Shown: positions 1-42,860 of the stretch, one piece after another
Numbering within the stretch: the first letter of the stretch is position 1
Layout of the letters: every line of letters starts with the position of its first letter
Assembly: GCA_005778355.1 (NCBI GenBank)
Contig: SXON01000245.1
Span: 1 to 42,860, forward strand
DNA: 42,860 bases
From: Pseudomonadota bacterium
GTDB taxonomy: Bacteria > Myxococcota_A > UBA796 > SXON01
Direction of reading: 5' to 3'
Program-made: the position numbers and the translations under genes
The notes under the pieces: model-generated
The model's database searches: none
Seen by the model: only the letters and a program-made list of their open reading frames with translations
Told to the model about the DNA's origin: nothing

Positions 1-431
1 AGGCGATGAACACCGGCCACGATGGCTCACTCACGACGGTACACGCCAACACCACGCGCGACGCGCTGGCCCGCCTCGAGACGCTGGTGATGTTCGCCGG
101 GCTCGACCTCCCCTCGCGTGCCATCCGCGAGCAGATTGCCAGCGCGATCAACATCATCATCCAGGTGTCTCGGCTTTCCGACGGCAGTCGGCGGGTGATC
201 TCGGTGGCCGAGCTCGTGGGCATGGAGGCCCAGACGATCACGCTTCAAGAGATCTTCGCGTTCAAACAAACCGGCGTGGGTCCCGACCGCAAGGTGTTGG
301 GCACCTTCGGCCCCACCGGTTTTGTGCCCAAGTTCGTGTCGAAGCTGACCGAGCTCGGCATCGCCGTGCCCCGCGGCATCTTCGGCACGCCCCAACAGGC
401 CGCCGCCGCCGTGCCCCGAGGCCGGGCGTAG
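1..431 (+). CDS. cpaF: Tad/Flp pilus assembly ATPase CpaF (TadA), C-terminal fragment
   Basis: Partial gene whose 5' part lies outside the window. The frame is open from base 3, and the ATG at base 6 is internal. The visible part is the end of a CpaF/TadA secretion ATPase, the cytoplasmic motor that polymerises Flp pili. It shows the His-box stretch [13 protein letters not shown] followed by [15 protein letters not shown] and the helical end [21 protein letters not shown], all typical of the family. Walker A and B motifs would lie upstream and are not seen. The stop TAG (429-431) directly abuts the tadB start, so the two are translated as one operon. The fragment is ordinary for its family; only the cut is unusual. 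Confidence 0.93.
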
Positions 432-1367
432 ATGGACCTCTTCCCGCTCATCTGGGACTTTCGCACGAGCGTGCGCCTCGTGGCCTTGTCGTTCTCGGCG
501 CTGGCCTGGGCCTGGGTGGGCTGGAACCTCGCGCCCATCCTCTGGCGGGGGTGGCAAAACTCCACCAACGGCTACGTGGACTGGATGATGGTGGAGTTCG
601 ACCGCATGTTCATCGAGGTGCCCCGATGGACGTGCACCGCCTCGATCGCCGTGTCGGTCACCCTCTTTGGCGCCCTTGGCTTCCTACTCACCAGCGGCAT
701 CCCCTGGTCGCCGGGCTACCACGTGATCCGCGCGCTGGTGGTTGGTCTTCTCGCCGTGGGTCCCTTCGGCATGCCCACCGGCTTCAACCTGCCACGTTTC
801 GTCGTTGCCCAGATGTGGGAGAAGCGGATCCTCGACTTTGAAGACCAGATGCTCGACGCCCTGGCCTTCATGTCAAACGGGCTCAAGTCTGGCTTGTCTT
901 TGCTGCAATCGATGGACATGGTGCGCGAAGAGCTGCCCAATCCCATCTCGCAGGAGTTCGCGCTGACGCTCAACGAGCAGCGCCTCGGCGTGCCCCTGGA
1001 AGACGCGCTTTTGAACCTCGAGAAACGCATCGGGACGGAAGACATCCAGATCGTCGTCACCTCGATCAACATCCTCCGCCAATCGGGCGGCAACCTCGCC
1101 GAGACTTTCGACACGGTGGCCAACACCATCCGGGAGCGCAAGAAGGTGGAGGGCAAGGTGCGGAGCCTCACCGCGCAGGGCGTGGCCCAGGGCGTCATCA
1201 TCGTGTGCATGCCCTTCGTGCTCGCCTTCGCGCTCTGGACGATGGACCCGGTGCTCATCTCGCGGCTCTGGACCACGGCGCTCGGCTGGGCGCTGATCTT
1301 CCTGATGCTCACCCTGCAAGTCATCGGCGGGACGATGATCCGCCGCATCGTCAAGGTGCAGGTGTAG
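432..1367 (+). CDS. tadB: Tad pilus inner-membrane platform protein TadB (type II secretion F domain)
   Basis: A 311-residue polytopic protein starting with ATG directly after the cpaF stop. Hydrophobic segments lie at about residues 11-35, 67-90, 97-120, 250-270 and 281-305. Between the third and fourth is a cytoplasmic T2SSF (GspF) domain with the expected LDALAFMSNGLKSGLSL stretch and ILRQSGGNLAETFDTVANTI. TadB forms, with TadC, the platform on which CpaF drives Flp pilin assembly. TadC is not downstream: the next gene is an unrelated lipoprotein 24 bp away with its own promoter-like hexamer. The Tad cluster therefore ends here or continues elsewhere. Confidence is high for the family and moderate for TadB over TadC. 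Confidence 0.88.
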   Translation: MDLFPLIWDFRTSVRLVALSFSALAWAWVGWNLAPILWRGWQNSTNGYVDWMMVEFDRMFIEVPRWTCTASIAVSVTLFGALGFLLTSGIPWSPGYHVIRALVVGLLAVGPFGMPTGFNLPRFVVAQMWEKRILDFEDQMLDALAFMSNGLKSGLSLLQSMDMVREELPNPISQEFALTLNEQRLGVPLEDALLNLEKRIGTEDIQIVVTSINILRQSGGNLAETFDTVANTIRERKKVEGKVRSLTAQGVAQGVIIVCMPFVLAFALWTMDPVLISRLWTTALGWALIFLMLTLQVIGGTMIRRIVKVQV

Positions 1368-1379
1368 TCCCGCCGGGGG

Positions 1380-1385
1380 TATGGT
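1380..1385 (+). promoter_or_regulatory. -10-like hexamer TATGGT, 6 nt before the GTG start at 1392
   Basis: TATGGT ends exactly 6 nt before the GTG at 1392, which would put the transcription start on the start codon (leaderless mRNA). No clear -35 is seen. The frame upstream of the GTG runs back to the tadB stop (1365-1367) with no other ATG, GTG or TTG, so the start codon is fixed. The same arrangement recurs elsewhere in this window. Confidence 0.4.
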
Positions 1386-1391
1386 CGCGGC

Positions 1392-3422
1392 GTGCTGCCC
1401 GCCCTCTTCTCGCTCTCCGCCTGCGAACCCGAAACCGAGCCCACCGTCGAGCCCGAGTGCGCCATCGAGGAGGCCGTCCCCGACTACGCCAATGAGCTGG
1501 GCTGCTGGGACGATTACGACAAGCTCGCCTCGCTGCCACTCGACGCCAGCATCCCCGGCGCGCAGTCGGTGAAGACCCTCGTCGACCGTTACGACAACAA
1601 TCGGCTCTATTTCACCAACAGTCGTTGTTACCCCATTCACTGGGACTTCGCGTCCGAGTTCCTGAGCGGCAACGGCCTGCCCCCGGTGGGCGACCTCTCC
1701 TTGTTCAACACCACCGAGTATTACAGTCCAGACCGTCGTTTCTTGCTTGGGAGTGTCAACTACTACTCGGGGCCCGGGTCCTGGGCCTACGAGCTCGCGC
1801 CCTACGACACGGCCGACGCCGACATGGTGGCCACCGCCTACGATCTCATCCAGTCGGCCGCCTACTTTGGCGGCGACCTCGCGTTTCACCCGACGTCTGT
1901 CGAGCAGGAAACGCTGGCGGAGTCACTCCCGGCGAGTGTCAAGATCGTCACCACCGAGCAACTCTTCGAGGGCATCGACTACCAGCCGCTCAACACGGGA
2001 ACGACCACCGGCATCCTTCGTTTCCACTCGGCGGAAGAGGTCGATGGCACCTACACGCCCTTCCGCGAGCTGGTGGTACTCGACCGTGTGCCCAACGACA
2101 TCAGCATCGTGGCCGGCATCATCACCGCCGACTTCCAGACGCCACTCGCGCACGTCAATGTGTTGAGCGTGAACCGGGGCACCCCCAACATGGCGCTGCG
2201 AGGCGCCCAGGAAAACGCCACTCTGCTTGCGCTCGAGGGCAAGTGGGTGTCGCTGACGGTCACCACCGACGACTGGCACATCGAAGAGATCACCGAGGCG
2301 GAGGCCGAGGCCTACTGGGAAGCACACAAGCCCGAGCCGATCAGCGTCAACCCGATGGACCTGTCGGTGACCGACCTGCGCGACCTCGACGAGATTGTCG
2401 ACAGCGAGAACCTGGCCGAGTCGCTGTCGACGAATATCCCCGCCTTCGGCGCGAAGGCCACCAACTACGCCGGGCTGCGCGAGATCGGCGAGGTGGTGCC
2501 GGTGCAGGACGGCTTTGCCATCCCCATGTACTACTACAACCAGTTCATGGAGGATCACGGGCTCTGGGCCGAGATGGAAAGCCTGATGGCGAGCGAAGAC
2601 TGGGCCGACCCGGGCTACCGCGAGGGTGCGTTGGAGGACTTCAAGGACCACATGCGCGAGTTGCCGATGCGCGAGGAGGTGGTGACGCTCATCACCGAGC
2701 AGTTCACCAGTATGTACCCCAATGGCGAGAAGGCGCGCTTCCGCTCCAGCACCAACGCCGAAGACCTCGGGGACTTCGTGGGCGCGGGCCTATACAACAG
2801 CGAGACAGGCGACCCGGCCATCGACAACCCCGAAGAAGACAGCATCGAGTGGGCGGTGAAGAAGGTCTGGAGCCAGGTGTGGAACCCGCGCGCCTACGAG
2901 GAGCGCGAGTACTACTCGATGAACCACCTCGACGTGGGCATGGGGCTCCTGGTGGCCCCGAACTTCCCAGAGGAAGAAGCCAACGGGGTGGCGATCACCG
3001 GCAACATCTACGACGCCACCGGACTGGAGCCGGGTTTCTACGTGAACGCGCAGTACCTCGACTACGACGTGGTCTTGCCCGACGAGGGCGTGATCCCCGA
3101 CGCTTACATCCACTACTACTATCAGACAGGCTCGCCCATCGTGTACATCCTCCACTCGAGCTTCATGGCCGAGGGAGAAACGGTGCTCACGCGCGACCAG
3201 TCGCAGACCCTCGGCAACGCGCTCGACGCGATCAACACCTACTTCGCCCCCGCCTACGCTTCCGACGACGGCAGCTGGTGGGCGCTCGAGGTGGACTGGA
3301 AGTTCGACGACAAGAACAACCCAGGGACGCCCGAGCTCTTCGTGAAGCAGGCGCGGCCTTTCCACGGCTGGTCGGGAGCGGCGGCGGTGGAGGGCAGTGG
3401 GGAGTGTGCCGGGGCGGAGTAG
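1392..3422 (+). CDS. Exported lipoprotein with phosphohistidine and PPDK-type ATP-binding domains in glucan-dikinase order
   Basis: A 676-residue protein. The GTG start is forced by the in-frame tadB stop 27 nt upstream. It opens with a very short lipobox leader ending LSAC (Cys11), so it is probably lipidated and exported. Around residues 235-270 is a PEP-utiliser mobile-domain motif, TPLAHVNVLSVNRGTPNMAL, with candidate phosphohistidine His254. From about 400 to 676 is a pyruvate-phosphate-dikinase N-type ATP-binding domain with FRSSTNAEDLGDFVGAG (Arg451). The His domain before the ATP domain is the order of alpha-glucan water dikinase, not of PpsA or PpdK. The first ~230 residues are unrecognised and could bind substrate. 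An extracytoplasmic ATP-dependent dikinase would lack an obvious ATP supply, so the activity may be altered. The neighbours give no functional link. Confidence 0.75.
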   Translation: MLPALFSLSACEPETEPTVEPECAIEEAVPDYANELGCWDDYDKLASLPLDASIPGAQSVKTLVDRYDNNRLYFTNSRCYPIHWDFASEFLSGNGLPPVGDLSLFNTTEYYSPDRRFLLGSVNYYSGPGSWAYELAPYDTADADMVATAYDLIQSAAYFGGDLAFHPTSVEQETLAESLPASVKIVTTEQLFEGIDYQPLNTGTTTGILRFHSAEEVDGTYTPFRELVVLDRVPNDISIVAGIITADFQTPLAHVNVLSVNRGTPNMALRGAQENATLLALEGKWVSLTVTTDDWHIEEITEAEAEAYWEAHKPEPISVNPMDLSVTDLRDLDEIVDSENLAESLSTNIPAFGAKATNYAGLREIGEVVPVQDGFAIPMYYYNQFMEDHGLWAEMESLMASEDWADPGYREGALEDFKDHMRELPMREEVVTLITEQFTSMYPNGEKARFRSSTNAEDLGDFVGAGLYNSETGDPAIDNPEEDSIEWAVKKVWSQVWNPRAYEEREYYSMNHLDVGMGLLVAPNFPEEEANGVAITGNIYDATGLEPGFYVNAQYLDYDVVLPDEGVIPDAYIHYYYQTGSPIVYILHSSFMAEGETVLTRDQSQTLGNALDAINTYFAPAYASDDGSWWALEVDWKFDDKNNPGTPELFVKQARPFHGWSGAAAVEGSGECAGAE

Positions 3423-3533
3423 GGGAAGAGGGCCGCGCGAGGCTGAGCCTGGCGCCGCCGGGGGGTGCCCGGGAACGGCCCCGTCGCGATGGCTCCGCTG
3501 GCGCGAGACGGCGCGCGAGGGTGGATCGGGTCG

Positions 3534-3595
3534 CGTCGTGAGCGGATACCGCTTGAGTGCACAGCGTCGTGAGCGGATACCACTCGAATGCACAG
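3534..3595 (+). repeat. Two tandem 31-bp REP-like repeats
   Basis: Copies at 3534-3564 and 3565-3595 share CGTCGTGAGCGGATACC and end in TGCACAG; they differ at only a few positions in the second half. Copy one contains a perfect small hairpin, AGCGG-ATA-CCGCT; copy two has one mismatch in that stem. Both match, in reverse complement, the pair at 3693-3754. Confidence 0.85.
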
Positions 3596-3692
3596 GTGGA
3601 GGCCGATTTCGCCGGTCACGAGGGCGTCGGAGCCGGCGGCCCGTCAAAAAACCAGCGTTTGTCCGTTAGTCGCGGCCAGGATGAGGCGCGAC

Positions 3693-3754
3693 CTGTGCAC
3701 TCAAGCAGCGACCGCTCACGACGCTGTGCACTCAAGCAGCGACCGCTCACGATG
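3693..3754 (-). repeat. Two tandem 31-bp REP-like repeats, inverted relative to 3534-3595
   Basis: Copies at 3693-3723 and 3724-3754 both read CTGTGCACTCAAGCAGCGAC on the plus strand and continue CGCTCACGA. Read on the minus strand they keep the outer arms of the first pair (CGTCGTGAGCGG and GCTTGAGTGCACAG); only the central five bases differ (TCGCT instead of ATACC). The last base of the second copy is also the start of the next repeat block. Confidence 0.85.
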
Positions 3755-3830
3755 GGCGCCGCCACCCCCTTCCGTCGGCGCCGCCACCCCCTTCCGTCGG
3801 CGCCGCCACCCCCTTCCGTCGGCGCCGCGA
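3755..3830. repeat. 22-bp tandem repeat, three full copies and a partial fourth
   Basis: Units at 3755-3776, 3777-3798 and 3799-3820 are identical and begin GGCGCCGCCACCCCCTTCC; a 10-base partial unit follows. They lie between the inverted 31-bp repeats and the transposase stop. There are no spacers, so this is not a CRISPR array. Confidence 0.9.
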
Positions 3831-3857
3831 CCCCGCGCCTCGGCGCCAGTGCCCCCG

Positions 3858-4697
3858 TCAGCGCCGGTTCCGCAGCTTCCGCCAGCTCGGCTGCCGGAGC
3901 AAGTCGCCCTCGGCGAGCCCAAAGAAGCGCGAATCATCCAGGACAGTGGCCGCGATCCTCAAATCACCGGGCACATCATTGGCGTGGACAGGATTCGGCG
4001 CTCGCTTCAGCTGGCGGGAGACTGCCGAGCGGCTCGCGCCGATGGCCGCACCGAGCAACCGCGCGTCGCGAACGCCGGCCAGGCTGGCTAGACCGATGCA
4101 GAGCTCACGCGCGGGCCCGCGCCGGCGCACGTCCGTCGCCGTGAAGCGCCCCACCGCCGAGGCCGCGTCGAGCACCGAGGCCAGCACCGCCTCTCGCCGG
4201 GTCAGCTCAGGGAAGGGCGTGCCCAAGACCTCCGCATCGGGATCGGAGGACACGTAGCGGTGGAAGGCCTCGGGTTCCCGCGCCCGGGGGACGACCGGCG
4301 CCACCACCAGCCCGCAGCCGTCGCGATGGGTGGACAAGGGCCACGCGAGCGGGCAACCAACGAGGTGATCGCGCACCGGGTTGAGGTGGATGTACCGCAC
4401 CGTTCGCCGGGCGTGGAGGTCATCGACCACCCGGGAGATCTCGGGATGCCGCGCCCAGACCGGGCCGCTCTCCGCCCTTCGTGCGTTTCGCCACCGGGCA
4501 TAGGCCGACTGCGCCGAAACCAGTTTCTCCTCCGCGTCGGCCCACTCCCCCAGCACGTGCGCGTGATGCGGCATGGCACAGAGGGCTTCGAGACCGGGAA
4601 AGTGCCGGACGAGGGTGAAGAAGAGCGCGAGCCCCTCGGCCCAGGTGCGAAACAGTAGCTGCCCCTCGGCAGCCCAACCGACAACGTGTTGGCGCAT
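3858..4697 (-). CDS. REP-associated tyrosine transposase-like protein (RAYT, Y1 HUH family)
   Basis: A 279-residue protein if started at the ATG at 4697; a TTG at 4709 is the alternative. It has the HUH motif as MPHHAHVL (His45 and His47), a likely catalytic Tyr66 in SAYARWRN, and the diagnostic RYIHLNPVRDHLV (residues 101-113). These mark the IS200-like Y1 transposase domain of RAYT proteins, which act on palindromic REP sequences. After about residue 170 comes a C-terminal region (FTATDVRRRGPARELC to SRSAVSRQLKR) that looks like the DnaA-type helix-turn-helix often found in this family. The inverted 31-bp repeats about 100 bp beyond its stop are natural substrate candidates. Canonical MPNHVH is altered to MPHHAH, but both metal-binding histidines remain. 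It is likely a domesticated transposase. Confidence 0.82.
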   Translation of the reverse strand: MRQHVVGWAAEGQLLFRTWAEGLALFFTLVRHFPGLEALCAMPHHAHVLGEWADAEEKLVSAQSAYARWRNARRAESGPVWARHPEISRVVDDLHARRTVRYIHLNPVRDHLVGCPLAWPLSTHRDGCGLVVAPVVPRAREPEAFHRYVSSDPDAEVLGTPFPELTRREAVLASVLDAASAVGRFTATDVRRRGPARELCIGLASLAGVRDARLLGAAIGASRSAVSRQLKRAPNPVHANDVPGDLRIAATVLDDSRFFGLAEGDLLRQPSWRKLRNRR

Positions 4698-4778
4698 GGA
4701 CACCGCCAAGGCAACCGCCGTGCCAACGGTTCAACGCCGACTCTCGCTATCGAAGCCCCGACAACCGTCAGACGCCCG

Positions 4779-6791
4779 TCAGGGCACCACCGCCGCGGCC
4801 GTGGTGACGGTCCCCGTCGCATCGACGCTGATGGTGACCACCGACTCGATGCTCACGGCGTCGTTGCCCGGCTCGGTGGACGAGGACAACGGCGGTAGCG
4901 CCTGGTTGGAGATGTAGCTGCCGTCGTCGTCGGCGAGCACCACCACCAGCGCGACCGTTGTCCCGGAGGCGGGGATGCCGGTGGGGTAGAGCGAGTCCCA
5001 GGGGAGCAGCATCTCCCAGCCATTCTCGGTGAGCCCGGTCGAGCCCGCGTCGGCCGACGCGCTCCCCTCGGCGATGTTGCCATCGTCGAAGTTCGAGATC
5101 ATGTCCCACCAGGCGAAATCTTCGGGGCGCCCCACGTCGCCGGTCAGGCCGCGAAGGCCCGCCTCCTCGGTGAGCAGGCCCTCTTCGCACTCCTGCGCCC
5201 CGAGGCTGGCCGACACCGCATCGAAGCCCACGCCAGAGGCACTCACGCTGATGCCGAGCTCGGTGATGGCCGCGTCGACCTCCCCCAGCGCGTCGGCGAG
5301 CGTGGTCCCCGCGCCCCAGCCCGTGCTGGAGCCGTAGTCGAGATCGAGCAGCACCATCGCGGCGTTGTCGCCCCGCTCGAACACCCCGTCGATGCCGAGG
5401 TACAGGCCATCGCCGTCGGCGGTGACCCGCAGCCCATCGAGCTGGTTGTAGGAGGCGCCGAAGCTCGTGGCCTGGGTCTGCGTCGTCACCTGCGCGCCGA
5501 GGTCGTCGGTGTAGCCGTCGACCAGCGTCGGCACGGTGGGCGCGGTAACGCTCGTGGCCCCGTCGATCGCGGCGGCAAGCACCTCGTGCACCCACAGCTG
5601 ATCCTCGCGGATGCCGTCGAGCGCGGTCGCCAGGGTGCCTGTGGCGAAGACCGGCACGTCGGCGTTGGTGTGTTTGCCCCAGCGCCACTCGGTGGCGGGG
5701 ACCACGCCGGCGGTGCCGGTGCTGTCGACCGTCAAGCCGCCGCACTCGTGGTCGGCGGTGACGACGATCGTCGCGTCGCGTGAGGCGGCCCAGGTCATCG
5801 CCACCGACACGGCGTCGTCGAGGGACAGGACCTCGTCGTAAACCGAGTCCTCGTCGTTGCCGTGGCTCGCGTGGTCGATTCGCGCGCCCTCCACGAGGAG
5901 GAAGAAGCCGTCGGGGTCGCCCTCGAGCCAAGCGAGGGCGGCCTCGGTCATCTCGGCGAGCGTGGGCTGGTCGGCCTCGTAGCCGTCGGCCACGAAGGGG
6001 AAGGTGTCGTCGGCAAAGAGGCCCAGGAGAGGCCTGCCATCGTAGGCCGCGGCCGCGAGATCGGAAGCGTCGCGGACGAGGTTCACGGAGGCGGTGGCGA
6101 GGAGGTCTTCGAAGGCCAGGTAGCCCCCGCCGAAGGCGACATCGGGCATGTCGGCGAGGTAGGCCTCGGCGATCACCTCGCTGTCGCCGCGATCCTCCAC
6201 GTGCACCCACTGCGCGGAGGGCGTGGCGCCGGTGAGGTCGTCGGTGGTGACGAGGCCCACCGACATGCCCATCGCCCGCGCGCGCTCGCCCAGGTTCTGG
6301 ATCTCCACGCCGTCGCGATCGAGGCCGAGCATGCCGTTGTACGTCTTGTTGCCGGTGGCGTAGGCGGTCGACGACGCCGCGCTGTCGGTCAGCCCCGACA
6401 ACGACGCGGTGCGCAGCCGCCCCTGGAAGGGCAGGGTTTCCATCGTGAGCGAGCCGGCCGCGCCGGTGAGGTACACGCCCCCCCCCTCCACGTGCTCGAA
6501 TCCCATGCCGTCGCCGATGAAGAGGATCACCGCCGGACCCGCCACGACCTCGCCGGTGTCGGTGTCGCCCGTGTCGTCGCCGCCGGTGTCGCCGGTCTCC
6601 GCGCCGACGCCGGAGTCGGTGTCGACGCTGTCGCCGCTATCCCCCGTGTCGGCAGTGTCGCGACCGCTATCGGCCTCGCTGTCGGGCGGGGCGCTGTCGG
6701 TGTCGGGAGGCGAGCTGTCGACGGGCTCGCCGCTATCTTTCGGGTACGTGGCCTCGCCCCCGTCGCAGGCGAAAAGCAAGAGCGCGATCAT
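4779..6791 (-). CDS. Alkaline phosphatase (PhoA-type) lipoprotein with C-terminal extension
   Basis: A 670-residue protein. I chose the ATG at 6791 because it gives a lipobox leader (LLFAC, Cys9) and lies 2 bp after the stop of the upstream methyltransferase. An Asp/Ser/Thr/Gly-rich linker fills residues ~10-80. The catalytic domain follows: FIGDGMG (Asp94, metal), TDSAASSTAYATG (nucleophile Ser137), VEGARIDHASHGND, VVTADHECGG and WGKHTNADVP, all matching the PhoA family. It would hydrolyse phosphate monoesters on the cell surface. The last ~200 residues exceed the usual PhoA length and look like a secreted beta-rich domain with no family I recognise. The Asp-Thr-Gly linker probably spaces the enzyme from the membrane. 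No Pho box was identified. Confidence 0.9.
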   Translation of the reverse strand: MIALLLFACDGGEATYPKDSGEPVDSSPPDTDSAPPDSEADSGRDTADTGDSGDSVDTDSGVGAETGDTGGDDTGDTDTGEVVAGPAVILFIGDGMGFEHVEGGGVYLTGAAGSLTMETLPFQGRLRTASLSGLTDSAASSTAYATGNKTYNGMLGLDRDGVEIQNLGERARAMGMSVGLVTTDDLTGATPSAQWVHVEDRGDSEVIAEAYLADMPDVAFGGGYLAFEDLLATASVNLVRDASDLAAAAYDGRPLLGLFADDTFPFVADGYEADQPTLAEMTEAALAWLEGDPDGFFLLVEGARIDHASHGNDEDSVYDEVLSLDDAVSVAMTWAASRDATIVVTADHECGGLTVDSTGTAGVVPATEWRWGKHTNADVPVFATGTLATALDGIREDQLWVHEVLAAAIDGATSVTAPTVPTLVDGYTDDLGAQVTTQTQATSFGASYNQLDGLRVTADGDGLYLGIDGVFERGDNAAMVLLDLDYGSSTGWGAGTTLADALGEVDAAITELGISVSASGVGFDAVSASLGAQECEEGLLTEEAGLRGLTGDVGRPEDFAWWDMISNFDDGNIAEGSASADAGSTGLTENGWEMLLPWDSLYPTGIPASGTTVALVVVLADDDGSYISNQALPPLSSSTEPGNDAVSIESVVTISVDATGTVTTAAAVVP

Positions 6792-6793
6792 CG

Positions 6794-7597
6794 CTACAAG
6801 CTTGCCACGGTCCAGAGGTACACGCTCTCGGTTGGGTGAACAGGCATGGGCTCGTCGGGCACGGACCAGCCCTCGGTGCCGTGCACCCGCACCTGGTGGA
6901 AGCCGGCGGCGCGGAACAAGGACACCAGCTCGACCGGCGTCCACGCGCGCAGCGACTGAGCGGGCGGCTCGTGCCGCACACCCTTCTTGAACACGACGAC
7001 CTTGTCTTCGATGCGCCCGCGGGCGGCCTCGAAGCGGTAGCTCCGGATAACGTCGATATCGTCAGCGATGACGCCGGGGGGCACGTGTACCGCGCGCGAC
7101 TTGCCCGACCAGTGGTACGGGTTCATCGTGACGGCGACGATGCGGCCGCCGGGGCGGAGCTGGTCGGCGATGCTACCGAGCGCGCGGAGGTGCTCGGCGT
7201 CGTCGTCGAACATGCCAAAGGCGCCGTCCATCAAGAGCGCGAGGTCGTAGGGGCCGCCCGCGGGGAGCCAGCGCATGTCGCCCGGCATCCACATTGGGCC
7301 CGGCTTGCCGGGGTTGCGCCCGTCCCACCGTTGGCGAGCCACGCGCAAGATGCGCGGCGAGAGGTCCACGCCCACCACGGTGTGCCCTTGCTCGGCGAGC
7401 AGGATGGCATGCCGACCCCCGCCGCAGCCGATGTCGACAACCCTCGCCCCGGCCGGGCTACCCGCCAGTCGCTGGATGAACTCGGTCTCTTGCTCGGCGC
7501 GATCGTCGACCGCGTCGTTGAAGGCGGGATCGAGCGCGGAGAGGGCCTCGAAGCGGAGCGTCCACCAGGGCGCGTCGGGGGCAGGTGCGTCGGGCAT
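6794..7597 (-). CDS. Class I SAM-dependent methyltransferase
   Basis: A 267-residue cytoplasmic protein with ATG at 7597. SAM-binding motif I is VVDIGCGGGRHA (about 53-64), followed by the acidic VVGVDLSP at the end of strand 2 and PYDLALLMDGAFGMF as motif II/III; this is the Methyltransf_11/25 type. The substrate is unknown. Its stop TAG is separated by only CG from the ATG of the phosphatase gene, so the two are translationally coupled and probably one operon, although no shared pathway is evident. The start lies 33 bp from the divergent gene at 7631. TACTAA, 9 nt upstream of the ATG, could be a -10 element. Confidence 0.85.
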   Translation of the reverse strand: MPDAPAPDAPWWTLRFEALSALDPAFNDAVDDRAEQETEFIQRLAGSPAGARVVDIGCGGGRHAILLAEQGHTVVGVDLSPRILRVARQRWDGRNPGKPGPMWMPGDMRWLPAGGPYDLALLMDGAFGMFDDDAEHLRALGSIADQLRPGGRIVAVTMNPYHWSGKSRAVHVPPGVIADDIDVIRSYRFEAARGRIEDKVVVFKKGVRHEPPAQSLRAWTPVELVSLFRAAGFHQVRVHGTEGWSVPDEPMPVHPTESVYLWTVASL

Positions 7598-7630
7598 GGC
7601 GCGCGCTTAGTACCACGCCCCGGAGTTACC

Positions 7631-7933
7631 ATGCTGCTCGAGTCGAGAATCGATGACCGTTTCACCCTGCTGATCGACTGCGAGTCGCAAGGTGGGGTCG
7701 ACAAGAACGCCGCTGGCGCCACCGGTCACCCCGACCGCGTGCTCGACAATGCGGTGAAGATCATCCGCGCCGCCGCCGAGCGCCTCGGCGAGGGCCTCTC
7801 CACCGCCGGGAGCGCCGCGCCGGTGACGATGGAAGTGGAGTTCGGCGTGACCGTGAACCAGAACGCCGTGGTGGCGCTGGCCCGCAACCCGACCGACGCG
7901 CACATCCGCGTGAAGCTGCGCTGGGACGGATAA
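7631..7933 (+). CDS. Small Trypco1-like protein (trypsin-co-occurring domain 1, CU044_2847 type)
   Basis: A 100-residue protein with ATG at 7631, preceded by a GGAG Shine-Dalgarno sequence 5 nt upstream. The end VEVEFG-like (VTMEVEFGVTVNQNAVVALA) plus DAHIRVKLRWDG closely follows the C-terminal signature of Trypco1/CU044_2847 proteins, and the middle helix (RVLDNAVKIIRAAAERL) fits too. In the literature these domains accompany trypsin-like proteases and other effector-associated modules in bacterial conflict systems. Here no protease or such module is next to it, so it is an orphan or serves another role. The assignment rests on a remembered family pattern, not a search. Neighbours are a divergent methyltransferase and a lipoprotein. 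Confidence 0.65.
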   Translation: MLLESRIDDRFTLLIDCESQGGVDKNAAGATGHPDRVLDNAVKIIRAAAERLGEGLSTAGSAAPVTMEVEFGVTVNQNAVVALARNPTDAHIRVKLRWDG

Positions 7934-7969
7934 CGACGAGCCGGTGACGCGGCGCTGACGGGCGCGATC

Positions 7970-7975
7970 TACACT
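7970..7975 (+). promoter_or_regulatory. -10-like hexamer TACACT, 6 nt before the ATG at 7982
   Basis: TACACT ends exactly 6 nt before the ATG. The in-frame stop of the preceding gene (7931-7933) leaves no alternative ATG, GTG or TTG, so the start is secure. No Shine-Dalgarno sequence is present. This fits leaderless transcription. Confidence 0.4.
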
Positions 7976-7981
7976 GGCCTG

Positions 7982-8608
7982 ATGCGCTACCTCCCCTGCG
8001 TTTTGCTCGTCGCCTGCTTCGACCGGGCCACGCTCGACGCCGATCTCGACCTCGGTCGCGACACGGCGCAGGGCACGCTGGTGTACAGCGCGGTGACCCG
8101 CGACGACCTCGACGGCTGCGGCAGCGCCACCGCCTGCGTGGACAGCTTGCGCGGGGCCCTCGCCAAGGTGCGCGAGGAGGCCGCCGCCAAGGGCGCCACG
8201 GTGCAGAGCGTGCTCGCCCGCGAGAGCCAGGGCATGCTCGACATCGCGCTGGCCTACCAGTCCTCGCTGGGCAAGTTCGATCCCCACGTCGGGGAGCTGT
8301 TTTTCGTCACCTTCGACCTCTCGAAGGCCCCGGGGGCGAAGGGCAAACCCGCCATCCTCGTGGGCTGGGAAAACAGCCCGGCGCTCGCCGTGTCGCTCAC
8401 GGGCGGCAAACAGCGCTACATCCATGGCCTCAGTCGCGACGACGGCAAGCCCTTCTCTGGCTTCCTCGTGGAGAAGGGCAAGGTACACCTGCACGTGGAG
8501 AAGCAGCCGCTCGACGAGGCGGGGAACGTGGCTCCGCCGAGGTCCTGGTTCGCAGAGGTGCCCGGCTTCACCGACGCCGCGCGGGCCGCCGGGCTACTCG
8601 CGCCCTGA
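7982..8608 (+). CDS. Predicted lipoprotein of unknown function
   Basis: A 208-residue protein I do not recognise. It begins with a short leader ending LLVAC (Cys12), so it is probably lipidated. The mature part is soluble, with GCGSATACVDSLRGALAKV (two Cys that could pair), an Ala/Lys/Glu-rich helix at about 55-80, and a C-terminal half with several beta-strand-like segments (VGELFFVTFDL, KPAILVGWEN, KVHLHVEKQP). No catalytic motif is visible. The stop TGA directly abuts the ATG of the cobyric acid synthase gene, so the two share an operon, which does not obviously explain the function. Confidence 0.7.
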   Translation: MRYLPCVLLVACFDRATLDADLDLGRDTAQGTLVYSAVTRDDLDGCGSATACVDSLRGALAKVREEAAAKGATVQSVLARESQGMLDIALAYQSSLGKFDPHVGELFFVTFDLSKAPGAKGKPAILVGWENSPALAVSLTGGKQRYIHGLSRDDGKPFSGFLVEKGKVHLHVEKQPLDEAGNVAPPRSWFAEVPGFTDAARAAGLLAP

Positions 8609-10096
8609 ATGAACGGTTGTCTCGTCGCCGGCACCGGCTCGGATGTTGGCAAGAGTTTCGTCGCCACCGCGATTTGTCGCATGCTCGCCGATCGCGGCCT
8701 CTCGGTCGCGCCCTTCAAGGCGCAAAACATGAGTAACAACGCGGGCGTCACCCGGAGCGGGCACGAGATGGCCCGCGCGCAGGTCGTCCAGGCGGAGGCC
8801 GCGCGGGTAGAACCGCATCCCGACATGAACCCGGTGCTCATCAAGCCGATGAGCGAGAAAAGTGCCGCGGTGATCCTGAATGGTCGCCCCATCGGCACGC
8901 ACGACGCGATGGCCTACTTCCGCGACACCTCGGCGCTCCGCCGCGAGGCCATGGCGGCGCTCGACCGGCTGCGCCAGCGCTACCCGGTGATCGTGGCCGA
9001 GGGGGCCGGTTCCTGCGCCGAGGTGAACCTGCGGGCGCGAGACTTCACGAACCTCGACGTTGCCCATCATGCACGCCTACCGACGGTGCTCGTGGCCGAC
9101 ATCGACCGCGGCGGGGTTTTCGCGCAGGTGGTGGGCACGCTGGCGGTGCTCGACGATCGCGACCGCTCGCTCATCAAGGGCGTGATCGTCAACCGCTTCC
9201 GCGGCGACCAGGCGCTCTTCGCCGATGGCGCCCGCTGGATCGAAGAAACCACCGGTCTCCCGGTGCTCGGGGTCTTGCCCTGGGACAAGAGCCTCAACGT
9301 CGAGTCGGAAGACGCCCTGCCTCCGGGGGCGCGGGTCGACCCGCCCGTGCCCCTGTCCACGCACCCCGAGCGCCTGCGCATCGCGATTCCGCTGGCCCCG
9401 CACATGGCGAACTTCACTGACTTCGGCCCGCTGGAGCTGCACTCCGAGATCGAGGTGCACTGGCTGTCGCGACCTCGGGCGCTCGTCGGCTACGACCTCG
9501 TTGTGCTCGCGGGCTCGCGGAACACCCGGGGCGACCTCGATCACTTCTGGCGGAGCGGCTGGGCGCAGGCGCTGAGGGACTGGGAGGACCGTCGTATCAT
9601 CGGTGTATGCGGGGGTTACCAGATGCTGGGCCGCGAGGTGGCCGACCCGCTCGGCGTTGAAGGCGCGCCTGGCGCCACCCGGGGACTGGGCTTGCTCGAC
9701 GTGAGCACGATCTTCGAAGCCGACAAGCGCGTGGGGCCGTCCCACGGGCGCTGGGGACAGGTGCCGCTCCGGGGCTACGAAATCCACCACGGGCGCACTG
9801 TCCGCCACTCCGGGCAGGCACCCGTGACCATCCTGTCGCGACCCGAGGGCGCGGTCCACGAGGACGACGGCGCCGTCTCCTCCGATGGCCGTTGCTGGGG
9901 CAGCTACCTGCACGGTCTCTTCGACCAGCCGCAAGCGCTCGCGGCGATGCTCGCCGAGGTGCGCCCCGATCTCGACCTTCGCGACATGGCCTCGCGACCG
10001 CCCTTCGACGTGGCCAAAGAGGCCATCTACGATCGCGTGGCGGCGCACTTCGCCGGGCACGTGGATGTCGGGCGGATGATTGACGCTCTAGAGTGA
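8609..10096 (+). CDS. cobQ: Cobyric acid synthase CobQ/CbiP (glutamine-hydrolysing)
   Basis: A 495-residue cytoplasmic enzyme that amidates adenosylcobyrinic a,c-diamide to adenosylcobyric acid, using glutamine and ATP, late in cobalamin synthesis. The N-terminal dethiobiotin-synthetase-like ATPase shows VAGTGSDVGKSFVATAICR and the CobQ signature FKAQNMSNNAGV. The C-terminal class I glutamine amidotransferase-like domain has the nucleophile in IIGVCGGYQMLG (Cys334) and the histidine region GSYLHGLFD. The length is normal for the family. The start is the ATG directly after the previous stop. No other cobalamin gene is in the window, and the gene converges with a DUF374 gene, overlapping it by 9 bp. 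Confidence 0.95.
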   Translation: MNGCLVAGTGSDVGKSFVATAICRMLADRGLSVAPFKAQNMSNNAGVTRSGHEMARAQVVQAEAARVEPHPDMNPVLIKPMSEKSAAVILNGRPIGTHDAMAYFRDTSALRREAMAALDRLRQRYPVIVAEGAGSCAEVNLRARDFTNLDVAHHARLPTVLVADIDRGGVFAQVVGTLAVLDDRDRSLIKGVIVNRFRGDQALFADGARWIEETTGLPVLGVLPWDKSLNVESEDALPPGARVDPPVPLSTHPERLRIAIPLAPHMANFTDFGPLELHSEIEVHWLSRPRALVGYDLVVLAGSRNTRGDLDHFWRSGWAQALRDWEDRRIIGVCGGYQMLGREVADPLGVEGAPGATRGLGLLDVSTIFEADKRVGPSHGRWGQVPLRGYEIHHGRTVRHSGQAPVTILSRPEGAVHEDDGAVSSDGRCWGSYLHGLFDQPQALAAMLAEVRPDLDLRDMASRPPFDVAKEAIYDRVAAHFAGHVDVGRMIDALE

Positions 10097-10624
10097 GCGC
10101 ATCACATCGGCCAGCGCCCCCTCCCCCGGGCGCCAGGTGCCGTAGCGAATCACCACGCGGGCGAAGGGCCAGGGCACGAGGAAACGATCCCAGGACTTCG
10201 CGCGGAAACCCGCCGCCTCGACCACGCCGAAGACCACCGGCACACCCTCGCGCAAGGCCAGGTTTTCCGCGCCGGGATGCACGGTGCGCGCCGGGCCGCG
10301 GGGACCATCCACCGCCAAGGCTGGCCGGAGTCCCTCGCGGATCGCGTCGCGACAGGCGAGCAAGGCCGCCGCGCCCCCGCGCGAGGTGGATCCCCGGATC
10401 ACGCCGTAGCCGAGTCGCGTCAAGACCTGCGCCACGAGCTCGCCGTCGCGACTCTTGCTCGCCATGCCCACCATGCCGAGCCCTCGGTGCAGCACGATCA
10501 TCGGCAGCTGGTCGCCGTGCCAGAAGGCCACCACGCAGGGGCCATCGACCGGCCAGGGTGGCCGCTCCACGCGCCAGGTGGCGGCCAAGATGCGCATGGC
10601 GAGGGCGATGAGCGTCGCGAGCAC
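10088..10624 (-). CDS. DUF374 / lysophospholipid acyltransferase-like protein
   Basis: About 178 residues from a GTG at 10624; an ATG at 10597 is the alternative. An N-terminal hydrophobic helix (VLATLIALAMRILAATW) is followed by VVAFWHGDQLPM, in which the WHG/Q block corresponds to the catalytic His motif of this group. SKSRDGELVAQVLTRLGYGVIRGS and AVDGPRGPARTVHPGAENLA are also diagnostic of DUF374 proteins. These are membrane-associated, KDO-transferase-adjacent acyltransferase-like proteins, so a role in lipid A or phospholipid acylation is likely but unproven. The gene is divergent from the lipoprotein at 10650 with only 25 bp between starts, and overlaps the 3' end of cobQ. Confidence 0.8.
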   Translation of the reverse strand: MLATLIALAMRILAATWRVERPPWPVDGPCVVAFWHGDQLPMIVLHRGLGMVGMASKSRDGELVAQVLTRLGYGVIRGSTSRGGAAALLACRDAIREGLRPALAVDGPRGPARTVHPGAENLALREGVPVVFGVVEAAGFRAKSWDRFLVPWPFARVVIRYGTWRPGEGALADVMRSL

Positions 10625-10637
10625 GTGGACCGGGCGA

Positions 10638-10643
10638 TAACTA
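10638..10643 (+). promoter_or_regulatory. -10-like hexamer TAACTA, 6 nt before the GTG at 10650
   Basis: TAACTA ends 6 nt before the GTG. It lacks the final T of TANNNT, so this is the weakest of the series; ATAACT one base earlier is an alternative. No Shine-Dalgarno sequence is visible in the 25-bp divergent gap. Confidence 0.25.
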
Positions 10644-10649
10644 ACGCCC

Positions 10650-11318
10650 GTGCGACTGATCCTCCCCCTCGTACTCCTCGGCTGCAGCACGACCCACGGC
10701 ATCAAGCCAGTGGGCAAGGGCGCCGTGTCGGTGGAAGGCAGCTTCGGCGGGCCCGTCACGATGGTGTTCGACGCGCCCATCCCGCTGCCGCTCACGACGC
10801 TCGGCGCCACCGTCGGTGCCACCGACACCACCGACGTGCACGCGGCGATCCACCCCACCGCCGTGGCGATGTTTGGCCTCGGCGCGGGCGACGTGGGCGT
10901 GTCGCAGCAGTTCCTCGAGAACGAGGGCGGGCGACCGCGGGTCATGGGCGACCTGACGTTCACGGCGGCCTTCGGCGACCGCGAGCCCGACCAGGGCGAC
11001 GAGGGGGGGTTCCGAGGCTTCCTGCAACCCTCGGTGACGGCGTCGTGGGACTGGGGGAAACAGCGCCAGTGCGCCGCCTACACCGGGCTCACCGCGTTCA
11101 TGGAGCCGGCCGCCGCGTTCCACGCCATCGGCGGTCTCTACGTGGGCAACCGCTTCGGCGTGGGCAAACAGCGCCGCGGGCACGTGGATCTCGAGCTGAA
11201 GTGGCTCGAGTTCTGGGCGTCGAGTGAGCCCATCGTCCCCGAGTTCGTCACCCCGGGCAACCTCGGCGCCGTTGAACTCCAAGTCGCCTACGGCTACCGC
11301 TTCGGAGGCAAGCCATGA
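10650..11318 (+). CDS. Predicted lipoprotein, possibly outer-membrane associated
   Basis: A 222-residue protein starting with GTG at 10650. The short leader ends LVLLGC (Cys12), a clear lipobox, followed by STTHGIKPVGKGAVSVEGSFGG. Alternating short hydrophobic stretches (VMGDLTFTAAFGD, FLQPSVTASWDWG, AVELQVAYGYRFG) and the aromatic-rich end look like outer-membrane beta-strands or a transport-associated beta-barrel, but I cannot name a family. Its TGA overlaps the ATG of the downstream hydrolase (ATGA), so the two lipoproteins are translationally coupled. Confidence 0.65.
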   Translation: MRLILPLVLLGCSTTHGIKPVGKGAVSVEGSFGGPVTMVFDAPIPLPLTTLGATVGATDTTDVHAAIHPTAVAMFGLGAGDVGVSQQFLENEGGRPRVMGDLTFTAAFGDREPDQGDEGGFRGFLQPSVTASWDWGKQRQCAAYTGLTAFMEPAAAFHAIGGLYVGNRFGVGKQRRGHVDLELKWLEFWASSEPIVPEFVTPGNLGAVELQVAYGYRFGGKP

Positions 11319-12148
11319 TCCTCCTCCTTGGCTGCTACTCGCTGGACGGTTTCTTCTTCTCGCCGCTCGCGGTCGACGCCTACGCGCTCGGCGGCGACGT
11401 CATCCCGGCGGACTGCCAGGAGCTGGTGGACTTCGAAGGCGACGCGGGCTCCCTCTACGGGGCCTGGGCGCACCAGCCCGAGGATGGCGAGGCCACCTGC
11501 GAGCCCGGCACGCCGAACCCCGACGCCAACGTCTTGCTCTTCTTCCACGGCAACGCCGACAACATCGACCACTACTGGAAAGACGTGGCGTTCTACTGGG
11601 AGTCGGGCTTCGAGGTCTTCATCTTCGACTACCGGGGCTACGGTCGTTCGGTCGGCGATCCCGATCACGACGGCGTGATCGCCGACGGCGCCGCCGCCAT
11701 CCACTTCGTGGAGGAGTCGGCAGGGCTCGGGAGCACCGAGATCGTCTACGTGGGCCTGTCGCTCGGCGGCTTCGTGAGCATCCACAACGTGGACCAGCGG
11801 CCGCCTCGCGTGCTGGTCACCGAGGACATGTTCGCCTCCGCGAAGTCCTTGCTCGACCAGGGCACGCTCCTCGACATCCCCCAGGGTTGGCTATTCGTCG
11901 ACCAGTTCGACAACCTCGCCGCCGCCCGCAGGATCCCGCCCGAGGTGCCCTACCTCGTCGTGCACGGCGAGAAAGACGACTACATCCAGCCGGAGAACGC
12001 GCGCCTGGTGTACGAGGCCGCCGCGAGCGACAGCAAGTACCTGTTCCTGGTACCGGGCATGGACCACGCCGAGACCATCGAGCAAGCCCCCGACACCTTC
12101 CGGCCCTGGCTCGAGTGCTGGGTTGAGCAGACCTGCGCCATCGAGTAG
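11315..12148 (+). CDS. Alpha/beta hydrolase lipoprotein
   Basis: A 277-residue protein beginning MILLLGC, with the candidate lipidated Cys at position 7. The alpha/beta hydrolase fold is shown by LLFFHGNADNI (oxyanion HGN), VFIFDYRGYGRS, the nucleophile elbow GLSLGG (Ser149), VVHGEKDDYI (acid Asp221 or Asp222) and PGMDHAE (His251). This pattern matches the BEM46/FrsA-like serine hydrolases; the substrate is unknown. The start ATG overlaps the preceding stop by 4 bp and there is no earlier in-frame start, so the tiny leader is not an annotation error. It converges directly on the thioredoxin-like gene (stops at 12148 and 12149). Confidence 0.85.
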   Translation: MILLLGCYSLDGFFFSPLAVDAYALGGDVIPADCQELVDFEGDAGSLYGAWAHQPEDGEATCEPGTPNPDANVLLFFHGNADNIDHYWKDVAFYWESGFEVFIFDYRGYGRSVGDPDHDGVIADGAAAIHFVEESAGLGSTEIVYVGLSLGGFVSIHNVDQRPPRVLVTEDMFASAKSLLDQGTLLDIPQGWLFVDQFDNLAAARRIPPEVPYLVVHGEKDDYIQPENARLVYEAAASDSKYLFLVPGMDHAETIEQAPDTFRPWLECWVEQTCAIE

Positions 12149-12709
12149 TTACAGAGCCGCGTTCACCGCCTCGATGATCGCCTCGTCGCTCGGGACGTCG
12201 AGCCGCTCGTGCACGACCATGTCGCGACCGATGATGAGCACCGCCGGGTAGGTGCCGTTGCGGACGATCCCCGAGCTAAAGCCGGCCTCGTCGGCGAGCA
12301 CCGGCTCCTGGATCCCGAAGTTGTCGGCCCACTCGTTGAGCTCGGCGTTGTCGGGCACGTCGGAACCGAGGTCTTCGGCGAGCACCGTGACGTAGCTGAA
12401 GTCTTCCTCGGCGTAGCCGTCGGCGAGCTCCTGGAGCCCGTGGGCGAGCACCTGGCAGGGGGCGCACCACATCGTCGACACGTCGAGCACCCACACCCGG
12501 CCATAGAACTGCCAGAGCGCCACGTCGTCGCCGTTCTGGTCGGGCACGCAGCTGTCGCTGGCCACCTCCCCCACCTCGTAGCCCTCGCCCACGAGGTCGA
12601 CGGGGGGCTCGCCGACGGGCCACTGGTTCTCGGGGAGCCCTTCGGCGCAAGCCCCGACCTTGGGGCTGGTCAACTCGGGGATGCAGGCCAGGAGCACAGT
12701 GAGAAGCAT
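12149..12709 (-). CDS. Thioredoxin-fold (TlpA/ResA-like) lipoprotein
   Basis: About 186 residues from the ATG at 12709, which gives a lipobox leader ending LLAC (Cys9). The thioredoxin-like domain carries the redox motif MWCAPCQ (Cys82 and Cys85) after VWVLDVST, then YVTVLAEDLG and the cis-proline region NGTYPAVLIIGRD. Such anchored proteins reduce or isomerise disulfides in the envelope, or service cytochrome c assembly. Extra Cys at 21 and 54 may form a structural bridge. TACACT lies 5 nt before the start. The gene is divergent from gshA, with 88 bp between starts. Confidence 0.85.
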   Translation of the reverse strand: MLLTVLLACIPELTSPKVGACAEGLPENQWPVGEPPVDLVGEGYEVGEVASDSCVPDQNGDDVALWQFYGRVWVLDVSTMWCAPCQVLAHGLQELADGYAEEDFSYVTVLAEDLGSDVPDNAELNEWADNFGIQEPVLADEAGFSSGIVRNGTYPAVLIIGRDMVVHERLDVPSDEAIIEAVNAAL

Positions 12710-12714
12710 GCGCC

Positions 12715-12720
12715 AGTGTA
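12715..12720 (-). promoter_or_regulatory. -10-like hexamer TACACT, 5 nt before the ATG at 12709
   Basis: On the minus strand TACACT is followed by GGCGC and then the ATG. It is the same hexamer as at 7970-7975. No -35 element is clear. This also suggests a leaderless or nearly leaderless transcript. Confidence 0.35.
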
Positions 12721-12797
12721 TCCGCGACAGGAAACGACGCAGCTTCGCCCGACCGTCGCTTGACGAGCAGGGGCCGACCGGGTGACGGGGGCGGCCC

Positions 12798-14105
12798 ATG
12801 TCTGCCCGCCTCACCGAAGCCGATCTCGTTGCCAGTTACGACGCCTACCACAGCCCCCGCGAGCGCTGGCTGGTGGGCGGGGAGTACGAACGAGCAATGG
12901 TGTATGGCGATGGTCGCGCCGTGGGCTACCACGACGAGCACGGCATCCACTGGCTGCTCGACCGTCTCCAGGCGCGCCTCGGCTGGAAGGCCAAGCACGA
13001 GGGCCCCTGGCCCATCGAGCTGCGCGGCGAGGGCGCGTCGATCACGCTCGAGCCAGGCGGCCAGGTGGAGCTCTCCGGGGCGCCCTTCCGGCGGCTCGGC
13101 GACCTCGCGGCCGAGGTTCGTCGCAATCGCGAGGCGCTCTACGCCTGCGTGGAGGGTCTCGACCAGCACTGGATCGCCTGCGGGCTCCATCCCTACGCGA
13201 GGATCGACGAGATCCGCTTCGTCCCCAAGGGTCGCTACGCGGTGATGGGCGATTTCTTGCCGCGCTACGGCGACCTCGCGCACTGGATGATGAAGGGCAC
13301 CTGCTGCGTCCAGGCCAACTTCGACTACGAGAGCGAGGAGGACTGCGCGGCGAAGTTCCACGCGTCACTCGATCTCGCGCCCTTGAACGTGGCCCTCTTC
13401 GCGAACTCGCCGCTGGCCGAGGGCAAGGAAACCCGCTGGATGAGCTACCGCGGCCACATCTGGACTCGGGTCGACCCCCGCCGCACGGGCTTCCCCCCCG
13501 GCGTGCGCGACGGCTACACCCATGCCGGCTGGATCGCGTACCTGCTCGATTGCCCGATGATGTTCTACATGCGCGACGGGCAATGGGCGCACGCCGAGGG
13601 ACGCACCTTCCGCGACTGGATGGACCAGGGCATCGATGGTTGTTTCCCCACCGCCGACGACTGGGCATTGCACCAGACGAGCGTCTTCCCCGAGGTGCGG
13701 GTGAAGCGGACCATCGAGATCCGCAGCGCCGACGCCGTGCCCATCGATCTCTCCATCGCCTTCTGCGCGCTGTGGACCGGCCTCCTCTACGGGGCCCTCG
13801 CCGACGCGCGCACGCTCGCGACAAGCTTCCGCGAGGCCGGGGGCAACGTGCCTGTCGAGCTTCGTTTCGCGGCCGCGGCGCGCAACGGTCTGGAGGGCGA
13901 CTATGGCGGCCGGCGCTACGCCCACTGGGCGGCCGAGCTCTGCGCGGTGGCCCGCCGGGGGCTCGTGACACTCGGCGAGGACGCCTCGCTGCTCGACCCG
14001 CTCGACGCGCTGGTGGCGACCGGTCGATCCCCGGCCGCGCGGCTACTCGATGCTTTCCGGGCCGATCCTTCGCCACGCAATGTGCTGGCGGTGGCCGCGT
14101 ACTAA
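12798..14105 (+). CDS. gshA: Glutamate-cysteine ligase (GCS2 family)
   Basis: A 435-residue cytoplasmic enzyme that joins glutamate and cysteine with ATP, the first step of glutathione synthesis. Family signatures are GGEYERAMV near residue 30, MMKGTCCVQANFDYESEEDCA (residues about 155-175), LFANSPLAEGKETRWMSYRGHIWTRVDPRRTG and RTIEIRSADAVP. These match the plant/alphaproteobacterial-type GCS2 ligases and the related EgtA of ergothioneine synthesis; glutathione is the more common role. The start ATG follows GGCGGCCC without a strong Shine-Dalgarno sequence. Glutathione synthetase is not in the window. The gene overlaps rlmB convergently by 4 bp. Confidence 0.88.
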   Translation: MSARLTEADLVASYDAYHSPRERWLVGGEYERAMVYGDGRAVGYHDEHGIHWLLDRLQARLGWKAKHEGPWPIELRGEGASITLEPGGQVELSGAPFRRLGDLAAEVRRNREALYACVEGLDQHWIACGLHPYARIDEIRFVPKGRYAVMGDFLPRYGDLAHWMMKGTCCVQANFDYESEEDCAAKFHASLDLAPLNVALFANSPLAEGKETRWMSYRGHIWTRVDPRRTGFPPGVRDGYTHAGWIAYLLDCPMMFYMRDGQWAHAEGRTFRDWMDQGIDGCFPTADDWALHQTSVFPEVRVKRTIEIRSADAVPIDLSIAFCALWTGLLYGALADARTLATSFREAGGNVPVELRFAAAARNGLEGDYGGRRYAHWAAELCAVARRGLVTLGEDASLLDPLDALVATGRSPAARLLDAFRADPSPRNVLAVAAY

Positions 14106-14845
14106 CCCCGCTGCCGCACCCGCTCGAACATCAAGATCGCCGCCGACACGCTCACGTTCAGGCTCTGCAAGCCGCCGGCCAGCGGGATGCCGGCCACGTG
14201 GTCGCAACGTTTGCGCAGCGCAGGCGACAGGCCCTTGTCTTCGCCGCCGAGAACGAGCGCCACCGGACCCCGCAGGTCGAGCTGCCAGGGCGGGACCCCA
14301 TCCATGTCGGCGCCGACTGTCGTAATTCCACAACGCTGGATCTGGGCCAGCGCGCTCGACAGTCCCTCCCGGATCACCGGCACCGCCTCCGCCCCGCCCA
14401 TCGCCACCCGCTGCACCACCGGCGTGAGGCCCTTGCCTCGCTCGGTGGGAACGATCACCGCGTCGACGCCGGCGCCGAGCGCGCTCCGCAGGATGGCGCC
14501 AAGGTTGTGCTCGTACTGCACCTCGTCGACGAGCACGAGGAAGGGCTCGGGCGTCCGGTCGAGCAGCTCCTTGACACTCGGCTGCGGCAGGGGGTCGGCC
14601 TCGGCGATGATGCCGTTGTGCACACCTGTCTGTGACATGCGGTCGAGCACCGACCGCTCGATGCGCTCGACCACCGTCGCCGAGCGGGCAGCGAGCGCGA
14701 GGATGTCGGATAGTCGAGCGTCCGGTCGAGCGCCGCCGTCGAGCCAGATGCGCCGGACGCGGCGACGGGCGCGACTGAGCGCCTCGTACACCACATTGCG
14801 TCCTTCCAGCCGGTCGCCCCGGACCGGCGGTACCGGCAAGGCCAT
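14102..14845 (-). CDS. rlmB: TrmH/SpoU-family 23S rRNA 2'-O-ribose methyltransferase (RlmB-like)
   Basis: A 247-residue protein. The N-terminal substrate-binding part starts LEGRNVVYEALSRAR, as in RlmB/TrmH. The SPOUT domain carries the three family motifs: DEVQYEHNLGAILRSALG, PVALVLGGEDKGLSP and IPLAGGLQSLNVSVSAAILMFE, which form the trefoil knot binding SAM. RlmB methylates the G2251 ribose of 23S rRNA, but a related tRNA or rRNA target is possible. The ATG directly follows the stop of the PilB-receiver fusion (TAGATG), so it is the last gene of the minus-strand run that begins with the mscS-like gene. An rRNA modifier in this operon is probably incidental. Confidence 0.88.
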   Translation of the reverse strand: MALPVPPVRGDRLEGRNVVYEALSRARRRVRRIWLDGGARPDARLSDILALAARSATVVERIERSVLDRMSQTGVHNGIIAEADPLPQPSVKELLDRTPEPFLVLVDEVQYEHNLGAILRSALGAGVDAVIVPTERGKGLTPVVQRVAMGGAEAVPVIREGLSSALAQIQRCGITTVGADMDGVPPWQLDLRGPVALVLGGEDKGLSPALRKRCDHVAGIPLAGGLQSLNVSVSAAILMFERVRQRG

Positions 14846-17182
14846 CTAGCGGGCCAGCTTCCCGGCGCGACGCAACAGCGCACGCACGCGCAGCTCCATC
14901 TCTTCCGGGTCGAAGGGCTTCGGCAGGTAGTCGTCGGCGCCGACCTGGAAACCTTCCTTGATGTGGGCCGAGTCGCCGCGAGCGCTGAGGATGAGCACGG
15001 GGATCTCCGCGGTGGCCGGATCGTCCTTGAGCTTCTTGCACACCTCGTAGCCCGACATGCGTGGCATCATGACGTCGAGCGCGATGGCGTCCGGCCCGTA
15101 GGTCTTGACCATCTCCAGCGCCTCCACGCCGTCGTGGGCGTAGATGAGGTCGTAGTCGTCTTCGAGCGTGGCGCCGATGAGCGAGAGGATCTCCTCGGCG
15201 TCGTCGACGGCGAGCACCAGTGGACGGGCGCGCGCCGGGCGGGCCGGGGCGGGTGCGGGCGCGAGTGTCGGCGAGGGCGGCCGGAGGGCGGCGGCGGGCT
15301 TCGAGGCCGGTACCGCCGCGACTCTCATCGGCGAGGCCGCCGCAGGGACCACGCTGGGCACGGACGGAGGGGGCGGCGCCACCACTTGCTCGACGACCGC
15401 CTCCGGCTCCGCCATGGGTTCCACCGGCCGATGGACCACCTGGATCCGCTTCTTCCGCTGGCGCCAGGGCTCCACCGGCACCGCGCGCGCCACCTCTTCC
15501 ATGGTGGTCATGCCCTCGCGGATCTTGTCGAAGGCATCGTCGAGCATGGTGATGAAGCCATGGCTCCGCGCCTCGCGCCAGAGGTCCGCCTCGTTGGCGC
15601 CGCGCAGCATCATGCCGCGAAGCGCGTCGTTGATGCGCAGAACCTCGAAAACACCGATTCGACCCTGATAGCCGGCGTACTGGCAGTTCGGGCAGCCGGG
15701 CCCGACGATCCGGGCCTTCGGGCCCATGGGCTCGGGGTCGATGTCGAGCCGCTCCCAGTCCTCCAGCGCCGGCTCCTGGACGATCGAGCACACCGGACAG
15801 ACCTTGCGGATCAGCCGCTGCGACACCACCCCGAGGAGCGCGTGGCCCACGAGGTAGTTGGGGACGTTGAGATCGCGGAGCCGCGTGACGGCGGCCACGC
15901 TGTTGCCGGTGTGCATCGTCGAGAGCACCAGGTGCCCGGTGGTGGCGGCGTCGAGCGCGGCCATGCCACTCTCCGGGTCGCGGATCTCGCCGATCACCAT
16001 CACGTTGGGATCCTGGCGCAAGACCGAACGGGCGATGGACGCGAAGGTCATCCCTGCGTCCTCGTGTACCTGCACCTGGCGCACACCCGGGATGGAGTGC
16101 TCGATCGGATCTTCGATGGTGACGATTGAGGAATGTTCGCCGCGAATCCGGTTGATCGTGGCGTAGAGCGTCGTTGTCTTGCCGCTGCCCGTCGGGCCCA
16201 CCACCAGGATCAGGCCCTGCGTCTGGCTGACGAGGTGGAAGTAGCCACCCAGGGCCTTCGGATTCCAGCCCAGCGAGCCCAGGTCGATCTTGAGTGTCTT
16301 GCTGTCGAGGATGCGCACCACCACGGCCTCGCCGAACTGCGAGGGCACCGTCGACAGTCGTAAGTCGACCTTGCGCTTGCCGAGCTCGGCCGTGGCGCGA
16401 CCGTCCTGTGGGCGCCGGTGTTCGGACACGTCCATCTTGCCCACCACCTTCACACGCGTACACAGCGGCTGGATCGCCCAGCTGGGCAGCTGGAGCACCT
16501 CTCGCAGCATGCCGTCGATGCGGAAGCGGATGCGCATGCCCTCGGGCTCGGACTCCATGTGGATGTCGGAGGCGCCGCGCTCGATCGCGTTGACGAGCAG
16601 GAAGTTGAACAGCTCGATGTAGGCGCTGCCGCCCTTCTGTAGGCTCTTCTCGATGGCCGGCGCGTCGAGCTCGAGGGTGACGGGCGACACGACCGGCGCC
16701 CGGAAGGTGGCCGGGACGTCGTCGAGCATCCGCCGAGCCTGCGGCTCCAGGTCGTAGTGACGGTGAATCGCCTGGACGATCTTCGACTCGGCGGCCACCT
16801 CGGGACGGACCGCCGCCCCGAGCGCGAACTCGAGATCGCGGATCACCGCCACGTTGCGGGGGTCGGCCATCGCCACCTTGAAACCCCGTTGCAGCCGGGC
16901 GTAGGCGAAGACGCGGTGCTGCTCGGCAATGCGTCGTGACACCTTCCACACTGCAGTGCTGTCAATGGTGGTGGAGAGTGGATCGACGTAGGGAAGCCCG
17001 AGCTGCGCCGCCAGCGCCTTGGCCACGGTCACATCGTCGAGCGCGCCCTGGTCGACCAGGACCTGGCCCACGAGGCGCGGGCGTTTCAGCGTGGTCTGGG
17101 CCGTGAGCGCCGCCTCGACCTGTTCCGGCCCCACGTGGCCGCCCTCGACGAGGATCTCGCCTAGTTTCTTGCGGGTGCTCAT
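14846..17182 (-). CDS. PilB/GspE-type assembly ATPase fused to a C-terminal response-regulator receiver domain
   Basis: A 778-residue protein. Two MshEN-like N-terminal stretches (1-150) precede a GspE/PilB ATPase (about 185-570): Walker A GPTGSGKT (329-336), the Asp box IVTIEDPIEH, Walker B VMVIGEIRDPE (393-403), the His box STMHTGN, and a zinc site from C-P-V-C (462/465) and C-P-N-C (497/500). A Pro/Ala-rich linker (~590-655) leads to a receiver domain (656-778) with acidic Asp660 and Asp661, phosphoacceptor Asp703 in ALDVMMPRMSG, Ser733 and Lys755. The motor therefore carries its own phosphorylation switch. Its start overlaps the stop of the histidine kinase gene by 4 bp, which makes that kinase the likely phosphodonor. 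No pilin or secretin genes are adjacent. Confidence 0.92.
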   Translation of the reverse strand: MSTRKKLGEILVEGGHVGPEQVEAALTAQTTLKRPRLVGQVLVDQGALDDVTVAKALAAQLGLPYVDPLSTTIDSTAVWKVSRRIAEQHRVFAYARLQRGFKVAMADPRNVAVIRDLEFALGAAVRPEVAAESKIVQAIHRHYDLEPQARRMLDDVPATFRAPVVSPVTLELDAPAIEKSLQKGGSAYIELFNFLLVNAIERGASDIHMESEPEGMRIRFRIDGMLREVLQLPSWAIQPLCTRVKVVGKMDVSEHRRPQDGRATAELGKRKVDLRLSTVPSQFGEAVVVRILDSKTLKIDLGSLGWNPKALGGYFHLVSQTQGLILVVGPTGSGKTTTLYATINRIRGEHSSIVTIEDPIEHSIPGVRQVQVHEDAGMTFASIARSVLRQDPNVMVIGEIRDPESGMAALDAATTGHLVLSTMHTGNSVAAVTRLRDLNVPNYLVGHALLGVVSQRLIRKVCPVCSIVQEPALEDWERLDIDPEPMGPKARIVGPGCPNCQYAGYQGRIGVFEVLRINDALRGMMLRGANEADLWREARSHGFITMLDDAFDKIREGMTTMEEVARAVPVEPWRQRKKRIQVVHRPVEPMAEPEAVVEQVVAPPPPSVPSVVPAAASPMRVAAVPASKPAAALRPPSPTLAPAPAPARPARARPLVLAVDDAEEILSLIGATLEDDYDLIYAHDGVEALEMVKTYGPDAIALDVMMPRMSGYEVCKKLKDDPATAEIPVLILSARGDSAHIKEGFQVGADDYLPKPFDPEEMELRVRALLRRAGKLAR

Positions 17183-18972
17183 GGCGCGGGGACTCCGGTT
17201 TCGTAGAGGGGGAAGGAGAGGTCGAAGCGGCTGCCTCGGCCGACTTCGGAGTGTACGACGATGCGGCCGCCCTGGGCCGCGACCAGCTGGTGGACGATGT
17301 AGAGCCCGAGCCCCGCGCCGCTGGCCACCCGCGTGTCGCCCTTCTCGACCTGGTAGAACTTCTCAAACAGGTGCGGCACCGCGTCGGCCGGGATTCCCCG
17401 GCCGGTATCGGCGATCGACAGGACCACGCGCGGACCCTCGATGCGCGCGCCGATCACGATTTCACCGCCGGCGGGAGTGAACTTCAGCGCGTTGTTGACG
17501 AGGTTGCCGACTACCTGCTGCATGCGGAAGGTGTCGATCGCCAGCCGCGCGCCCGGTGGCGCGTGGTCGTCCGTCGCGAAGCGCAGCCCGCGCGTTTCCA
17601 CGGCCGGGCGCCAGGTGTTGGCCCACTGCGCGAGGAGGTCGTTGACCACCACCGGCTGGGGGCTGATGGGGAGGTTGCCGCCCTCCAGGCGCGTAGCGTC
17701 GAGCAGGTTGGTCACCATCGTGAGCAGGACTTGCCCCTGGTCGCGGATGTTCTGCACCCAGGTGCGCTGCTTGTCGCTCAGCTCCCCACCCTTGTTCATC
17801 AGGAGGAGCTTGGTGAAGCCCTCAATCGTCACCAGCGGCGTCTTCAGCTCGTGCGTGATCACCGAGAGGAAATCACGCTTGATGTTCTCCACCTCGCGCG
17901 CGCTGGTGACGTCGTGAATCACCACCACCCACACGCCGGCCTGCCGCGCGCCGGCCTTGGGCACCCGGCGCAGGTCCACCTCGAACCACCGCTTTCGGGC
18001 CGCCAGGGTGCGCTCGAACTCCAGCGTGCGGTCCTCGTCGCCACCGAAGTAGGCGGCGGGAAGCTCAGGTACGAGCTCACTTAGGTCGCGCACCCGTGGA
18101 TAGCTCCGGTTTAAGGCGGAGAGCATCGAGTCGGCCTGCGCGTTTGACTCCAAGAGGGCGCCGTGAGCGTCCGCGAGGATGACGCCGTCGCCCAGCCGGG
18201 CCAGCATCGTGGCAGTTTGCCGGTTGCGCACGTCGAGTACGTCGATGGTCTCGACCAGCCGCGTCTTCGCGGCGCTCATCGCCCTTGCCAACGTCTGGAT
18301 CTCGGGCGCGCCCTCGGGCGTCGGGATCGGCACCTCGAGCTGGCCACGGGCGAGCGCGTCGGCCGCCGACGTGAGCCTCTCGAGCGGCCGGCTGAGCACC
18401 ACGCGGAGGCCACCGGCAAGGAGGACGGTCACGACGCTACACAAGACCACCCACGCGCCCAGGAAGGGCAAGTAGGGCTCGACCAGGTCGACCCAGAGCG
18501 GGCGCGTGTAGTACACGAGCTGGCGCGCCGAGCCCACCACGTGCTGGGCCGCGCGCGCAATCTCCCGAGACTGGGCGACACCCGCCGCGTCCTCGATGCC
18601 CACCACGGCGCTGTGGGCCGGCGAGCGTAGATGCTGCTTCCACGCGTCGAGCTGCCCGCGGTAGCGGTCCAACTCCTCGCGGACGCCACGGGCGTCCTCG
18701 CCCAGGGGTTCCAGCGCCGCCTCCACGACTTGGAGATCCTGATCGACGTCGGTCGGCAGCGGCTGCCCGGCCACGGTGGCGTCGGACACCTTGGCCTGCA
18801 CGCTGGAAAACGTGGCCTCGAAGCCTCGCACGGCCTGGATGCGGGACTGGGAGGGGCTCGAGGCGAGCGCCGCGAACAGGGCGAGGGCCACCGTGCCAAA
18901 AACTAGGGTGTTCAGCGTCGCGAGCAGGAGCAGCACGCTGATCTGGAAGCGGATGGGCGGGAGATTGTTCAA
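17179..18972 (-). CDS. Membrane sensor histidine kinase (HAMP-PAS-HisKA-HATPase)
   Basis: A 597-residue inner-membrane kinase. TM1 (about 9-37) and TM2 (168-191) flank an external helical sensor of ~130 residues. A HAMP linker (about 190-245) and a PAS domain (about 255-375) follow. The dimerisation domain has the phospho-His in SVITHELKTPL (His374), and the ATPase has the N box NLVNNALKF (Asn494 region), DTGRG (522-526) and GAGLGLYIV (552-560). No receiver is attached. The gene overlaps both neighbours by 4 bp (ATGA): the mscS-like gene upstream and the PilB-receiver gene downstream. Its likely partner is therefore the receiver at the end of the PilB protein, controlling the motor rather than transcription. 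Confidence 0.93.
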   Translation of the reverse strand: MNNLPPIRFQISVLLLLATLNTLVFGTVALALFAALASSPSQSRIQAVRGFEATFSSVQAKVSDATVAGQPLPTDVDQDLQVVEAALEPLGEDARGVREELDRYRGQLDAWKQHLRSPAHSAVVGIEDAAGVAQSREIARAAQHVVGSARQLVYYTRPLWVDLVEPYLPFLGAWVVLCSVVTVLLAGGLRVVLSRPLERLTSAADALARGQLEVPIPTPEGAPEIQTLARAMSAAKTRLVETIDVLDVRNRQTATMLARLGDGVILADAHGALLESNAQADSMLSALNRSYPRVRDLSELVPELPAAYFGGDEDRTLEFERTLAARKRWFEVDLRRVPKAGARQAGVWVVVIHDVTSAREVENIKRDFLSVITHELKTPLVTIEGFTKLLLMNKGGELSDKQRTWVQNIRDQGQVLLTMVTNLLDATRLEGGNLPISPQPVVVNDLLAQWANTWRPAVETRGLRFATDDHAPPGARLAIDTFRMQQVVGNLVNNALKFTPAGGEIVIGARIEGPRVVLSIADTGRGIPADAVPHLFEKFYQVEKGDTRVASGAGLGLYIVHQLVAAQGGRIVVHSEVGRGSRFDLSFPLYETGVPAP

Positions 18973-20015
18973 ACGCCCTCGGCGGGGCGGGCCAGGTGCA
19001 CGACCTGCACCGGGAACGGGATGTCGAGGCCCTCGATCCGCACGCGCTCGTAGATCCGCGCGCGCACCAGCGAGGCCGCCACCCGCTCGAGCGCGACCTG
19101 CTTGAGGTGGAACCGCAGGACCAGGTTGAGCGACCAGTCACCGAAGCCGTCGAAGAGCACGTCGGGCCGGGGCTCGGGCACCAGCTGCGGCAGCTCGTTG
19201 CTCGCTTTCTCCAGCTCGTCCTCTAGGATGGCCATCGCCCGCGCCATGTCGGTGCCGTAGGCCAGGCCGAGCTTCATCTCGGCGCGGACCACGGGATCGG
19301 GCAGCGACATGTTGACGATGGTGCTTCCCGCGATCTTGCTGTTGGGCACCACCACGGTGTGCTCGTTGAGCGTGAGGATGCGGGTGGTGCGCCAGCCGAT
19401 GTCCTGGACCCAACCCTCCTCGCCGCCCTCGAGCTTCACGAAGTTGCCGATAGAAAACGGGCGTTCCAGCAGGATGTGGATGCCGGCGAAGAAGTTGCCC
19501 AGCGTGTCTTGCAGGGCCAGGGCCACGGCGAGGCCACCCACGCCGAGGGCGGTCAGCAGCGGGCCCACCGCCACGCCGAGCTGGTGCAGCACCATGGTGA
19601 GGCCCAGCACCAGCACGACACCGCGGGCCAGGGTGCGCGCGATACCGCTCGCCGCCGCCTGCCCGCTGGTGCGAAGCCGGGCGTTGAGCACCGCCGCCAG
19701 CGTGTTGGCCACCACGATCGTCATGCTGAAGATGACGATGGCGCTCACGCTCTTCCCCAGGAACCCACGCAGTTCCTCGGGCAGGCCTGACTGTTGGAGG
19801 GCCGCCTCGATGGCAAGCGCCGCTGCCCAGAACAACGAGGGCAGGCGAAGGGCGTCGATGGCGAGGTCGTCGAGCTGGCTAGCCGTGCGACCGGCCACCC
19901 GCCGGAGCCAGCTAAACAGCACGCCGCGCAACAGCAGCAGTCCGAGGAGAGCGCCGAAAAACACCAGCGCCAGATGCACAGGGGGTGACAGCTCGGGGAG
20001 GGAGAACAGCGGCAT
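18969..20015 (-). CDS. MscS-family small-conductance mechanosensitive channel
   Basis: A 348-residue protein from the ATG at 20015. Hydrophobic helices lie at about 10-30, 55-75, 85-108 and 120-145. The pore helix and beta domain carry the MscS signature VGGLAVALALQDTLGNFFAG followed by ILLERPFSIGNFVKLEG and VVVPNSKIAGSTIVNMS. The C-terminal cytoplasmic alpha/beta part is of normal MscS length. It would release solutes under membrane tension. It is the first gene of the minus-strand run and overlaps the histidine kinase start by 4 bp, so channel and kinase are made together; tension or osmotic sensing by the kinase is possible but only inference. Confidence 0.9.
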   Translation of the reverse strand: MPLFSLPELSPPVHLALVFFGALLGLLLLRGVLFSWLRRVAGRTASQLDDLAIDALRLPSLFWAAALAIEAALQQSGLPEELRGFLGKSVSAIVIFSMTIVVANTLAAVLNARLRTSGQAAASGIARTLARGVVLVLGLTMVLHQLGVAVGPLLTALGVGGLAVALALQDTLGNFFAGIHILLERPFSIGNFVKLEGGEEGWVQDIGWRTTRILTLNEHTVVVPNSKIAGSTIVNMSLPDPVVRAEMKLGLAYGTDMARAMAILEDELEKASNELPQLVPEPRPDVLFDGFGDWSLNLVLRFHLKQVALERVAASLVRARIYERVRIEGLDIPFPVQVVHLARPAEGV

Positions 20016-20020
20016 CGGGC

Positions 20021-20039
20021 CGCCGGAGCCTATCCGGCG
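20021..20039. promoter_or_regulatory. Inverted repeat CGCCGGA-5-TCCGGCG in the divergent gap
   Basis: A perfect 7-bp inverted repeat with a 5-bp spacer lies between the divergent starts at 20015 (minus) and 20049 (plus). Its place fits an operator shared by both genes, but the arms are pure GC apart from one A/T each, so chance is possible. Confidence 0.3.
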
Positions 20040-20048
20040 CGGAGAGGC

Positions 20049-21581
20049 GTGGGGCGCGCTACGTCGCGCGCGGTGACCGCCTACCTGCGCGCTGCCCTGC
20101 TTCCCATGGTGATCGCGCTGGTGGTCGGCGTGGCCGCCACCTGGCCCCTGGCGATGTCGCCGTGGAGCACCCTGAGCTGGAGCCCATTCGCAGAGGGACA
20201 CGCGGCGGCCCTCGGCTTCGCGGCGCGCACGCCGCCCTGGAACACGCACCTCGAGCTGGCCGGCTGGCCGAGCGGGGTGGACTTCCGGCCGCTCCTGTGG
20301 CCGGCGAGCCTGCTCGCGGTCGCGACCGGATCGTTACTGGCCTACGCGATCCTGCTGGTGGCGATCCCGGCGCTGAATGTGCTCGGTGGCGTGTGCCTCG
20401 GCGCGGCGCTGCGCATGCCGCCCGCGGCGGCCGCGATCCTGGGCGCGTTGCTCGCCTTCCCACCGTGGGTGCGCACCACCTTGCAGAACGGGCAGCCGGA
20501 GCAGGCCTGGCTCGGCATGGGCGCGGCCGTCGTGGCCGCTGCCATCGCCTGCGCCGAGCGACGAGGCTCGGCCTGGGCCGCGGTGCCGATCGTGGTGTTC
20601 GCGGGCGGCGTCGCCACGCCCCACGTGGTGATCGCCTCGATGCTGCTCCTGGGGTCGTGGAGCCTGTGGGGCGCGCGCGCCTCGCCGCCTCGCCTCCTGG
20701 TGGTGCCCCTCGCCGCGCTCGGCGCGGCTGGCGTGGTGGCCTGGCACGGCGCGGGTCTCGTGGACGACAGCCTTTTTGCCCCGCTCGGCACCCTCGACGA
20801 CCACGCGGGCCCGGTGCTCAAGCAGTCGGCGGTGGCCTTCGACCTCTTCCTCCCCGCCCGACCGCCACCGGGGAAGGGCCCGTGGGTGGTGCATCTCGCC
20901 TATGTCGGCCTGCCGCTGCTCCTCGGGGCGGTGGCCGGTCGGAAGGCCACCCCGTGGGCGCTCGCCGCGGCGGCCGTGGCTCTCGTGCTCGCCCTCGGCG
21001 ACCACGGCCCCATGCGCTGGCTCGGCGGCGCCTTGCACCCGAGCGCGGTGCCCTACCGTTTCACGATGGCGGTGGTGATGGGCCTCGCAGTGGCGGCGGC
21101 CAGCACCCGCTGGGGCCCGTGGCTGGCGATCTTGTCGCTCCTGGAGGCGGCGGTCATCGACCCGCGTCCCCTCCCCTTCGAGACGGCCCTGGTGCGCCTC
21201 GATCCCTCCGCAGAGGTGATCGGCGACGGCCAGGGCGCGGTGCTCGATCTCCCCGTGGCCAGCACCACCTGTCGCAAGCTCGCGGGGCACTACCTCGTGG
21301 AGGCGGGCCGGCACGGGCGCCCGGTCCCCCTGGTGCTGCGCAGTGGATTCGAGGCCTACGGCGAGGAGGCCCCTCGCATGGCGGCGATCGACGCGGCGTT
21401 GCTGTCACCGGACTGCGCGGAGCGGCTGCCGGGTTTGCTCGGGAACTACACGACGGTCGTGGCACACCGGCACGCCTACTGCCTTTTCCGGGAGTCGCAG
21501 CTCAACTGCCTCCGGAAGGTGCTCGGGCCGGGCGAGGAGTCGGGGGAGGTTTACTGGTGGGGGCGACCCCTCACCCCCTAG
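20049..21581 (+). CDS. Polytopic membrane protein, unknown function (possible GT-C-like)
   Basis: A 510-residue protein from the GTG at 20049, preceded by GGAGAGG; a GTG at 20073 is an alternative. It has roughly ten hydrophobic segments over the first ~370 residues and a soluble C-terminal part of ~130 residues. The first loop (ALGFAARTPPWNTHLELAGW) and FPPWVRTTLQNGQPEQAWLG recall the periplasmic loops of uncharacterised large membrane proteins with GT-C glycosyltransferase topology, but I see no decisive motif. The C-terminal part (VLDLPVASTTCRKLAGHYL) has several Cys and may lie outside the cytoplasm. It is divergent from the mscS-like gene and overlaps xerD convergently by 11 bp. Confidence 0.65.
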   Translation: MGRATSRAVTAYLRAALLPMVIALVVGVAATWPLAMSPWSTLSWSPFAEGHAAALGFAARTPPWNTHLELAGWPSGVDFRPLLWPASLLAVATGSLLAYAILLVAIPALNVLGGVCLGAALRMPPAAAAILGALLAFPPWVRTTLQNGQPEQAWLGMGAAVVAAAIACAERRGSAWAAVPIVVFAGGVATPHVVIASMLLLGSWSLWGARASPPRLLVVPLAALGAAGVVAWHGAGLVDDSLFAPLGTLDDHAGPVLKQSAVAFDLFLPARPPPGKGPWVVHLAYVGLPLLLGAVAGRKATPWALAAAAVALVLALGDHGPMRWLGGALHPSAVPYRFTMAVVMGLAVAAASTRWGPWLAILSLLEAAVIDPRPLPFETALVRLDPSAEVIGDGQGAVLDLPVASTTCRKLAGHYLVEAGRHGRPVPLVLRSGFEAYGEEAPRMAAIDAALLSPDCAERLPGLLGNYTTVVAHRHAYCLFRESQLNCLRKVLGPGEESGEVYWWGRPLTP

Positions 21582-22455
21582 GATGAAACTCCGCGTGGAT
21601 CCGCTTCAATCGTTCGCGGCTGACATGGGTGTAGATCTCGGTCGTGGCGATGTCGGCGTGGCCGAGCATCGCCTGCACCGCCCGCAAGTCCGCCCCGTGG
21701 TTGAGCAGGTGAGTGGCGAAGCTGTGTCGCAATACGTGGGGACTCACCTTGCCCTTGATGCCCGCGCGCTTGGCGTAGCCGGTAAGCCGGACCCAGAAGT
21801 TCTGCCGCGTCATCGCCCGGCCCTGTCGCGATAGGAACGCCGCGCTCCCCCCTCGGGGACGCGCCTCTTTCCAGTACCGGACCAGCCACTCGGTGGCCAC
21901 CTCGCCACACGGGATCAACCTCTCCTTCCCACCCTTGCCGAGCACGCGCAGGAAGCCGCCCTCGAGGTGCACCGCCGCGGCGGGGAGCTTCACCAGCTCG
22001 CTCACGCGCAATCCGGTGGCGTACATCAGCTCGATCATGGCGCGGTCGCGCAGGCCCAGGGCTTCGAGGACGTCCGGCTCCGCGAGGATCGCCTCCACCT
22101 GTCGCTCGGAGAAGACAGACGGCAGCCGGCGCTTCGCCCGAGGCGCCTCGACGAGCGTGCTCGGGTCGCGCGGGATCAGGTTCTCTGCGAGTAACTGCCG
22201 GAACAACTGCCGGAAGGCGCTCCGGTGTCGCTGGATGCTCCGACCGGACAGGCCCCCTCGGGACAGGTGGACAATGTAGGCGGCGAGGTCGACGTGCTCC
22301 ACGCTTCCCGCGTCGGGCCGGCCATTGGATTCCATCCACTCGGCTAGGCGCGCGAGGTCGGCGCGGTAGGCGAGCAGAGTATTGTGCGAGGCAGCGCGCT
22401 CCACTTTGAGCCACGAGAGGAAGCCGTCGAGCGCCGCCGCCCACGACTCCGTCAC
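21571..22455 (-). CDS. xerD: Tyrosine recombinase XerD
   Basis: A 294-residue site-specific recombinase of standard XerC/D length. An N-terminal SAM-like core-binding domain (1-105) precedes the catalytic domain with Arg150 (ATGLRVSEL), Lys174 (GKGGKER), His240-x-x-Arg243 (SPHVLRHSF), His266 (MLGHADIATT) and the nucleophile Tyr275 (EIYTHVSRERL). It would act at dif to resolve chromosome dimers with a partner Xer protein and FtsK. The RVSELVKLP and THVSRERLKRIHAEFHPRG ends favour XerD over XerC. The start is a GTG overlapping the mutS stop by 4 bp (GTGA), so it is translationally coupled to mutS. No dif-like site was seen nearby. Confidence 0.92.
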   Translation of the reverse strand: MTESWAAALDGFLSWLKVERAASHNTLLAYRADLARLAEWMESNGRPDAGSVEHVDLAAYIVHLSRGGLSGRSIQRHRSAFRQLFRQLLAENLIPRDPSTLVEAPRAKRRLPSVFSERQVEAILAEPDVLEALGLRDRAMIELMYATGLRVSELVKLPAAAVHLEGGFLRVLGKGGKERLIPCGEVATEWLVRYWKEARPRGGSAAFLSRQGRAMTRQNFWVRLTGYAKRAGIKGKVSPHVLRHSFATHLLNHGADLRAVQAMLGHADIATTEIYTHVSRERLKRIHAEFHPRG

Positions 22456-24992
22456 TCGGATGCCATCCGGCGCAGGCGGTACAGCTCGTCGAGCGCCGAC
22501 CGAGGGGTGAGCGTGTCGGGGTCAATCTCGAGGAGGGCCGACCGGACTGGATCCACCAGCGGCTCCGGAGGCGGCACGTGCACCGGCTCTGACGCCGGCG
22601 CCGCCTGCCCGAAGCCAAACAGGCTGAGCTGGTTTGCCTCGGTACGCGGACGCTTCTTCTCGAGCTGTTTCAGGAGCTTGGTGGCCCGCTCCACCACGCT
22701 CTTCGGTAGACCCGCGAGGCGGCCACACTGGATGCCGTAGGACCCGGGCGCCGGGCCGTCGCGCACGGTGCGCAGGAACACGATCTTGTCGCCTTGCTCC
22801 GACACCGCCACGTGTGACGCTTTCGCCCCCGAACAGGACTCGGTGAGCGCCGCCAGCTCGTGGTAGTGGGTGGCGAAGAGCGTGCGACAGCGCACGCGAT
22901 CGTGGAGGTCTTCCGCCACCGCCCAGGCGATGGCGAGGCCGTCGTAGGTGGAGGTGCCGCGGCCGATCTCGTCGAGCAGAACCAGCGAGCGCTCGGTGGC
23001 GCCGGCGAGGATGTTGGCCGTTTCCCCCATCTCCACCATGAAGGTGGACTGCCCCCGGGCGAGGTCGTCGCTCGCGCCCACCCGGACGAACAGGCGGTCC
23101 ACGAGCCCGATGCGCGCGCGCGTCGCAGGCACGAAACAGCCGATCTGCGCCATCAGCACCACCAGCGCCACCTGCCGCATCAGCGTGGACTTGCCGGCCA
23201 TATTGGGACCGAAGAGCAAGAAACACCGAGAGCGTTCGCCGATGACGATGTCGTTGGGGACGAAGCGCTCCTCGCGGCGAGCCACCTCGATCACCGGGTG
23301 ACGCCCCCCGCGGATGTCGATCTCGCGCGACGCATCGAGCTCCGGGCGCACCCAGCGATGGCCCTCGGCCAGCTCGGCGAAGTTGGCGAACACGTCGATC
23401 TCCGCCACGCCTCGCGCGATCGCCATCAGTCTCGGCACCGCCTCGCCGAGCCGCCCCCGGAGCGCGCGGAAAAACTCGCCCTCGAGCTTGATCCGCTTCT
23501 CGTCCGCACCGGACACCGCCTCCTCGTATTCCTTGAGCTCCGCGGTGATGTAGCGCTCGCCGTTGGCGATTGTCTGTTTACGGTGCCAGGTGTGTGGCAC
23601 CTTGTGGAGATGCGCCTTGGTCACCTCGATGTAGTAGCCAAACACGTCGTTGTGGCGCACTTTGAGCGAGCCGATGTCGGCCTCGGCGCGCAGGCGTTCC
23701 TCCATCGCCGCGATCTGTCCCTTGGCGTTGGTCGCGAGACCTCGGAGGCGGTCGAGCTGGGCATCGGCGCCGTCGCGAATGAACCCGCCGTCGTCGAGGC
23801 CGGCTGGAGGCTCGTCGACCAGCCAGCGCCCGATGTCGTCGGCCACGTCGTCGGCGAGGTCGGTCGGCAAGCGGGCGAGCGGTCCAGCGAGGTACGCGGC
23901 GAGTTCCCGCACGGCCACGAGACTCTGGCCGAGCGCCACGAGGTCGCGCGGGCCGCCGAGGCCCTGGGCCACCTTGGCGGCGATGCGCTCGATGTCGGCC
24001 ACGCGCGCGAGTTGCCCACGAGCGTGCGACCGGAGCGAGGGCTCGAAGGCGGCCACCGCGTCGAGCCGGGTGTTGATCTCCGTGGCGGCGACCAGCGGCG
24101 CGCCGAGCCAGTCACGCAAGAGGCGTCCGCCCATCGCCGTGGCGCAGCGGTCGAGGAGCCCGAGCAGGGTGCCTTTCCGTCCCGTGCCGCGAAGTGGGCG
24201 GAAGATCTCGAGGTTTCGCGCGGTGGCCTCGTCGATGCCCATGGAGTTGCCCACGCGGTAGGTGCGCAGGGCGGTCACGTTGCGGAGGTCGGCTTTGAGC
24301 CGGTCGCCGGCGTAGCGGAGGGCGGCGCAGGCCGCGCCGAGGCCGAAGGCCAGGGTGTCGGTGGCCACGCCAAAACGGGCGCTCAGCTCGGCGCGGTCTA
24401 CCCGGAAATCATCGACCACGGTGGTGCACACGTCGCCGACCAGCGCGCGGATCTCCGGGGAGTCGGCGCTCGGCTGGATCAGCGCCTCGCGGGGGCCGTG
24501 TCGCGACAGCTCGGCGGCGAGGGCCCCGGGATCGGTCACGTCGGCACAGCGAAGGTCGCCGGTGGAGGCGTCGAGGAACGCGAGCCCCCACGCGCCCTGG
24601 GTACCCCCGATGGCCACGAGCCACGCGGGATCGTGGCTGTCGACGGCATCGGCGGCGAGGCCGGGGCTCAGGACCCGCGCGATCTCGCGTTTGACGATCC
24701 CCTTGGCAAAGCGAGGGTCTTCCACCTGCTCGGCGATCGCCACCTTCTTGCCCATGTCGAGCAGGCGGCGGAGGTAGCCGTCGGCCGAGTGCCAGGGCAC
24801 GCCGCACATCGGCAAGGGATCGGGGGTGTCGCGATCCCGGGTGGTGAGCGTGAGCTCGAGCGCGGCGGCGGTCCAGACGGCATCGTCGCCGAAGAGCTCG
24901 TAGAAATCGCCCATCCGGTAAAAGAGGAGAGCGTCGGGCACCTGCGACTTCAAGTCGCGGTACTGGCGCAGCATCGGCGTCTCGGCGGCCAT
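22452..24992 (-). CDS. mutS: DNA mismatch repair protein MutS
   Basis: An 846-residue protein, the usual MutS length. The N-terminal mismatch-binding domain shows the Phe-x-Glu motif within FYRMGDFYELFGDDA. The connector, lever and clamp regions follow, and the C-terminal ATPase has Walker A GPNMAGKSTLMRQ, the DLARGQSTFMVEM signature, Walker B LVLLDEIGRGTSTYDG and the ABC-type FATHYHEL. It recognises mispairs and recruits MutL, which is not in the window. A short unconserved tail precedes the stop. The ATG at 24992 follows the rsmB stop by 9 bp, so it is probably co-transcribed with the genes upstream (dsbA-like, rsmB) and xerD. Confidence 0.97.
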   Translation of the reverse strand: MAAETPMLRQYRDLKSQVPDALLFYRMGDFYELFGDDAVWTAAALELTLTTRDRDTPDPLPMCGVPWHSADGYLRRLLDMGKKVAIAEQVEDPRFAKGIVKREIARVLSPGLAADAVDSHDPAWLVAIGGTQGAWGLAFLDASTGDLRCADVTDPGALAAELSRHGPREALIQPSADSPEIRALVGDVCTTVVDDFRVDRAELSARFGVATDTLAFGLGAACAALRYAGDRLKADLRNVTALRTYRVGNSMGIDEATARNLEIFRPLRGTGRKGTLLGLLDRCATAMGGRLLRDWLGAPLVAATEINTRLDAVAAFEPSLRSHARGQLARVADIERIAAKVAQGLGGPRDLVALGQSLVAVRELAAYLAGPLARLPTDLADDVADDIGRWLVDEPPAGLDDGGFIRDGADAQLDRLRGLATNAKGQIAAMEERLRAEADIGSLKVRHNDVFGYYIEVTKAHLHKVPHTWHRKQTIANGERYITAELKEYEEAVSGADEKRIKLEGEFFRALRGRLGEAVPRLMAIARGVAEIDVFANFAELAEGHRWVRPELDASREIDIRGGRHPVIEVARREERFVPNDIVIGERSRCFLLFGPNMAGKSTLMRQVALVVLMAQIGCFVPATRARIGLVDRLFVRVGASDDLARGQSTFMVEMGETANILAGATERSLVLLDEIGRGTSTYDGLAIAWAVAEDLHDRVRCRTLFATHYHELAALTESCSGAKASHVAVSEQGDKIVFLRTVRDGPAPGSYGIQCGRLAGLPKSVVERATKLLKQLEKKRPRTEANQLSLFGFGQAAPASEPVHVPPPEPLVDPVRSALLEIDPDTLTPRSALDELYRLRRMASE

Positions 24993-25001
24993 CGCGCGCG
25001 A

Positions 25002-26231
25002 TTATCCGGGCGAGGCGGGTCGGCGCAGGCGACAGGCCCAGAACACGTCGGCGCCCTCGGCGTTGCCGAAGTTCTCGAAACGGGCTTCCTCGGTCCAGTC
25101 GAGCGTGGCCGCCACCGTCGGGCCCTCCTCGGGCTCGGGCGAGCACACGGCGTAGACCAGCACGCCGCCTGGTCGCACGCATGCGGCCGCGTTCGCGAGG
25201 ATCGCGCGCTGACGTTCGGCGGCGCGCTCGATGTCGGCCTCGTCACGACGCCAGCGGATCTCCGGGTGCCGGCGGACGAGGCCCAGCGCCGTGCACGGGG
25301 CGTCGACCAGGACCGCGTCGAAGAGCCCGGTGAATGGGTGGTTCCAGTCGTGTCGCGACATGGCCAGGGGCAGCGAGAGCCGCGTAGCGCCCTCGCGAAG
25401 GCGATCCAGTCGCGATTCCGCCGTGTCCGTCGCGGTGACGGCCTGTCCCCGGGCCGCCAGCCGGAAACTCTTGCCACCGGGCGCGGCGCAGGTGTCGAGC
25501 ACGGCCTGGGCGTCGGCGGGAACCAGGTCGGCCACGGCGACCGCCGCAGGGTCCATCACCCACCAGCGGCCCTCGGCGAAGCCAGGGAGCTCGTCGACTC
25601 GTCCGGTACGCGACGGGAGCCGAAAGACCCCCTCGCCCGTCGGCAACAAAGCCATGCCCTGGTGCTGGAACGCCGCCGCCACGCCTGCCGGGTCGTCCTT
25701 GACCACGATGTGCACCGGGGCGGGCTCGTTGCAGGCGCGCAGGTAGGCATCGACATCGGGCCGTCGCGACCGCCAGCGCTGCAGAAGCCACGGCGGGAAC
25801 CCGAGCGCCGCGTCGCCCTCCGTCGGCACACGCACTCGACGGAGCACCGCGTTGACCAGCCCCGAGGCATGGCCCACGCGCAGCGCGCGACTCGTCTCCA
25901 CCGCCTCGTGCACCACCGCGTGAGGCGGCGCCCGCGTGTGGGCCAGCTCGTAGGCACCCACTCGCAACACCGCGAGCACCGGGGCGTCGAGCGTCCACAC
26001 GGCCCGACGGGCGGCCCGGGTGATCCCAGCGTCGAGCGCGGAACGAGTGCGCAAGACGCCGAGGACGAGGTTCCAGGTCATCGCACGGTCAGCACCGTCG
26101 CGGGGCGCGTGCTCGGCCAGGGCCTCCTCGGCACGGGCGCCCTCGTCGATCGCCAAGAGGGCGCGGGCGGCGCAGGCCCTCGCCGAGGCGTCGCGACGCG
26201 CGGCCTTAGCGGGGGTCGGCGAGCTCGGCAT
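25002..26231 (-). CDS. rsmB: 16S rRNA m5C methyltransferase RsmB-like
   Basis: A 409-residue protein. The N-terminal NusB-like RNA-binding domain (about 10-140, with ARALLAIDEGARAEEALAEH) precedes a Rossmann SAM domain: VLDTCAAPGGKSFRLA (motif I), FDAVLVDAPCTALGLVRRHPEIRW, whose Cys is the release residue, and VLVYAVCSPEPEEG, whose Cys is the nucleophile. This architecture is that of RsmB, which makes m5C967 in 16S rRNA. The ATG at 26231 overlaps the 3' end of the dsbA-like gene by 26 bp, a rather long overlap; no good later start was seen. The mutS gene follows 9 bp after its stop. Confidence 0.9.
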   Translation of the reverse strand: MPSSPTPAKAARRDASARACAARALLAIDEGARAEEALAEHAPRDGADRAMTWNLVLGVLRTRSALDAGITRAARRAVWTLDAPVLAVLRVGAYELAHTRAPPHAVVHEAVETSRALRVGHASGLVNAVLRRVRVPTEGDAALGFPPWLLQRWRSRRPDVDAYLRACNEPAPVHIVVKDDPAGVAAAFQHQGMALLPTGEGVFRLPSRTGRVDELPGFAEGRWWVMDPAAVAVADLVPADAQAVLDTCAAPGGKSFRLAARGQAVTATDTAESRLDRLREGATRLSLPLAMSRHDWNHPFTGLFDAVLVDAPCTALGLVRRHPEIRWRRDEADIERAAERQRAILANAAACVRPGGVLVYAVCSPEPEEGPTVAATLDWTEEARFENFGNAEGADVFWACRLRRPASPG

Positions 26232-27234
26232 CGATGATCCGCGAGAAGAACTCCGGCGGCATCGCGCCCTTGATCTTGTAGCCGTTGACGAGGAAGGTCG
26301 GGGTGGAGCTGATCTTCCACTTCTCGGCGATGCGCACGTCGTCGGCCACCATCTGGTCGATCTCGGTGGACTTGCGGTCGGCCTCCCACTTGCTCAGATT
26401 GAGCCCGATGTCCTTCGCGATCTGCACCAGCTTGGCCTCGTCGAGCCCCTCGCTGGCAAACACCGCGTCGTGGTACTCCCAGAACTTGTCCTGCTTGTCG
26501 GCCGCGAGCGCGGCGATCGCCGCCGGGCGCGCCATCTTGTGCATCGCCAGCGGCTGGTTCATGAACACCCAGCGCACCTTGTCGCCGTACTTGGCTGATA
26601 CTTCCTTGATGTTCGGCTGAGCTTTCTTGCAGTAGGGGCACTGGAAGTCGCTGTACTCGACGATGGTGACGGGCGCGTTGGCGGGGCCCTTCGAGGGGCG
26701 ACCGGTGGTGTCGACGTTGAGCCAGGGCTGGCTGAACTCCACGGCCGCGCGGATCTCGTCGGGCGACTTGCCCGCCTTGGCGAGGCGTACGGCCCGCTCG
26801 GCGATGTTCGTCATGTCGGCGCACATGGTCTTATCGAGCAGCTTGGGCGCTCGTTCGAGGCACTTGCCGATGCTGTATTGCTGGTCGAAGCAGGGCATGC
26901 AGGCGCCGACCACGTTGTTGAGGATGTAGGTGGCCTTCGACTGGGACTCGCCGGAGAGTCCACCCAGGCTCGGCAGGAGCACCGACAGCTCCTCGGCGGT
27001 CATGGTGGTGGGCTGGAACTCCGGCTTCTCCTTCTTCTCCGCCTTCTCGCCGCCCTCCCCCTTGGGCGCGGGCCGCGCGGACAAGTCAGCGATCTCCTTA
27101 TCTTTCTCCGCGAGCTGCACCTGGGCCTCGAGGTGCGCGCGCGAGTAGCCCACGGTGTAGCCGGCGTAGCCGCCGATGCCGCCGAGCACGAGGGCAAAGC
27201 CAAGGAGTCCGAAGATGGTGGCGTTGGAAGACAT
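26206..27234 (-). CDS. Membrane-anchored DsbA-family thiol oxidoreductase with extra Cys-rich module
   Basis: A 342-residue protein from the ATG at 27234. An uncleaved-looking N-terminal helix (8-30) anchors it, followed by a coiled-coil-like stretch (about 32-52) and a charged linker. Residues ~75-170 form a helical segment with four Cys (112, 115, 125, 138; motif CMPCFDQQYSIGKC). The thioredoxin/DsbA-like domain starts at about 180 with active site CPYC (199-202), insertion helices, and the cis-Pro in SSTPTF (Pro312). It would introduce or shuffle disulfides in the envelope. The four-Cys module is not part of ordinary DsbA and is not a heme CxxCH. Its stop lies inside rsmB, and the divergent cotH-like gene starts only 24 bp away. 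Confidence 0.87.
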   Translation of the reverse strand: MSSNATIFGLLGFALVLGGIGGYAGYTVGYSRAHLEAQVQLAEKDKEIADLSARPAPKGEGGEKAEKKEKPEFQPTTMTAEELSVLLPSLGGLSGESQSKATYILNNVVGACMPCFDQQYSIGKCLERAPKLLDKTMCADMTNIAERAVRLAKAGKSPDEIRAAVEFSQPWLNVDTTGRPSKGPANAPVTIVEYSDFQCPYCKKAQPNIKEVSAKYGDKVRWVFMNQPLAMHKMARPAAIAALAADKQDKFWEYHDAVFASEGLDEAKLVQIAKDIGLNLSKWEADRKSTEIDQMVADDVRIAEKWKISSTPTFLVNGYKIKGAMPPEFFSRIIDAELADPR

Positions 27235-27252
27235 GGCGCGGGCTGCTAACCT
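27224..27252 (+). promoter_or_regulatory. Predicted promoter TTGGAA-17-TAACCT for the CotH gene
   Basis: A -35-like TTGGAA (27224-27229) and a -10-like TAACCT (27247-27252) are separated by exactly 17 bp, and the GTG at 27259 follows 6 nt after the -10. The -35 lies inside the first codons of the divergent dsbA-like gene. An in-frame TAA, formed by the first bases of the -10, fixes the start. It is the best-formed promoter of the leaderless series in this window. Confidence 0.5.
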
Positions 27253-27258
27253 GTACCC

Positions 27259-28530
27259 GTGCTCCTCCTGGTGGCCTGCATCGCCGACGCCGAGAGACCC
27301 GCTGGCCACGAGCCCGCCGCGGTCGCCGAGCCCGCGCCCGAGGAGGCGCCCGGCGGCGTGGAGGTCGAGCCGTACGATTACGACGCCGAGCTCTGCCAGG
27401 CGGCGCTGGACTGTCCCAGCGGCGTGACCGAGGAGGTGAAGACCGAGTGTTCACTTTCCATCGTGAGCGAGGGCGGCGAGGTGCATTACGACGGACCCGT
27501 CGGAGCCTGGGTCCGAGGGCGATCGTCGCGGAGTGTCCCCAAGCACCAGTACGGGGTTGAGCTCTGGGACGCGACGGGCGCCGAGATGAAGGCCGATCTG
27601 CTCGGCATGGGCGACGAGTCGGACTGGATCCTCAACGGCCAGTGGTTCGACCGGTCACTCGTCCGCAACAAGCTCGGCTTCGCCCTGTTCCAGAGCTTCG
27701 GCGGCAAGGAACGTTACGCCCCCGAGCTGCGTTACTGCGAGCTCACCCTCGACGGCCAATACAACGGCGTGTATACCCTCGGCGAGCGCATCAAGCGCGA
27801 CCCCGACCGGGTAGACGTGGCCGAGAACGACCTCGGCGACAGCTTCGTGCTCAAGCAAGACGACGCCACTTGTTTCCACGCCAACACGACGACTCACGGC
27901 TGCTGGAAGCTCGTGTATCCCTCGGAGAACAGCATCACCGAGGAGCAGGCGCGAGGGGTGGAGGGCTGGCTCTACAGTTGGGAGCAGGCCACCTTGGGTA
28001 GCGAACCCTTCGCGGCCGAGGGCATCTGGGCGTATGTCGACGAGGACAGCATGGTGGACATCGTCCTCCTCGAGGAGTTCGTGAAGAACGAGGACTTCGC
28101 CTGGACATCCCTGCATAGCTGGAAGGATGAGGGTGGCAAGATCCACTTCACGCCCTGGGACCTCGACATGGGCTACGGGGTGTTTCTCTACTACGACAGC
28201 TACGGCGACCCCTACAGTTGGATTGACTACCGGCCCGACATGTTCGCCGTACCCGGGACGAGTGACGAGTTCCACGCGCGCATGGCGAGCCGATGGGCCG
28301 AGCTACGCGAGGGACCGATGGCCACCGAGGCGATCCTCGCGCACATCGACGCCTACCAGTCCACCCTCGGCGAGGCCATCGACCGTAACTTCGAGCTCTG
28401 GCCCATCGAGGAGATCAACTACGGCGGCTACTTCTACGAGGTGTCGAGCTACGCGGAGGAAGACGCCCGAGTCCGCGACTGGGTGGAGACCCGCGCGGCG
28501 TTCATGGACGAGCGCGTCGGCGACTGGTGA
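27259..28530 (+). CDS. CotH kinase-family lipoprotein
   Basis: A 423-residue protein. The GTG start is forced by an in-frame TAA 12 nt upstream. The leader MLLLVAC puts the lipid Cys at position 7. The mature part has an Ala/Pro/Glu-rich linker, then a CotH-type atypical kinase domain: VRGRSSRSVPKHQYGVELWD (P-loop-like), LLGMGDESDWILNGQWFDRSLVRNKLG, ELTLDGQYNGVYTLGERIKRD and the metal-site FTPWDLDMGYG. CotH proteins phosphorylate other proteins on spores or the cell surface with ATP. An exported bacterial relative needs extracellular ATP or may have another role. It converges on the LapA-like gene across a palindrome-rich gap. Confidence 0.88.
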   Translation: MLLLVACIADAERPAGHEPAAVAEPAPEEAPGGVEVEPYDYDAELCQAALDCPSGVTEEVKTECSLSIVSEGGEVHYDGPVGAWVRGRSSRSVPKHQYGVELWDATGAEMKADLLGMGDESDWILNGQWFDRSLVRNKLGFALFQSFGGKERYAPELRYCELTLDGQYNGVYTLGERIKRDPDRVDVAENDLGDSFVLKQDDATCFHANTTTHGCWKLVYPSENSITEEQARGVEGWLYSWEQATLGSEPFAAEGIWAYVDEDSMVDIVLLEEFVKNEDFAWTSLHSWKDEGGKIHFTPWDLDMGYGVFLYYDSYGDPYSWIDYRPDMFAVPGTSDEFHARMASRWAELREGPMATEAILAHIDAYQSTLGEAIDRNFELWPIEEINYGGYFYEVSSYAEEDARVRDWVETRAAFMDERVGDW

Positions 28531-28580
28531 CGGCCCCGCCCCTACGGGACGGCCCCGCCCGCTACGGGACGGCCCCGCCC
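28529..28580. repeat. About 20-bp tandem repeat, 2.6 copies
   Basis: Units at 28529-28547 and 28548-28567 plus a partial 28568-28580 begin GACGGCCCCGCCC and end CTACGG. The first unit overlaps the stop codon of the CotH gene. They lead into the palindrome at 28625-28759. Confidence 0.8.
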
Positions 28581-28848
28581 GGCCCGATGTCGCGACGCGG
28601 GGGCCCCCTTTCTCCAGGCGATCCGGTGCCCGGGGACCGCGAGCACGGCCTGCGGCCGGGGGTCCTGTCACCCCTGGCGTCCCCATCGGCTTCGCTGCGC
28701 TCCGCGATGGGGCGCGCCAGGGGCGCCACCCCCAGACCATGACTAGGGCCCCGGGCACCTCGATCACGTCGGCTCCACCCCGCTGCGAGTGGGCCGGGCG
28801 GGGCCTCGCTCGGGTCGCCTGTGTGAACACCCCTGAGCGACTCGTGGG
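28531..28848. other. 318-bp non-coding gap between convergent genes
   Basis: No convincing gene is present. The gap holds the tandem repeat at 28529-28580, the large imperfect palindrome at 28625-28759, and about 90 bp of plain GC-rich DNA. The flanking genes converge, so transcription from both sides ends here. Confidence 0.6.
28625..28759. repeat. 135-bp imperfect nested palindrome
   Basis: Outer arms GGTGCCCGGGG (28625-28635) and CCCCGGGCACC (28749-28759) are perfectly complementary. A second pair, GGGGGT (28658-28663) and ACCCCC (28728-28733), and an inner pair at 28671-28687 and 28706-28723 (CCCCTGGCG and CCCCATC paired, one small mismatch) nest inside. The loop is GGCTTCGCTGCGCTCCGC-like. 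This is too long and branched for a simple terminator; a mobile palindromic element or a strong bidirectional terminator are the options. Confidence 0.7.
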
Positions 28849-29220
28849 CTACGCCCAGCCGTCCGCGTCTTTGCTGGCCTTGGCGGGCGCGGTGCCCGGG
28901 GACGACGACGGGGACGACGACGACGACGACGACGAGGGCGAGGAAGACGCCGTGCGGCCGGCCAGGGCCATCTCCTGCTCGAGCTGGCGCACGCGCCGGG
29001 AGAGGGCGAGGCCCTTTCGGAAGTTGTAGAGCCAGGCGCCCAGAGCGCCGAGCGCGAAGGAGCCCCACATCAACATGGGGATCGGGGCGGGGTCGACCAG
29101 CTTCCAGGCGCCCAGGTAGAGGTCGAGAGAGAGTTCCGTCGTTCGCGAGCTGTTCTGGACCGTGAAGCACACGATGCTCAAGAGCGCGAGGGCCGCGGCG
29201 GTCAGCTTGGCGTACGTCAT
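28849..29220 (-). CDS. LapA-domain (DUF1049) membrane protein with poly-Ser tail
   Basis: A 123-residue protein with two transmembrane helices (about 5-22 and 47-66). The region FTVQNSSRTTELSLDLYLGAWK followed by LMWGSFALGALGAWLYNF and a basic/acidic coiled-coil segment (RRVRQLEQEMAL) matches the lipopolysaccharide-assembly LapA family. LapA proteins take part in regulating LPS synthesis through LpxC turnover. The C-terminal ~35 residues are mostly Ser, Pro and Ala, encoded by a GAC/GTC microsatellite. It lies downstream of rpsA in the same direction, with a hairpin between them and its own TACTGT hexamer 6 nt before the start. LapB is not seen. Confidence 0.8.
   Translation of the reverse strand: MTYAKLTAAALALLSIVCFTVQNSSRTTELSLDLYLGAWKLVDPAPIPMLMWGSFALGALGAWLYNFRKGLALSRRVRQLEQEMALAGRTASSSPSSSSSSSSPSSSPGTAPAKASKDADGWA
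28913..28933. repeat. (GAC)7 microsatellite within the lapA-like 3' end
   Basis: Seven uninterrupted GAC units, flanked by further interrupted copies from 28901, encode the Ser run of the LapA-like protein on the minus strand. Such a run can expand or contract by 3 bp without changing frame. Confidence 0.85.
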
Positions 29221-29226
29221 GGGCGC

Positions 29227-29232
29227 ACAGTA
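29227..29232 (-). promoter_or_regulatory. -10-like hexamer TACTGT, 6 nt before the ATG at 29220
   Basis: On the minus strand TACTGT is followed by GCGCCC and the ATG of the LapA-like gene. Spacing is exactly 6 nt, as at 1392, 7982 and 27259. No Shine-Dalgarno sequence is present. Confidence 0.4.
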
Positions 29233-29263
29233 ACTCAGGGTCGCGCCCCTTCATACGCGACGA

Positions 29264-29295
29264 AGCGCCCGCCCCCAGTGAAGGGAACGGGCGCT
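29264..29295 (-). terminator. Candidate rpsA terminator hairpin
   Basis: AGCGCCCG (29264-29271) pairs perfectly with CGGGCGCT (29288-29295) around a 16-nt loop, 28 bp after the rpsA stop. It lacks a clear T-run, as is common in GC-rich genomes. Confidence 0.45.
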
Positions 29296-29322
29296 CCGGT
29301 GGCTCGGCAGCCGCGCGGGGAA

Positions 29323-30993
29323 CTACTCTCCGCGTTCCTTGATGCGCTTGCTGAGGTCGCCCATGATGTCGCCGAACTTGGCGGAGCTGTCGCCCTGCTT
29401 GCGCAAGACCTCGCGCATGTCGCCGCCGCGGGCGCGGTCGATCGCCGACTTCTCCGAGAGCGACACCTTGCGGTCGTTCACGTCGATGTTGATGATCTCG
29501 GCGTTGATGCTCTCGCCTTCCTTGTAGTTGTTCTGCCACTCGCCGCCGCCGTTGGACAGCTCGCTGGTGTGGATCAGGCCCTCGACGCCGTCTTCGATCT
29601 CGACGAAGAGGCCGAAGTCCACCTTGTGAACGACCTTCCCGGCGATGACCTGGCCCAGGTAGTAGCGCGAGGCCACGCTCTTCCAGGGGTCGTCGTGGAG
29701 CTGCTTGATGCCGAGGCTGAAACGCTCGTTGTCGACGTCGACATTGAGCACCCGAGCCGTCACGTCGTCGCCCTTCTGGAACTTCTCAGACGGGTGCCGA
29801 ACGCGCTGGCCCCAGCTCATGTCGCTGACGTGCACGAGGCCGTCGATCCCGTCTTCGATGCCGATGAAGATGCCGAAGTCGGTGATGTTGCGCACCTTGC
29901 CGGTGACGACGGTACCGGGCGGGTACTTCTCGGAAGCGGCCTCCCAGGGGTTCTGCTCGAGCTGCCGCATGCCGAGGCTGATGCGACGGTTCTCGAGGTC
30001 GATGCCGAGCACCTTGGCCTCGACGATGTCGGCCACGTTGACCAGCTTGCTGGGCGACTTGACGCGACGGTTCCACGTCATCTCGCTGATGTGGACGAGG
30101 CCCTCGATGCCGTCTTCCAGCTCCACGAAGGCGCCGTACTCGGGGAGCGACACCACGCGGCCACGCACGATGGCGCCCACCGGGTACTTGTACTCGGCGT
30201 CTTCCCACGGGTCGGGCTTGATCTGCTTGTGGCCGAGGGACACGCGACCGGTTTCCTCGTCGTAGCGCAGGATCTTGACGTCGATCTGGGCGCCCACTTC
30301 GAAGAGCTCGTTGGGGTGCGTGATGCGACCGTAGGACATGTCGGTGATGTTCTTGATCGTGCCGAGCATGACCGCGCCGACGCGGAGGCTCTTCAGCGTC
30401 TCGTTCTTCTTCTCCTCGCGCTCACGCTCGAGCAGGACGCGACGAGAGAGCACGATGTTGCCGCGCTTCTTGTTGAACTTGATGATCTTGAACTCGTGCG
30501 TTTCCCCGATCAGCTTGTCGAGGTTCTTCACGGGGCGGAGGTCGACCTGCGAACCGGGGAGGAAGGCCTTCACGCCGATGTCGACGGCGAGGCCGCCCTT
30601 CACGCGCGAGGTGATGGTGCCCTTCACGGTCTCGTCGCGCTCGACAGCCTTGGAGATCTCCTCCCAGGCCTTCATCAAGTCGGCCTTCTCCTTGGAGAGT
30701 TCCAACAAGCCGTCTTCCTCGCCCATCTGGTCGAGGTACACGTCGATGCTGTCGCCCGGCTTGATGGTGAGCTCACCCTGCTCGTTGATGAACTCGGAGC
30801 GCTTGATGACGCCCTCGGCCTTGTAGCCCACGTCGACGGTGACGAACTCGTCGCCGATCTCGAGCACAGTTCCCTTGACGACACTCTGCTCCTTGACCGA
30901 CTTGTCGTTCAAGAAGTCGTTGAAGAAGGTCTCGAAGTCAGCGCGGTTGAGCTGGTCGAGGGGGGCGTCGAGGTCGATATCGGGCATGGGCAT
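29323..30993 (-). CDS. rpsA: 30S ribosomal protein S1
   Basis: A 556-residue protein with six S1 (OB-fold) repeats, the full bacterial S1 architecture. Repeat signatures include GDEFVTVDVGYKAEGVI, GGLAVDIGVKAFLPGSQVDLRP, YGAFVELEDGIEGLVHISEM, FGIFIGIEDGIDGLVHVSDM and FGLFVEIEDGVEGLIHTSEL. It binds mRNA at the ribosome and helps initiation on structured leaders. The start is ATG at 30993; a second in-frame ATG at 30987 is possible (MPMPDIDL). Upstream lie a 182-bp gap with a hairpin and the AAA+/RF2-like fusion gene in the same direction, so the two may be linked in translation quality control. Confidence 0.96.
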   Translation of the reverse strand: MPMPDIDLDAPLDQLNRADFETFFNDFLNDKSVKEQSVVKGTVLEIGDEFVTVDVGYKAEGVIKRSEFINEQGELTIKPGDSIDVYLDQMGEEDGLLELSKEKADLMKAWEEISKAVERDETVKGTITSRVKGGLAVDIGVKAFLPGSQVDLRPVKNLDKLIGETHEFKIIKFNKKRGNIVLSRRVLLEREREEKKNETLKSLRVGAVMLGTIKNITDMSYGRITHPNELFEVGAQIDVKILRYDEETGRVSLGHKQIKPDPWEDAEYKYPVGAIVRGRVVSLPEYGAFVELEDGIEGLVHISEMTWNRRVKSPSKLVNVADIVEAKVLGIDLENRRISLGMRQLEQNPWEAASEKYPPGTVVTGKVRNITDFGIFIGIEDGIDGLVHVSDMSWGQRVRHPSEKFQKGDDVTARVLNVDVDNERFSLGIKQLHDDPWKSVASRYYLGQVIAGKVVHKVDFGLFVEIEDGVEGLIHTSELSNGGGEWQNNYKEGESINAEIINIDVNDRKVSLSEKSAIDRARGGDMREVLRKQGDSSAKFGDIMGDLSKRIKERGE

Positions 30994-31121
30994 CAAAGGT
31001 AGAACTCGTGCGGGGGCCTCGGGGCCGCCGCGGTTGGGGTGACGGAGAGGAGGGTTCGTAGCGGTGAGTCGGCCCGGGATTGGGACAACGCCGCGGCGGG
31101 AGGCACGTCCTCTACGTGCTT

Positions 31122-31158
31122 GCGCCATCTCCACCCGGGGTGAACCACCGGATGGCGC
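31122..31158 (-). terminator. Hairpin between the AAA+/RF2-like gene and rpsA
   Basis: GCGCCATC (31122-31129) pairs with GATGGCGC (31151-31158) around a 21-nt loop that can fold further. It lies 17 bp beyond the AAA+ gene stop and about 130 bp before rpsA. It could be the terminator of the first gene or a leader structure for S1 autoregulation. No T-run follows. Confidence 0.4.
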
Positions 31159-31175
31159 GGGCGTCTATCTCCCGG

Positions 31176-33932
31176 TCACGACTTGTCAACCGACATTTCA
31201 TTGGCGCGTAGGTCCCACGCGCGGCGCAGCGGTTCCAGCGCGCCCTTCTTCAGCTCACGGGGCTGGACCACGTAGGCGCCCGTGCGCAGGTCTCGGACCG
31301 CGACGCCATCGAAGTAGTAGGCCCTAGCGGGCGCATGGTCGCTCACGATGGTCGGGCGAGAAGCTCCACGCGCCAGGCTCGCGCCAAGGAGCGAGAGCGT
31401 GGCACGGTCGGTGCCGACGAAAACACGGGTCTGCCCGGTGTGAGGCATGGTCACCGCGAGGCGGGCGCGGAGCGTTTCGACGTGCGTGCCCGAGGCGTGG
31501 CGCGCGTCGCTGACCGAGCCGCCGAAGTTCGACGGGCGGCGCGGCAAGACCTCAACCAGCAGACGGTCAGCCTCGCCCTCCTTCCGGCGACGACGGTGGA
31601 CGCCCGCCTCCATGGCGAGCAGGTTGGCCACTCCGGGCCCATCCACCTCGATGGCCACGCCCACCACGCGCTCCCCGTGTAGCTCCTCGGCCACCGCCTC
31701 GGGCGAGAGCCCCTGTCGCGACAGCCAGGCAAGCTCCAGGGCAAGCAGCTCCTGGAGCCAGCCCTCATCGACCAGGCCGGACACGTCGGCCGGCCCCAGG
31801 ACCACGAAGGCCCCGTCCTCGTCGCTGCCCTCGTCGAGGAGCTGCCAGCGTTGACGGGCAGCCTCGGCGTCGCGAAGCGTGGCGGCTACCCTTCCCGGAT
31901 CGGCCTCGCCCGGGAGCTTGTGGAGGGCCTGAAAGGAGGCCAGCAGGCGGGCGTCGGCGGCGATGCGTGCATCGAGCGCCCGGTAGCGGCTGAGGACGGT
32001 GTTGGCCGCCACCGGGTCGCTCCAGAAGCCGGGCCGTGCACTCTCCTCGAGCAGCGCCTGCGCCTCGCGCTTGCGGTCCTCGAAGGCCACCACCAGCGGT
32101 TGCCAACGCGCGATGGCGGCCACCACGTCGATGTCGGGCTCAGGCAGCGCCGGGGGCTCTGGCGCCGAGGCCACGACAAGCCGGCGCACGTCGATGCGGC
32201 CACCGCGGACACCCATCGCGAGCGTCTCCCCGTCGTGAACACGCTCGGCGACGATGAAGCCGGCGAGCGGTCCCACGAGGCTACGTTCAAGCTCTCGCCT
32301 CAGGAATCGCGCGCCGAAGTGGGGGTGGTAGCCATGCGCCACGAGCCAGTCGAGCACATCGGCATCCACCTCCACGCGGATCTCGCGGCTGGCAAGTCCC
32401 TCGCGGTCGGCGAGCGAGCGCAACTCACGCTGCGCGATCTGGCGAATCGTGGCCCGCGAGAGCGGGTGGAAGTGAACGATGCGGTCGAACCGGTTCAGGA
32501 ACTCGAACCGAAAAACGCCTTGCAGTCGACGGTCGAGCTCGCGGTCGAGCTTGGCGATGTCGCGCTCCTCGGCGAAGCCCACGCCCGTTTCGCGGTACAC
32601 CTCGGCGCCGGCGTTGCTGGTGGCGATGAGGATGAGGCTCCGCGCGCTCACCGTCTCCCCGGCGCCGTTGATGTAGCGCCCCTCGTCGATGAGCTGGAGC
32701 AGGCCGTCGTGCACCGAGGCGTGGGCCTTCTCGAGTTCGTCGAAGAGGAGCACGCCGAACGGTGCATTCCCGAGCCGCTTGGCGAGTTCACCCCGCTTGC
32801 CCTCGTAGCTCTGCGCCGAGGGGTGCCCAAAGAGCGCGGCGTGACTGGACTCAGCGGTAAAATCGCCAAGATTTATGCGAATCATCCTCGCGCGATCGCC
32901 GAAGAAGTACTCCGCGAGCAGCTGGGCGGTGTGGGTCTTGCCCACCCCGGTGGGGCCGACAAAGAGGAAGACGCCAAAAGGACGCCGAGGATCGGAGAGC
33001 CCTGCCTTGATGAGCGCGATCACCCGCACCACCGCGTCGACCGCTTCCTCCTGCCCGAGCAGGCGCTCGGCGACAAAGCGGCGGGAGGCCTCGAGATCGA
33101 GCTCGATGGCCGGGTCGATCAACGGGCGGGGGACACGCGTGCTCTGGGTGAAGCGCTCGAGCACCTCGTCCATGCCGACGGGCTTGCCACCCGGGAAGAC
33201 ATCGCGAGACTCCCGAAGCAGGTCGAGCGCCTTGCGCGGGAAATGCCGGTTGCCGATGAAGCGACCCGTGAGATCGATGGCGGCGCGCTGGGCCACCGGC
33301 GCGATGGCACGGCCCGTGCGCTGGCGCTGGTCTTCCGCCCACCCGGCCACGATCCGGCGCGTGGCCGCCGTGGAGGGCTCGTCGACCGGGATGGGGATCA
33401 ACCACTCCGCCAGCTCCGGCTCCGAGTCGAGGAGGCCCTGCAGGCCTCGTGTGTTGCCCTCGGCCAGGATGGGTCGACCGAGGCGCGAGCACAAACGAAC
33501 GAGGAGTGACTCCCAACTGTAAGGTTCAGCGAGGTGGATGTCGCGGATGAAGGGAACGATCGGCGTGGGCGCGGCGACCATGTGGTCGAAGATCTTCTGC
33601 ACGGTGCCCGCTGCGACCCAGGGCTTCGAGAACTGCGAGATGATGCCGCGGAAGCCGAGTTGCACCACGCGGCAGCCGTTGAACACTCGGGGCCCCCGGC
33701 CTGCCGCCACCGCCTGGACGATGGCGTGGACGATCACCGTCTTGCCCACCCCCGTGGGCCCCACCAGGACCGGCGAGCGGCTGCCCTCGGCGGCGAGCAC
33801 GTCGTCGACCTGCCGAATCACCTCGTCGAGCCCGAAGACCGGCGACAACTTGCCCTCGAGCGCGGCCGCGGTCAGGTCGTGCTCGATCCAGCTCTCGAAC
33901 TGGAAGGGCTTCTTCTTCTTGGTGGGGGGCAT
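31176..33932 (-). CDS. Clp-like double AAA+ ATPase fused to a GGQ-less release-factor-2-like domain
   Basis: A 918-residue protein. Two AAA+ domains: D1 with Walker A GPTGVGKT (58-65) and a degenerate Walker B FIRDIH (128-133); D2 with GPTGVGKT (326-333), LLFDELEKAH (Asp398, Glu399), sensor 1 at IATSNAG (Asn440), Arg finger Arg481 in FEFLNRFDR, and sensor 2 GAR (540-542), as in ClpA/ClpB D2. There is no Clp N-domain or M-domain. From ~617 to the end the protein follows RF2: PCRF-like helices (PGFWSDPVAANTVLSRYRAL), then VAIEVDGPGVANLLAMEAGVHR (759-780) and DLRTG (881-885) near the end. The catalytic GGQ loop is missing (ASGTHVET at 813-820), and the stop-codon-reading SPF is absent. It probably acts on ribosomes or nascent chains. 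rpsA follows in the same direction. Confidence 0.85.
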   Translation of the reverse strand: MPPTKKKKPFQFESWIEHDLTAAALEGKLSPVFGLDEVIRQVDDVLAAEGSRSPVLVGPTGVGKTVIVHAIVQAVAAGRGPRVFNGCRVVQLGFRGIISQFSKPWVAAGTVQKIFDHMVAAPTPIVPFIRDIHLAEPYSWESLLVRLCSRLGRPILAEGNTRGLQGLLDSEPELAEWLIPIPVDEPSTAATRRIVAGWAEDQRQRTGRAIAPVAQRAAIDLTGRFIGNRHFPRKALDLLRESRDVFPGGKPVGMDEVLERFTQSTRVPRPLIDPAIELDLEASRRFVAERLLGQEEAVDAVVRVIALIKAGLSDPRRPFGVFLFVGPTGVGKTHTAQLLAEYFFGDRARMIRINLGDFTAESSHAALFGHPSAQSYEGKRGELAKRLGNAPFGVLLFDELEKAHASVHDGLLQLIDEGRYINGAGETVSARSLILIATSNAGAEVYRETGVGFAEERDIAKLDRELDRRLQGVFRFEFLNRFDRIVHFHPLSRATIRQIAQRELRSLADREGLASREIRVEVDADVLDWLVAHGYHPHFGARFLRRELERSLVGPLAGFIVAERVHDGETLAMGVRGGRIDVRRLVVASAPEPPALPEPDIDVVAAIARWQPLVVAFEDRKREAQALLEESARPGFWSDPVAANTVLSRYRALDARIAADARLLASFQALHKLPGEADPGRVAATLRDAEAARQRWQLLDEGSDEDGAFVVLGPADVSGLVDEGWLQELLALELAWLSRQGLSPEAVAEELHGERVVGVAIEVDGPGVANLLAMEAGVHRRRRKEGEADRLLVEVLPRRPSNFGGSVSDARHASGTHVETLRARLAVTMPHTGQTRVFVGTDRATLSLLGASLARGASRPTIVSDHAPARAYYFDGVAVRDLRTGAYVVQPRELKKGALEPLRRAWDLRANEMSVDKS

Positions 33933-33979
33933 TCTCGGGGGAAGTTATCGCGGCGATCGGCGGCGGGACGAACGTGGGC

Positions 33980-35296
33980 TCAGGTCGCGCGGCGCGTGTG
34001 TCCCATCGCGCCCCACATCGCGATGAAGCCACCGTAGCGGTCGTGTCGAGCCGCCAGGAGATCCCGCAGCTCCACCGGCCAGCTCTCGCCCACCAGCTCG
34101 ATGAGCTCGACCACGTGAATGTCCGGAAGAGCGTTGGCCTCGACCTTCGAGCGGAGCGACTGGAACACCCGCGTGACAACCTCCACGCGGCCTCCGGCAT
34201 GGCCACGGGCCCGGATTGCAAAGCGCAGGTTCCCCGAATCATCGTCGGTGCACACCAGGACGAACAGGCGTCCGTCCCCGCGGAGCATGGCCTGCAGCTC
34301 GGGCAGGAGCATGGGGTCACGCAGGTCGTGCAAGAGCGACCGGCCGTCCCATCCAGCGCGGTTGCGACACCACGGCGCCTCGCCCACCGCGTGCTCGGGC
34401 AGCCGCTTGTCCACGACCACCACCCGCCTCGGGCGTTCGTCACCTGTCCGCGCGGCCAGGGCGGTGAGCACAGCGGATCCGAAGCGGCCGTAGCCTACGA
34501 CCGCCACCACGTCCTCGTCCTCCAGGGCGGGGAGTCGCGAGCGCAGGAGCTGGTCGGCGGCCCAGGCGTAGCTGTTGAAACACTCCAGCCGTCCCCGGAA
34601 GCCCGGCGCGAGACTATTACGGACGTTCTCGATGATACCGGGGTCAAAGACCTGCGCCCACGCGGAAAGCCGATGCAGGCGACCGATGGAGTCGGCGAGG
34701 TGGAGCGCGAGCAAGGCGGCGTCGAGGTTGATGATCTCGTTCCCCGTCACGGCGAGAACGTGGCGCGCGTGCTGGGCCCCCGCTCGCCGCAGCGCGCCGT
34801 CGTCACTGCCGTCGCCCACGATCACCGGAACCCCCTTGCGGCGCATCTCCACCACGCCCTCCGCGTCGGCATCCCTCTCGATGGCCACGACGCGCGCCCC
34901 ATTGTCCATGAGCCGTCGACACAGGTGCTGCCCGAGGCGCCCCAGCCCCACCACCACGACGTGATCACGGGCGCCGATTCCCAGCCGGAAGAAGACCGTG
35001 GGCAGGTGAAACAGGCCGAGTACGTGCACCACCTCGGCCACGACGCCCAAGGTGAGGATCGGCGCGGCGAAACGGAGGGCCCAGAGCGTCGCGTACCAGC
35101 CCCCGCCGAGGGCGTTGCCGAGCGCCGGGTCGGCATCGAGGACGAAGGTACGAACCGTCTCGTAGGCCGCGTGTGGCAGGCGCAAACCGACAACCAGCAG
35201 GTTGACCAGCAAAAGGGCGAGCGCCACGGCGCTGACGGAAAACACCAGCGTGTGCCGACGCTCCCTGCGGGGCAGCGACACCAGGAGTGGGGACAT
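33980..35296 (-). CDS. TrkA-N (RCK) protein with two NAD-binding domains and membrane anchor
   Basis: A 438-residue protein. Hydrophobic segments at about 15-40 and 68-96 precede two Rossmann/TrkA-N domains, each with a dinucleotide loop: GLGRLG (117-122) and GYGRFG (268-273). The pairing of two RCK domains is typical of K+ transport regulators and of ligand-gated K+ channel-like proteins. I see no TVGYG selectivity filter, so it is not a complete K+ channel by itself. It may regulate a partner channel, or the N-terminal helices may be a degenerate pore. It follows the polysaccharide gene by 15 bp, with TAAGCT 6 nt before the ATG. Confidence 0.8.
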   Translation of the reverse strand: MSPLLVSLPRRERRHTLVFSVSAVALALLLVNLLVVGLRLPHAAYETVRTFVLDADPALGNALGGGWYATLWALRFAAPILTLGVVAEVVHVLGLFHLPTVFFRLGIGARDHVVVVGLGRLGQHLCRRLMDNGARVVAIERDADAEGVVEMRRKGVPVIVGDGSDDGALRRAGAQHARHVLAVTGNEIINLDAALLALHLADSIGRLHRLSAWAQVFDPGIIENVRNSLAPGFRGRLECFNSYAWAADQLLRSRLPALEDEDVVAVVGYGRFGSAVLTALAARTGDERPRRVVVVDKRLPEHAVGEAPWCRNRAGWDGRSLLHDLRDPMLLPELQAMLRGDGRLFVLVCTDDDSGNLRFAIRARGHAGGRVEVVTRVFQSLRSKVEANALPDIHVVELIELVGESWPVELRDLLAARHDRYGGFIAMWGAMGHTRRAT

Positions 35297-35302
35297 CGCA
35301 GG

Positions 35303-35308
35303 AGCTTA
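35303..35308 (-). promoter_or_regulatory. -10-like hexamer TAAGCT, 6 nt before the ATG at 35296
   Basis: On the minus strand TAAGCT is followed by CCTGCG and the ATG. The hexamer overlaps the 14-bp palindrome at 35304-35317. No -35 element is evident. Confidence 0.35.
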
Positions 35309-35317
35309 GCGCTAAGC
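35304..35317. promoter_or_regulatory. Perfect 14-bp palindrome GCTTAGCGCTAAGC
   Basis: A perfect palindrome spans the stop codon of the polysaccharide gene (TAG at 35314-35312) and the -10-like hexamer of the TrkA-N gene. It could be an operator on that promoter, or a coincidence of the stop and the hexamer. Confidence 0.35.
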
Positions 35318-37465
35318 CGCGATGCGCTTCCGGCGCCGGAGGTCGGCCACCACTTTCGAGGTCGCGACGAGTCCCTGGTCGAGCAGCTGGTCCATGAAAG
35401 AGCGCCACGCCGCGTCGTTGTCGGGCTGGACCATGACTCCGGTTTCTGGGTCGTTCACCTCGACGTCCACGCCGAGAGCATCGAGGTTTTCCTGGACGTC
35501 CACCCGCGTGGGGTCGAGGTCGAAGGCGCGGAGCAAGGCCTCGCGGGCATTGTCGTCGCGACCCACCGCGTGCCAGAGCGTGCCGAGGTCGCTCCACGCC
35601 CGCGCGGCCCAGGGCAACTCACGCACCTGGGCCACGGCAGCGCGAAGCGCCTCGGGCATGTGCCCTACGAGCAGCTCGGCCTCGATGCGCTGGGGGCCCG
35701 CATCGGTGGCACCGGCCCGGCACACGAACACCCAGTGGTGCGCGAGCCGCGTGAGGCGCTCGGGCGCATGCTGCACCAGGCCGTCGAGTTCGAGTTCGGT
35801 CATTCGCTCCTCGCTGACACTCGGCGCCGGGCCGTAGCCGACCGACGTGGCCGCCACGCGCTGCACGCGGAGCCCCGCCTCGCGCAGCATCAACGCGAAG
35901 TCGTCGGGTCGGGCCTCGAGTGTCCAAGTGGGATGCCGCGAGCCGTGGTTCACCGCCCGCGAGAAATGCGCGAGATTGAACAGCGTGAGCACAGCGAGGC
36001 CACCTTCCCGCAGACAGCCACGAACCTTGGCGAGCGTGGCCACGAGATCCTCCACGTACTCGAGCCCGCCCGAGGCCACGACCACGTCGTAGGTTCGGGT
36101 GGGTTGCCAGTCGTCGATGGTCCCCGTCTCTACGCGGAAACGCTGGTCGCGCGTCGCCACGCTGGGAGCGATGTCGAGCCCGTGGTAGTCGTACGCGGGC
36201 CCGAGCATGCGACCGAGTAATCCCGTGGAACAACCAAGGTCGAGCACCGCACCGCCCCCCTCGCCCACCACGATGTCGGCCACCTGCCGCAATCGGCGGT
36301 GGGCGAGGTCGAAGCGCCAGGTCTCGCCGTCCCAGCCCTTCTCCCCGCGTCGGACGGCGCGGTGGCGCTCCGGGCGGGCCCCCGAGGCCACGGCGAGGAG
36401 GCCCTCCATGTCCTCGCGAGCCGCGGCCTTCATCGTGGCGACCTGTCGCGACACCTCGGCGGCGAGCACGGCGCGATGGTCCCAGGCCTCCATGAGGATC
36501 TCGGTGAGCCCCGCGGGCGCCTCGATGCCCACCACCTCGGTGGTGCAGCCGAGCTGGCGCATCCACTCGTAGGTCTTCTGCTCGTAGGCCACGCCCACGG
36601 CCGGCACACCGGCCGTCGTGGCGAAGATGAGCGAGTGCATGCGCGTGCCGAGGAAAAAGTCACACGCCCCGCACTCCCCGCGAAGGGTGGCAAAGTCGAG
36701 GTCGGCGGTCTCCACCACCTCGGCGTCACGTGCCATCAACGCCGCGACCCGGCGCGCCGCCACGCGGTCGTCCTGGCGGTAGCCGCCGTAGTTCGTGCAG
36801 TTCGACAAGAACCGAACCGAGCCCCCGGTGTGTAGGCAGAACGCGTCGCAGGCCTCGGCCACGGCGCGCTCGTACTGTTCCTGCAGCGCCGCCGCGTCGC
36901 CCTGCCCGGGAAAGTGCCAGTTTCTCACCGTCACTCCGAGCACGGGGCCGGCGCCTCTGGGCACCTTCCGGGCCCTGCCGAGCACCGCCGCGTCGACGCC
37001 CTGTCGCATCGGCGCGCTCACCCCGAGCTCGCGCACCACCCGTGCGCTCGCCTCGTCGCGTACACAGATCCACGCGGCCCCGTCGAGCACCTCGCGGGTG
37101 GCTTGTCTCGAGAGGGGCGAGACGAAGGGGCCGATGCTCTGCCCGAAGATGACATACGGGACACCGGCGCGCCGAGCGAGATGAAAGGTCGCGAGACGGG
37201 GGTTCAGGTTGGGGGCGTAAAGATCGTGAAGGAATGAGCCCCCGCAGGAAACGACGAGGTCGGAACGGGCGATGGCGCCGGCCACGCCCACCAGATCGCG
37301 ATCGTCGAGCGCGGGGACACCGTGGAAGTGGCGTGCGACCTCGGGGAAATGAGACACCACGTCGACGCTCGCGCCACCCTGGCGAAGGCCCGAGATCATG
37401 GCGTCGAGGATGGCCGCGTCGCCACGGTTGCTGGAGCAGAACGAGTCGGTGATCAGGACCTTCAT
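35312..37465 (-). CDS. Polysaccharide pyruvyl transferase fused to a methyltransferase and a TPR-like tail
   Basis: A 717-residue protein. Residues 1-360 form a polysaccharide pyruvyl transferase domain (CsaB/PssK-like; PF04230 type): GDAAILDAMISGLRQGG, VVSCGGSFLHDLY, VIFGQSIGPF and the C-terminal FLGTRMHSLIFATTAGVPAVGVAYEQK. Residues ~375-585 are a SAM-dependent methyltransferase with motif I AVLDLGCSTGLLG (406-418) and motif II YDVVVASGGLEYVED. Residues ~613-665 resemble a TPR (ALRAAVAQVRELPWAARAWSDLG). Such enzymes add pyruvate ketals and methyl groups to surface sugars. The start ATG has an AGGAG Shine-Dalgarno sequence 6 nt upstream and follows the glycosyltransferase gene by 8 bp, so it is the second gene of that operon. 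Confidence 0.85.
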   Translation of the reverse strand: MKVLITDSFCSSNRGDAAILDAMISGLRQGGASVDVVSHFPEVARHFHGVPALDDRDLVGVAGAIARSDLVVSCGGSFLHDLYAPNLNPRLATFHLARRAGVPYVIFGQSIGPFVSPLSRQATREVLDGAAWICVRDEASARVVRELGVSAPMRQGVDAAVLGRARKVPRGAGPVLGVTVRNWHFPGQGDAAALQEQYERAVAEACDAFCLHTGGSVRFLSNCTNYGGYRQDDRVAARRVAALMARDAEVVETADLDFATLRGECGACDFFLGTRMHSLIFATTAGVPAVGVAYEQKTYEWMRQLGCTTEVVGIEAPAGLTEILMEAWDHRAVLAAEVSRQVATMKAAAREDMEGLLAVASGARPERHRAVRRGEKGWDGETWRFDLAHRRLRQVADIVVGEGGGAVLDLGCSTGLLGRMLGPAYDYHGLDIAPSVATRDQRFRVETGTIDDWQPTRTYDVVVASGGLEYVEDLVATLAKVRGCLREGGLAVLTLFNLAHFSRAVNHGSRHPTWTLEARPDDFALMLREAGLRVQRVAATSVGYGPAPSVSEERMTELELDGLVQHAPERLTRLAHHWVFVCRAGATDAGPQRIEAELLVGHMPEALRAAVAQVRELPWAARAWSDLGTLWHAVGRDDNAREALLRAFDLDPTRVDVQENLDALGVDVEVNDPETGVMVQPDNDAAWRSFMDQLLDQGLVATSKVVADLRRRKRIAA

Positions 37466-37473
37466 CGGGGCTC

Positions 37474-38514
37474 CTAGGCGGCGAAGACTTGGGCGTGGAG
37501 GCGCTCGGCCACGAGGTCGGCGTCGTGGGCAGCGGCAAGGACCGGACCCGCGTTGCCCATGCGGGTGAGCTCGGAGGGACGCTGCGCGAGGCGGACGAGC
37601 GCCATCGCGAGCGCGTGGGCGTCACCCGGCGGCACAAGGAGGCCGTTGACCCCGTGGGCGACGAGGTCACCGATGCCCGACAACTCCGAGGCGATGACTG
37701 GCCGACGCAGGGCCCCCGCCTCGGCGAGCACCGTCGGGATCCCGTCCATGTCGCCGTCGGGGGCGATCACGCAGGGGGCCACGACGACGTCGGCCGCGCG
37801 CATCGCGGCGATCGCGCGGGACCAGTCGCACATCGGCCAGAGGCGTAGACCGGCGGGTGGGCTCTTCACGAGGCCCTCGCCCCCGACGATGTCGAGCTCG
37901 AGCCCCGGCACGAGCGTGCGCGCCACGGCCCAGGCCTGGACGAGCACGCCGAAGCCCTTCTTGGGCACGGGACGACCCACGGCGATCACGCGGCGGAGTT
38001 GCGTGGGGGCGGCGGGGGCCCCCTCGAAGAGCTCCGAGAGCGCGGCGGCGTTGGGGATCACCGCGATTCGCGCGCCGGGGACGCCCCGCTGGAGCAGGAA
38101 GTCCCGATGGAATCTCGAGATGGCCACGATGCGCCGCAGCCGCGGCGAGAGGCAACGCCACTCGTCGGTGGTCACGGCGGCGTCTCGGCGGAAGAGGTCG
38201 TAGGCATGAGCCGTGAAAGAGAAGGGTCGGCCGGCCTTTTCAGCGAGGGGGCCCAGGACCCGAACGCCGAACTCGGCGAAGTGGCCGTGAAGGTGATCAA
38301 AACGGCGGAGCATGGGCGCCGCGTCGGCAAGTCCAACGTGCTCGACCGGGAGGGGTACGCCGTCGGGGCCGTCGCCAAATCGAACGTCAGCGCCTTGTTC
38401 ATGGGCGATCACGTGCACATCGATGCCGCGACGCCGCAGCGCCACGAGCTCCGCGTGGACGAAGGTCTGCGAGAGCACCGGGTAACGGTGCAAGACGTAC
38501 GCGACGGCAGGCAT
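37474..38514 (-). CDS. GT4-family glycosyltransferase (WcaL-like)
   Basis: A 346-residue enzyme from the ATG at 38514. The N-terminus AYVLHRYPVLSQTFVHAELVALRRRG is typical of WcaL-like group 1 glycosyltransferases, and the C-terminal donor-binding domain shows VIAVGRPVPKKGFGVLVQAW and GIPTVLAEAGALRRPVIASELSG, with the Glu-x7-Glu-like nucleotide-sugar region. It would add a sugar to a lipid-linked surface polysaccharide in the cytoplasm. It is followed by the pyruvyl transferase/methyltransferase gene after 8 bp; together they form a small surface-glycan operon. The donor sugar cannot be read from the sequence. Confidence 0.88.
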   Translation of the reverse strand: MPAVAYVLHRYPVLSQTFVHAELVALRRRGIDVHVIAHEQGADVRFGDGPDGVPLPVEHVGLADAAPMLRRFDHLHGHFAEFGVRVLGPLAEKAGRPFSFTAHAYDLFRRDAAVTTDEWRCLSPRLRRIVAISRFHRDFLLQRGVPGARIAVIPNAAALSELFEGAPAAPTQLRRVIAVGRPVPKKGFGVLVQAWAVARTLVPGLELDIVGGEGLVKSPPAGLRLWPMCDWSRAIAAMRAADVVVAPCVIAPDGDMDGIPTVLAEAGALRRPVIASELSGIGDLVAHGVNGLLVPPGDAHALAMALVRLAQRPSELTRMGNAGPVLAAAHDADLVAERLHAQVFAA

Positions 38515-38566
38515 GCCTTGCCTTCGGTCAGCGCCCCGCGAACTTGAGCGCGATACCCGGCGGGGC

Positions 38567-39397
38567 ATGAAGCCCTTCTCGGTCACGACCTCGGTGGCGA
38601 GCGCCTTCGAGAACATCAACCGTGCGCCCGCCGCCCCAGCCGTGGGCGTGATCGCGAGCATCGGCATCGGCGTGTGCGGCGGTTGCGGCACCCGGGCGAG
38701 CGGCAACTTCGCCGGGGCCGTTGATCCCGAGGAGCTCGCAGCGGGGGGCCTCGATCCGGAGGTGCTGTGGGCGTTGGCGGGCGTCTTCACCACGCTCATC
38801 GTGGTGTCGCTGGTGTTCCAGTTCGTGATGTGGATCGCCCGGACCTGGCTCCTGGCGGGGCAGCTGCGCGTGCACCGGGAGGTGCTCACGGGCGGTCCGG
38901 GCGACCCCAAGACCAATTTCTCGGGCGGAGATGTGTTCCTGTCGATGCTCGGGGCGGGGCTCCTCGTGCATGCCATCAACGGGGTGACGTTTCTCGTGCT
39001 CGGGGCGCCCTCCGCGCCCTTCTTCTGGTGGGCCTACGAGGCCTACGCGGGCTGGGACGTGCAGCAGGGGCACCTCTGGTCGCTCGCTGGCCTGCTCGTG
39101 CTCGGCATCATCACCGTGCCGCTCGGTACCTACGTGTGGGCCGGAGTGCGCCTGGTCCAGCATGCGGTGGCGCTCGATGGGCTCGGCGTGATGGAGGCGC
39201 TCGAACACAGTTGGCAGCTGGCCGCCGGCAACCGGGTGCGGATGCTCAACTTCGCCGTCCTCACCTGGATGATCGAGGTGTCGGGCGTGGCGATCTGCTG
39301 CGTGGGCCAGGTATACACGCAGCTCCTCGCGGCCACGGCCTGGACCGACGCCTACTTGCGGGCCACGGGGAAGATCAGCGATACCCCGGCAGCATGA
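38567..39397 (+). CDS. Polytopic membrane protein, unknown function
   Basis: A 276-residue protein from ATG at 38567. It has hydrophobic segments at about 25-40, 75-95, 122-145, 165-190 and 225-250. The N-terminal segment carries CGGCG (GVCGGCGTRASGNFAG), and the C-terminal half (VWAGVRLVQHAVALDGLGVMEALEHSWQLAAGNRVRMLNFAVLTWM) resembles membrane proteins annotated near glycerophosphoryl-diester phosphodiesterase membrane domains, but I see no catalytic motif. Its TGA overlaps the ATG of the clostripain-family gene by 4 bp, so the two are translationally coupled. It is divergent from the glycosyltransferase gene. Confidence 0.7.
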   Translation: MKPFSVTTSVASAFENINRAPAAPAVGVIASIGIGVCGGCGTRASGNFAGAVDPEELAAGGLDPEVLWALAGVFTTLIVVSLVFQFVMWIARTWLLAGQLRVHREVLTGGPGDPKTNFSGGDVFLSMLGAGLLVHAINGVTFLVLGAPSAPFFWWAYEAYAGWDVQQGHLWSLAGLLVLGIITVPLGTYVWAGVRLVQHAVALDGLGVMEALEHSWQLAAGNRVRMLNFAVLTWMIEVSGVAICCVGQVYTQLLAATAWTDAYLRATGKISDTPAA

Positions 39398-40593
39398 TCC
39401 TCCTCCTCCTCGCCTGCGTTGAGCCCGAGCACGGTCGCGACCCTGTCACGCGCGAGGCGCCCCCGGCGCGCTGGCAGTTCCTGGTCTACATGGATGGCGA
39501 CAACGACCTCGAAGAGTACGTCGTCAACGACCTGAACGAGCTGGAGCGCACCGGCAGCGGGCTCGGTGTGGAGGTGCTGGTCCAAGCCGACCGCATCGAG
39601 GGCTACGACGACAAGGACGGCGACTGGACGGGCGCGCGTCGTTACCGCATCGTGGCCGACCACGACCCCGACGTCGTGAGTTCACCCGTGCTGGAAGACC
39701 TCGGCGAGATCGACATGGGCAGCCCCGACACGCTGGCCGACTTCATCGACTGGGCCGCCACCGAGTACCCCGCCGAGCATCGCGCGCTGGTCTTGTGGGA
39801 CCACGGCGATGGCTGGCTCGTGACCGGCACCGCCGGCGCGCCGCCGCCCAGCATTGCGAGTGACGACACCTCGGGCACGGTGCTGTCGATCGCCGAGGGC
39901 GACCTCGCCGAGGCGCTGGAGCCGGGGCTGGCCGAACACGGGCGCTTCGATGTTCTCGCGTTCGACGCCTGCAACATGGCCAGCTGGGAGGTGGCGCACG
40001 CGATGCAGCCCTATGCCCGGTACATGTCGGCGGCGGAAACCTGGGTGGGCTGGGAGGGCTTCATGTACGAGGATGTCCTCGCTTTCATCCGCGATAATCA
40101 CGCGGCGGATGGCGCCGAGCTGGCGATGGAGATGTCACGCGGGGCGGTGGAGGAGGGCGGCGAGCTCACTCACTCCGCCACGGACCTCGATGCGCTGCTC
40201 GATGTGAGCGCGCTCGTCGACGAACTGGCGGGGCTGGGGATCGGCAGTGCCGCCGCCTCGGACGTGCTGCTCGCCGCGCGCGACGATGCCCAGGGCATGG
40301 ACCGCTGGTGGGAAGAGTGGTACCTCGACCTTGGTGATTTCTCGACACAGGTGGGCGCGAGCGAGGACCCCGAGATGGCCGCCGTGGCCAAGGAGCTCAC
40401 GCTGGCGCTCGACGAGGCGGTGATCGGGAACTTCGCCGCCGAGGACTACGCGTGGGCGGGTGGGCTCACCATCCTGTTCGACCCGCTCCCCGCCTATATC
40501 GAGCTCTATAGTGAGGGTGAAGGCGCGAAATGGAGTCGCGACACCCGGTGGGACGACTACCTGCTTGGCGTCGAACAAGGTGCCGGAGGTTAA
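39394..40593 (+). CDS. Clostripain-family (C11) peptidase lipoprotein
   Basis: A 399-residue protein beginning MILLLLAC, with the lipid Cys at position 8. The peptidase C11 domain shows WQFLVYMDGDNDLEEYVVNDLNEL, the catalytic His in VLWDHGDGW (His137) and the catalytic Cys in FDACNMASWEVA (Cys193), followed by the typical MSAAETWVGWEGFMY. It would be a surface cysteine endopeptidase, Arg-specific by family precedent. The start overlaps the stop of the membrane protein gene by 4 bp. Its last codons and stop lie inside the left arm of the 76-bp palindrome at 40579-40654, so its mRNA ends in a large hairpin. Confidence 0.88.
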   Translation: MILLLLACVEPEHGRDPVTREAPPARWQFLVYMDGDNDLEEYVVNDLNELERTGSGLGVEVLVQADRIEGYDDKDGDWTGARRYRIVADHDPDVVSSPVLEDLGEIDMGSPDTLADFIDWAATEYPAEHRALVLWDHGDGWLVTGTAGAPPPSIASDDTSGTVLSIAEGDLAEALEPGLAEHGRFDVLAFDACNMASWEVAHAMQPYARYMSAAETWVGWEGFMYEDVLAFIRDNHAADGAELAMEMSRGAVEEGGELTHSATDLDALLDVSALVDELAGLGIGSAAASDVLLAARDDAQGMDRWWEEWYLDLGDFSTQVGASEDPEMAAVAKELTLALDEAVIGNFAAEDYAWAGGLTILFDPLPAYIELYSEGEGAKWSRDTRWDDYLLGVEQGAGG

Positions 40594-40654
40594 GAGTTAA
40601 GACTTAGCTCTTGACCCGTCAACGGCCAAGTCTTAACCCTTAACCTCCGGCACC
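40579..40654. promoter_or_regulatory. 76-bp near-perfect palindrome with mirrored promoter-like elements
   Basis: Left arm 40579-40605 (GGTGCCGGAGGTTAAG...) pairs with right arm 40628-40654 at 26 of 27 positions; the loop of 22 nt contains TTGACCCGTCAA (40611-40622). Read on the plus strand, TTGACC (40611-40616) is 17 bp from TAACCC (40634-40639); on the minus strand TTGACG is 17 bp from TAACTC, so both strands show a -35/-10-like pair. The left arm covers the last codons and stop of the clostripain gene, and hemD begins 4 bp after the right arm. It may be a terminator, a divergent promoter, or a mobile palindrome. Confidence 0.75.
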
Positions 40655-40658
40655 GTGC

Positions 40659-41252
40659 ATGGTACTACTCCTGACGCGCGACATGCCCCCCGTGCCAGGT
40701 TGGACCTGCATCCTGGCCCCGTGCGTCGTCTACGAACCCTTGCACCCCGAGGTGCCGGCGTCGCGCATGCTCCTCGTGACGAGTCCCCGCAGCGTGGCCA
40801 CCGCAACCCGGGTCGCGCCCGGCCGAGAGGTGCACGCGCTCGCGCCCACGACCGCCAACGCGCTCCAAGTCGCCGGGGTAACCGTCGCGAGGCGCGTCGA
40901 TGGCGGCGTGGTCGATCTCATAGAGGGAATCGACCTCCACGAGGCCGTCCTCCTCACCTCAGACCTTGGCGTGCAGAACGCGCGACGCTGGCCCCAGCTG
41001 CGCGCGGTCGCGACCCACCGGACCACGTGTCCTCCCGCGCTCCCCGACGAGGCACGAGCGTCCCTCGGGGGCGAGTACGCCGTCCTCGTGGCCAGCCCGT
41101 CCGCCGTGATCAACCTCGAAGCGCTGGCCCCGGGCTCGGTGGCCCGCGCCCGCCGGGTGCTCTGTCATGGCCGGTCAACGCTCGACGCCGCGCGTGCGCA
41201 CGGCGCATTAGCTCCTGAAGCCTACCGATTGGAGGCCCACGATGCGCCGTAA
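40659..41252 (+). CDS. hemD: Uroporphyrinogen-III synthase
   Basis: A 197-residue protein, short for HemD (usually ~250). The two-domain HemD pattern is visible: LLVTSPRSVATATR (first domain, TSp-A-V-like) and YAVLVASPSAVINLEAL followed by RVLCHGRSTLDAARAHG (second domain). HemD closes and inverts ring D of hydroxymethylbilane to uroporphyrinogen III, the common precursor of heme, siroheme and cobalamin. The ATG at 40659 lies 4 bp after the large palindrome and has no Shine-Dalgarno sequence; a later start (ATG at 40683) is possible. It overlaps hemB by 11 bp, which supports the call. The sequence is divergent, as is usual for HemD. Confidence 0.8.
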   Translation: MVLLLTRDMPPVPGWTCILAPCVVYEPLHPEVPASRMLLVTSPRSVATATRVAPGREVHALAPTTANALQVAGVTVARRVDGGVVDLIEGIDLHEAVLLTSDLGVQNARRWPQLRAVATHRTTCPPALPDEARASLGGEYAVLVASPSAVINLEALAPGSVARARRVLCHGRSTLDAARAHGALAPEAYRLEAHDAP

Positions 41253-42213
41253 TCGCCGTTTCCGCCGTACCGAGTCGATGCTGCGGTTGTTCACAGAAAC
41301 CGACGTCCCCCGCCGCAGCCTTGTTCCCGCCTACTTCATTGTCGATGGCAGCGGCGTGCGTCGCGAGATGCCCGAGCACAGCGGCCTGGTGCAGCTCAGT
41401 TGCGACACTCTGCGCGACGAGGCCATGCGTGCACGAGATGGCGGTGCCGAGGCGATCATGCTCTTCGCGGTGCCCACCGAGAAGGGCGTGGCCCACGCCA
41501 CCCGGGGCGACAGCCTGGCCTGCCGAGCCGTGGCCGCCTGCGAGGGCACCGGGCTGGTGCGCATGGCCGACGTGTGCCTCTGCTCCTACACCCACGACGG
41601 CCACTGCGGCCTCTGGCACGAGGGCAACCACGGCCGCCCCGGGGGGGTCGACAACGACGCAACCGTCGACATCCTGGCGGACATGGCTGCGGCGCTCGCG
41701 GGCGCCGGCGCCGAGGTGGTGGCCCCGAGCGACATGATGGACGGCCGCGTGGCCGCGATTCGCGCCGCGCTGGACCGCGACGGCCTCGGCGACACGCTGG
41801 TGCTCTCCTACGCCGCCAAGATGGCCTCGGCGTTCTATGGCCCCTTCCGCCACGCCGCCGAGAGCGCCCCCCAGCACGGCGACCGGCGCGGCTACCAGAT
41901 GAACCCGGCCAACGGCCGCGAGGCGATGCGGGAGATCGCCACCGACATCGAGGAAGGCGCCGACATGCTGATGATGAAGCCGGCGCTCACCAACCTCGAC
42001 CTCATCGCCGCCGCGCGCGCGCGTTGGGACGTGCCCATCGTCGCCTACCAGGGGGCGGGCGAGTACGCGATGATCGCCGAGGCCGCCCGCGCCGGTCGCA
42101 TCGACCGCGCCCGCGCCGCGCGCGAGACCTTGCTCTCCATCCGCCGAGCAGGCGCCGACCTCGTCGTCAGCTACTTCGCGCCCGATGTGTGGAGCGGGGC
42201 CCTGACGCTCTAG
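41242..42213 (+). CDS. hemB: Delta-aminolevulinic acid dehydratase (porphobilinogen synthase)
   Basis: A 323-residue cytoplasmic enzyme that condenses two 5-aminolevulinates to porphobilinogen. The family signature is complete: zinc-type [14 protein letters not shown] (Cys112, Cys114, Cys122), Schiff-base region [16 protein letters not shown] (Lys193) and [10 protein letters not shown] (Lys246, the substrate lysine), plus [11 protein letters not shown]. The start ATG has GGAGG 6 nt upstream and overlaps the hemD 3' end by 11 bp, giving a tetrapyrrole operon. cobQ at 8609 shares the pathway but is 31 kb away. Its stop overlaps the FabF fragment convergently by 4 bp. Confidence 0.95.
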
Positions 42214-42860
42214 ATCGCGCGAAACACTAGCGACGCGTTGACCCCGCCGAAGCCGAAGCTGTTCGACAAGACGGTGCTCGGTCGGGACTCGCGCGCCTCT
42301 CGGGGAACGTAGTCGAGGTCGCACTCGGGGTCGGGCACGAAAAGGTTGGCGGTAGGGGGCACGATGCCCGTCTTGATCGCCATCACGCTCGCCACCGCCT
42401 CGACACCGCCAGCCGCGCCAAGGAGGTGACCGGTGACCCCCTTGGTTGAGGTCATTTCCAGCTTGTAGGCGTGATCCCCGAAGACGGTCTTGACCGCAGC
42501 CGTCTCGCTCACGTCGTTCTGCGGGGTGCTCGTTCCGTGTGCGTTGATGTAGTCGATCTGCCCAGGCGACAGGCCGGCCGAGCGCAGGGCGAGCCGCATG
42601 CAGCGCGCCGCCCCGGCCCCGCCGGGGGACGGCGCCGTGTCGTGGTAGGCGTCGTTGTTCAGCGCGTAGCCCACGATCTCGGCGTAGATATTCGCTCCAC
42701 GCGCCCGCGCGTGCTCGTATTCCTCGAGGACGAGAATCCCCGCGCCCTCACGGCCTGGGTGCGTGTCGAGGGCCTCGTGCGTGCCGATGTTCAGCAGGTG
42801 GTGCAGCAGCCCCGTGTCGCGTAGGTACAGCTTCGGTGCTTTGACCAGGCGCTTGCCAAT
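42210..42860 (-). CDS. Chimeric partial gene: DUF4143-type ATPase C-terminus joined to 3-oxoacyl-ACP synthase II (FabF) C-terminus
   Basis: The frame is open through the window edge at 42860. From about 42750 down to 42210 it is the C-terminal ~175 residues of Fab[18 protein letters not shown], the thiolase-fold [12 protein letters not shown] (His), [16 protein letters not shown] and [15 protein letters not shown]. The first ~37 codons, however, read [35 protein letters not shown], the hallmark C-terminal stretch of DUF4143/AAA_14 ATPases. The switch falls near PGREGAG, where FabF normally has GEGAG. The FabF active-site Cys half is therefore missing. This is most simply an assembly chimera at a contig end, or else a deletion that fused two genes. 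A GTG at 42674 (IVGYALNND) is internal, not a true start. Confidence 0.72.

Follow-up and report, generated by a model that had tools for sequence, protein, structure and literature searches.

The window, the 42,860 nucleotide stretch of DNA analysed here, encodes a member of a conserved family of proteins that join a Clp-type ATPase with two AAA+ modules to a C-terminal domain derived from release factor 2 (RF2) and lacking both the SPF and GGQ motifs. Our best reading, to which we assign a probability of roughly 40%, is a new Clp-type family that would dock on ClpP, be powered by its second AAA+ module (NBD2) and use the dead RF2 module to recruit the protein, most likely to ribosomes.

Domain organization

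The gene (31176..33932) lies on the reverse strand, as do all features given below, and encodes 918 residues from an ATG start. Two Clp-type AAA+ modules are followed by an RF2-derived stretch of about 310 residues. NBD1, at residues ~19-265 (33138..33878), is matched by phmmer to ClpB, ClpC and ClpA and by NCBIfam to ClpA. NBD2 with the D2-small domain covers residues ~286-580 (32193..33077) on the basis of PDB sequence matches and Pfam, where AAA_2 at 317-484 (E 6e-34) and ClpB_D2-small at 491-571 (3e-15) are among the 25 of 43 families listed. The RF2-like domain, residues ~600-913 (31194..32135), is detected by phmmer, hhalign, Foldseek and NCBIfam. An initial annotation made from this sequence had described two Clp-type modules and an RF2-like C-terminus, an organization now borne out by Pfam, by profile comparison and by 31 further fusions, all intact frames that share the architecture.

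The open frame is just 922 residues long with NBD1 starting at residue ~19, leaving no room ahead of it for a Clp N-terminal domain, and Clp_N does not appear among the 25 of 43 Pfam families listed. Some 41 residues separate the matched stretches after NBD1, as against about 164 in ClpB (PDB code 1qvr), and there is no insertion of the size of an M-domain.

The AAA+ modules

Motifs were counted in 32 fusions, the window protein included, and in 67 reference Clp proteins. In NBD1 the Walker A motif (GPTGVGKT, residues 58-65, 33738..33761) is present in 31 of the fusions. The Walker B motif (IVPFIRDIH, residues 125-133, 33534..33560) is degenerate, with Asp131 followed by isoleucine, and the DE pair occurs in no fusion compared with 66 of the 67 reference proteins. 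NBD2 retains every catalytic motif tested, sensor 2 included; Walker A (residues 326-333, 32934..32957), Walker B with DE intact (residues 394-399, 32736..32753) and the arginine finger (N480-R481, 32490..32495) are each found in 32/32 fusions. The GYVG pore-loop motif of NBD2 is missing from all 32 and present in 65 of the 67 references; the corresponding region of the window protein reads ALFGHPSAQSYEGKRG (residues 366-381, 32790..32837).

All 32 fusions carry a hydrophobic-G-F loop at the position of the ClpP-docking LGF of ClpC. The VGF tripeptide of the window protein (residues 451-453, 32574..32582) aligns with the LGF of ClpC1 (PDB code 9if4) at the site of the LGF/VGF docking loop, in a region (449-454) modelled with low confidence (pLDDT below 50). 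Docking on ClpP is predicted from this loop. Of the 32 fusion genomes 30 were tested for a ClpP gene, which was found in 28. Judged by motif, the loss of GYVG argues against ordinary unfolding, although the ClpP loop is retained. The designation 'unfoldase' in the initial annotation is not established, since the NBD1 Walker-B glutamate and the NBD2 GYVG are both lost in 32/32; neither loss, nor the ClpP-docking-type loop, had been remarked upon there.

The closest PDB matches of the AAA+ part, 1qvr by sequence and 6qs6 by fold, are both of ClpB/Hsp104 type. We reject identity with the ClpB disaggregase given the absence of an M-domain-sized insertion, the presence of an LGF-type loop and a score of 306 bits against the NCBIfam equivalog cut-off of 1232. 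The ClpA cut-off is likewise unmet (259 bits against 993), the match spanning residues 18-571 as a single stretch.

The release factor-like domain

The C-terminal domain derives from RF2. Pfam matches PCRF to residues 622-783 of the full window protein (31584..32069) with E 5.6e-4 and 20.2 bits, and to the C-terminal piece alone with 23.0 bits (7.8e-5), marginally under the cut-off of 24; RF-1 (PF00472) has no match in that piece at E ≤ 0.01. Two canonical RF2s in the same comparison match both families. The comparison of residues 600-918 with these profiles, proposed in the initial annotation, is thus borderline for PCRF and negative for RF-1 in the window protein itself. What settles the PCRF relationship is the relatives, with the cut-off exceeded in 7/7 other fusions tested (none with an RF-1 domain at E ≤ 0.001), together with profile-profile comparison: hhalign gives E 5.4e-20 over 304 columns for 19 fusion C-termini against nine canonical RF2s, and E 1e-34 for the type II fusions plus L089 against RF2.

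A phmmer search of the PDB with the last 294 residues yields 23 matches at E ≤ 1, of which 21 are RF2 (best E 4.7e-4). The RF2-like part matches a single NCBIfam model at E ≤ 0.01, prfB (RF2), with E 6.8e-7 and 28.6 bits against a 370-bit cut-off, and prfB outscores prfA in all seven fusion pieces tested. The same genome also encodes a normal RF2, which scores 480 bits to prfB. In Foldseek, release factors make up all 50 matches listed of 758 at E ≤ 10. Their types are RF1, RF2, mtRF1 and PrfH throughout, and the aeRF1 (Balon-type) fold was rejected on these matches. Query-normalised TM-scores to release factors are low (0.22-0.36) because the domains are placed differently or their placement is poorly predicted.

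No SPF or SPY pattern occurs in the last 330 residues of any of the 32 fusions and all lack GGQ at the catalytic position. A GGQ string is seen once in those residues, in the fusion G021, immediately ahead of its E-x-G-x-H motif. The GGQ-loop remnant of the window protein, ASGTHVE (residues 813-819, 31476..31496), aligns S-G-T-H-V-E with GGQHVN of RF2, and alignment of the 32 fusions upholds the loss of both motifs originally described. The RF2 domain order I-II-IV is retained, as is E-x-G-x-H in 32/32 (EAGVHR in the window protein, residues 775-780, 31593..31610) and a D-x-R/K-T/S pattern in 30/32; the domain-IV motif of the window protein, ARAYYFDGVAVRDLRTG (residues 869-885, 31278..31328), aligns with that of RF2.

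Of the RF2-invariant columns, at least half of the type I fusions keep 11 of 39 in domain II and 3 of 29 in domain III; the type II fusions keep 12 and 3, respectively. With so few retained the ribosome contacts may be gone, and docking on stalled ribosomes, as first suggested, is not established when most invariant residues of both domains are lost. The GGQ domain itself is eroded, with no RF-1 match, and in one relative (L089) domain III is wholly missing, a point the initial annotation had overlooked.

Relatives, phylogeny and selection

The 32 intact frames that share this arrangement, the window's included, comprise 24 close sequences, seven more distant ones and a Chloroflexota outlier, which scores 151 bits to prfB. 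That score runs along nearly all of the model, so an RF2-like geometry has been long maintained. Named sources include Myxococcaceae, Phycisphaerales and Chloroflexi MAGs, and the records are assigned to at least three phyla (Myxococcota, Planctomycetota and Chloroflexota, as labelled in the records). The distribution is patchy. A contig scan of genomes for two AAA motifs took the best 80 loci and is no census.

Left out of the motif counts were L173/G354, G051, the broken G046, G039 at a contig end and the frameshifted G382. L173/G354, a match from the phylum search, was rejected as a fusion, since it is a canonical, GGQ-bearing RF2 lying in a long read-through frame. In G051 the RF2 part and NBD2 are degenerate, with the NBD2 Walker motifs and G-F loop lost. 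G046, a copy from the genus, is split into several frames and a Desulfobacteraceae copy is frameshifted. A Gimesia relative nested within the fusion clade has an AAA part but no RF2 part.

The AAA parts of the fusions group together in the AAA tree. In the RF2 tree 27 RF2-like domains fall on one side of a branch with support 100/100, opposite 25 canonical RF2 rows (24 different). Either tree is in keeping with a single origin, and the fusion may have arisen once. The RF2-like domain is under purifying selection, with dN/dS of 0.109, 0.131 and 0.168 in three close pairs and of 0.165, 0.222 and 0.362 in three more diverged pairs (dS 1.0-1.2). It evolves faster than NBD2, for which the three close pairs give 0.02-0.05.

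Two Bacteroidota proteins, L108 and L135, are neighbours of the fusions in the AAA tree, with long branches that the program flagged, and end in an RF2-like DLRTG or DLRSG. Bacteroidota are not counted as carriers because these C-termini match neither RF2 nor the fusions significantly (hhalign probabilities 0.2 and 1.1); neither has a PCRF match, and RF2 is absent among the four phmmer matches of L135. A two-row profile run against a sample of 247 Bacteroidota genomes returned the query genome alone. Of 247 genomes from the phylum to which the Desulfobacteraceae record belongs, four passed, one through the frameshifted copy and three through canonical RF2s. Plasmids gave 2285 matching records, none of them covering 80% of the protein at a single location.

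Gene neighbourhood

The downstream neighbour on the same strand is rpsA, encoding ribosomal protein S1 (29323..31134, six Pfam S1 stretches), in agreement with the initial annotation. Synteny with rpsA holds in the window's family, at 9/9 loci where the downstream side is visible, but not elsewhere: at 27 loci outside the family the one instance is an S1-like ORF, 32% identical and 5.4 kb away. Among the loci and neighbours examined outside the window's family we saw no translation gene conserved beside the fusion.

Comparison with known systems

The fusions share with ClpC and ClpA two AAA+ modules, the NBD2 catalytic set and the hydrophobic-G-F loop, but lack the Clp N-terminal domain, the NBD1 Walker-B glutamate and the NBD2 GYVG, and add the RF2-like domain. 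ClpB/Hsp104 provides the closest single PDB match and differs in its M-domain; in the available text of PMC10149685 the LGF-type loop is the ClpP-docking motif of ClpC and is absent from ClpB. ClpI is described there as another class apart from ClpB and ClpC, but one with intact ATPase and unfolding motifs, and 'release factor' does not occur in the text of that paper.

RF2 (prfB) has in common with the fusions the I-II-IV order, FW-like and E-x-G-x-H motifs and D-x-R-T in domain IV; the fusions differ in having no SPF, GGQ or Pfam RF-1 and in being joined to an ATPase. RF2 with ArfA or BrfA acts on ribosomes without use of the SPF motif, GGQ still being required, according to the part of PMC8012679 available. 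Balon and Pelota/Dom34 are release factor homologues that act in the A site and lack the catalytic motif or its glutamine, but they belong to the aeRF1 family and do not share the fold family of RF2, and the available portions of PMC10901736 and PMC6514570 mention no AAA+ ring. Vms1-CDC48 pairs a protein of release factor fold with an AAA+ chaperone (PMC6514570, in the part available); these are separate proteins, of aeRF1 type and eukaryotic. No description of a Clp-RF2 architecture was found in the literature searched, in which few subscription papers were searchable, in line with the initial annotation, which knew of no named family of this kind.

Proposed mechanism and alternatives

How might such a protein work, and need it work at the ribosome? 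We propose that six fusion subunits would form a ring on ClpP, in which NBD1 might serve as a static ATP-bound ring and NBD2 as the sole motor. The dead RF2 domains would be the recruiting module, most likely binding the ribosomal factor/A site. A joint at the N-terminus of RF2 domain I would face solvent beside that site. The ring could thereby be brought to ribosome-bound clients, whether stalled nascent chains, factors or subunits, and might remodel them or pass them to ClpP. With no GYVG grip in NBD2, the ring would perhaps pull or rearrange its clients rather than thread them in the classical manner. In favour of this reading we counted the RF2 origin, the selection, the ClpP loop and ClpP genes, RF2-ArfA/BrfA and the precedents of Balon/Pelota and Vms1-CDC48; against it, the loss of RF2-invariant residues, the want of translation linkage outside the window's family, Gimesia, the low TM-scores, the dN/dS of the diverged pairs, the degeneration of G051 and the loss of the pore-loop motif.

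The main competitor, a serious one if short of an even chance, is that the RF2 domain has been re-used off the ribosome, as a rigid helical and beta scaffold through which a ClpP-partner ATPase would receive substrates, bind adaptors or assemble its ring. Such roles fall to the variable N-terminal domains in ClpA, ClpC and ClpX. Loss of the ribosome-reading motifs and of most invariant residues of domains II and III fits this, as do L089 without domain III, the Gimesia relative, linkage to translation genes in one family only, and dN/dS of ~0.11-0.17 in the RF2-like domain against 0.02-0.05 in NBD2. Less easily accommodated are the domain order and motifs that persist in nearly all fusions and the Chloroflexota outlier with its score to prfB.

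That the protein is a hibernation or shut-down factor, its dead RF2 domain plugging the A site while the ATPase loads or removes it and ClpP is accessory, we regard as unlikely. Balon, without GGQ or a stop-codon motif, occupies the A site in just this way (PMC10901736, in the part available), and the S1 gene neighbours the fusion in the window's family, but a Pfam scan of 20 neighbours showed no hibernation gene. A role in defence or conflict, with the protein sensing damage to translation, would suit the patchy distribution and an ADP-ribosylglycohydrolase gene that neighbours the fusion at one locus; it is nonetheless very improbable, with no defence gene recognised among the same 20 neighbours and nine PADLOC matches that all fall on the AAA part and read as generic, none on the RF2-like part. 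A chimeric assembly or a frameshift that fused two genes, which mostly metagenome-assembled sources and the two disrupted copies might suggest, is refuted: 31 further intact frames are built in the same way, the 32 coming from at least three phyla by record label, where the initial annotation had allowed for separate unrelated genes, both halves group together in trees, and selection is purifying.

Implications

The preferred reading extends, more tentatively, to a ribosome-directed Clp machine: a AAA+ ring docked on ClpP, with a dead release factor of its own built in to probe the A site. Such a machine would be a bacterial one-protein counterpart of the quality-control pairs of release factor-like and AAA+ proteins, in Myxococcota, Planctomycetota and Chloroflexota as the records are labelled. 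At present tags (tmRNA, poly-alanine) are the main known connection between translation arrest and Clp proteolysis. Docking of the RF2 module on ribosomes, if it occurs, would give bacteria a dedicated physical link between the two. Even without ribosome docking the fusion represents a new family of Clp type in which the ATPase is unusually laid out, NBD1 lacking the Walker-B glutamate and the NBD2 motor its standard grip while the ClpP loop persists. It also shows the conversion of a release factor to a non-catalytic module, which is rare. The presence of the same joined gene in distantly related bacteria suggests a machine without prior study that may act at the ribosome.

The fusion gene and its relatives

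The 918-residue frame at 31176-33932 on the reverse strand of the window was confirmed. Pfam identifies AAA_2 and ClpB_D2-small in the fusion protein, and phmmer searches of the PDB match the first 600 residues to ClpB, ClpC and ClpA (54 distinct sequences, E ≤ 1e-10). For the last 294 residues, 21 of the 23 matches at E ≤ 1 are RF2, the best at 4.7e-4.

Relatives were sought with the C-terminal part. The fusion was recovered in the window's order and class, and 377 genomes sampled from the phylum yielded it in 22; 19 copies are intact and full-length, the others being broken (genome G046), cut off (G039) and degenerate (G051). A 23rd match, in G354, proved to be canonical RF2 within a long frame and was rejected. 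For the phylum of the Phycisphaerales record, 14 of 392 genomes pass E 1e-25, comprising eight fusions, seed genome included, and six canonical RF2 with GGQ. For that of the Chloroflexi record, 4 of 251 pass E 1e-52; the fusions are those of the seed genome and G1095, two other matches (frames of 355 and 626 residues) being left out of the count. The named sources in the best 80 loci of a contig scan are Myxococcus sp., Archangium sp., Myxococcaceae MAGs, Phycisphaerales and Chloroflexi, mostly metagenome-assembled, and a Desulfobacteraceae copy (L088) is frameshifted.

The intact frames, the window's own included, number 32: 24 close fusions (type I), seven more distant ones (type II, including the Chloroflexi locus L089) and a single Chloroflexota outlier, G1095 (type III). 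Type II shares the body of type I with different N-termini; HEAT-repeat matches were found by Pfam in both planctomycete members scanned. The open frame of the fusion at L160:5028-8996 would allow approximately 395 additional N-terminal residues, with no Pfam match there. A same-genus copy in G046 (L042:8428-10227) is split over several frames beside a full-length rpsA, reflecting a pseudogene or assembly errors. In the G051 copy (L049:1262-3901) the frame is open, yet the Walker motifs of NBD2 and the G-F loop have decayed, as has the beginning of the RF2 part.

Origin and state of the C-terminal domain

The initial annotation held that the final 300 or so residues track RF2, and this stands. 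When 19 fusion C-termini were aligned with nine canonical RF2, profile against profile, the probability was 99.25 and E was 5.4e-20, across 304 columns; for type II with L089 the values are 99.92 and 1e-34. In seven of seven fusion pieces NCBIfam prfB scores higher than prfA, and G1095 matches prfB over nearly its full length with 151 bits. For the window's C-terminal piece the sole NCBIfam match is prfB, where it reaches 28.6 of the 370 bits required, and the canonical RF2 of the same genome (L161) scores 480 bits. The proposed comparison with PCRF and RF-1 profiles is borne out for the former in relatives: PCRF exceeds the Pfam cut-off in all seven other fusions tested, and falls below it in the window protein (20.2 against 24 bits; 23.0 for the C-terminal piece alone). 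RF-1 gave no match at E ≤ 0.001 in those seven, and the window's piece matches PCRF only, L161 matching both.

An AlphaFold model of the C-terminal part, built from eight sequences, has mean pLDDT 75 (range over five models 56-75) and pTM 0.68. All 50 Foldseek matches listed are release factors (best E 2.1e-12), with query-normalised TM-scores of just 0.22-0.36 and rmsd of 12-26 Å, indicating either a different arrangement of the domains or a poor prediction of it. In a tree, one branch with support 100/100 separates 27 RF2-like domains from 25 canonical RF2 rows, two of them identical.

The reported loss of the GGQ and SPF motifs holds across homologues, with GGQ at the catalytic position and SPF/SPY in the RF2 part each present in 0 of 32 fusions. 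One GGQ string in G021 sits just before its E-x-G-x-H motif, and additional strings further upstream fall outside the GGQ region. Using an approximate domain split and counting a column as kept when present in at least half of the members, type I (19 rows) retains 2/7, 11/39, 3/29 and 8/20 RF2-invariant columns in domains I to IV, and type II (seven rows) 2/7, 12/39, 3/29 and 10/20. Domain III is wholly absent from the Chloroflexi fusion at L089:2689-6204, which has I, II and IV. By loose patterns, E-x-G-x-H is kept in 32/32 fusions and D-x-R/K-T/S in 30/32; all 32 also carry an FW-like pair early in the RF2 part (31 with a narrower stretch), which is exactly FW in 30. Values of dN/dS for three close pairs are 0.109, 0.131 and 0.168 in the RF2-like part against 0.024, 0.024 and 0.047 in NBD2; three more diverged pairs, for which dS of the RF2-like part is 1.0-1.2, give 0.165, 0.222 and 0.362 against 0.116, 0.094 and 0.153. 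The RF2-like part is thus constrained, though less than the motor.

ATPase motifs and the ClpP loop

ATP hydrolysis depends on the Walker-B glutamate, and gripping on the aromatic residue of the pore. We compared the fusions with 67 other Clp proteins from the best 80 loci of the contig scan. Walker A, Walker B, the arginine finger and sensor 2 of NBD2 are intact in 32/32 fusions, and by motif this module is competent. NBD1 keeps Walker A in 31/32, whereas its Walker-B DE is found in 0/32 (references 66/67). The GYVG-type pore loop of NBD2 is likewise absent (0/32 against 65/67); any aromatic in that stretch occurs in 10/24 type I, 2/7 type II and 1/1 type III. The NBD1 [YF]-x-G pore motif is present in 7/7 type II, 0/1 type III and 64/67 references; the pattern in 3/24 type I is an LGFRG match judged to lie off the pore position. 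Further odd Clp proteins, at L138:6810-9299 and L158:6939-9713, have neither the GYVG pore loop nor an LGF-type loop.

Between sensor 1 and the arginine finger, all 32 fusions carry a hydrophobic-G-F motif (G-F or G-Y in 64/67 references), which the full model places in a loop of low confidence (residues 449-454). The motif aligns with LGF of ClpC1 (9if4); ClpB (1qvr), unlike the fusions, has no G-F motif there. An LGF-type loop docks ClpP and sets ClpC apart from ClpB (PMC10149685). Of the 32 fusion genomes, 30 were tested for a ClpP gene and 28 have one; the two tested without a match are assemblies 88% and 77% complete.

In an AAA tree built by a quick method with SH-aLRT, where several long branches including the Bacteroidota pair are flagged, the 32 fusions, a Gimesia protein and two Bacteroidota proteins group together and are separated from the 67 references with support 99, and fusions with Gimesia have support 85. 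The Gimesia protein (L085:3706-5808), 43% identical to the fusion in its AAA part and devoid of the RF2-like domain, falls within type I, suggesting that the domain was lost secondarily. The Bacteroidota proteins (L108:7353-10655 and L135:7281-10553), adjoining the fusions in this tree, have neither GYVG nor the NBD1 Walker-B DE. Their C-terminal extension ends in an RF2-like DLR[TS]G stretch; RF2 homology is not significant, and in the Pfam scan of the seven other fusions, which included this pair, they matched neither PCRF nor RF-1.

Gene neighbourhood

The noted synteny with rpsA holds within the window's family and not beyond it. There rpsA follows the fusion in 9/9 loci with contig coverage, the broken copy included; among the other 27 loci, several of them short contigs, one has an S1-like ORF, 32% identical and 5.4 kb away. 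Twenty neighbours outside the family share no theme in Pfam. The adjacency may therefore be plain vertical synteny. Directly upstream of the window's fusion on the same strand is a TrkA-N protein in which two NAD-binding stretches were matched (33980-35296), then a 717-residue polysaccharide pyruvyl transferase with methyltransferase and weakly TPR-like end (35312-37465, reverse strand).

Classification and possible function

We class the fusion as a Clp/Hsp100 ATPase apart from ClpB, ClpC and RF2, since tests of their defining features found only part of these in the fusion. No description of a Clp-RF2 fusion was found in literature searched by title and abstract start.

The subunits would form a hexamer that docks ClpP, with NBD1 acting as a static ring. 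What the RF2 module contributes can be read in two ways. It might take the ring to ribosomes, to which we assign a probability of roughly 0.4; it is conceivable, and nearly as good a reading, that the module is re-used off the ribosome for substrate reception, adaptor binding or ring assembly. Counting against a ribosomal role, domains II and III have lost most of their RF2-invariant residues, and linkage to translation genes was not seen outside the window's family. In favour of ribosome recruitment, dead release-factor homologues occupy the A site in Balon and Dom34/Pelota, and a release-factor-like protein is paired with an AAA+ chaperone in Vms1-CDC48 (PMC10901736, PMC6514570); by analogy, the RF2 module may recruit this Clp ring to ribosomes.
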